The notes beneath the pieces were generated by a model. That model was not told where the DNA came from, ran no database searches, and worked only from the letters and a program-made list of their open reading frames with translations. A stretch of 34,413 bases of DNA from a virus. Both the position numbers and the translations under genes were made by a program. The stretch is taken from the IMG/VR virus record IMGVR_UViG_3300046517_001586, positions 1-34,413 of that record. One strand, given 5' to 3'. Shown here in pieces: positions 1-34,413 of this stretch; positions within the stretch are counted from its first letter, which is position 1; every line of letters begins with the position of its first letter.

Positions 1-2
1 GC

Positions 3-146
3 CTCGGCCACAAAACGCTGGCAATGGCCGAGCTGTATTCCAAGGAGTTCAACCGCACCAAGCTGGAGGATTCCGCCGCCCGCAAACTGCGTCCGCAGGA
101 GCCTGCGGAAGTCGTCAAGTTCCCCGGCAAGAGGAAGCCGAAATGA
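3..146 (+). CDS. int: Tyrosine-recombinase integrase, C-terminal fragment
   Basis: Only the last 47 codons are in the window; the gene continues upstream of base 1. The reading begins LGHKTLAMAELYSKE, the conserved end of phage tyrosine recombinases: the LGH box followed by the nucleophilic tyrosine, here encoded at bases 36-38. The remaining 35 residues form a basic tail ending KFPGKRKPK. Family knowledge says the tyrosine forms the covalent 3'-phosphotyrosyl link to the att core. The gene points toward a tRNA-Phe fragment that starts 93 bp after its stop, the usual int-att arrangement. The substrate site is inferred from that adjacency. Confidence 0.88.
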   Translation, partial: LGHKTLAMAELYSKEFNRTKLEDSAARKLRPQEPAEVVKFPGKRKPK

Positions 147-149
147 ACG

Positions 150-338
150 GTTTTCCGGAAAGTTTTCCACGGAAAACGGTTTTTGGAAAACTGGGTCAGC
201 AGGAGTTCCCTAAAGTGCCTCTTAAGTCTTTGAAATCGCTGGTGCCCAGGGGCGGAGTCGAACCACCGACACACGGATTTTCAGCCCCTTGCTCAACAGC
301 CGATATCAAGGGCTTAGCGACCCGGTTTCTGGAAAACT
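150..338. repeat. Repeated TGGAAAACT motif flanking the att core (candidate arm-type sites)
   Basis: The 9-mer TGGAAAACT occurs exactly at 184-192 and 330-338 on the plus strand and as its reverse complement at 161-169. The shorter core GGAAAAC occurs at 171-177 (plus) and 150-156 (minus). Four copies lie left of the tRNA fragment and one lies right. Lambda-type integrases bind short repeated arm-type sites on both sides of the core, so arm sites are the simplest reading. This is inferred from position and repetition only. Confidence 0.55.
240..284 (-). tRNA. tRNA-Phe(GAA) 3' fragment, likely att core
   Basis: Read on the minus strand this is the 3' end of tRNA-Phe. It has the anticodon loop CTGAAAA (anticodon GAA), a T-arm GGTGG-TTCGACT-CCGCC, and the acceptor strand CCTGGGC followed by ACCA. 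The sequence upstream on that strand does not supply GCCCAGG for the acceptor stem or a paired D-arm, so the tRNA is not complete. A 3' fragment running from the anticodon loop to CCA is the classic piece carried by phages that integrate into tRNA genes and rebuild the host tRNA. It should be read as an attachment site, not a functional tRNA. Confidence 0.82.
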
Positions 339-340
339 TT

Positions 341-373
341 GGTGGATTGGCAAACTTTCGCCGCCAATCCACC
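341..373. repeat. Perfect 11-bp inverted repeat in the att region
   Basis: GGTGGATTGGC (341-351) and GCCAATCCACC (363-373) are exact inverted copies around an 11-base loop. No T-tract follows on either strand, so an intrinsic terminator is unlikely. Its place, 57 bp from the tRNA fragment, suggests a binding site for an excisionase or regulator, but nothing here proves that. Confidence 0.5.
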
Positions 374-546
374 CCCGGTTCGTTCTCATCCGTGTGTCGC
401 CCGAAAACCAGGGAATTTGCCTATAAGAGACGACAGACTATCGGAAGCTTTTTCCGTAGGTCAAATGCAGATGCGGAGTGTCCTGGGAAGCGCGCGGACC
501 AGGGGCAGAAGGCGTTCTCGATCGACGCCGCACCGAGCATCGTCTC

Positions 547-747
547 ATGAGCGAGTTCGTCTCCTACGGCGATGACGGGCCGGTCTTCGGACGGGCCTGC
601 CCTAGCTGCGGGCGCTATCTGACGTTCCCCGCCACGATGCAGTGGCGGGAGGATTTCACCGGCGTCTGCACCTTTCCCAAGATCGACTGCCGCCGCTGCG
701 GCCCGGTCGAACCTGGCCATCTCGGATGGGGAGGAGATTTTCGATGA
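547..747 (+). CDS. Small zinc-ribbon protein, first gene of the plus-strand operon
   Basis: A 66-residue protein beginning MSEFVSYGDDG. Two cysteine pairs, CPSC near residue 17 and CRRC near residue 51, are spaced as in a treble-clef or zinc-ribbon knuckle. An upstream in-frame start exists at 478, but the ATG at 547 gives the compact zinc protein. No clear Shine-Dalgarno is visible at 547, unlike most neighbours. Its stop overlaps the next start as ATGA. Function is unknown; a nucleic-acid or protein adaptor role would be typical of such phage microproteins. Confidence 0.6.
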   Translation: MSEFVSYGDDGPVFGRACPSCGRYLTFPATMQWREDFTGVCTFPKIDCRRCGPVEPGHLGWGGDFR

Positions 748-938
748 GCGGACGCTACCAGGCGCAGCCGGATCCGCGGGTCAATCACGACGGCTGGTGG
801 GTAATCGACGACTATCACTTCCTCTTTGAGGGCATCCCCACCGCTGAAGCCGCCAACAAGATTGTCTCCGAACTGAGGCTCGCCTTCATGCATGGCTACG
901 GCAAAGCCCTGGACGAGATGAGGGAGAAGAAATCATGA
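744..938 (+). CDS. Small conserved phage protein, paralogue of 2690-2893
   Basis: A 64-residue protein. The start at 744 is chosen because GGAGGAG sits 7 bases upstream and the ATGA overlaps the previous stop. It carries the pattern HD-x-W-x-V-x-D, then IPT, A-A, and HGY-x2-A. The gene at 2690-2893 repeats this at the same spacing, so the two are duplicates. No catalytic motif is visible and I do not recognise the family. Confidence 0.72.
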   Translation: MSGRYQAQPDPRVNHDGWWVIDDYHFLFEGIPTAEAANKIVSELRLAFMHGYGKALDEMREKKS

Positions 939-1177
939 CGACGGTAACCCGCGTCGTTACCGGCGATGACGAGATGCTGGAATTCCTCGCGGACACGATG
1001 CGCCTGTGGCGTCAAGTCTATGTTGTCGACCGCCAAGAGAGCGAGCATCGCGCTCGTCTGAAGATTGCACTCAGCAAGAAGGACGGCGCGCTGGCGGCAT
1101 CGTTCGTATGCCTTGGCCCCGGTGGGGCGTACCTCGGTGACCGGGTACTGGTGCGTCGAGCGAGGCCACGACGATGA
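935..1177 (+). CDS. Hypothetical phage protein (80 aa)
   Basis: It starts by ATGA overlap with the preceding gene. The protein is mildly basic with an Arg-rich end (VRRARPRR) and no cysteine cluster or membrane segment. I do not recognise it. Tight coupling on both sides supports it being translated. Confidence 0.62.
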   Translation: MTTVTRVVTGDDEMLEFLADTMRLWRQVYVVDRQESEHRARLKIALSKKDGALAASFVCLGPGGAYLGDRVLVRRARPRR

Positions 1178-1509
1178 AACAGCCGCCGAGCGAAGATGCG
1201 ATGGAGCTGGCAATCAAATTGTTCCCTACCGCTGGCGATGATGACCTTGATGTTTACGCTACCCAAATCGATGCCTTTGCCGCCCGCAAAGTGGCCGAGG
1301 CCGACGACCCTCAGTGGGACGGCACCGACGCCGCGCACCCGGCGTGGTGGCGCGGCAACGACCGGGGTTGCCGGTTTGTCACCCAGCGTCTGACCGACGC
1401 GCTCGACGGCAAGGATGATGGAGCAGGCTGGATCGGCTACCCGCCGCTGGAAGCCCTGCGCCGGCGGTTGCTCGCCATCGCCGATCATCGCGAGGTATTG
1501 CCGCCATGA
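1174..1509 (+). CDS. Hypothetical phage protein (111 aa)
   Basis: Coupled by ATGA to genes on both sides. The sequence is acidic in its first half, with a DDDLD run and DDPQWDGTD, and a conserved-looking HPAWWRGNDRG patch in the middle, followed by a Leu/Arg helix. It has no membrane segment or known motif. It is a soluble accessory protein of unknown function. Confidence 0.66.
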   Translation: MKQPPSEDAMELAIKLFPTAGDDDLDVYATQIDAFAARKVAEADDPQWDGTDAAHPAWWRGNDRGCRFVTQRLTDALDGKDDGAGWIGYPPLEALRRRLLAIADHREVLPP

Positions 1510-1838
1510 CCGATCATGTCGCCGCAGCGATCCGCGCAGGATGCAATAACGAAATTCCCGAGCCATTACCACGCTGCCGATATCCCGAGTGTGCCGACGC
1601 TTGCGATGTCGCGGCCACGTCTCTTGCCACTGTTCGCGCCCTCCTGCCGTACCCGACAGGCCCGCTGCTCTTGGATTTGGAGCGCATCCAGGCGGTGATG
1701 CTTGAACTTTATCCGGAAGCCTTATCCATGAGCGATGACAGAGGGGAACTTTATTGTCAGATCAGCCGCAAACATCCATCGGCTGTACGAGGATTTTGCA
1801 GTTGCGGTCCATGTCGAGCGTGGAGAAAGGAGAAATAA
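1506..1838 (+). CDS. Hypothetical cysteine-containing phage protein (110 aa)
   Basis: Starts with an ATGA overlap. Cysteines occur as CRYPEC-x3-C in the N-terminal third and as CSCGPC close to the C-terminus, which could bind a metal. Function is unrecognised. Five bases separate it from the next start, at 1843. Confidence 0.58.
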   Translation: MTDHVAAAIRAGCNNEIPEPLPRCRYPECADACDVAATSLATVRALLPYPTGPLLLDLERIQAVMLELYPEALSMSDDRGELYCQISRKHPSAVRGFCSCGPCRAWRKEK

Positions 1839-1842
1839 AGAA

Positions 1843-2187
1843 ATGGCTTTCGTTCTAGAAATCCAGTTGGACAACATGAAGCATCATTTGATGATGTCTT
1901 CGCTTGAAGAAGCCAAGGAGTGGCTTGAACGACTCACGCCCTATGTTGGCATTCCGCGCTTTTCTCGTAATGACGACGACCCAAAGAACATCCGAGTAAC
2001 CTCGCTGGAGGGTGAGGTCGTTGTCGCGCTGGAACACATCATCAGTGTTCGCGCGCTCGACAACAAGATTTACCATGACACCAACGCGGAAGAGCGGATC
2101 GCCGATCGCCAGGAGTTCGCCGAGATTTTCCGCAAGGTCGACTCGATGATCTGGGAGAAGCTCTTGGAGCGACTCGATCGCCGATGA
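1843..2187 (+). CDS. Hypothetical phage protein (114 aa)
   Basis: The frame is open from 1735, but ATG at 1843 is preferred: AAGGAG lies 10 bases before it and it follows the previous stop by four bases. Starting MAFVLEIQL, the protein is acidic and likely alpha/beta, with an amphipathic C-terminal helix (FRKVDSMIWEKLLERLDRR). Base composition is more AT-rich than its neighbours. No known motif was found. Confidence 0.65.
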   Translation: MAFVLEIQLDNMKHHLMMSSLEEAKEWLERLTPYVGIPRFSRNDDDPKNIRVTSLEGEVVVALEHIISVRALDNKIYHDTNAEERIADRQEFAEIFRKVDSMIWEKLLERLDRR

Positions 2188-2351
2188 ACACCTGTGAAAC
2201 CTGTAAGCACTTCATGCCCCTCTCGCCGGGGCACGCCGCCATCTGTTTTGAGCGGTGGAAAGATCTGCCGTGGAACGCCGCCGTTCCGCTGACCACCAAA
2301 GACGAGTCATGCGAGAAGCACGAACTCCGTACCGATCGAGCGCCGACATGA
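2184..2351 (+). CDS. Cysteine-rich microprotein (55 aa)
   Basis: Short gene that starts by ATGA overlap at 2184 and itself ends in an ATGA overlap with the next. The product begins MNTCETCKHF and has two further cysteines (near residues 21 and 45) and several histidines, consistent with a single zinc site. The order CxxCxxF near the N-terminus with later single cysteines is common in small phage zinc proteins. The function is unknown. Confidence 0.62.
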   Translation: MNTCETCKHFMPLSPGHAAICFERWKDLPWNAAVPLTTKDESCEKHELRTDRAPT

Positions 2352-2503
2352 TCAAAGCCGGACTCTTCTGCCTCTTTTGCGGGTTTGTCGCCGGCTACAT
2401 TTTGCACGGGTGGGAATTCAACGAAAAGCTGCGCGAGGTCGAGCAAAAATACGACGCTCTCGAAAGACGGCTTCTGGGGATCAGGAGGACACCCGATGAG
2501 TGA
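2348..2503 (+). CDS. Small single-span membrane protein (51 aa)
   Basis: Translation starts at the ATGA overlap (2348), though the frame is open further upstream. The first 20 residues (MIKAGLFCLFCGFVAGYIL) form one hydrophobic segment. The rest is a charged helix with heptad character (EKLREVEQKYDALERRLLG). This N-in single-span plus coiled-coil layout recalls i-spanins, but the gene sits in the early operon, far from the endolysin, and is very short. A membrane accessory role is all that can be claimed. Confidence 0.6.
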   Translation: MIKAGLFCLFCGFVAGYILHGWEFNEKLREVEQKYDALERRLLGIRRTPDE

Positions 2504-2690
2504 CCTGGCCCGCGCGCTGCCCTTCCGCGAAATCTGGTTGGACCCGTTCTGCGCGGACTGCTGGACCCCCGGCACCGAGATCACTTGGTGCCAGCACGAC
2601 ATCTACGAACCCTGCCCGATGTGCGGTCGGAAGGCGATCCGCTACGCGCTCGACCGCCGGCAATTGCCGCGAACGAAAAAGGAGCAGTGA
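2496..2690 (+). CDS. Zinc-ribbon microprotein (64 aa)
   Basis: ATG at 2496 lies 7 bases after a perfect AGGAGG, deciding the start against an open frame from 2385. Cysteines form CADC, a C-Q-H cluster and CPMC, typical of a zinc ribbon. It overlaps the end of the previous gene by 8 bases and shares one base with the next start. Function unknown. Confidence 0.68.
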   Translation: MSDLARALPFREIWLDPFCADCWTPGTEITWCQHDIYEPCPMCGRKAIRYALDRRQLPRTKKEQ

Positions 2691-2893
2691 TGGCTCTGGA
2701 TTATTACCCCTTCCTTGCCGCCGAGGGTCGACACGACACCTGGGTCGTGACCGATGGTTTCTGCAACCTGATCGACTGCATCCCGACACTGACAGCCGCC
2801 GAAACAGTCGCAGCCGCAATGAACGGAGCTTATCACCGCGGCTACGAGGCGGCGCGAGCGGACTTCCGCGCGGCGCTGGGGGTTATCCCGTGA
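2690..2893 (+). CDS. Small conserved phage protein, paralogue of 744-938
   Basis: A 67-residue protein starting at the A of the preceding TGA. It shares with the 744-938 product the ordered residues HD-x-W-x-V-x-D, IPT, an Ala-rich helix and GY-x2-A, indicating an old duplication inside this operon. Two extra cysteines appear in this copy. No function is recognised. Confidence 0.7.
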   Translation: MALDYYPFLAAEGRHDTWVVTDGFCNLIDCIPTLTAAETVAAAMNGAYHRGYEAARADFRAALGVIP

Positions 2894-2952
2894 CCAAGGC
2901 CCAGCCCCACGGTGCAGAGATTACCGCGACAGTCGAAGTAGAGCCAACATGA
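2890..2952 (+). CDS. Putative 20-codon linking ORF
   Basis: GTG at 2890 overlaps the previous stop (GTGA), and its TGA (2950-2952) overlaps the next ATG (2949). Such exact tiling at both ends is what translational coupling produces. The peptide is tiny and featureless, so it may serve only to carry ribosomes to the next gene. Confidence 0.35.
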   Translation: MTKAQPHGAEITATVEVEPT

Positions 2953-3233
2953 CTAACCACCCCAATCGCAACCGAACGGCGCGCGCGGAGCGGATCGTCG
3001 ATGTTGTACTTGCCGAATTTGGCGCGGTGATCCGCAAAATATCGATGCGCGACGCGATGGTGGCAGCATGTGCCGCCGCTTTGATCGATAGGGAGGGCCG
3101 CACGCCCTGCTTGTCGGCGCTCGCCAGCGGCGAAGCGTGCCAGCCAGACGAGTCTTTGAAGCGTTGCGCGATCTGCGGCTTTGTCGTCGACACGCAATTC
3201 GCCGCCGAAAAGCCTGTGAGGATGCGGCCATGA
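2949..3233 (+). CDS. Hypothetical phage protein with Cys motif (94 aa)
   Basis: Starts by ATGA overlap. The N-terminal half is a helical region (RIVDVVLAEFGAVIRKIS), followed by an Ala-rich helix and a cysteine motif CAICGF near the C-terminus, with earlier single cysteines that could complete a metal site. I do not recognise the family. Confidence 0.62.
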   Translation: MTNHPNRNRTARAERIVDVVLAEFGAVIRKISMRDAMVAACAAALIDREGRTPCLSALASGEACQPDESLKRCAICGFVVDTQFAAEKPVRMRP

Positions 3234-3286
3234 CCAGCATCGTAGAAGTCTATCGGCGCTGGCCTACTAAGGAGCGCACGCCGTGA
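3230..3286 (+). CDS. Putative 18-codon linking ORF
   Basis: ATG at 3230 overlaps the previous stop (ATGA), and the TGA at 3284-3286 overlaps the GTG start of the SLOG gene. An internal AAGGAG lies 9 bases before that GTG and can serve as its ribosome site. The ORF may exist only as a coupling leader. Confidence 0.35.
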   Translation: MTSIVEVYRRWPTKERTP

Positions 3287-3714
3287 TCCTCGGCTTCACC
3301 GGCACCCGCCAAGGTCTGACCGGCGCACAGCTCGCCGGTTTGCCGTTAGCTCTCCCCATCCCGCCGGATCATCTCCTGCACGGCGGCGCACCGGGTGCCG
3401 ACACCCAGTTCGATAGATGGTTCCGCGCGAATTGGGGAGCGATGACCTTGCACATCGAGGTTTACCCGTCCTATGGGCGACATTGGAACGGCGACGATTC
3501 GTCATGTTTACTGACGGTCCACCCGCCGATGCAGCCGCTGGCGCGCAACGTCATCATCGCGAAACGCTGCGACCGGCTTCTAGCCTGCCCCGCCGAGATG
3601 AACGAGGTGGTCCGCAGCGGCACCTGGGCGACCGTCCGCTATGCCCGAAATTGGGAGAAGCCGATCACCCTGTTGATGCCGGACGGCACCATCAAACAGG
3701 AACCAGCGCCGTGA
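3283..3714 (+). CDS. SLOG/DprA-like Rossmann nucleotide-binding protein
   Basis: A 143-residue protein that starts at GTG 3283, coupled to the preceding micro-ORF. The two hallmark motifs of the SLOG superfamily (DprA/YpsA/LOG/TIR-associated SLOG) are visible: GFTGTRQGLT at the N-terminus and HGGAPGAD at residues 33-40, which shape the nucleotide-phosphate pocket. Later the segment LLACPAEMNEVVRSGTWATVRYA matches the usual helix that follows the fifth strand. Members bind nucleotides, nucleotide-derived signals or single-stranded DNA. This is a single-domain form. A DHH phosphodiesterase lies two genes downstream, which makes nucleotide-signal metabolism a reasonable guess. Confidence 0.8.
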   Translation: MILGFTGTRQGLTGAQLAGLPLALPIPPDHLLHGGAPGADTQFDRWFRANWGAMTLHIEVYPSYGRHWNGDDSSCLLTVHPPMQPLARNVIIAKRCDRLLACPAEMNEVVRSGTWATVRYARNWEKPITLLMPDGTIKQEPAP

Positions 3715-4217
3715 GAGATTCCATGATCTGCCACCTCCACTCGGGTCTTTCGATCCGCAACTGCATGATGTGCCGTCTCCAGCCGTGGGACCGCGAGAAT
3801 GGCGGCGGCTGGCTTCCCTGTCCGCCGCGGGCGGCCGAGAGCGAAAGACTCTGCGATCACGGCACCTGTCCCGGCGATCGCGCACTGTGCGACCAGCACG
3901 GCCAGTGCCTGATCGGCTTCGGTGAGGACGGCGTACCGCACAATGACCCACCCGAAGATAACCCCTACGACACGCACTACCTGACCCTGCGCGAGCAGAA
4001 GGTCATGCACAAAGCCCTGCGCCGCTCGACGCGCCTAATCGCCACGGGGGGAGAACCCCCCCATTTATCCCCCCAGCCGCCGGCGCCGATGGTGCCAGTG
4101 TTTCAATCGCAGTTCAGCGGCGACATCTGCGCCGATTGCGGATCCGCGGCAATGGTCCGCACCGGAACCTGTCAGACGTGCCAAGCCTGCGGCTCGACCA
4201 GCGGAGGATGTTCGTGA
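3711..4217 (+). CDS. Hypothetical protein with C-terminal zinc ribbon (168 aa)
   Basis: GTG 3711 overlaps the previous stop; ATG 3723 is an alternative. The N-terminal half is cysteine- and histidine-rich (CHLHSG, CMMC, CDHGTC, CDQHGQC). A Pro-rich linker follows, then a compact ribbon CADCG-x9-CQTCQACG near the end. Two separate metal modules are therefore likely. The C-terminal ribbon resembles the mobile zinc tails of several nucleotide enzymes, but no enzyme domain is attached. Function unknown. Confidence 0.65.
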   Translation: MRDSMICHLHSGLSIRNCMMCRLQPWDRENGGGWLPCPPRAAESERLCDHGTCPGDRALCDQHGQCLIGFGEDGVPHNDPPEDNPYDTHYLTLREQKVMHKALRRSTRLIATGGEPPHLSPQPPAPMVPVFQSQFSGDICADCGSAAMVRTGTCQTCQACGSTSGGCS

Positions 4218-4393
4218 AACCAATCCGCGTCTTCTACTCGACGTTGACCCGGCGGTTTTACGCCAGCCGGCAGTATCGCGAGGAAGGCGGCGGGCTGGTG
4301 ACGACCGGCGAGAAATTCGACGTTACCGACGATATCGCCCGCCTGGTTGTGAAATACGGGATCACCTTCGCGGAGCAAAAAGATGACCAATAA
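4214..4393 (+). CDS. Hypothetical phage protein (59 aa)
   Basis: GTG at 4214 is chosen over ATG 4208. GGAGG lies six bases before the GTG, and the GTGA overlaps the previous stop, whereas the ATG sits immediately beside the Shine-Dalgarno. The product is a basic-then-acidic small soluble protein ending FAEQKDDQ. It overlaps the next gene by 11 bases. Confidence 0.6.
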   Translation: MKPIRVFYSTLTRRFYASRQYREEGGGLVTTGEKFDVTDDIARLVVKYGITFAEQKDDQ

Positions 4394-5261
4394 AACCCTC
4401 TGCATCTGGCACGGGAACTGTCAGGACGGTTTCGGCGCCGCATGGGCCGTGCATCACGCGCTGGGCAAAGACAACGTCGAATTTCATGCTGGCGTCTACC
4501 AAGACGCGCCACCCGACGTGACCGGGCGTCATGTGCTGTTGGTCGATTTCTCATACAAGCGCCCGATCCTCTTGGACATGGCGACGCGAGCAAAGTCGAT
4601 CCTCATCCTCGATCACCACAAAAGCGCCGCAGAAGATCTCGCGGGCTTCCGAGGGCCAACTTACCAGCAATGGCAGGACAAAGGCCGAGGGCCTGATCCA
4701 GCCGATCCGCCGATCGCGGTGGTCTTCGACATGGAGCGATCCGGTGCCGGGCTAACCTGGGACCATCTGCTTCCCGGCAGACCGCGGCCGCGACTGATCA
4801 ACCACATCGAGGACCGCGACCTGTGGCGGTTCAAGCTGCCAAACACGCGCGAGATCAGCGCCGCCGTCTTCAGCTACCCCTATGAGTTTGCGGTGTGGGA
4901 CACGCTGATGGCGATGGACCTCGATCTGCTGGCGCTGGCCGGGACCGCGATCGACCGCATGCACCTGCGCGAAATCGCCAACCTGCTGCCGGTAGTCCAG
5001 CGCAAGATGGTGATTGGCGACCTGGCCATGCCCGTCGCCAACCTGCCGCTGACGATGACCAGCGACGCCGGGCACCAGATGGCGACCGAGGCTGATGGCA
5101 TCGCCGCCTGCTACTGGGACACGCCGGAGGGGCGGGTGTTTTCGCTGCGCTCCACGGATACCGGACCCGACTGCCAGGCCATTGCCGTCAGATACGGCGG
5201 TGGCGGCCATGTCCACGCCGCCGGGTTTCGGGTTGAGCTGGGCTGGGAAGGAGACGAATAA
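4383..5261 (+). CDS. DHH/DHHA1-family phosphodiesterase (NrnB-like, COG2404 type)
   Basis: A 292-residue protein with the ordered motifs of DHH phosphoesterases: HGNCQDGFGAAW (residues 10-21), VDFSY with Asp55, LDHHKSA with the DHH triad at 77-79, and HIEDRDLW (Asp144/Asp146). At the C-terminus a DHHA1 substrate-binding signature follows: GGGGH (272-276) and AAGF (279-282). All metal-binding positions appear present, so it should be an active Mn-dependent enzyme. Family members cut linear di- and short oligoribonucleotides (nanoRNA) or cyclic nucleotides. In a phage it could recycle short RNA or remove cyclic-nucleotide alarm signals; the substrate cannot be read from sequence. Confidence 0.86.
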   Translation: MTNKTLCIWHGNCQDGFGAAWAVHHALGKDNVEFHAGVYQDAPPDVTGRHVLLVDFSYKRPILLDMATRAKSILILDHHKSAAEDLAGFRGPTYQQWQDKGRGPDPADPPIAVVFDMERSGAGLTWDHLLPGRPRPRLINHIEDRDLWRFKLPNTREISAAVFSYPYEFAVWDTLMAMDLDLLALAGTAIDRMHLREIANLLPVVQRKMVIGDLAMPVANLPLTMTSDAGHQMATEADGIAACYWDTPEGRVFSLRSTDTGPDCQAIAVRYGGGGHVHAAGFRVELGWEGDE

Positions 5262-5500
5262 TGGCTTCATTCAAATTTCATCTCGGTGTCCACGTCACCA
5301 CCAAGATCGAATTGTTCAAAGGCTGCATCGTTTCGAGGATGGACAGCATCACTGGGTGCAACCTCTACTGCATCCAGCCGGAGGTCGGGACCGACGGCAA
5401 GTTCATCGAGTCCATTTGGTGCAATGAACACAACCTCGAAATCGATGCCAGCAAGCAACAACTCAAGCTGTACCGAGATGCCGACCAACCGCCGGGATAA
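5261..5500 (+). CDS. Small conserved phage protein with TGC-Y motif (79 aa)
   Basis: Its start shares one base with the DHH gene stop. The pattern KGCIVSRMDSITGCNLYCIQP followed by a WCNEHNL segment recurs, in my recollection, in many phage genomes as a small beta-barrel-like protein of unknown role. No membrane segment. It overlaps the next gene by 23 bases. Confidence 0.62.
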   Translation: MASFKFHLGVHVTTKIELFKGCIVSRMDSITGCNLYCIQPEVGTDGKFIESIWCNEHNLEIDASKQQLKLYRDADQPPG

Positions 5501-5651
5501 ATCACCGCTGGTACGGCATCTGGTCGCCGGCGGCTCGGTCGCCGGCGCACCGCAGCATACCGTCGATCGTGCGCCGGTATCGTGGCTGATGCTCGCCGCC
5601 AGCCTTATCGGCCTGATCACCGTTGCCGCCATTGCGATCTTCGTCTTGTAA
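5478..5651 (+). CDS. Small C-terminally anchored membrane protein (57 aa)
   Basis: ATG 5478 opens a 57-residue frame with a polar N-terminal half and a single hydrophobic segment (LMLAASLIGLITVAAIAIFVL) that reaches the C-terminus. The Shine-Dalgarno is weak, so coupling to the preceding gene is likely. It looks like a tail-anchored inner-membrane protein. Function unknown. Confidence 0.55.
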   Translation: MPTNRRDKSPLVRHLVAGGSVAGAPQHTVDRAPVSWLMLAASLIGLITVAAIAIFVL

Positions 5652-5662
5652 GGACCGCACCT

Positions 5663-6376
5663 ATGATGAGCCGCCAAATCCGCCGCGCTCTGGAACGCTC
5701 AAAAACAAAGGACGGGTTCGCAAAAGAAGGTGGACCCTCGCGAGCCGAGCTTGACCGTCTCTCGCATGAGATTGACACCACCGGATGCGGACATTGCGGC
5801 AACCATTTCGGCGTCGGTATGCCTTACCTCACCGGGCGAACCAAAACCGGCTGGTCCACTCGTTGCCCGCGACCAGAATGTATCGACGATTTTTTGCCGA
5901 ACAGTCCGAAATTTGTTGGTACTTCCGTGAGTGGCGATGACCCGTGGATGGAAGCTGATCGGGAATGGTTTCTCGCTAATCCCAATCGAGATTGGCGATT
6001 GCGTTGGCCGATGCCAGGTGAGATCGAGACACAGGCGACTGATGAAGCTCTAGCGGAACAAACCAAAGAGTACTCATCGAAAGTTTCAAACCACGCCCGC
6101 GCTGCGATGCGGCGAAAGACGGAAGGCGCCAAGATTGTGGTCGCTGTCTATCAATTTGAGCCAGGTAAGAGATCACGCACACCAATCGAATATAGAAGCG
6201 ACGATCCACCAGAAAGCTATACCGACGCCGCTATTCCAGTACTGATGCCGTTTCTCGTTGAAATGGCCGAGCGTCATCGTGTAATGCTGAAATCAAATCC
6301 CGCTGAAATGCAAAAAGAGCAGGATAAAGTACGGCAGCGTCGGCTCGAAGCGACGGCAAGTCTGGCAAAGCCATGA
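5663..6376 (+). CDS. Hypothetical protein with N-terminal zinc knuckle (237 aa)
   Basis: AAGGA lies eight bases before the ATG at 5663 (a second ATG follows immediately). Residues 35-75 hold CGHCGNHF and later CPRPEC, a probable zinc site. The rest is polar, with a segment KIVVAVYQFEPGKRS and a charged C-terminal helix. Codon choice is more AT-rich than the flanking genes, which suggests separate acquisition. No enzyme motif is recognised. Confidence 0.66.
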   Translation: MMSRQIRRALERSKTKDGFAKEGGPSRAELDRLSHEIDTTGCGHCGNHFGVGMPYLTGRTKTGWSTRCPRPECIDDFLPNSPKFVGTSVSGDDPWMEADREWFLANPNRDWRLRWPMPGEIETQATDEALAEQTKEYSSKVSNHARAAMRRKTEGAKIVVAVYQFEPGKRSRTPIEYRSDDPPESYTDAAIPVLMPFLVEMAERHRVMLKSNPAEMQKEQDKVRQRRLEATASLAKP

Positions 6377-6645
6377 CCCCCGCCCAGTGGGACACGCTGC
6401 CGTGGCTGCACGTCTACGCGCAGAGCCATGAACATGCGCCAGCCGAGATACGCGGCACCCGCGAGGCGCTGGTGGCGCTGCGCGATACCATCGACCAGGC
6501 GCTCGCCCATCCCAACGGTGAGGCCGAGTTCAGCGCCTTCGTGTGCGACGGCGAAGGCTATGCGGTCGAGGTGCGGCGGGTGCCGCGCTCCACCGTCTTA
6601 CGCTCGCGTTTGCCCTACTACTACCGACAAGCGAACGATCGATGA
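6373..6645 (+). CDS. Hypothetical phage protein (90 aa)
   Basis: ATGA-coupled at both ends. Helical N-terminal part (TREALVALRDTIDQAL) followed by a beta-like stretch (FVCDGEGYAVEVRRV). GC-rich codons again, in contrast to the gene before it. The family is not recognised. Confidence 0.63.
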   Translation: MTPAQWDTLPWLHVYAQSHEHAPAEIRGTREALVALRDTIDQALAHPNGEAEFSAFVCDGEGYAVEVRRVPRSTVLRSRLPYYYRQANDR

Positions 6646-6980
6646 AAAGCTTTCTGACCCCGGCGAACCTCGATCTGCCGATGCCGGCCGGCGCCGCCTT
6701 ACCGCAAAACGCGACAAAATCACGTCCCACCTATTTTGTCGTCAGCCGCCGCCTCGGGCGCACCCAAGCAGCAATCTATTGGGACGAGCTGCCGGGTGCG
6801 CCGGTCTACGAGCTCGAATACGCCGTGCGGCTTGATACCCTGTCGGAAGACAATCTGCTGCGGCTGGACGTGCCTATCGCCCGTCTCTTATCGATCTACG
6901 CAACCCTCAAGGCGGCGGGAACGCTGCCGCCACGCTGGGAGCCGCCGCCGAAGGCGAAACCGGCCCCGGTGGAAGGATGA
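6642..6980 (+). CDS. Hypothetical phage protein (112 aa)
   Basis: Starts by ATGA overlap at 6642. The mid-region RLGRTQAAIYWDELPGAP precedes a Leu-rich helix, and the C-terminus is Pro/Lys-rich (PPRWEPPPKAKPAPVEG), probably disordered. No known motif. Confidence 0.63.
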   Translation: MKSFLTPANLDLPMPAGAALPQNATKSRPTYFVVSRRLGRTQAAIYWDELPGAPVYELEYAVRLDTLSEDNLLRLDVPIARLLSIYATLKAAGTLPPRWEPPPKAKPAPVEG

Positions 6981-6983
6981 GCC

Positions 6984-7160
6984 ATGACCAACGATCAAGC
7001 CGTCGATATCGGAGTACGTCTCGAAACCGCGATCATGGGGCTGAAAGCCGCCCTGTTGCTTGCCCGCGAAAGCGAACACGGCCCTGAGCTGACGATCGAG
7101 ATAGCGTTGGAATACGCTGGTGATGCGCTCGAAATGTGCAAGGAAGAGGCTCGCCCATGA
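6984..7160 (+). CDS. Hypothetical small helical protein (58 aa)
   Basis: ATG 6984 follows GGAAGGA by six bases. The 58-residue product is almost entirely helical and acidic (ALLLARESEHGPELTIEIA). Its TGA overlaps the next ATG. Confidence 0.6.
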   Translation: MTNDQAVDIGVRLETAIMGLKAALLLARESEHGPELTIEIALEYAGDALEMCKEEARP

Positions 7161-7576
7161 ACAGCAAGGATTGGATCAAGGAAATAACTCAAAAGGTAGA
7201 GCTTGCTGAACGTTACGGACACACCAGCGACGAAATAGACGATCTGGCGAACCGCGCCGGATTAGACCTGGCTGCGCGGCTTCACACCTACACCGACGGC
7301 AACCCCGCTCTCGCGATGTCTATCCTGATGAGCTTGTGCCAGTTCATCATTTTGCAAGGGTCGGAGAATGACCAACGTTGGACGGGCATGATGATGCTCG
7401 TCAGCACCTTCAAAATAATATTTGAGGCTGACGACATCCAATTGATCGCCGACGCATTGATGGAAAAGGCCGACCGGATCGACGGTATCTGGCGGCGCGG
7501 GGCCAAGGCCGAAACAGCAAAAATGCTGCGGATCATGGCGATGACAATAACCCCAGCGGAGAGGGAGACGTGCTAG
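7157..7576 (+). CDS. Hypothetical helical protein (139 aa)
   Basis: ATG 7157 (ATGA overlap, with AGGAAGAGG upstream) is chosen over an upstream in-frame start at 7136. The protein is helical and Met/Ile-rich (MSILMSLCQFIIL, MMMLVSTFKIIF) but too interrupted for clear membrane spans. It is AT-richer than its neighbours. Unrecognised. Confidence 0.6.
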   Translation: MNSKDWIKEITQKVELAERYGHTSDEIDDLANRAGLDLAARLHTYTDGNPALAMSILMSLCQFIILQGSENDQRWTGMMMLVSTFKIIFEADDIQLIADALMEKADRIDGIWRRGAKAETAKMLRIMAMTITPAERETC

Positions 7577-8040
7577 CTGACTCGGAGCATAACGACGACC
7601 GCTGGCTCGTCACGCGCTATCTTCCAAGCGGTCAAGGGGCAGCCAACATCACCGGCTGGTATGTGGTTCGAATCTGCCCGTGCTGTTGTGGCGAAAGGGT
7701 GACGCTGCCTTATCCAAACCAGGGACGAGCCGAGAGAGTACGTCTGGTACTCCTGGGACAAATTACGACGCCCTCAGAACCAAAACTGAAATGGTCCAAC
7801 GACGAAATTATTTCCCCGCCAACGCTAATCGTCGGACAGATCTGGCTCGACCGACATCGCCGTTTCGGCGCCGATCGCTATGTGCGGATTAAATCCGTGG
7901 ATGAAACAACGGTGTTGGTCACTACCGTGGTGCAGCAAGACGACGTCTGGAGCCCGGCTCCAAAAACACACCCCAGCAAGATCTCGGCACACCGCTTCGA
8001 GACTGAACGTTGGTTTGTATTTATCGAGGGACCAGAGTGA
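7570..8040 (+). CDS. Hypothetical protein with CPCCCG knuckle (156 aa)
   Basis: Starts at GTG 7570 after GAGGGAGAC, overlapping the previous gene by 7 bases. An early CPCCCGERVTLP motif suggests a half zinc site. The second half looks like a small beta-barrel (LIVGQIWLDRHRRFGADRYVRIKSV, then FETERWFVF). I cannot assign a function. Confidence 0.6.
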   Translation: MLADSEHNDDRWLVTRYLPSGQGAANITGWYVVRICPCCCGERVTLPYPNQGRAERVRLVLLGQITTPSEPKLKWSNDEIISPPTLIVGQIWLDRHRRFGADRYVRIKSVDETTVLVTTVVQQDDVWSPAPKTHPSKISAHRFETERWFVFIEGPE

Positions 8041-8618
8041 CGCTTTACAATGTCATCTACGCCGACCCCCCTTGGCGTTTCAAAACCTATAGCAAGCTCG
8101 GCCTCGGCCGCAGCGCCGAAGCCTATTACGATGTCATGACGCCGGCCGAAGTTGCGGCTTATCCGGTTCAGCACCTCGCCGCGAAGGACTGTGTGCTGCT
8201 GCTTTGGGTCACCGACCCGCTGCTGGAATACGGGTTCGACGTCATCGATAGCTGGGGCTTCAAATTCAAGACCGTCGGGTTTTATTGGGTCAAGACCGGC
8301 AAGGATTATTTCGGCCGCCCGATCGGCACCGGCTATTGGACCCGTGCCAATCCCGAGCAATGCCTGCTGGCAACTCGCGGCAAGCCAAAGCGTCTCAATG
8401 GCGATGTCCGCAAGCTGATCGAGGCGCCGCGCCGCGAGCACAGCCGCAAGCCGGACGTAGTCTATGAGCGTATCGAGCGGCTCGCCGCCGGTCCCTACGT
8501 CGAGCTGTTCAGCCGCCAGCGCCGGCCAGGCTGGGACGCCATTGGGCTCGAATCTGATAGCGGCCCCGCTCGGCGCCGCTGGCACACCGACATGCGGGAA
8601 ATGCGGGGAGAGGCATGA
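8037..8618 (+). CDS. MT-A70 family DNA N6-adenine methyltransferase
   Basis: GTG 8037 is the start: it overlaps the previous stop and has GAGGGACC upstream. The upstream extension of the open frame adds only a non-homologous leader. The product opens MTLYNVIYADPPWRF, with the catalytic DPPW motif at residues 10-13. It then shows the MT-A70 landmarks LLLWVTD, a strand ending in FYWVK, RANPEQCLLATRGKPKR, and HSRKPDVVYERIERL followed by YVELFSR. At 193 residues it is a minimal catalytic domain with no target-recognition domain. It probably methylates phage DNA at N6-adenine, which can block host restriction or affect regulation. The target site is not predictable. Confidence 0.88.
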   Translation: MTLYNVIYADPPWRFKTYSKLGLGRSAEAYYDVMTPAEVAAYPVQHLAAKDCVLLLWVTDPLLEYGFDVIDSWGFKFKTVGFYWVKTGKDYFGRPIGTGYWTRANPEQCLLATRGKPKRLNGDVRKLIEAPRREHSRKPDVVYERIERLAAGPYVELFSRQRRPGWDAIGLESDSGPARRRWHTDMREMRGEA

Positions 8619-8986
8619 TGATCGAAACAACCTACACCATCTACCACGCCGATGGCACGATCCAGCGCGGTGAAGTTGATTGGCCCGACTCGCCGGGTGT
8701 GGAGCTGATCGCGGCGCTGGTCGAACCGATTGTCGGTCACCCAATGGAGCACGTCACCGTTCTGGACCCGGTGATGAGCCACGCCGAGGAAGTTAGTCGG
8801 AACGATTACCGCGACATGTTTGTCGACGAGTTGGGGCATATTCGCGCCGGCGGACCCAAGCAGCGCAACCACGCGGCGACCGCGATCTACCGCGCCAACT
8901 GGCTGCGCGCGGAGGGCGGCGACCCAGAGGATCTGCATTGGATCGTCGGGACCGCGGTCCTGTTCGATCGCATTATCTGGAAGTAA
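8615..8986 (+). CDS. Hypothetical phage protein (123 aa)
   Basis: ATGA-coupled to the methyltransferase. It starts with a beta-hairpin-like segment (TTYTIYHADGTIQRGEVDWP) and has acidic and His-rich patches (VTVLDPVMSHAEEV). It may be co-translated with the methyltransferase, but no motif ties it to methylation. Confidence 0.63.
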   Translation: MMIETTYTIYHADGTIQRGEVDWPDSPGVELIAALVEPIVGHPMEHVTVLDPVMSHAEEVSRNDYRDMFVDELGHIRAGGPKQRNHAATAIYRANWLRAEGGDPEDLHWIVGTAVLFDRIIWK

Positions 8987-8991
8987 AGACG

Positions 8992-9273
8992 ATGCCGCTA
9001 CCTGACCAGATCCGCGAGTGGGTCGCCGAGCACAACGAGGACGCCCTGCTCGCCGACGGTTTCGAGGATGCAATCCTTGGTGTGGCGGTGCGCTGTTCAA
9101 AGCCGGCGCTGGTCGTCTACGACATCGAGAAATGCGTCGAGATCTTGATGCGCGGCGACGATGGCATGGACTACGACGAGGCGATGGAGTTTCTCGAATT
9201 CAACACGCTGGGTGCATGGGCCGGCGAAGGCACACCCCTGTTCCTGTGGCGCTACGAAGAAGGCATGGAATGA
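8992..9273 (+). CDS. Conserved phage protein of unknown function (93 aa)
   Basis: ATG 8992 is the first start after the preceding stop. The C-terminal block MDYDEAMEFLEFNTLGAWAG followed by GTPLFLW belongs to a small family I have seen in many proteobacterial phages with no known function. It is acidic, with a predicted alpha/beta fold. Confidence 0.66.
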   Translation: MPLPDQIREWVAEHNEDALLADGFEDAILGVAVRCSKPALVVYDIEKCVEILMRGDDGMDYDEAMEFLEFNTLGAWAGEGTPLFLWRYEEGME

Positions 9274-9551
9274 TCCAGCCTAGCTGCATGGGCGGGATCG
9301 CCATTACGACGCCAACGGCGACGGCATCTAGTTGTCGTTGCTTGGGCTTGGGCGCGGACGCATCACTAGCCAAAACCACCAAAAACGCGACTGGATCATT
9401 CTCGTGCAGCGCCAACTCGATATTTGCGGGCCAGCCAAGGCGACAAGTAAACTCAAGGGGTCAGGGTGTTCCATCTTCGTCCACTGCGAGGCGTTGTGGT
9501 CGTCGACTCTCGATCACGTTTCCACTCCCAGCCAACCCGGATGACCAAGCT
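9274..9551 (+). other. Interval without a confident gene, possibly decayed coding sequence
   Basis: Two frames are partly open. One starts at 9270 and runs in frame into the next gene, but its first 94 codons read as Ser/Thr/Ala-rich low-complexity sequence. Another frame reads GRDRHYDANGDGI then a stop (TAG at 9329-9331), continues open to 9544 and ends in an ATGA junction. The fragments suggest a disrupted gene, but no family confirms it. I see no terminator or clear promoter here. Confidence 0.4.
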
Positions 9552-9830
9552 ATGACTGATGAAAACGCTCTTATCCGCGCAAGAATTTTGCTTGCTGATG
9601 ATCCTGATGAAATGGATGAGGAGTGGCTTGCACGGATAATTTCTCAGGAATGGGCTGAAGCTGTCATGCTTGAGCGTCACCGTATAGCGCGGCGGGTCAG
9701 CGAAAGAACGATACTTAGGCTGGGCATTGGCCGTGATCCGCTTGTGGAAGTAAATGAGATCATTCAAGATCTTGCGGCTGATATTGAGAATAACTGGGAA
9801 GATGAAGATGACGAAACGGAATCTGATTAA
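9552..9830 (+). CDS. Acidic AT-rich small protein (92 aa), possible moron
   Basis: Starting at ATG 9552 the composition shifts to AT-rich codons unlike its neighbours. The product has no lysine, roughly 27 acidic residues, and an acidic tail (ENNWEDEDDETESD). The frame is open upstream to 9270, so a longer protein cannot be excluded; I prefer 9552 because the upstream part looks non-coding. Acidic small phage proteins sometimes mimic DNA to inhibit host enzymes, but that is speculation here. Confidence 0.55.
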   Translation: MTDENALIRARILLADDPDEMDEEWLARIISQEWAEAVMLERHRIARRVSERTILRLGIGRDPLVEVNEIIQDLAADIENNWEDEDDETESD

Positions 9831-9911
9831 TCATCCTGCTCCTGGCCCCAGACCATGCAACTGAATTGGTATTTATCTCGATGCCTCTGACCGTCTGGAG
9901 GAGCTGCCCTG

Positions 9912-10088
9912 ATGGATCACGTCATCCTTTTCCGCAATCACAGCGGCAAGGTTGACTTTATTGCCGACAACGACGGCGACATCGCGGTGTTCGCCGACCT
10001 CGACGCCGCGGTCGCCTTCACGAGCGAGCATCACATGTTCATGCCCGGTGGCGTGGATTACCAGATCGTCGAGCTCGACGAGCTGTAG
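9912..10088 (+). CDS. Hypothetical acidic microprotein (58 aa)
   Basis: GGAGGAG lies about ten bases before ATG 9912. The product (MDHVILFRNHSGKVDFI...) is acidic, with an alternating beta pattern and no cysteine. It lies after an 81-base gap, so it may begin a new translational unit. Confidence 0.6.
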   Translation: MDHVILFRNHSGKVDFIADNDGDIAVFADLDAAVAFTSEHHMFMPGGVDYQIVELDEL

Positions 10089-10099
10089 GGGGAGGAGCA

Positions 10100-10411
10100 A
10101 TGCCCAAATCCGTCATCCCAATCCTTAATAAGTTGGTTGACGCCCAGGAGATGCACCGCCAGCATCCGATCACGTTCATCGTCCCGTCAGCTCACAACCT
10201 GGCCACGATCATGCCCGGTAACTACGTCAAGATCTGCCGCGAAAACGAACGGTTCTGGTGCAAAGTGATCGGCGGCGTCGGCAAGTTTCTGGTCGGCGAG
10301 GTCGACGTGCCCTTGGTCAACGAAGGCAACGCCGACATCAATAAATCCGGCATGCGGGTGCGATTCGAGCATCGTCACGTCTACGAGATCATGCGGCCGC
10401 CTGTGAGATAG
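10100..10411 (+). CDS. Conserved small beta-barrel-like phage protein (103 aa)
   Basis: GGGGGAGGAG precedes ATG 10100. The core FIVPSAHNLATIMPGNYVKICRENERFW, then VDVPLV and FEHRHVYEI, follows a pattern I recall from many alphaproteobacterial and phage genomes (P-G-D/N-x-V-K-x...ERFW...RHVY). It looks like a small SH3-like barrel. Its role is unknown. Confidence 0.68.
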   Translation: MPKSVIPILNKLVDAQEMHRQHPITFIVPSAHNLATIMPGNYVKICRENERFWCKVIGGVGKFLVGEVDVPLVNEGNADINKSGMRVRFEHRHVYEIMRPPVR

Positions 10412-10421
10412 GAGCCAAACC

Positions 10422-10733
10422 ATGCGACTGAAGCTGGTGTCCTACAGCCACGACACGCTGCTTGGACACATCGACGTGCCGGACCACTGGCAAAACTGGC
10501 TTGAGCGCAACGGCGCGGCAAGTACGCTTGTGTCGCCCCGCTTACCACGTTTCATCGATGATGCCGAGATCGCCTACCCGGTCATGGTGAACCAGATCAC
10601 CATCGCACGGGCGTATCACTCCGAGTATCGCGATGCGGTGTGCCTGACCAGAGGTTCGATCGAGGAATTCGAGAAGCTGCCGGGATGTAGCTTCAGCCCG
10701 AGCATGGCGTACCTGCGCTCGCAGGCGGAATAA
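10422..10733 (+). CDS. Hypothetical phage protein (103 aa)
   Basis: AGGAG lies seven bases before ATG 10422. The protein starts with a beta strand (MRLKLVSYSHDTLLGHIDVP) and is otherwise mixed. Unrecognised. Confidence 0.64.
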   Translation: MRLKLVSYSHDTLLGHIDVPDHWQNWLERNGAASTLVSPRLPRFIDDAEIAYPVMVNQITIARAYHSEYRDAVCLTRGSIEEFEKLPGCSFSPSMAYLRSQAE

Positions 10734-10739
10734 GAAAAC

Positions 10740-11075
10740 ATGACCAACGATGCGAGTCCGCGAATGATATCGATGAACGAAGCGGCCGCCAAAGGCATCG
10801 AGCGGCTGCGCAAGCCGAGCTGGTCCGACCCCTTCGACCACATCAAGATCGACATCTTCGAAGGCAAGCCTGGACCGTGGATGCACCTCTATGCACCCTT
10901 CAATCTTGAGTGCAACAAACGCGATCCGGTCGACATCCTATGGTCTATCCAGTTCGGCAAGGAGAGCGCCGATTCGGTCGAATTCGTACCCTACGAAGGA
11001 CCGCTACCTGACAGCGAAACCTATAAGGCAAGACAGGCAGAGTTCGACGGCGTGCTCGGAGAAGAGAGAGGCTGA
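10740..11075 (+). CDS. Hypothetical phage protein (111 aa)
   Basis: Starts six bases after the previous stop with only a weak ribosome site (AAGAAAAC). It contains an aromatic patch (GPWMHLYAPF) and an acidic C-terminal helix. Its stop shares one base with the next start. Unrecognised. Confidence 0.63.
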   Translation: MTNDASPRMISMNEAAAKGIERLRKPSWSDPFDHIKIDIFEGKPGPWMHLYAPFNLECNKRDPVDILWSIQFGKESADSVEFVPYEGPLPDSETYKARQAEFDGVLGEERG

Positions 11076-11260
11076 TGGAAGAACCGCTCGTTCAGCCAGC
11101 ACGCTATGTCTGGCGACTGCCGGTAATTCGTCACGTTCGGTGGGTCGTTTGTTGGTATCGACTCAGACACTGGTACGGCCTGTGGTCGAGCCTCGGATAC
11201 TACGAAAACAATACGTTCGACCGCCGCTGTCTCGATCAGGTATGGCGCGGCATCGTCTAG
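11075..11260 (+). CDS. Trp/Arg-rich small protein (61 aa)
   Basis: Coupled to the previous gene by a one-base overlap. The product is unusually rich in Trp, Tyr and Arg (RYVWRLPVIRHVRWVVCWYRL), which suggests membrane-surface or nucleic-acid contact. A 15-bp hairpin follows 12 bases after the stop. Confidence 0.52.
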   Translation: MEEPLVQPARYVWRLPVIRHVRWVVCWYRLRHWYGLWSSLGYYENNTFDRRCLDQVWRGIV

Positions 11261-11272
11261 ACGGTTAAAAGC

Positions 11273-11307
11273 GAAACGCCGGTCAGGATGGGCCTGGCCG
11301 GCGTTTC
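11273..11307 (+). terminator. Strong 15-bp hairpin after the 11075-11260 gene
   Basis: GAAACGCCGGTCAGG (11273-11287) pairs with CCTGGCCGGCGTTTC (11293-11307) around a five-base loop, with one G-T pair. No T-tract follows; instead a Shine-Dalgarno follows directly. It may be an attenuator or mRNA-stabilising hairpin rather than a standard terminator. Confidence 0.5.
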
Positions 11308-11322
11308 TGGAGGAGGACTGCG

Positions 11323-11391
11323 ATGAATGCACATCGCAAGCTCCTGATACGGATCATCGTTCTCTTACGAATCGTCGTCAAGAGGAAATAG
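11323..11391 (+). CDS. 22-residue cationic amphipathic peptide ORF
   Basis: ATG 11323 sits six bases after GGAGGAGGA-type ribosome-site sequence, one of the strongest in the window. The peptide (MNAHRKLLIRIIVLLRIVV plus KRK) alternates Arg/Lys with Leu/Ile/Val and has the character of a membrane-active helix. It stands between two hairpins (11273-11307 and 11402-11443). The short length means chance cannot be ruled out, but ribosome site, composition and isolation all favour a real product. Confidence 0.45.
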   Translation: MNAHRKLLIRIIVLLRIVVKRK

Positions 11392-11401
11392 GTCCGTATT
11401 A

Positions 11402-11443
11402 GGGGGGAGTCAACCGGGTCCAAACCGGCTGGCTCCTCCCCCC
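11402..11443. repeat. Hairpin with GGGGGGAG/CTCCCCCC arms
   Basis: GGGGGGAG (11402-11409) is complementary to CTCCCCCC (11436-11443), with CCGG repeats in the loop region. It lies 11 bases after the 22-codon ORF and 24 bases before the next gene. There is no T-tract. A regulatory or RNA-stability role is possible. Confidence 0.45.
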
Positions 11444-11466
11444 ATCACGCAAGAAGGACGCCCGAC

Positions 11467-11694
11467 ATGATCGAGTTCGACGGCTGTCCGCATTGCCGCG
11501 GCGTTCGCTTCCTGGCCGGACCGCGCGGCGGTTCGTCTCAGAATGTCGTCTGCATGGGTTGCTCAGCGCGGTTGAATCTAGTGATCCCACCGCTCCCTGG
11601 ACCGTTCCTTTTGCTCAACGAGCTGAGCGGCCCGACGGGCCAGCCGCCTGACACGGCAAGCGCGAATTACATCATCGAACTGACCCGCGAATAG
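11467..11694 (+). CDS. Zinc-ribbon protein (75 aa)
   Basis: ATG 11467 follows GAAGGACGCC. Residues 7-37 form a canonical zinc ribbon: CPHCRGVRF, then CMGCSARLNL. A Pro/Leu-rich tail follows. Function unknown; it is one of about ten such proteins in this operon. Confidence 0.66.
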   Translation: MIEFDGCPHCRGVRFLAGPRGGSSQNVVCMGCSARLNLVIPPLPGPFLLLNELSGPTGQPPDTASANYIIELTRE

Positions 11695-11706
11695 CTCGCG
11701 TAAGGC

Positions 11707-11916
11707 ATGATGACCTTGTTCTGGCACTTTCTAGCGGGCTATTGCGGTTCTAGCCTCGCCGTCATGATACGCTTCCGCTACGGCGAGCGAGCCGAAATTA
11801 TGGCGCTGACGGCGTGCTGTGTCGCTGTTGCACTGAGCGGCGCGCCAGCGGCGCTTTACGACGCTCTGGGGCTGCTGACCAGCTACATGCTGATCCGCTG
11901 GCTGGTGTTTCGCTGA
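11707..11916 (+). CDS. Small two-span membrane protein (69 aa)
   Basis: Starts at ATG 11707 or the adjacent ATG 11710. Hydrophobic stretches around residues 4-20 and 30-66 (ALTACCVAVALSGAPAAL, then LLTSYMLIRWLVF) indicate two or three spans, with a charged loop (RFRYGERAE). The topology is holin-like, but the gene is in the opposite operon from the endolysin. Role unknown. Confidence 0.58.
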   Translation: MMTLFWHFLAGYCGSSLAVMIRFRYGERAEIMALTACCVAVALSGAPAALYDALGLLTSYMLIRWLVFR

Positions 11917-11919
11917 TCG

Positions 11920-12177
11920 ATGGGCAATTACGGCATCCGCTGGGAGAACGGCTACTGGGTACTTCACATCCTGTGGATGGAGCCGCTCGGTCAGCGCCGC
12001 TGGTGTTCCAACTCCCGAATGCTTAAGCGCCGATCACGATCGCTGGATCGGCTGCTGGCGAGCATGACCGGCGTCGAGGCGGTGATGCTGTTTCCGACCT
12101 GCTCGCACATGCCCTCGCAACAATGCGCGATGCCGGTGCCGCCACAGTCGAGGCAGATGACCGGCGGCGGATGCTGA
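11920..12177 (+). CDS. Hypothetical protein (85 aa), overlaps an antisense frame
   Basis: ATG 11920 lies three bases after the previous stop; no clear ribosome site. The first 55 residues (RWENGYWVLHILWMEPLG, then an Arg/Ser helix) look protein-like. The last 30 are Pro/Gln/Met-rich. That last part is antisense to a frame (11991-12197, minus) that encodes a good zinc motif, and wobble positions of the two frames coincide. One of the two is probably a shadow. Confidence 0.42.
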   Translation: MGNYGIRWENGYWVLHILWMEPLGQRRWCSNSRMLKRRSRSLDRLLASMTGVEAVMLFPTCSHMPSQQCAMPVPPQSRQMTGGGC

Positions 12178-12197
12178 TAGCGGCAAGGGCAAATCAT
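11991..12197 (-). CDS. Alternative antisense frame with zinc motif (68 aa)
   Basis: The minus-strand reading gives CPC near the start, then CLDCGGTGIAHCCEG, a pattern I recall from small phage and alphaproteobacterial zinc proteins (C-x2-C-G-G-x-G-x4-CCEG). The C-terminal half is Ser/Arg-rich and unconvincing, there is no ribosome site, and the gene would lie inside the opposing operon. Reported because the motif is specific; either this or 11920-12177 is likely spurious. Confidence 0.35.
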   Translation of the reverse strand: MICPCRYQHPPPVICLDCGGTGIAHCCEGMCEQVGNSITASTPVMLASSRSSDRDRRLSIRELEHQRR

Positions 12198-12375
12198 GGC
12201 AAAAACGTTCTATTGCACACCGGAAACTCCTTGGCATGTCGGATTACCGACGCCGGTTCAGCATAGTGATGTCCACGAAATTGGAGAGCAAGAAGACGGT
12301 TGGCCGGGTGGAGATATCGTAACCTATGAATGTCGCGTTTGCGGGCACCGCTGGCGATCGGAGATTCCGCAATAA
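12196..12375 (+). CDS. Zinc-ribbon microprotein, last gene of the plus-strand operon (59 aa)
   Basis: AAGGGC lies five bases before ATG 12196. The product begins MAKTFYCTPETPWH and ends YECRVCGHRW, a rubredoxin/zinc-ribbon knuckle, with His and Cys in the N-terminal part as possible partners. The stop lies three bases before the convergent terminator. Confidence 0.66.
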   Translation: MAKTFYCTPETPWHVGLPTPVQHSDVHEIGEQEDGWPGGDIVTYECRVCGHRWRSEIPQ

Positions 12376-12378
12376 AAT

Positions 12379-12414
12379 AAAAGCCCCCGGCACGCTGCGG
12401 AACCGGGAGCTTTT
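12379..12414. terminator. Bidirectional intrinsic terminator between convergent operons
   Basis: AAAAGCCCCCGG (12379-12390) and CCGGGAGCTTTT (12403-12414) form a 12-bp stem with one mismatch around a 12-base loop. A-rich and T-rich arms on both sides supply a U-tract for either direction. It stands between the end of the plus-strand operon (12375) and the end of the late minus-strand operon (12464), exactly where a shared terminator is needed. Confidence 0.82.
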
Positions 12415-12463
12415 AACGCCTTCACCCTGTCTGACGGAGTTGAGCGCGGGTCGGATTTTAAGC

Positions 12464-12619
12464 TCAGATCGCGCCGATCAGCAAGAGGATGAGCAGGATA
12501 ATCAGCACGGTTCCCAGGACGCCGCTGGGGTAATAACCCCAGCCGTAGCGGGCATTATACGGTGCCGGGAACGCGCCGATGACCATCAACAGCAGGATAA
12601 TGACAAGGATCGTGATCAT
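12464..12619 (-). CDS. DUF3309 small membrane protein, holin candidate
   Basis: A 51-residue protein starting at ATG 12619, five bases after AGGAGC. The sequence (MITILVIILLLLMVIGAFPA..., WGYYPSG, LIILLILLLIGAI) matches DUF3309: two hydrophobic segments separated by a short aromatic WGYYPSG turn. DUF3309 proteins are common in Rhizobiales and of unknown function. Here it is the last gene of the lysis cassette, after the endolysin, where a small two-span protein would be expected to be a holin or pinholin. The family call is firm; the lysis role is inferred. Confidence 0.8.
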   Translation of the reverse strand: MITILVIILLLMVIGAFPAPYNARYGWGYYPSGVLGTVLIILLILLLIGAI

Positions 12620-12628
12620 CGGTTGCTC

Positions 12629-12829
12629 CTAGCAGGAATCGGTAGTCGCATACATGCCGTTAGTTCTCTTCACCGCCGGGACCGGGTTAAAGTAAATGTG
12701 TTCATCGATCGGCATCTTGTCTTCGACCACATAAGAAATCCTGCTCTGGCACTCTTCGATCAGGACGCAATCAACCTGTGCGGCGAGCTGCACCGACACG
12801 CCCAGGATAAACGCGACCTGACTGATCAT
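12629..12829 (-). CDS. Small exported or membrane-anchored protein after the endolysin (66 aa)
   Basis: ATG 12829 lies 11 bases after the endolysin stop, with GGCGGGA upstream; longer frames in this register are shadows of the endolysin. The first 18 residues are hydrophobic (MISQVAFILGVSVQLAAQ) and may be a signal peptide or signal anchor. The rest is soluble with four cysteines, which could form disulphides outside the cytoplasm. It could be a spanin-like component or an arrested lysis regulator, but no family is recognised. Confidence 0.6.
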   Translation of the reverse strand: MISQVAFILGVSVQLAAQVDCVLIEECQSRISYVVEDKMPIDEHIYFNPVPAVKRTNGMYATTDSC

Positions 12830-12840
12830 CGGTCCCGCCT

Positions 12841-13437
12841 TCAAGCCTCGTTGGTCGATACCGTGCCGGACGCCGACACGAAATAGGGTTTGCAGCTCGG
12901 CGGCGATGCCTGAAGCACCCGTCGTACCGCGATGCAGCGCGCCTTCGCCACCCGCGTGATCGTCACGCTGTCGCTCTGGTTGCCGCCCAGCGTGTGATAG
13001 TGAGCATCGTCCTCTGCGACGTAGAACCCGACATGCCCGCCGCCCTGCCGGACGTAGACCAGCACGTCGCCCAAGCTCGCGGCGCGGCCTTCGGCAAAGC
13101 GCAGGGTCGGGTTGCTCTCGTTTCCGATATTGCCCGCCACCGACCCGCCAAACTGCGCCCAATTGCGCGCCCAAAGCGGGTTGGTAACCAGCTTCTCGCC
13201 CGCCCGATGCACAACGATCGCGGCGAAGAGGCCGCACCACGGCACCGAATCGTCGCTGAAGCCCTGGACCGTGCGCGGGTGCGCTTCGTTGATCTCGTCG
13301 GCCCACGCATCGATCACCGCGTTGGATGCGCTACCGGGTAGCTCGTTCGTTCCCAGCAGCGCGAGCGCGTGCAGGATCGTCGGCGGGTGAACGCCCACCG
13401 TATTAAGAAAGGCATATTTGGTTGGTATGCCCGCCAT
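12841..13437 (-). CDS. Endolysin, TIGR02594 / CHAP-like peptidase
   Basis: ATG 13437 is chosen because AGGAGG lies six bases before it; the upstream part of the frame is a shadow. The 198-residue product has the family signature LLGTNELPGSASN, then VPWCGLF with the catalytic Cys68, RNWAQFG, GDVLVYVR, GGHVGFYV with His135, and LGGNQSDSV (Asn153/Gln154). This is the TIGR02594 architecture, an NlpC/P60-CHAP-type cysteine peptidase that cuts the peptide part of peptidoglycan. It lacks a signal peptide, so it needs a holin for export. Neighbours on both sides are small membrane proteins, forming a lysis cassette. Confidence 0.86.
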   Translation of the reverse strand: MAGIPTKYAFLNTVGVHPPTILHALALLGTNELPGSASNAVIDAWADEINEAHPRTVQGFSDDSVPWCGLFAAIVVHRAGEKLVTNPLWARNWAQFGGSVAGNIGNESNPTLRFAEGRAASLGDVLVYVRQGGGHVGFYVAEDDAHYHTLGGNQSDSVTITRVAKARCIAVRRVLQASPPSCKPYFVSASGTVSTNEA

Positions 13438-13447
13438 CGTGATCCTC

Positions 13448-14089
13448 CTACTGATCGAGCTTCGCCGCGATCTCGCGCGCCGCCTGGACGGCGACATCCT
13501 CGACACTGGCTTCCGGCGCCGTGACCCAGGCCATGTAGATGATGCCGACAAAAGCCTCGGGACCGGGCGGTATCGGCACCGCGCAGCCTCGCTTGAACCC
13601 GCGATCCGCAAGCCGCGCGACAACCGGAGAATGTGTCGCGGACGATAGGTCGGCGCAGGCCGGATGGCCCGCGAGGATGTCCACTACAGCCTGCACATCG
13701 GATCGCGCGGTGATCACCGGCAACCGTCTCGGTTCTGGGATCACCGGACGATCGCCATCATGCCGACGAGCACCGATGAATCTCTGCACGTTCGCGCCGA
13801 GGTCGACCTCCCAAATCTGCACCAGATCGGCCCCGGTCAACTCGACCAGTTTTTCCAGCGCAGCCGGAACCTCGCTGGTTTTCAACGACACGGCTGAAGG
13901 CGTCAGCCACGATTCCAGCAACTGCTCACGCTTCTCGTAGACGATCCAGCCTGCGCCGCCGACGACGAACAGGATGACAAGCGCCGCCACCTTCCACGGG
14001 CGGTCGACATAAGCGAAAAGCTGGCCGAGCAGACCGGAAACACCAGCCTGCTCATGCGCTGGCGGGCGCGATGGCGGCTGCTCGGACAT
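13448..14089 (-). CDS. Single-span membrane protein with GAF-like domain
   Basis: A 213-residue protein with a polar N-terminus, one membrane segment at about residues 33-51 (VAALVILFVVGGAGWIVYEKR) and a C-terminal alpha/beta domain. That domain (PAALEKLVELTGADLVQIWEVD..., GCAVPIPPG, FVGIIYMAW, then a helix) resembles a degenerate GAF fold. It ends ten bases before the endolysin start. Position suggests a lysis-timing or membrane role, perhaps an antiholin-like sensor. The GAF assignment is a pattern judgement, not a confirmed hit. Confidence 0.62.
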   Translation of the reverse strand: MSEQPPSRPPAHEQAGVSGLLGQLFAYVDRPWKVAALVILFVVGGAGWIVYEKREQLLESWLTPSAVSLKTSEVPAALEKLVELTGADLVQIWEVDLGANVQRFIGARRHDGDRPVIPEPRRLPVITARSDVQAVVDILAGHPACADLSSATHSPVVARLADRGFKRGCAVPIPPGPEAFVGIIYMAWVTAPEASVEDVAVQAAREIAAKLDQ

Positions 14090-14101
14090 GATCCTACCTC
14101 A

Positions 14102-14695
14102 TCACGCTGGAGCGACGACGACGACCCCGTTCGACGGCGGGCTGGCGCTCGTCCCGATCGCATTGGTTGCCGTCACGGTACAGGTCACCGTAGAGCCGAC
14201 ATCCGCAAAGGCGATGGGATACGTCTGGAGGGTGGGGCCGACGATCGGCGTCCCGTCTTTAACCCACTGATAGGAGTAGCTCGACGGGCTGTTGTCCCAG
14301 GTGCCGGTGTCGCAAACCAAGTTCGGATCGACCTGGGTGACCACGGGCGCAACCGTGTTGCTCGGCGGGTCGGTAACCGGCGGCGGCTGCGGCCCGACCC
14401 CAAGATCAGTCAGGTTCTGAGTGATTTCCCCGTCGCGCTCGACCAATTGCGCCCGCAGCGCCGTCATCGTTTCGGGCGTCACCGTGCCGATATTAATGAT
14501 GCGGACATCCATCTGCATCGTCGGCGACAGCGGCGGCGGCACCGAGTTCGCCGGGTCATAGGGCGGCGGCGCGGGCGGGGCAATGGTGAAAGCCGTCAGC
14601 GTCCCGCCATTGTCGATGTGCGAGATCGCCGTCTGCACCTGTTGCTGCTCTTGATAGAGCGCGTTTACCTGTGGAACGTCAGTGTAGTTCGTCAC
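14102..14695 (-). CDS. Virion-associated protein with C-terminal Ig-like domain
   Basis: GTG 14695 follows AGGGGAG by seven bases. The N-terminal part (residues 1-100) has a Pro-rich linker and a helical region. Residues 116-197 form an Ig-like domain with the expected Cys128, Trp144 and Cys172 (C...YSYQWVKDG...STVTCTVTATNAIG). Ig-like domains are frequent add-ons of tail and capsid proteins and bind cell-surface sugars weakly. It follows the fibre genes, so a tail or fibre accessory role is likely. Confidence 0.75.
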   Translation of the reverse strand: MTNYTDVPQVNALYQEQQQVQTAISHIDNGGTLTAFTIAPPAPPPYDPANSVPPPLSPTMQMDVRIINIGTVTPETMTALRAQLVERDGEITQNLTDLGVGPQPPPVTDPPSNTVAPVVTQVDPNLVCDTGTWDNSPSSYSYQWVKDGTPIVGPTLQTYPIAFADVGSTVTCTVTATNAIGTSASPPSNGVVVVAPA

Positions 14696-14708
14696 TGGAA
14701 CTCTCCCC

Positions 14709-14960
14709 TTAATTCACCGGGCGCTCGAATTGACCGGGAGGATGGATGTCGATACCATTGCCGGTGGACGACGCCGTCTGGCTCACCGCCGCTTGAAGCT
14801 GCTCCATCATCAGCGGGATCAAGGTCGACGATACCCGATAGGGCGTCGGCGTATCGTTGAGCATCTGCATGATAAAATTCCAATACTGAGCCTCAAGAGT
14901 CAGCGTCAGCTTGGTATCGGGATTGACGGGCGGCGCGAGCTGCTGTTGCTGCGTGTTCAT
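14709..14960 (-). CDS. Small tail-region protein (83 aa)
   Basis: ATGA overlap with the large fibre gene. Begins with a Gln run (MNTQQQQLAPP), then a helical middle containing LEAQYWNFIMQML. It may be a fibre-assembly or decoration factor because of its position, but I do not recognise it. Confidence 0.65.
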   Translation of the reverse strand: MNTQQQQLAPPVNPDTKLTLTLEAQYWNFIMQMLNDTPTPYRVSSTLIPLMMEQLQAAVSQTASSTGNGIDIHPPGQFERPVN

Positions 14961-17900
14961 GCCAAATTCCTTTCTGGCGGGTTAAGAACGAGGTCTTCCA
15001 GTTCTTTAACGCGAGCCGCAAGTTGCTGGAACGCGCGAATGTAATAAGCGTCGAGGCGATCGGTGACGATGCGTAGCATACCTTCGCCGAGAAGCCCCAC
15101 GGCTTCGACCGAGTTGGGGATCAATTCTTGAATTTCTTGCGCGACGATACCGCACAACACCGGGCCGACATTGGGCAGAAATTTCCGCCCTCGCTCGGTC
15201 CATTCAAAGGCCCGCACAGGTATCGCGCCCAGGACCGCAAGGGCATCGATTTCGCTGTCGCGAATATTGAGCTTTAGTCGCGCGTCGGACCACGTGGTAA
15301 CGGGTTGCAGGACATAGCCAGAGGCGCCCTGATCTGGGCTGACCTCGAAATAGCCGCCGCTCATGGCGTAGGACATCGCGCCCCAATCGCCCGCCCAGCA
15401 TCTAATCTGCGCTCCCCCGTTGCCGCCGCCGTAGTACCAGCCGCCACAGGTGTAGCTGCCATCGCACCGCGCATCACCTGTGCTGTGAATGTAGGCACCA
15501 TTGACTTGATTGCCTGCGTTGATGTTTCCCGCGTTCCAGATGTCGCCTCGCGAGTACACACCGGCAGCATGCAGCGTCTGATCGAAATACATGTAACCGC
15601 TGTTGTTATACATGCGGCAACCGCCGACATAAAAATCGCCACACTGCATGTAACCGTCAGCGTGGATATTGTTAGGTGTCCACCATGTGCCGCCGTTGTT
15701 CCAGAACTGCAAGCCGTTGCAATAAACACTCCCAGCGGTGTTCATATTGCCGCGCGAGTAGAAATCGCTGCAATTGATGTTATTATCGCAGTAAAGCTGC
15801 CCGACTATTTCGAGGGTTCCCCACCCGGCGCCGCCACAGTAGTAGCCCATCTGACACCAGTTATTCTGGGTCTGGGGTTTGATGGTGAGAAATCTGCTAT
15901 AGTCGGAACAGGTGACGGTAAGGCTGTCGTTGGCATCGGTGCCGTGAACGCGGGTCTGGCTCCCATTCAAATACGATGTCCCACTGACGTTCAAATTGCC
16001 GCTGCAACTGAGCTGACCGCCAGCACTTATATCAGTGGCAGCCGTTATCCATAAACCGGCTTGCACCGCGCTATCAGTGTGGATCGGGCTTCCCGTCCAC
16101 CACCAGCCACCGTTATTGCCCCACCAAATGCCGTTGACACCTGTACTGCCGTTGGCTTGGACGTTGCCGCCACATGTCAGACTTTGCTGGATCGTTGCAT
16201 TGCCATTAGTGTCGATCTGAAACCTCACCTGGCCAACACTCTCGTCGGCGAGATACCAGACACCAGTATTTATGCAGCCCGCACTCCACAGGCGCGTCCC
16301 GGCAACTTCATAAAACCACCGGGCATGACAATTGTTGGGAACTGTGATCCTGGCGTTATCACTCGTACCGGGCTGAACGTGGGTGTAACCATTCAAGTAG
16401 ATGTTGGGCGCGCGAACGATGAGGTTCAGCGAACCGTCACTCAAATAGTACTGATTGTCATTGGCGAGGATCAAGCCGTAGCGCGCGGTGCCATTTGTAT
16501 CCAGAAACCAGATATAGACATTGTTGGGCATGTAAACATTGCTAGGGTAGAGGTTCCCAGTGTGCAAAGTCCCGCCGACGGTAGCCCCGTTTCCAGTGTT
16601 TCCATTGATCCAGATTTGAGTGTTGCTTTCAAGATGGCCATTACCATCATCGAACATCTGAAGGTAGTTACCGCCGCTATAGGTGATGAAAGTGTTGCCG
16701 GTCGAGCCGTTGTTTAGCCTGATACTCCCATTGTATACGACAAGTCCCTGCTCCATCGACACCACGCCGCTGGCGAGGTTTATGTAGAAGGGGCGCAGCG
16801 AGTTGAAACTTCCCCAGGCGTCGTTAACTGCGGTCAGCAACAGGTACATATTACCGGCGTCGGTGTACCAAAATGACCCGTACCCGGTGTTGTTAATGTT
16901 GGGGCACATGCGGTAGCTCGCCCCGCCGCCTCTCTTTAGGACAGACCCATCAACAGTCAGCACGCTATTGTGGTAGGCGTTGCCGTCCACGGTGAACGAG
17001 TGATAATTGACCGATCTTGCGTTGTTCTGGATGTAAAGACCGCCATTACTCGGTCCCATCGCTATGACGACATTGGTCGCGTCACCTGAGATGGACGGGC
17101 CGCCGGTTGTGGCACCAGCAAAGAAAACATAATTGCCCGTAAGGTATAAATTAGGGGTTGTCACATAACCGGAGACGTTGAGGACGCCGGCAATATAAAG
17201 CTGCGTTGCCGTCTCCAACTGGATGCCGAGCGTCGTGCCGCTATTCCAGCCCATATAGCCAAGACGCGCACCGCCGCCCAACGTCGTCGAGGGTAGCCGC
17301 CACTCGATGTAGCCGGTGTTGACCGCACTGCCCGCGATGAGGTTGACCTCGCCGCCGCCGGAGGATTTTACACCAAGACCGGAAGTGACAGGACCGCCGG
17401 GATTGCCCATGACGACCAGCCCGCCGTTGACCGTCGCCTTGGTAACCGTCAGCGCGCCGGTCACAAACAGATTGCCTGCCGAGTTAAGCTGCATCGCTAC
17501 AGCGCCGGGATTGTTGTACCAGAACCAACTGCCGTTCCCGGTGCCTAGCTGCGTCGTCATATTGATGGTGTCGGCAGAGACGTAAGGCCCACCGGCATTC
17601 ACACCATAAAAGTACAAAGTCGGCCCGCCCATGAAGATGCTGGCCCCGGTGCGGAGTGAACCCGGCGTGCTGATGGTGCCGCCACTGTCGACCGTGAACC
17701 GATCGCCCGATTGATCATTCCACAGGCGCGCAACACCGGCCTGCGCGTACCAGCCCCAGTTTGTCGTCCCGGTGCGATCTTGAAACGTGAGAATGGCATT
17801 GTTGCCGGTTGAGCCGATCTGCCCAGAGATCACCAGCGGGCCGGTCGCGGTGATGCTCCCGACCGAGAAAATGCCGCCGCCGCCACCGAGAATCGTGGTG

Positions 17901-18286
17901 GTCCCGACCGTCAGGTTCCCCGAGACATTAACGTTGTCATAAAGGTTGATCTTACGACTGCCCGCCGTCGTGCCAGCGCCGACAATGCTCAGCGCATCAC
18001 TGACGTAACCTCGGTAATCGATAGCCCCGGCATCCTGCTCATCGCCGGGATTGCTCCCGAAGCGCCAGCGGTGTGCGCCGAACCCGGCCCAAGTGCTGTA
18101 CCCAGGATCACCGACCGTCTTGTTGTACAAAAATCCATACATCGGGTACTGGGTGCCGCCGAACACCGGCTCGTACACCCCACCCGATGGCATCGAGGCC
18201 ATCCATTTGACGCCGTCCCACATCCATGTCGACCAACCCGACGTGAACAGGTCGTTAAGGGCAGGACTATTTGGGAAATCGGGCAT
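14957..18286 (-). CDS. Large tail fibre with S74 self-cleaving C-terminal chaperone
   Basis: 1109 residues. The N-terminus (residues 1-110: STWMWDGVKWM and a Gly/Tyr-rich block) is a likely tail-attachment region. The middle is a long array of beta-repeat strands with N-G turns, as in trimeric fibres. Residues about 700-990 are rich in Cys, Trp and Tyr. The last 110 residues are a peptidase S74 intramolecular chaperone: WSDARLKLNI, with Ser1000 as the predicted nucleophile and Lys1005 five residues later, followed by GIVAQEIQELIPN and a C-terminal helix. Family knowledge predicts cleavage just before Ser1000 after trimer folding. It is the likely receptor-binding protein. Confidence 0.87.
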   Translation of the reverse strand: MPDFPNSPALNDLFTSGWSTWMWDGVKWMASMPSGGVYEPVFGGTQYPMYGFLYNKTVGDPGYSTWAGFGAHRWRFGSNPGDEQDAGAIDYRGYVSDALSIVGAGTTAGSRKINLYDNVNVSGNLTVGTTTILGGGGGIFSVGSITATGPLVISGQIGSTGNNAILTFQDRTGTTNWGWYAQAGVARLWNDQSGDRFTVDSGGTISTPGSLRTGASIFMGGPTLYFYGVNAGGPYVSADTINMTTQLGTGNGSWFWYNNPGAVAMQLNSAGNLFVTGALTVTKATVNGGLVVMGNPGGPVTSGLGVKSSGGGEVNLIAGSAVNTGYIEWRLPSTTLGGGARLGYMGWNSGTTLGIQLETATQLYIAGVLNVSGYVTTPNLYLTGNYVFFAGATTGGPSISGDATNVVIAMGPSNGGLYIQNNARSVNYHSFTVDGNAYHNSVLTVDGSVLKRGGGASYRMCPNINNTGYGSFWYTDAGNMYLLLTAVNDAWGSFNSLRPFYINLASGVVSMEQGLVVYNGSIRLNNGSTGNTFITYSGGNYLQMFDDGNGHLESNTQIWINGNTGNGATVGGTLHTGNLYPSNVYMPNNVYIWFLDTNGTARYGLILANDNQYYLSDGSLNLIVRAPNIYLNGYTHVQPGTSDNARITVPNNCHARWFYEVAGTRLWSAGCINTGVWYLADESVGQVRFQIDTNGNATIQQSLTCGGNVQANGSTGVNGIWWGNNGGWWWTGSPIHTDSAVQAGLWITAATDISAGGQLSCSGNLNVSGTSYLNGSQTRVHGTDANDSLTVTCSDYSRFLTIKPQTQNNWCQMGYYCGGAGWGTLEIVGQLYCDNNINCSDFYSRGNMNTAGSVYCNGLQFWNNGGTWWTPNNIHADGYMQCGDFYVGGCRMYNNSGYMYFDQTLHAAGVYSRGDIWNAGNINAGNQVNGAYIHSTGDARCDGSYTCGGWYYGGGNGGAQIRCWAGDWGAMSYAMSGGYFEVSPDQGASGYVLQPVTTWSDARLKLNIRDSEIDALAVLGAIPVRAFEWTERGRKFLPNVGPVLCGIVAQEIQELIPNSVEAVGLLGEGMLRIVTDRLDAYYIRAFQQLAARVKELEDLVLNPPERNLA

Positions 18287-19740
18287 CAGATTTTCTGCGC
18301 CATGACGGTGATGCCGAGATCGGCAAGGGTGGCATCCTGGGTCGCGGGCGCGATCATTTGCAGCACATCGCCTGCCACAAACGAGCCGCCAGCGCCGGAT
18401 AGGGTGCAGGAAGTATTCGACGTGGTGGTGATCACGACGGTGCCGATCGCAGTCGTCGTCCCGCCCGATATTTTGTTTAAAGTGAAGGTCGCCGCAGCGG
18501 TCGTCACCGCGCTGTCATAGACCACCGTGCCGACCAGATTAGCGGCGATCGTCAACGGCATCGCGATCGGGATGTTGTATCTCTGACCGGCTGGCGGCTT
18601 GCCCGCGACGATGAATGAAAGCGGCACGGTCCCGGCAAAAGCCTTCGTTGCGGCGTCATTGTTTCCGACAGGCGCTCCTGAGAGGGTCAGAGTTCCAGTC
18701 ATGGTTCCGCCGCTCAACGGCAGCGGATTAAACGCAACACCGTTGACGTAGAACCCGCCGGTCACATTGATCGTGCCAGCGCCTAAGTCGCCGCCTGTCG
18801 GCATGCCGCCAGCAGCGGTCGTCAGTGCCAGCCCCCGATTGAGCGACATCCGCAGAACGCTGGTCGTAGTTCCAGGCGTGTTGGTGATGAACTCAAGCGC
18901 CGCCCCGGCTGCGGTGTCCGACCAGTTCTCGACAGCGCGTATCTGGACGCCCGCCACAACCGTGCTGTAGCCCGTCGCCAACCGCCCGTTGGCCCCAAAG
19001 AGGCCGACAAGATCACCCACCTGTACAGCCGCTGGAGCGGCTGCATTACCACGGGAGAACCGGCACAAATAGAAAGGATTGCCGCTCGCCACGTTGGCAT
19101 AGGCGTCGAGCATATGCCCGACACCTTCCGGCCCGTCGTTGCTCGCAAGGAAGAGGACCGGATAGCCGACCGAAGCATGCGGTCGACCGGGGTTGATCGC
19201 GAGCGCGCCGGTCAGTGTGCCGCCCGCCAACGGCAATCCGCCGAGACTTGCGAGAGCGGATACCGGCGTCGTCGCGTTGGTCCCGCCGTTGGCGATCGAA
19301 ACCGGCACCGCCAAGCTGATAAAGACCTGGCCTTCTGTCCCACCCCCGCTTAGACCGACGCCGGGGATAATCGCAGTAATCGTCCCGCCGCCGCCACCAC
19401 TGCCGGTGCCCGGCGGCCCCTGCGGACCCGGCTGATTTACAACCGCAACCCACTGTGCGCTGTTACCGTCGTCAAAATAAATGTAGAGTTGAGCGCCAAA
19501 TGAATCAAACCAAAGAATTCCTGGGTACGGGTTAGCGGGCGGCTGGGTTCCAATAATAGCTCGACCTATGTAAGACCGACCCGGTATCGGCTCGAAGATC
19601 CACTTGCCACCGACCGCCGCGCCGTCGCCGACGACGATGTCGCCGTTCGAGACGTTGATGATGACCTCGCCCTGGAGCGGCGTATAGCTCGCGAGGCTGG
19701 TGTCCGTGCCGCGGATCTGCTGAAGCTGCTTATGCGACAT
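18286..19740 (-). CDS. Tail fibre/collar protein with collagen-like linker
   Basis: 484 residues, with its stop sharing one base with the next start. Near residue 105 is a short collagen-like Gly-Pro-Pro stretch (QPGPQGPPGTGSGGGGG). Phage-fibre repeats follow (PLAGGTLTGALAI and, later, PLSGGTMTGTLTLSGAPVGNNDAATKAF) typical of side-tail fibre shafts. The C-terminal part is Thr/Ala-rich beta. It probably connects the tail tip to the larger S74 fibre encoded next. Confidence 0.8.
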   Translation of the reverse strand: MSHKQLQQIRGTDTSLASYTPLQGEVIINVSNGDIVVGDGAAVGGKWIFEPIPGRSYIGRAIIGTQPPANPYPGILWFDSFGAQLYIYFDDGNSAQWVAVVNQPGPQGPPGTGSGGGGGTITAIIPGVGLSGGGTEGQVFISLAVPVSIANGGTNATTPVSALASLGGLPLAGGTLTGALAINPGRPHASVGYPVLFLASNDGPEGVGHMLDAYANVASGNPFYLCRFSRGNAAAPAAVQVGDLVGLFGANGRLATGYSTVVAGVQIRAVENWSDTAAGAALEFITNTPGTTTSVLRMSLNRGLALTTAAGGMPTGGDLGAGTINVTGGFYVNGVAFNPLPLSGGTMTGTLTLSGAPVGNNDAATKAFAGTVPLSFIVAGKPPAGQRYNIPIAMPLTIAANLVGTVVYDSAVTTAAATFTLNKISGGTTTAIGTVVITTTSNTSCTLSGAGGSFVAGDVLQMIAPATQDATLADLGITVMAQKI

Positions 19741-19743
19741 CGC

Positions 19744-20538
19744 CTACAGCACCTGTTCAAAATCAAGGCTGATCTGGCTGCGGAAGAAATCGACATAGCT
19801 CGCCATCGGCGATGCCTGAGTAAGACGAGCCAGCATCGCACTCTGGTTCCATCTCAAGGAATCGTCGGGTTCTGGAATCACGATAAACGGCACGAAAAGG
19901 TCGTAAACCCGCAGGATCTCCAAATAGAAATCCGCCATCTCAGGATCATTCGCGTCGAAGGTTGCCTTGAGAACGCGCGGGCTCGGGTAAGGGCTAAAAA
20001 ACTTCATGCCGCCTGGAGTCTGGCTGAATGCAGTTCGCATCAACCGCCCCCGTTGTGCCCCTTGCGCCATGCCAAAGCCGGTTTCATAAGCGAAGGCGAT
20101 CTCAAGCCGGCCGATATCGAGATAACCTGCCAGATTCGTGGGGTCTGAAATATCGATGCGAAAAGCGCGGATGTTGTAGTTGGTCCCGTTCCAGAAAAAC
20201 CAATGCGGGTCGCTCAGTCGGCCGCCGGAAAAGACCGGAACGTTGCCGGTATCGAGCAGCGGAGTCGTGGCCATGGCAGCGTCGGACCAGTAGCGCAACC
20301 GAATGTGGGCGCTAGGTGTGAAGTTGACCCCAAACAGGCCGATAACGCCAACTTGGACCGCCAGGATGTTGGTCTGACCGTAGAAGAACGTGGAGGTCGC
20401 TTGAAGGTCAGGTGTGCGCGCGACTTGGGCAAGATCGTCAGTTTGCAAATTGGTGCGCGGGTATTCAGCGACGTAGTTGCCGCCGCCGAGAGTGAAGGCG
20501 GTTGTCGCAGTGGGGTATCCCATGATGGGGTTGGTCAT
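19744..20538 (-). CDS. Tail-tip structural protein (264 aa)
   Basis: ATG 20538 overlaps the upstream gene's stop (ATGA); the open frame before it is a shadow. The product is beta-rich, with a jelly-roll-like pattern (IRLRYWSDA, FRIDISDPTNLAGYLDIGRLEIA). It lies between the hub-like protein and the fibres. A distal-tail or baseplate-adaptor role fits the order, but sequence alone does not settle it. Confidence 0.7.
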   Translation of the reverse strand: MTNPIMGYPTATTAFTLGGGNYVAEYPRTNLQTDDLAQVARTPDLQATSTFFYGQTNILAVQVGVIGLFGVNFTPSAHIRLRYWSDAAMATTPLLDTGNVPVFSGGRLSDPHWFFWNGTNYNIRAFRIDISDPTNLAGYLDIGRLEIAFAYETGFGMAQGAQRGRLMRTAFSQTPGGMKFFSPYPSPRVLKATFDANDPEMADFYLEILRVYDLFVPFIVIPEPDDSLRWNQSAMLARLTQASPMASYVDFFRSQISLDFEQVL

Positions 20539-22397
20539 GTGATGAACTGCCTCACGATGTCCAATGTCCCAAAATCGAACGGCAGCGCCCGATCGATGCC
20601 GAGCGACAGAACGGTGCCGATTCCTGTCCAGCCAACCAGCGTGGCACCGACAATGCCCCAATCCTCGACCGTGCTGGTGTCGCCAATCGTCTCGGCCAGG
20701 TCGATAACCACGCTCTCGCGACCGCCCCACGCTTCGATGGTGAGAATGTTGCGCGAGGTGTTGTAGATCATGCCGGTGAGCAGCATTGGCTGACCGGCGT
20801 CGTAGCCATAGGCGGGGATGTACAGCATCACGATATCGCCGATGTCGATCGCGGCGATCACATCAAAATCCAACGACACCTCAAGCTCGATAAAATCACG
20901 GCGACCCGAGTAGAGAGTGAGCTGCCGCTCGCATTCCTCATCCGCCGCCAGCGACTCGATCAGCAAGCTGTCCATCGTTTTCTTGATCGCTAGCGGATTG
21001 CCGACCTTGACCCACGCGGCGTCTCGGACGGTGGTACGAAACTCGCTGCCGACAAAGTTCACAAACGTCTGATCGTCGAGCGCCTGACTCGCCAAACCGT
21101 TCCCCGCCTGCACAGTGTAATTTTTACGATAGTTAATGGTCTGCTCGTAGGTCGGTACGCCTTTGTCAGGGTCGTTGGTCGGGATAAAGCGGATACTGAT
21201 CACCCGGATTTCGCCGACCGCGAGCTTGCTGCTCATTATTGGCGCTCGCAGGGTCGCCGTGACGTTCTCTTCAAGCGGCAGATTGATCCGCCGCATGCGA
21301 AACACATCGAGCCGGTCGAACCCACCCGCTGCGCCGATCGACGACAGGATCGCGTCGACCGGTGTCTGAATGTTCGACTCATCGCCGACGTAAATGCCCA
21401 CCGCGTTCTGGTTCAACCCGTCCAGCGTGGAGAGATCGGCCATGCTGATTTCGGACGGGTTAAGTCCACCCTTGGTCGTGAGGATGCGGTAGGCGACCTG
21501 GCCCGCCGACAGATCGGCATCGGTCGCACCCTCAATCGCATCAAAAGTGATCGTGCCTTTTGGTGTGGCTCCAAGCCGGAAATAGCTGCCCTCGCTGCCG
21601 ATATACCAATTGAAAAAACCCGGCGTCGGCGCGTTGGCCTGCACTTGCATGTCGGCAAGCGAGCTATACGCCGTACCGACCGACAGTAATTCGCCCGCAT
21701 CGTAGACTTGCACCAGCGTGCGGATCTGGTTCTCCGCGACCTGATAAATGTCGAGATAAGCATTGACGTTGGTCGCGGTGACGTTGAACACCTTGCCCCA
21801 TACCAGAGGCACCGGCTTTGATTTCAGATCGTCGCCGCCCTCGATGCCGTCAGGAGCAACGTTGTTGCCCAGGTAACGATGGTTTTGCAAAGGCAGGCTA
21901 AAGTCGAGCAGCCGATCGCGAAACCGCAGCGTGACCGTGTCGGTCGTCGTATTTTGCCCGACCACCAAATCAAACAGCACCTGTTCGACTCGGCCCGACG
22001 CCAGCGGAATAAACGCCGAATAAGGATCGTACCGGTAACCGATCAGAATTCTGATTGATTGGCCGCCGATCCCGTAATCGCGCAGCCCGTCGAGCGCGCG
22101 GTCATTGTTTGCCATGACGACATCGCCAGGTGTTACCTGATTGGCGCCAGAGGTCGCGCCAGGCGCCAGCAGGAAGCGCCCGAAGTCGGGCGGTGTCATA
22201 ACCCTACGCTGGTAGAAACCCGGTGCATCCGGCGCGTTGAAGCCGTCCGTGCCGTACCGCAGATGCTCGATTGCTTGGGTGGTGAAATTGTAGGCGTCGA
22301 CCTCGATCAAATAAATGATCGGGCCGCGCGAGCCGGTAATCGACCGCGCCTCTCTGAACGAGGCTTCGGGAAGAAAAGCTTCTGGACGGGTCAGCAT
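20535..22397 (-). CDS. Tail hub / tail-tip protein (about 620 aa)
   Basis: Immediately follows the tape measure gene. ATG 22397 is preferred; a TTG at 22412 overlapping the tape-measure stop is the alternative. The protein is beta-rich throughout, with a central linker and late segments (ELEVSLDFDVIAAIDIGDIVMLYIPAYGYDAGQPMLLTG...) that resemble the barrels of gp27/Tal-like hubs. No lysozyme or peptidase motif is visible. By position it should form the tail tip or central hub. Confidence 0.72.
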   Translation of the reverse strand: MLTRPEAFLPEASFREARSITGSRGPIIYLIEVDAYNFTTQAIEHLRYGTDGFNAPDAPGFYQRRVMTPPDFGRFLLAPGATSGANQVTPGDVVMANNDRALDGLRDYGIGGQSIRILIGYRYDPYSAFIPLASGRVEQVLFDLVVGQNTTTDTVTLRFRDRLLDFSLPLQNHRYLGNNVAPDGIEGGDDLKSKPVPLVWGKVFNVTATNVNAYLDIYQVAENQIRTLVQVYDAGELLSVGTAYSSLADMQVQANAPTPGFFNWYIGSEGSYFRLGATPKGTITFDAIEGATDADLSAGQVAYRILTTKGGLNPSEISMADLSTLDGLNQNAVGIYVGDESNIQTPVDAILSSIGAAGGFDRLDVFRMRRINLPLEENVTATLRAPIMSSKLAVGEIRVISIRFIPTNDPDKGVPTYEQTINYRKNYTVQAGNGLASQALDDQTFVNFVGSEFRTTVRDAAWVKVGNPLAIKKTMDSLLIESLAADEECERQLTLYSGRRDFIELEVSLDFDVIAAIDIGDIVMLYIPAYGYDAGQPMLLTGMIYNTSRNILTIEAWGGRESVVIDLAETIGDTSTVEDWGIVGATLVGWTGIGTVLSLGIDRALPFDFGTLDIVRQFIT

Positions 22398-22408
22398 AAC
22401 CGCCCCAA

Positions 22409-25400
22409 TCAACCAAATGCCTGACGGCGCAACGTATTCTGAATCTGGTTCATAATATCGGTGTTTGCTCCCTGCGACCCCGCCATGAACTCGTCAAAAT
22501 TGATAGTCACCTCGGTCAAAAGTTGGATATATTCACCCATCCAGTGTAGCTGGTTCCAAATGTTTTGGTTCCAGCCGACCATATTATTAAGGATTTCTTG
22601 CAGCTTATTTACGATTTCATTGCTGCGATCATTCACATTATTGATACTCCAGACGATTGTCCCGTTCACGTTATTTAGCCAGTTCGCCACGTTGTTGTTG
22701 GCTGCGTCAACCGACGCTCGGGTCGCATTTTCATAGGCTGCGACCGTAGCGACGATTCCGTTCGCCGCGCCATAGATCGCCGCGACATCGCTGTTGGCGA
22801 AGACAGCCTCGTTGGCGATGATCGAGCTTGCCGCACCCCAGACCGATCCGACGACCGCATTCTCCCACCCCGCGATCGTGCCGACGATCGAGTCGGCGGC
22901 CGCGAAAATCGCCTGGATCGTGCCGGCCTGGCTGCCACCGGTAGCGCTGACGACGGCGCTAAGCCAGCCGGCGATCGTTCCGTTGATCGCGTTGTCCCAT
23001 GCGACCTGGCTGTTGATGATCGCACCCGCCCAAGCGGCGATCGTCGCCAGCACATACTGGGTATTGACATCCGCGTTCGCGGCCATCGCCTGAGTGTTGG
23101 CGACCGCCGTTGCGACGCTCCGATCGGTCGTGCTCTGCGCCGTCGCGGCGAGGATCGCCGTGTGATTGTCATTGGTCGAGATCAGGGTGTTTGTATTGGC
23201 CGCGGCCTGAGTGACCAGGGTGTTCGCATTGGAGGTATTGCCATCGATGATGGCTGACGTCTGAGCCGCACCAGCCGCTTGCAGCGCCGCCGCATTGGTC
23301 GTGTTCGCGTTGATCGTGGCCACGGCATTGGTGCTATTGCTAGCGATCAGATTCGCCGCATTGGTCACGTTGTTGTCGAGCAGGGCCACGGTGCTGGTGA
23401 CAATGTCGGTCCCGCTGCTGACGACCGCAGCAGTTGTCGCGGTTGCCGCCTCGACCACCGTCCCGGTGCCGGTCATCAACGTCACCGTCTGCGCGGTAAA
23501 TTGCTGCGCCGTCCCGCCGACGATCGACGCCGCGCCGTCGAGGGTTGCCTGGGTAATTCCCGCGCCGGTCGTAATTGTGCTGTTGACGAGGTTGTCGTTC
23601 GCCGTATTTGCCGCGGCGATGACGCCTGCGGATGTCGAGATCGCGTTGTCGGTGATCTGCTTCGCCGTGTCGATCCCGGCGGTGATCAGCGAAATCGTGT
23701 TGTTGTTGCTGGTGGTGGTCGTGGTTGCCGTGTCATCGGTGATCGCGTTGACCACATCGGTCGTGGTCTTGTCAGGTGCCGTCGTGAGGCCAGTGCCGAG
23801 CAGCGCGGTCAACTGATCCTGCACCTGTTTAAAGATCGCCTGCCCCGGCGCGCTCGAAGCGTAATAGTCGCTGACGTTTTGCAGCAGGGTCTGCGCCGCG
23901 GTGGTAATGCCCTGGAGTGCCGTGACGTCGCCGCCCTGCGCCGCCGCTAGCATGGTGTTGTACTGCGACTGCGCGGCATCGAGCCGGGATTTGCCCGAGG
24001 TGAACACGCTGCTCTGGGTCTGAAGCTGATTAAGATAGGCTTGGATACTCGCTTGGGCTTGAAGAACTTGCGCCGCGCGCGCCGAGGCGTCCGCACCGTC
24101 ATTCGTCGCCTTGACAGCCGCCTCGGCCTCGTCGACCCACGCCGCGAAAGCCGGGTTCAGTTGGGCTAGGACAGCACGGGCCGATTCCATCTGATCGTTA
24201 GTCAGCGCCATCAAAATATTCAGCGCCGCGCGATGCTCGGTTTCCTGCACCTGAGCATCCTGATCGGGGCCAAGACCAAGCGACTTGTTGGTCGCTTGGG
24301 TGGCAATTCGCGCCTTGTCGAGATCGCGAAGCTGCGCCAGGAATCCTTGGTTGGCCGCCGTGTAAGAGTCCTGTTGATTTTGATAAATCTGGGCTTGCTG
24401 GTTCTGGGCAGCGATCAATGCCTCGGACGCCAGAGCCGCATCCCGCGCCGAAGCGGCCAGCGCCGGAAGGTCATTACCAAGATCACCAAACGCAGCAATG
24501 ACCGCATTAAGCTGCGTGCTGTTTAGTTGAGCAAACATCGTCTTCAAAGAAGCGTCAAATGTCTGACCCAATTTGTCGAAAACAGTAGTGCTGGCACCGA
24601 TCGCCGACGCTTCGCGAGCCATCGATGCATAGTTATCGACGAGAGACTGAACACCGTTTAAGAAGTCATTTCCGGTCGCTGTATTGTAAGCCGCGTCGAC
24701 CGCCTTGGCGAAATCGACATTGATCCGCTTCGTCGCCTCGGCCAACGCCGCGTTGATCGGGTCGATCGACAGCCCGTATTGCTGGGCCTGCGTGGTCAAC
24801 TGAGCAAACGTATCGGTGATCTGCGACATCGCTTGTTCAAACGGCCCCGCCTGCTGGGCTCCACTCTCGATGCTTTGGAAGGCAGAGTCGGCAGCGGTTA
24901 CGATGGTGTCGTAAATCTTCGAGAAATTTACAGCGGTCGTCAGTTGGGTCGTGTCTTGGATTTGGTTGATGTCGAGCGACCCGACAGCTTTTTGCAACGT
25001 CGGGCTCAAGGCGGATAGGTCACGATGCTCGAAAAGGAATTGAGCGACTTCTTGAACGACCGCACCCGCGTCCGAGCCGGTGAAACTTTTGACCCCTTCG
25101 CCCGACGCAATGTTCACCTTGATGCCATCCCGCGACCCGGCCTGCGCGATCAACGTCGCCTGGGGCAGGACCGACGCACCAAGAATCTGGGTGATGTTAG
25201 CCAACGTCGTCGAAATCGGCTGAAGGATGCCCTGCGCCGCCTGATCGTTGGCGGCCACACCGCCGCTGGTGAACGCGCCCAATTGGCCGGTCGCCAGGTT
25301 GAGTGAACCTGAACCCGCGTTGTTGGCAGGCTTGGGGCCAAAGAAGCCGCCGAGCAAGCCGCCGCCCGCGCCCCCGATGATGCCGCCGAGCAAGGTGCCG

Positions 25401-28400
25401 ATACCGGGAACGATCGAGCCGATGATCGCGCCAGCCAGCGCGCCGCCGGTCGAGCCGATCATCCCGCCCGTCGACTTGCCGCCGCCGATCATCGGGCCGA
25501 TGAACATATTCGCGAGCGACCCCACGGTCGCCCCGGCACCGACGCCACCGAGAAAGCCGGTCAGCGTCGTGCCACCGAAAAGACCTGACGCGACACCGCC
25601 GCCAGCAACGTCTGACGTGACGCCCGCCGCGTTTGAAAAGATACCGGCACCGGCACCAGTGCCTTGGGTCAAACCAGTGGGCGCAAAGCCAAGCGAAGTG
25701 CCAACATTATTATTCAGGAAATTACCCAGCCCGCCGAATATCCCACCGCTGCCGCCGCCGCCAAAAAGACCCGACCCGGTATTCGCCAGCGACCCGACGC
25801 TCGAAACGGTACTGAGCGTACCGGTGAGATTGCCCTCTTTGTCTCTTTGTTCCAGCGTGACTGGCCCACCAGTGGCACCGCTACTGCCTTGGCCCCCACC
25901 ACCGAGGCTACCTCCGAAGATACCGCTCAACAAACTCGCGCCGCCGCCACCGCCAAAGAACGTCCCGAAATTTGACGCCGCGCCGCCAAAGCCCAGCATC
26001 CCCAGTAGCGATCCGATGGCGGGCTTGATGACCGACATCGAAATAAGCTGCGACTCAAGCTGCACCAAGGCATCCTTGAAGATCGTGTGCCACGCAGTGA
26101 TCTTCTTTCCGCTGAGTGCGTTCGAGACGTTCTGGGTAATCGCTTGGTCGATGGTCTGACCAACACCCACCAATACGTCATTGAGCCGTTGCGCGCTGCG
26201 CTGTTGTTCGGCAAGAGCGATGTTCGCCTGTTGCAACGAATCGACATTCTTAAGTAAGGCTTGGGACTCCGCGCTGTTTAAATCCTTGCCCTTGCTCAAG
26301 AGGAACTGCTTCGTCTGCAACAAGGCGACTTGGCGCTGGATTTCTTCAGTGGTCTGGAAAGCGTACTGAGCCTCGACCTTGTCGATATCAATCTGATCCT
26401 TGTTCGCGTTGATCTGCTTTGCTATTTCCACTGAAGTCTGCGCCGCGTCATTCTTCTTGATGAGCGCCAGCGTCACCGCCTCAAGGTTCTTTGCTTCCGC
26501 GATGTACGCCGCATTGCCGGTCGCTTCAGCCTTGGCGACCACGTCATGCGTAGCACTCGTCGCCTGGTTCTGAAGTTCCATGTCATGCTGAGCCGCTGCG
26601 CCACCTTTTGTGGCTTCAGCCAGCCGCTCAGTTTCCTTGGTTTGTAGCTGAAGACCTGGGATCGCCTTGGCGCTGGCGGTCAGCGCCTCGGCGGCTTGCT
26701 GGTTCAAAATCCGTTGGGTCTGTTGCGCGACATCGCCGCCGTGTTCCATGACATCGATACGGGCCTGTTCCGCCGCCGCCGCTTTAATGCCAGCCTGCTC
26801 ACTATCTAGATAAGCATTTGCGACACCTTCCTGCCCCTTGATAGCAAGGTCAGTCTTCTGGTTGGCAGTATTAAGAGCGACTCCTTGCTCTTCCAGTGAA
26901 GTTTTGTAACGGTTAAGTCCAGCAATTTGGGCCAATTGTTCATTTTTACTGGTGGCTAGTTCTTGATTATATGCAGCGTAAGCTTCGGTTCTTGCTGTGG
27001 CGATTGGGCCGCTCAATGTTGAATTAATAGTAACACTTTGTCCGAGCAACCTGTTCTGCTCGGCGAGAACTGCATCGAGAGCCGCAACAGCTTTCGGATC
27101 TTGGCTAAGAAACGGCCCACCACTCGCACCAGCGACACTGCCACTTAGATTGGCAGCAAGGCCAGTAACTGTCGGTGCGCCCCTAAACCCGATATGACCA
27201 ATATCGGGTGGCGAGGTCGCGCTGATCGGCCCACCGTTTGCCCCGAACAGCGCCCCATTTTCCATGAACGGCAGCAATGCCGGATATTTTTGCCCAATGA
27301 ACGCTGCGGCGTTTTGAAACGTCTGCCCGTAAAGACCGCCAGGTGTCGTATCGGGTCCGACATTAGGGTATTCCTGCCCGGTCGTCGTATTGATGATTTT
27401 GTAGTCGAACGCCCCGCCAGCAGCCGGGTTGTGTGCCGTATTCGAGCCGACTGAAGAATTTGACTTAGTACGACCAATGCTGGTGATGACGATCCCAAAA
27501 CCAGGCGGAAGCTGAGTGACTACATTCGACATAGTGTCGATATAAGCTGGGGCATTAGGTGTCATAACCACACCCGGCCTCACCGATAACTTGTTCCCGC
27601 TGAGCAGCGTCCCGTAATCACCGCCGTAGGTTGGCGTCGTCGTTCCGAAGCCGGGTGCCGGGGCACCACTGCTAGCTACATTGCCTGTGGCTAACGGCGC
27701 ACCCTCTATCGATAGCCCATGCTTTTCCATAAACTTAGCACTGAAAATCGCACCCTTATCTATTAGGTTGGTCAGATCGATCGCCAACTGCGTCAAGTTT
27801 TCTTGCGCCAGCTTAAAGGCACTGCCTTTGGAAAGAGTGTCCAGAAGCCCGCCCCATGCGCTGCGAAACTTCTCGGCTGCCTTAGTCGAATCGTCAGTAT
27901 TGCCGGCAAGAGCTTTGGCTTGATCTCTGATGTCCCTGAAGGCGCGATTCATCGCTTCAGCGCCCTTGCCCTCCTGGGCCATAGTTATCAAGTTTCCCGC
28001 TTCCGCCTTGTCGATCGCGTGAATGCTGAAGGCAAAATCAACCATCGTCTGAATGCTGCCATCCATAGCAGCTTGAAAATCTTTGATGCCTTGCGTCACA
28101 TCGACGTTGCGTACCCTGGAAGTGGCAATCGCGACCTCAGTGATCTCTTTGGCATAAGCCGGATCGATCTTCGTATTGCGAGCAAGATCGGAAACAAACT
28201 TATTGGCATCCGCCGCCGCTACACCGACGTTCTCCAACGCTTTCGCAGCCTGTTCCATCCCTTTGATGGTCGTGCTTGAATTGTCACCGACCGTGCCGAG
28301 CGCGTTATTGAACTCCTTGATCGCTGCCGTATTGGAAATGGCCCGCGCAAGAATGACCCCGAACCCGACCGCAAGAGCCGCCAGCGCCGTCACCGCGAGG

Positions 28401-30019
28401 GTGGTCGGCGTGATCATCCCCACGATGGCGTCCTTCACGCCCCTTAAGACCGGCCCGACACCGCCGCCTTGGGCGAACGCCTGGATAACCTGGCCGCCCT
28501 GCTGAACAAGGATCGTGAACGGGCTTTGACCCTGAAGTAAACCAGATGTAATATCATTGATCTGGAAACCAAGATTGGTAACAGCGGCATTAAGCTGCCC
28601 GGTTGTCTGGGTCGCCTTACCCGTTTGATTGCTAGAGTGATCTAGGTTGCTGCTGAGACTTTTAAGTGCAGAATCGTATCGCTGGGTCTCTGTTGTCAGC
28701 GCCCCTTGAAGCTCTGCTTGAGTTTTAATTGCCCCTACATTGTAAGCTTTGTTTATCGCTGCTACTTCCTTCTCATGCTCCTTTTCCATTGCGACCAGCG
28801 GCACATATTTGAGCCGCAGCCGATCGACCTCATCGGCGAAAGCTTTGATCTGGGCATCCTGTTGTTGCGGCATCGCCAGCCCGCGCTGGGCTTCCTTGGC
28901 CGCATTGATCGACTCGATGGCGCGAGCGAACGAAGCTTGTATCTTGTCGACTTCTGCGCGCCATTGATCCGCGCTGACGGCGTTCAGCGTGAACGCTGAA
29001 CCGATCTCCTTCAGCGCCGCGAGTTGCTGTTGCTCGGCGGCGTAGACCGGGTCGAACTTGGTCTTCAGCCGGTCAACCTCATCATTAAACGCCTTGATGT
29101 GATTGACCGCTTCCTGCGGGAAAATCTTGTCTGCCGTCGTGGTTGGAGTAGTCTGACCAGACGCTTTGTCTCGCGCCGCGGCCGCTTCCTGTAACGCCTT
29201 GTTGGCTTGCTCCTGATCGAGCGCATTGGCCGTCACAAGCAGATTAATGTCGGACTGAACGCTGGCGAACCTCTTCGCCGCCTCGCCCGCCTTGTCGTAA
29301 AGCGGGACAAGGCTTTCGATCTTCTTATTGTAGGCAAGGACATGAGCATCCATGTCGCTGGTGAACGCCGCCTTGGCATCCAAAGCCGCGCTCTGCAAAG
29401 CAACGACCTGTTTCTCATAGGCTAGGGTCGTCTGCGCGACCGCCGTCGCGTGTTCAGTTTGACTAACCGCTCCAAACCTTAGCGCATCGTTTACCTCCTT
29501 CATCGTCGTGGCGAATTCATTCGCTGCCACAGTCAGCGGAGAGTATTTGGCCCTAAGCCGATCGATCTCTGCGCTAAATGCCTCGATATGGCTGATGGAT
29601 TGCTCTACAGTGTTGTTGTAGACTTCAGTAGCCCCCGTAGCTTTATTAAGAGCAGCAATGTTCTGCTCCATTTTCTGAGTAACAAGCCCCATAGCTACTG
29701 ATGCTTGTTCTTCATTTAGTCCGAGTTCTTTAACAAATCTATTAACGCGATCTACACTATTTGCGAACGAGAGAGCAACAGCCGACGCTTTGTCCTGACT
29801 AGCGATGAACTTGGCAAATTCATTAGTCGTCGTTCGTATTGCTCGGCTTACCTTTTCATTCTTAGCAGCATTTTGATCGCCGGCAGATGACGCTTTATTT
29901 GTCGAATCCGTCAGCTTTTTCGTCGTCACATCAAGCAAAGCGGCAGCAGCGTCGACATCAGAGAGCTTATCGGCCCCCTCGACCAGCAGCTTGACGATTA
30001 AGGTATCGACTAAAGGCAC
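22409..30019 (-). CDS. Giant tape measure protein with embedded M15-like peptidase domain
   Basis: 2536 residues from GTG 30019 (GGAG 11 bases upstream). Residues 1-470 are alpha-helical with repeated AFxxEVDRL-type units. Residues about 475-690 match the tail-length tape-measure family (TMP_2): FQINDI at 485, GQSPFTILVQQGGQ, then a hydrophobic span VTALAALAVGFGVI. Residues about 810-945 carry a metallopeptidase-like module with His863, a GxAxD motif ending at Asp872, and HIGF with His942, as in M15/VanY enzymes. Residues about 1343-1566 are Gly-rich and hydrophobic. The C-terminal 430 residues contain 11-residue repeats. It sets tail length and probably helps DNA cross the cell wall. Confidence 0.92.
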   Translation of the reverse strand: MPLVDTLIVKLLVEGADKLSDVDAAAALLDVTTKKLTDSTNKASSAGDQNAAKNEKVSRAIRTTTNEFAKFIASQDKASAVALSFANSVDRVNRFVKELGLNEEQASVAMGLVTQKMEQNIAALNKATGATEVYNNTVEQSISHIEAFSAEIDRLRAKYSPLTVAANEFATTMKEVNDALRFGAVSQTEHATAVAQTTLAYEKQVVALQSAALDAKAAFTSDMDAHVLAYNKKIESLVPLYDKAGEAAKRFASVQSDINLLVTANALDQEQANKALQEAAAARDKASGQTTPTTTADKIFPQEAVNHIKAFNDEVDRLKTKFDPVYAAEQQQLAALKEIGSAFTLNAVSADQWRAEVDKIQASFARAIESINAAKEAQRGLAMPQQQDAQIKAFADEVDRLRLKYVPLVAMEKEHEKEVAAINKAYNVGAIKTQAELQGALTTETQRYDSALKSLSSNLDHSSNQTGKATQTTGQLNAAVTNLGFQINDITSGLLQGQSPFTILVQQGGQVIQAFAQGGGVGPVLRGVKDAIVGMITPTTLAVTALAALAVGFGVILARAISNTAAIKEFNNALGTVGDNSSTTIKGMEQAAKALENVGVAAADANKFVSDLARNTKIDPAYAKEITEVAIATSRVRNVDVTQGIKDFQAAMDGSIQTMVDFAFSIHAIDKAEAGNLITMAQEGKGAEAMNRAFRDIRDQAKALAGNTDDSTKAAEKFRSAWGGLLDTLSKGSAFKLAQENLTQLAIDLTNLIDKGAIFSAKFMEKHGLSIEGAPLATGNVASSGAPAPGFGTTTPTYGGDYGTLLSGNKLSVRPGVVMTPNAPAYIDTMSNVVTQLPPGFGIVITSIGRTKSNSSVGSNTAHNPAAGGAFDYKIINTTTGQEYPNVGPDTTPGGLYGQTFQNAAAFIGQKYPALLPFMENGALFGANGGPISATSPPDIGHIGFRGAPTVTGLAANLSGSVAGASGGPFLSQDPKAVAALDAVLAEQNRLLGQSVTINSTLSGPIATARTEAYAAYNQELATSKNEQLAQIAGLNRYKTSLEEQGVALNTANQKTDLAIKGQEGVANAYLDSEQAGIKAAAAEQARIDVMEHGGDVAQQTQRILNQQAAEALTASAKAIPGLQLQTKETERLAEATKGGAAAQHDMELQNQATSATHDVVAKAEATGNAAYIAEAKNLEAVTLALIKKNDAAQTSVEIAKQINANKDQIDIDKVEAQYAFQTTEEIQRQVALLQTKQFLLSKGKDLNSAESQALLKNVDSLQQANIALAEQQRSAQRLNDVLVGVGQTIDQAITQNVSNALSGKKITAWHTIFKDALVQLESQLISMSVIKPAIGSLLGMLGFGGAASNFGTFFGGGGGASLLSGIFGGSLGGGGQGSSGATGGPVTLEQRDKEGNLTGTLSTVSSVGSLANTGSGLFGGGGSGGIFGGLGNFLNNNVGTSLGFAPTGLTQGTGAGAGIFSNAAGVTSDVAGGGVASGLFGGTTLTGFLGGVGAGATVGSLANMFIGPMIGGGKSTGGMIGSTGGALAGAIIGSIVPGIGTLLGGIIGGAGGGLLGGFFGPKPANNAGSGSLNLATGQLGAFTSGGVAANDQAAQGILQPISTTLANITQILGASVLPQATLIAQAGSRDGIKVNIASGEGVKSFTGSDAGAVVQEVAQFLFEHRDLSALSPTLQKAVGSLDINQIQDTTQLTTAVNFSKIYDTIVTAADSAFQSIESGAQQAGPFEQAMSQITDTFAQLTTQAQQYGLSIDPINAALAEATKRINVDFAKAVDAAYNTATGNDFLNGVQSLVDNYASMAREASAIGASTTVFDKLGQTFDASLKTMFAQLNSTQLNAVIAAFGDLGNDLPALAASARDAALASEALIAAQNQQAQIYQNQQDSYTAANQGFLAQLRDLDKARIATQATNKSLGLGPDQDAQVQETEHRAALNILMALTNDQMESARAVLAQLNPAFAAWVDEAEAAVKATNDGADASARAAQVLQAQASIQAYLNQLQTQSSVFTSGKSRLDAAQSQYNTMLAAAQGGDVTALQGITTAAQTLLQNVSDYYASSAPGQAIFKQVQDQLTALLGTGLTTAPDKTTTDVVNAITDDTATTTTTSNNNTISLITAGIDTAKQITDNAISTSAGVIAAANTANDNLVNSTITTGAGITQATLDGAASIVGGTAQQFTAQTVTLMTGTGTVVEAATATTAAVVSSGTDIVTSTVALLDNNVTNAANLIASNSTNAVATINANTTNAAALQAAGAAQTSAIIDGNTSNANTLVTQAAANTNTLISTNDNHTAILAATAQSTTDRSVATAVANTQAMAANADVNTQYVLATIAAWAGAIINSQVAWDNAINGTIAGWLSAVVSATGGSQAGTIQAIFAAADSIVGTIAGWENAVVGSVWGAASSIIANEAVFANSDVAAIYGAANGIVATVAAYENATRASVDAANNNVANWLNNVNGTIVWSINNVNDRSNEIVNKLQEILNNMVGWNQNIWNQLHWMGEYIQLLTEVTINFDEFMAGSQGANTDIMNQIQNTLRRQAFG
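23144..23374 (-). repeat. Seven 11-residue repeats in the tape measure C-terminus
   Basis: Residues 2216-2292 of the tape measure protein read as seven consecutive 11-residue units such as NNVTNAANLIA, SNSTNAVATIN, ANTTNAAALQA and GNTSNANTLVT. Looser copies continue upstream. An 11-residue period suits an untwisted or right-handed helical bundle, unlike the heptads common in tape measures. Confidence 0.65.
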
Positions 30020-30037
30020 TGTTCACCGCGCTCCGGT

Positions 30038-30954
30038 TTAGCGTCGTGGCAAAGACAGGCTGCGACTCGGAGATGTACCAGCGCCGGCGCCGCCCATCCG
30101 TGGCTGCGGTGCCGGTCCTTGACGGTTGCTGCGATTATCGGCTTCAGTTTTCTCGGCCGAGATGCTGGCTCGCAGCATCCCAAGCTGCACCAGTGTCTTC
30201 GCTTCCCACGGTTCGAGCACACCGACGCCAGTCAACCCCTGCCACGCCCGCAGAGCTTCCCAGGTGATGACCGGTGGCGCGAACCCGTTGGGCGAAAGAC
30301 CAAACGAAATCTCCTCAAACCAACCCCAGAGATAATCCAGCACGCTGGGAAACTCGGGACCGTCATTGATGACCGGCAACTTGACCGGCTGATCTCGGCG
30401 CCCGGCCGGACGCAACGCAGCAGGTATTTTAGCCCACTGGCTAGCGCCCGACTCGAAATGCTCGCGCTCGGTTGAACCGTCTACCGTTTTGCGGTTTGCT
30501 CGGAACTCGACTTCGGCCCACTCGATGAGGTCGATGACGAGGCTGGCGTAAAATTTCCGCGGTCAGCACAGAACAGATCGACCTGCTCCCGTATCCAAGT
30601 GACCTTGTCGTAGACGGTCCGAGCATTCTGTGGGGTGAACGGAAGATCGAGCATCTGCCCGTCAAGCGACACCAACGACCACCCGGCAGTTAGCGCAACC
30701 AGCAGATCGGTCGCTTCCGCCTCAAGCTCTTCTGGCGTCAGCTTGAGCCGGCCGCGCGCGTTGAGCCGGCGCCGCTGGGTTTCGCGGTTCTGCCGGCGGG
30801 CAATGTCGGAATCGGACGAATAGAGATCGACATAAGCCTCTTCGCCATTCGGCCCGCGGAGCGGCTGAAGGGATTGGTAATGCAGCAACGGCATGCGCTG
30901 CGGCCGTTCGACGTCGAGCGACAAGCTGCTCAACGCAGTATCGATGTCTGCCAT
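30038..30954 (-). CDS. Tail assembly chaperone G-T fusion made by -1 frameshift
   Basis: At 30556-30550 the message reads A-AAT-TTT, a canonical X-XXY-YYZ slippery site in the G frame. A one-base backward slip there joins the first 135 codons of G to a frame that stays open to 30038 (170 more codons), giving about 305 residues. The shifted part begins YASLVIDLIEWAEVEFR and ends with the conserved T-like domain containing FGLSPNGFAPPVITWEALRAW and a basic tail. No ribosome site serves this second frame independently. The product would be the minor GT chaperone, as in lambda. It ends 18 bases before the tape measure start. Confidence 0.78.
30481..30954 (-). CDS. Tail assembly chaperone, zero-frame product (gpG-like)
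   Basis: 157 residues from ATG 30954, with AAGGA nine bases upstream. It is a soluble protein (MADIDTALSSLSLDVERPQRM...) directly between the tail tube and tape measure genes, where long-tailed phages encode chaperone G. The reading crosses the slippery heptamer AAATTTT at codons 134-135; without shifting it continues through a Ser-rich tail and stops at 30481. Family knowledge: G binds the tape measure protein and recruits tube subunits. Confidence 0.8.
   Translation of the reverse strand: MADIDTALSSLSLDVERPQRMPLLHYQSLQPLRGPNGEEAYVDLYSSDSDIARRQNRETQRRRLNARGRLKLTPEELEAEATDLLVALTAGWSLVSLDGQMLDLPFTPQNARTVYDKVTWIREQVDLFCADRGNFTPASSSTSSSGPKSSSEQTAKR
30550..30556 (-). promoter_or_regulatory. Programmed -1 ribosomal frameshift site AAATTTT
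   Basis: On the minus strand the heptamer is AAATTTT, phased A-AAT-TTT in the G frame, so both tRNAs can re-pair after slipping. The new frame leads directly to the T domain. I did not find a convincing downstream pseudoknot by eye; only weak stems are visible. Confidence 0.75.
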
Positions 30955-31008
30955 AAGTGGCGGTCCTTCTGCGGGAAAGGCGCGTCATCGCGACGGGCCA
31001 GTGGCGGG

Positions 31009-31045
31009 AAAAAGGGGGCGCGCCACCCGCCAGCAGCGCGCCCCC
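31009..31045 (-). terminator. Intrinsic terminator after the tail tube gene
   Basis: On the minus strand GGGGGCGCGC (31045-31036) pairs perfectly with GCGCGCCCCC (31023-31014) and is followed at once by TTTTT (31013-31009). It lies 70 bases after the tail tube stop and 55 bases before the chaperone start. A second small hairpin, GGTAGC/GCTACC at 31047-31060, precedes it. It should allow high tail-tube expression with partial read-through to the chaperone genes. Confidence 0.82.
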
Positions 31046-31114
31046 CGGTAGCCAGCTACCATCCGCTCGCGCGGACGGCTCCCTGTGGCGGCAGGAATGG
31101 GTGACGAAGGCGGA

Positions 31115-32380
31115 TCAGACCGCCTCGGTGTCGCTCATAACAAAGGTGGTTTGCGGAACGCCGGGGGCGGAACCGACGTATTTCAGAGCGGTGAACGGCA
31201 TGGTGAGGGTCTGCGCCCCCAGCCCGGTCACCGCGACATCCGCATCCGAGAATTTGACCCGAGGCAGATAAATCGCGGTCGCCGGCGCGCTCGGATCTTG
31301 CGTTGTGGTCAAATAGGCGAGGATATCGACCTCGTCCTCGTCCAAGAAATTGCGGACGAGGTCCAAATCTTCCAGCATCGCCGTCACCTGACCGCTAACT
31401 GCGGCCGAGCCAAGGAAGACTTCAGGCACGAAATCCTGCCCGACGACCGCGTCCGAACTCGGCGACATCTCAAACGTGATGTCGAGCCCGGTGACCACAC
31501 CGACCACCGAGCCGTTTACCCGCAGCATACCGTTGACCGCGGCAAAGATGCCGGTTGTGGTTTCGGGGTCCGGTGTGGTGAAAAACGGCGCCACGATGCT
31601 CGACGCCTGATCGAACACCTCCATATCGCGACCCATCATGGTGAATTCGACGGTCGCCAACCCCGACGCCGGCAAGCCGAGCTTAAACCCACCGACGCGA
31701 ACCTCGGTGAACAGCCGGCTGACCCCGATGTCTTCGTGGAACGACTCGATCGCGAACTTGCGCGAGACGAAGCCGGTCGATGGGATGATTAGGTTCGACC
31801 CAGTCGTATCGAGGGTGAACGTCGTCTCCGGAGCGACCATCGTAAACGGCGGCGGAAAGACCTGGGCGACCCCATTGGTAGGGCCACTAAACCCGACGAT
31901 GATAAAGTTCGTTCCGTTGTTGGCTGACCCGCCGCCAGTCAGACCACCAAGCCGAAAAATGCTGCCGACATGCAGCCCGAGCGCCACCGGATCGCCGCCG
32001 CCGAAGGTGATCGTTGATGCCCCGGCATCAGACGCGATGCTGGTCAGCTCGGTCGCGCTCAACGCCAACGCCGGCGTAGCGGTGCCGCGCGTTGCCGCCT
32101 CAAAGAAGTCGAAGTAGGTGGCAGGCGAAAACTCCCCAGTGATCCCGCCCGTGACCCGGCGAGTACCGTGGCGGAAATCAACGATCTGCCGATCGCTGCG
32201 GATTTCAGTCGCCTGGTAAGTGTCCTTCGCCAACTTCAGCGTGGTCGCTACCCGGCGCAGTACCTGTGCGCCGGCCTGGCCGGGATCGGTTCCCGACACC
32301 GGCTGAGTGTTGGAATCGATCGCGCCGGTCAGGTAGGGCTTGTACGAAATTCTGGCTGATACGCCTTCTGCTAAGGACAT
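31115..32380 (-). CDS. Major tail tube protein
   Basis: ATG 32380 is chosen because GGAG lies eight bases before it; the frame's longer upstream part is not conserved-looking. The 421-residue product (MSLAEGVSARISYKPYLTG...) has the layout of phage tail tube proteins: KDTYQATEIRSDRQIVDFRHGTRRVTGGITGEFSP near residue 55, an inserted domain in the middle, and a C-terminal beta region ending MPFTALKYVGSAPG. It lies between the tail terminator and chaperone genes, as expected. A strong terminator follows. Confidence 0.85.
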   Translation of the reverse strand: MSLAEGVSARISYKPYLTGAIDSNTQPVSGTDPGQAGAQVLRRVATTLKLAKDTYQATEIRSDRQIVDFRHGTRRVTGGITGEFSPATYFDFFEAATRGTATPALALSATELTSIASDAGASTITFGGGDPVALGLHVGSIFRLGGLTGGGSANNGTNFIIVGFSGPTNGVAQVFPPPFTMVAPETTFTLDTTGSNLIIPSTGFVSRKFAIESFHEDIGVSRLFTEVRVGGFKLGLPASGLATVEFTMMGRDMEVFDQASSIVAPFFTTPDPETTTGIFAAVNGMLRVNGSVVGVVTGLDITFEMSPSSDAVVGQDFVPEVFLGSAAVSGQVTAMLEDLDLVRNFLDEDEVDILAYLTTTQDPSAPATAIYLPRVKFSDADVAVTGLGAQTLTMPFTALKYVGSAPGVPQTTFVMSDTEAV

Positions 32381-32597
32381 GGTGGGCACTCCATCAAAGG
32401 GAGGGGCGCGTCTCACGACGGGCCGGATCGCCTTGCCCAAGGGCGTTTTGGCTAGACTCGCGCGGGCGTCACGCGAGAATTCAGTGATGATGTTGTCGGA
32501 ATGAGTTCGCTGCCTGAAAACAGGCAGAGCTATCCAAGAACAGACTAAGAACCGCCATTCTTCGGCATTACGCCGCAGAAAGACGCAGACGCTGTTG
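32381..32597 (-). promoter_or_regulatory. Leader region of the tail tube gene with a perfect hairpin
   Basis: This 217-base gap is long for this compact operon. It contains CTGCCTG-AAAA-CAGGCAG (32510-32527), a perfect 7-bp stem with a 4-base loop, and a second stem CTCGCG/CGCGAG (32457-32462 with 32472-32477). Neither has a T-tract. With a strong terminator behind the tail tube gene, an own promoter or an RNA-processing site here is plausible. No clear -35/-10 pair is seen. Confidence 0.4.
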
Positions 32598-33059
32598 TTA
32601 GCCGATCAGATCGAAAAACAGATCAACTTCAGCACTTGCCCAGAAGTAGTTGGTCACTTCCGACGGCATGCCGATCGGCTTCAGCATCGCGCCATCGCCG
32701 CCGGGGTAAACCGTGGCGGTAGAGCAGGAGATGTCGGCATCGCGATAAGAGCGGAACAACGATGCGGCCGTCTCGGCGTAATCCGTCGCGGGGAGCAATC
32801 CCCAGCCCATCGGCACAAACACGTAGATATGCAGCCGTCCCGGCGTGCGATAGCGATTTTGGTAACGGCCGCCGCCGAACGAAGCCAGCTCAGCAGGCTC
32901 GGTGATGAACTCGGTGTAAATAAATGGCGCCGGCGTATCCGGCAGCGCCGCATTGCCGAGACTGTCCTCAGTCTGACCCTGCCAGCGCAACGGCGGCAGC
33001 GAATTCGCGGCTTCCAGACGCTCGCGCAGGATCTTGTAGGCTTGGCTGGTCGTGGTCAT
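32598..33059 (-). CDS. Tail terminator protein (DUF4128-like)
   Basis: 153 residues, starting by ATGA overlap with the gene before it. The pattern PFIYTEFITEPAELASFGGGRYQNRYRTPGRLHIYVFVPMGWGLLPA, then YAETAASLFRSYRD, matches the DUF4128 phage family, which takes the place of the tail terminator (gpU-like) before the tube gene. It would cap the tail tube at the head end. Confidence 0.78.
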   Translation of the reverse strand: MTTTSQAYKILRERLEAANSLPPLRWQGQTEDSLGNAALPDTPAPFIYTEFITEPAELASFGGGRYQNRYRTPGRLHIYVFVPMGWGLLPATDYAETAASLFRSYRDADISCSTATVYPGGDGAMLKPIGMPSEVTNYFWASAEVDLFFDLIG

Positions 33060-33718
33060 AGCGGCTCGAAGAAGATGGCCGGCGCACGAACCTCCGAGCC
33101 TGCGATCTGCCGACGCTTGCGGAGAACCCCACCCTTGGCGATGTAATGCGAAGGCAATCTGCCCTTGATGATATAAGCGTCCGGCATGGTGACGTAGCCA
33201 AACACGACCCGCGCCGCGTTGCCGTAACGAGAACCCAGCTTCTTCGCGACCCGCTCATAGATATGGTTTGGCACGCTGATCAGGAAATCGCGACCGCTCT
33301 CGGTCTTGCCGACCTCCAACCGGCGAGCATAGACCACCGGGTTCGAGATGAAGACGTCTTGGCCGATCGTCACCGGAGTGTTGTCCGCCACCGGACGACC
33401 ATCGATGTAGAGCCCGTGATTTGACTTATAACGACCCGATTCCGCCGGCGAAGCAGCGCGCAGCTCCTTCAAGAATTCCGAGATCATTTCCTGCAAGTAG
33501 GTGTACTTGAAGACGATAAGCTTCTGCGCGTCCTCGATCGGCTTACCCGCGACATCGCCAAACCCAGTCCAACTCGGCTCAAAGCCTGTCCGCTGTTTCT
33601 GCTCCTTAAGAACCTTGTCGTTCTCCTCGATAGCCGTGCGATACAGCGCAGCCCTGGCCGCGACATCGACCTTCTGTGCGACGACCGAGATCTCGCGCCG
33701 AAACGCGCTCAGCGCCAC
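33056..33718 (-). CDS. Tail completion / neck protein (HK97 gp10-like)
   Basis: GTG 33718 is preferred: AGGGG lies eight bases upstream, and the frame's TTG at 33751 would overlap the previous gene. The 220-residue product has helices in its first 95 residues, then a beta region (NTPVTIGQDVFISNPVVYARRLEVGKTESG...) with the typical gp10 pattern NPVVYARRLEVG. Position between head-closure and tail-terminator genes fits a neck role. Confidence 0.7.
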   Translation of the reverse strand: MALSAFRREISVVAQKVDVAARAALYRTAIEENDKVLKEQKQRTGFEPSWTGFGDVAGKPIEDAQKLIVFKYTYLQEMISEFLKELRAASPAESGRYKSNHGLYIDGRPVADNTPVTIGQDVFISNPVVYARRLEVGKTESGRDFLISVPNHIYERVAKKLGSRYGNAARVVFGYVTMPDAYIIKGRLPSHYIAKGGVLRKRRQIAGSEVRAPAIFFEPL

Positions 33719-33722
33719 GACG

Positions 33723-34076
33723 CTATCCCCTGACCCGAATATTGTAGGCAACCAGAGTGTCGCCGACGGTTCGGGTAGCGTTGTCGGGAAAGCTCACCGC
33801 CATCTCCCTACCTTGAAAGATTACCTTGTCCGCGGTCGTCAGCGGCAGCGGAAACCCACCCCTCTTCAAATCCTCCGCTGACACGATGCAGCGAAAAACG
33901 AACTCGGTCACGTCGCTGACCATCTGTTGCGGCCGCAGCGGGTCGGCCCGCACCCAGGCCCGACAATCAACATCGGTCGCCGTGCGGTTAGGTCCAGCCG
34001 GACCGGTATACCGGCGCACCGTCACTCGATTGGTGAGGAAACGCCGATGAAGCGACTTGGCGTAATCGACGTTCAT
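33723..34076 (-). CDS. Head closure / head-tail joining protein (117 aa)
   Basis: ATGA-coupled to the connector gene. A small beta-rich protein: NRVTVRRYTGP at the start, TDVDCRAWVRADPL in the middle, TEFVFRCIVSAEDL, DKVIFQGREMAV and a final strand VAYNIRV. That pattern fits phage head-closure or stopper proteins (SPP1 gp16/HK97 gp9 type). The call rests on size, strand pattern and gene order. Confidence 0.68.
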   Translation of the reverse strand: MNVDYAKSLHRRFLTNRVTVRRYTGPAGPNRTATDVDCRAWVRADPLRPQQMVSDVTEFVFRCIVSAEDLKRGGFPLPLTTADKVIFQGREMAVSFPDNATRTVGDTLVAYNIRVRG

Positions 34077-34413
34077 GCGAACATCATCCGATAAGGCGTG
34101 AGCAAGCCGCAGACCTGCTCTGGCGGCCCAGCCTCGCCGGCGCCGGTCGGCGTGTCTTGGTAGACCACGGTCATGACGTCGAAAATCGCTTCCGACTTAA
34201 CCGACGGATCGCGGCCGCGCGACATCCAACCACCAAACAGCCACGTTGTGGCTGCGGCCTGAACATCAGGCGGTATCGGATCAAAGCCTGCGGTGTAATC
34301 CACCACCGCACGAGCTCCAGCCCAACCATTGGTGATAAAATAAACCCGGCCGAAGTCGATATCGAGATCGTAGGTCGACGGATCAACGACGTTTCCATCG
34401 ACCTTCAGAGTCA
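34073..34413 (-). CDS. Head-tail connector (gp6-like), 5' end outside the window
   Basis: The frame is open to the right edge, so the gene starts beyond base 34413; 112 codons are visible. The sequence LDIDFGRVYFITN, then VDYTAGFDPIPPDVQAAATTWLFGGWMSRGRDPSVKSE, is the typical end of gp6-like connector/adaptor proteins that sit under the portal. A GTG at 34306 is only an internal codon. Upstream genes on the minus strand should be capsid, portal and terminase. Confidence 0.76.
   Translation of the reverse strand, partial: TLKVDGNVVDPSTYDLDIDFGRVYFITNGWAGARAVVDYTAGFDPIPPDVQAAATTWLFGGWMSRGRDPSVKSEAIFDVMTVVYQDTPTGAGEAGPPEQVCGLLTPYRMMFA

Follow-up and report, generated by a model that had tools for sequence, protein, structure and literature searches.

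The core of the phage lambda attachment site is 15 bp long and does not lie in a tRNA gene. In the Islander set of 3919 islands, tDNA 3′ fragments are present in 3760 and anticodon-centred sites in 2083, and an attP of ~250 bp with crossover in the anticodon loop is standard for tRNA-gene sites (PMC4383910). In Citromicrobium phages phiD and phiE, integrase-attP modules target tRNA-Phe-GAA or, in near relatives, tRNA Gln, and module exchange has been proposed (PMC12486242). The attP of mycobacteriophage Pixie (subcluster K3) has a tRNA(Lys) core of 47 bp with direct and inverted arm-type repeats around it in unequal numbers, and relatives of Pixie use another core and other arms (PMC3203893).

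Here, we analyse a stretch of viral DNA of 34,413 bp (the window), which is a whole IMG/VR record without terminal repeats, and conclude that positions 146–373 are very probably the attP of a temperate tailed alphaproteobacterial phage, captured in unintegrated (or concatemeric or packaged) DNA and targeting tRNA-Phe. Prior work on tRNA-gene sites makes this the default reading (PMC4383910). Like the Islander-set sites of subsite 'A', the locus has a tRNA 3′ fragment, an attP of ~250 bp, a predicted anticodon-loop crossover, an adjacent integrase gene and a tRNA that would be restored on integration, with no difference of principle (PMC4383910). Likened by description, it resembles phiD and phiE in its alphaproteobacterial host group, in having tRNA-Phe among the targets and in its modular integrase-attP unit, but belongs to another phage group, with tRNA-Arg(TCT) rather than tRNA Gln as the alternative target (PMC12486242). 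Likened by attP layout and not by integrase, it shares with Pixie a tRNA core with unequal arm repeats, in an unrelated host (PMC3203893). The integrase aligns with lambda Int over the core-binding and catalytic domains (PDB 1p7d, 5j0n), while its N-terminal ~66 residues lie outside this match and are not matched to the lambda arm-binding domain. The lambda attP, likened by layout and not by repeat sequence, likewise combines an IHF motif with arm repeats to the left and right of its core; its short core outside a tRNA gene contrasts with the 45-bp tRNA-Phe core found here.

Table 1. Features of the putative attP and its surroundings (window coordinates unless a contig is named)
Feature	Position	Strand	Basis or remark
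Remainder of integrase gene	L295:11032–12126		PF00589, 1.1e-14; phrog_1, 9.7e-36
Tyrosine integrase, C-terminal 47 codons (LGHKTLAMAELYSKEF...)	3–146	+	Last His and catalytic Tyr; cut by contig start
GGAAAAC, short putative arm-type repeat	150–156	-	Sequence pattern
TGGAAAACT, putative arm-type integrase-binding repeat	161–169	-	Sequence pattern
GGAAAAC, short putative arm-type repeat	171–177	+	Sequence pattern
CGGTTTTTGGAAAACT, extended putative arm-type repeat	177–192	+	15/16 identical to 323–338
attP core, tRNA-Phe(GAA) 3′ part, C32 of anticodon loop to CCA, 45 bp	240–284	-	Sequence comparison
Anticodon loop positions 32–38 (CTGAAAA), predicted strand-exchange region	278–284	-	Homology break and known anticodon-loop subsite (PMC4383910)
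Imperfect extension of homology into tRNA 5′ half	285–294	-	GAGCAAGGGG versus GAGCAACGGA, 8/10
TATCAAGGGCTTA, exact IHF consensus (WATCAANNNNTTR)	304–316	+	Motif match; only one in window
CGGTTTCTGGAAAACT, right-hand putative arm-type repeat	323–338	+	Sequence pattern
Perfect 11-bp inverted repeat (hairpin), right edge of attP	341–373	.	Sequence
TGGCAAACTTT, degenerate right-hand repeat	348–358	+	10/11 to 330–340
ATCCGTGTGTCG, exact 12-bp inverted copy of core positions 267–278	388–399	+	Sequence
First operon gene after attP	547–747	+	Homologue (65% identity) also first gene after attP in G002
DHH phosphoesterase gene	4383–5261		In rightward operon
Methyltransferase gene	8010–8618		In rightward operon

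Layout of the window and its left neighbour

The window begins within an integrase gene, of which it carries the last 47 codons, and ends in a head-tail adaptor gene. Between them, a rightward operon from 547 to ~12,900, made up mostly of genes without known function, is followed by leftward tail genes. The DHH phosphoesterase of the operon shares 44–47% identity with its counterparts in Caulobacter giant phages and is common in prophage-like contigs. For the first operon gene, the viral contigs searched contained no relative beyond the homologue in Table 1. An open reading frame at 143–550, which spans the attP, is probably not a gene, as integration would cut it.

The initial annotation had suggested a free circular or permuted genome. 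This suggestion holds for the biology of the phage but not for this contig: a circular or permuted contig was rejected, as terminal repeats are absent and the right end does not carry the integrase N-terminus. Because the N-terminus is missing there, the record is a linear fragment rather than a permuted whole genome, and about half of the genome is missing from it.

Searches with the C-terminal 47 residues of the integrase against phages, plasmids, Pfam and PHROGs returned nothing useful. A degenerate codon pattern covering the end of the integrase matched one contig, L295 (IMGVR_UViG_3300046517_000824, 12,128 bp), whose final 127 bases (12002–12128) are 100% identical to positions 1–127 of the window. 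A de Bruijn assembler run at k = 127 leaves exact 127-bp end overlaps between neighbouring contigs. Because the overlap fits such an assembler, L295 is most likely the left neighbour of the window, on the basis of contig overlap and not of reads. The overlap, a probable assembler junction, places a branch point inside the integrase gene, which suggests strain variation at the integrase-attP cassette.

L295 supplies 365 integrase residues, with the lambda integrase structures as best solved relatives, and the joined integrase carries the catalytic motifs HGLRH, LGHK and LY. To the left of the integrase, L295 encodes a repressor-like helix-turn-helix protein, a sliding-clamp-like protein, RusA, Sak4, SSB and a Cas4-like exonuclease, a replication module colinear with that of the related contig G002 described below. 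Given these replication genes, phage DNA lies also to the left of the attP. No excisionase was recognised among the two open reading frames preceding the integrase in L295.

The core is the 3′ part of a tRNA-Phe gene

A 45-bp tRNA-Phe 3′ fragment lies 93 bp beyond the integrase stop codon (144–146), as the initial annotation had stated. Read on the minus strand, its sequence is CTGAAAATCCGTGTGTCGGTGGTTCGACTCCGCCCCTGGGCACCA, and the homologous genomic loci that were tested are called tRNA-Phe(GAA) by ARAGORN. No full tRNA gene is present within the window, and an Rfam search of positions 1–3000 gave only sub-threshold noise. Upstream of C32, the phage matches tRNA-Phe at 8 of 10 bases and is divergent beyond.

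The initial annotation had set a comparison with alphaproteobacterial tRNA-Phe genes, and an exact match to a tRNA-Phe 3′ end, as a test. Alphaproteobacterial tRNA-Phe genes were indeed matched, although an exact 45/45 match to the core was found neither in 84,980 genomes nor in the viral contigs searched. Relaxing the core pattern at three positions yielded at least 119 matching stretches, mostly alphaproteobacterial, and among the matches listed the closest intact alphaproteobacterial tRNA-Phe genes are identical to the core at 44 of 45 positions. Specifically, the tRNA-Phe of Centralia_MAG_3 (L079) has T59 in place of C as its single difference, two other genomes of the same order have A57 in place of G as theirs, and further genomes also have tRNA-Phe genes one base off the core. 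We regard the missing exact match as reflecting an unsampled host and not as a refutation.

Truncated tRNA-Phe 3′ copies were also found in bacterial contigs, mostly alphaproteobacterial (L055, L058, L068, L071, L090, L108, L111, L115, L143 and L145). These copies have foreign DNA upstream, with breakpoints at or near C32, and look like the remains expected from other elements with the same crossover region, which would make tRNA-Phe a frequent integration target. In Centralia_MAG_3, the genome with the closest tRNA match to the core among the matches listed, an element that includes a primase/helicase-like gene and a seemingly broken integrase gene adjoins the tRNA-Phe (L157:5586–9872). A tRNA-Phe 3′ fragment with the same breakpoint lies beside an integrase-like open reading frame, apparently of another subfamily, in viral contig IMGVR_UViG_3300043640_000419 (L294:1472–1516). 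In Rhodovulum phage RS1, a 44-bp tRNA-Phe-like stretch (91% identity) lies near the left end of the published record (L029:136–179), almost 3 kb from the annotated integrase.

Putative arm-type repeats and an IHF motif flank the core

Putative arm-type repeats are present on both sides of the core. Exact copies of TGGAAAACT occur at 161–169 (minus strand), 184–192 (plus) and 330–338 (plus) and nowhere else in the window, and the 7-mer GGAAAAC occurs five times in 34,413 bp, each time flanking the core (150–337). The second and third exact copies belong to a longer repeat, CGGTTT(T/C)TGGAAAACT, with a 15/16 match between 177–192 and 323–338. In dinucleotide shuffles of a 320-bp region, a 9-mer in at least three copies arose in 70 of 5000 trials and a 15/16 repeat of a 16-mer in 0 of 200; in the rest of the window, 320-bp stretches with three copies of a 9-mer occur at three places, all of them simple codon-like repeats. 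All repeat coordinates given in the initial annotation, including those of the shorter copies, were recovered, but the arms are not 'symmetric' as it had described them, with four copies on the left and one on the right plus the degenerate copy. An intrinsic terminator was considered as the role of a hairpin at 146–181, whose RNA folds well (z −3.8), and was rejected: a scan found no terminator-like tail, and arm repeats are therefore the preferred reading of this segment.

The IHF consensus is expected 0.41 times in 34 kb and ~0.003 times per 230-bp stretch by simple arithmetic, and the predicted site, called from its motif only, falls between the core and the right arm. These elements bear on whether the fragment is a tRNA-Phe remnant that has decayed or is not used, next to an integrase acting at some other site. 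A remnant could have acquired the single mismatch to the nearest known tRNA-Phe among the matches listed, and would fit the lack of integrated copies of this phage in the searches, the 385 alphaproteobacterial genomes searched giving only distant relatives of its tail proteins. Against it, the integrase, the core, the arms and the IHF motif are each intact, with the expected spacing, and G002 has a parallel intact set; we consider a remnant highly improbable.

Two further elements lie at or beyond the right edge. The 12-bp inverted copy of part of the core was equalled in 8 of 3000 shuffled flanks. It is very unlikely that this copy and the hairpin at 341–373 together form a functional second attP element, such as a regulatory decoy or secondary core; if they did, they would be something that ordinary attP sites lack.

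A related phage carries a different integrase-attP unit at the same locus

G002 (IMGVR_UViG_3300046543_000437, 64,257 bp) has operon and tail genes in common with the window, in the same gene order and with patchy DNA identity of up to 98%. Its left part contains a replication module, repressors, an excisionase-like gene (phrog_1840) and an integrase, and its right part contains portal, head and terminase genes. A collagen-like or tail-fibre-like gene sits between the head-tail adaptor and portal genes of G002, just past the point at which the window ends (L017:12402–14075).

The G002 integrase differs from that of the window and occupies the same locus. Directly after it comes the 3′ part of a tRNA-Arg(TCT), flanked by its own 29-nt repeats (13397–13425 and 13620–13648), and the att region is followed by the homologue of the window's first operon gene. 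At this one locus, integrase, core and arms thus change as a set, and the integrase-attP unit behaves like a cassette that can be exchanged. Elsewhere in the two genomes, patches of 98% identity (window 1503–2179 and 3279–3711; L015:14157–14833 and 15929–16361) stand beside stretches without a DNA match, a pattern that may reflect recent mosaic exchange between the two phages.

The comparison also bears on the other proposal of the initial annotation, namely that two elements share one tRNA gene in tandem. On this reading, integrase and operon would come from different elements and meet at a hybrid att in tRNA-Phe. Tandem arrays at tRNA genes are documented (125 among the 3919 islands of the Islander set; PMC4383910), and tRNA-Phe is much used as a target in these bacteria. 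However, different elements should bring different arms, and here the core has the same 16-bp repeat to its left and to its right. Moreover, G002 orders integrase, att and operon alike and has its own single repeat pair, its first gene after the core is a homologue of the one found here, and L295 joined to the window corresponds to a single G002-like phage. A hybrid of two elements is therefore very unlikely.

A head-to-tail concatemer, or identical prophages in tandem, would also present an attP-like junction, in replicating or integrated DNA rather than in a free circle. Circle, concatemer and homodimer look alike by sequence alone, although free or packaged DNA would be the simpler source of metagenome reads. 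We assign a small but appreciable probability to the concatemer or homodimer.

Some integrase relatives lie tail to tail with intact tRNA genes

Among 385 alphaproteobacterial genomes, the seven best integrase relatives have 31–38% identity. Four of the seven lie 57–79 bp from an intact tRNA 3′ end (Thr, Thr, Arg(TCT) and Lys) in tail-to-tail orientation, an arrangement that fits the restored end predicted by the model below; for the other three (L299–L301), no tRNA gene was present within the stretch fetched. In two viral contigs (L292 and L293), an intact tRNA-Phe lies beside an integrase relative.

These arrangements differ from the locus in the window, which could otherwise be taken for the end of an integrated prophage (attL or attR), bordered on one side by host DNA, where an integrase beside a tRNA fragment would look alike. 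The fragment in the window lacks the tRNA 5′ half, and so is not the gene that integration restores beside the integrase (compare L292, L293 and L296–L298). In addition, the phage operon lies to its right and phage DNA (L295) to its left, and phage genes on both sides exclude an integrated end, provided that L295 is the true neighbour. We consider a prophage end extremely improbable. That phage genes lie on both sides had been proposed initially; L295 on the left, the operon and tail genes on the right and the same layout in G002 bear this out.

Proposed mechanism and implications

We infer integrase binding, IHF use, lysogeny in this host and the position of the crossover. The lambda-type tyrosine integrase encoded alongside would bind the arm repeats of the TGGAAAACT family left and right of the core, with the DNA probably bent by IHF at 304–316. 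Strand exchange would occur at the anticodon-loop part of the core (~278–284) with the corresponding position of the host tRNA-Phe gene. Integration would split the host tRNA-Phe, and the phage-borne 3′ part would restore the gene. The restored tRNA and the integrase would then lie tail to tail, and the host's own 3′ fragment would be displaced to the far end, beside the operon starting near 547.

The attP reading of the initial annotation is thus upheld by the core, the repeats, the integrase, the IHF motif and phage DNA on both sides; the attP is well preserved and of a thoroughly known kind. The analysis fixes the likely integration target, the tRNA-Phe anticodon loop, for a group of uncultured alphaproteobacterial temperate phages, and also fixes their genome layout. 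The window and G002 form a clean pair, in which integrase, core and arm repeats change together while the neighbouring operon stays. The principle is already known, and the pair helps to predict hosts and prophage ends.
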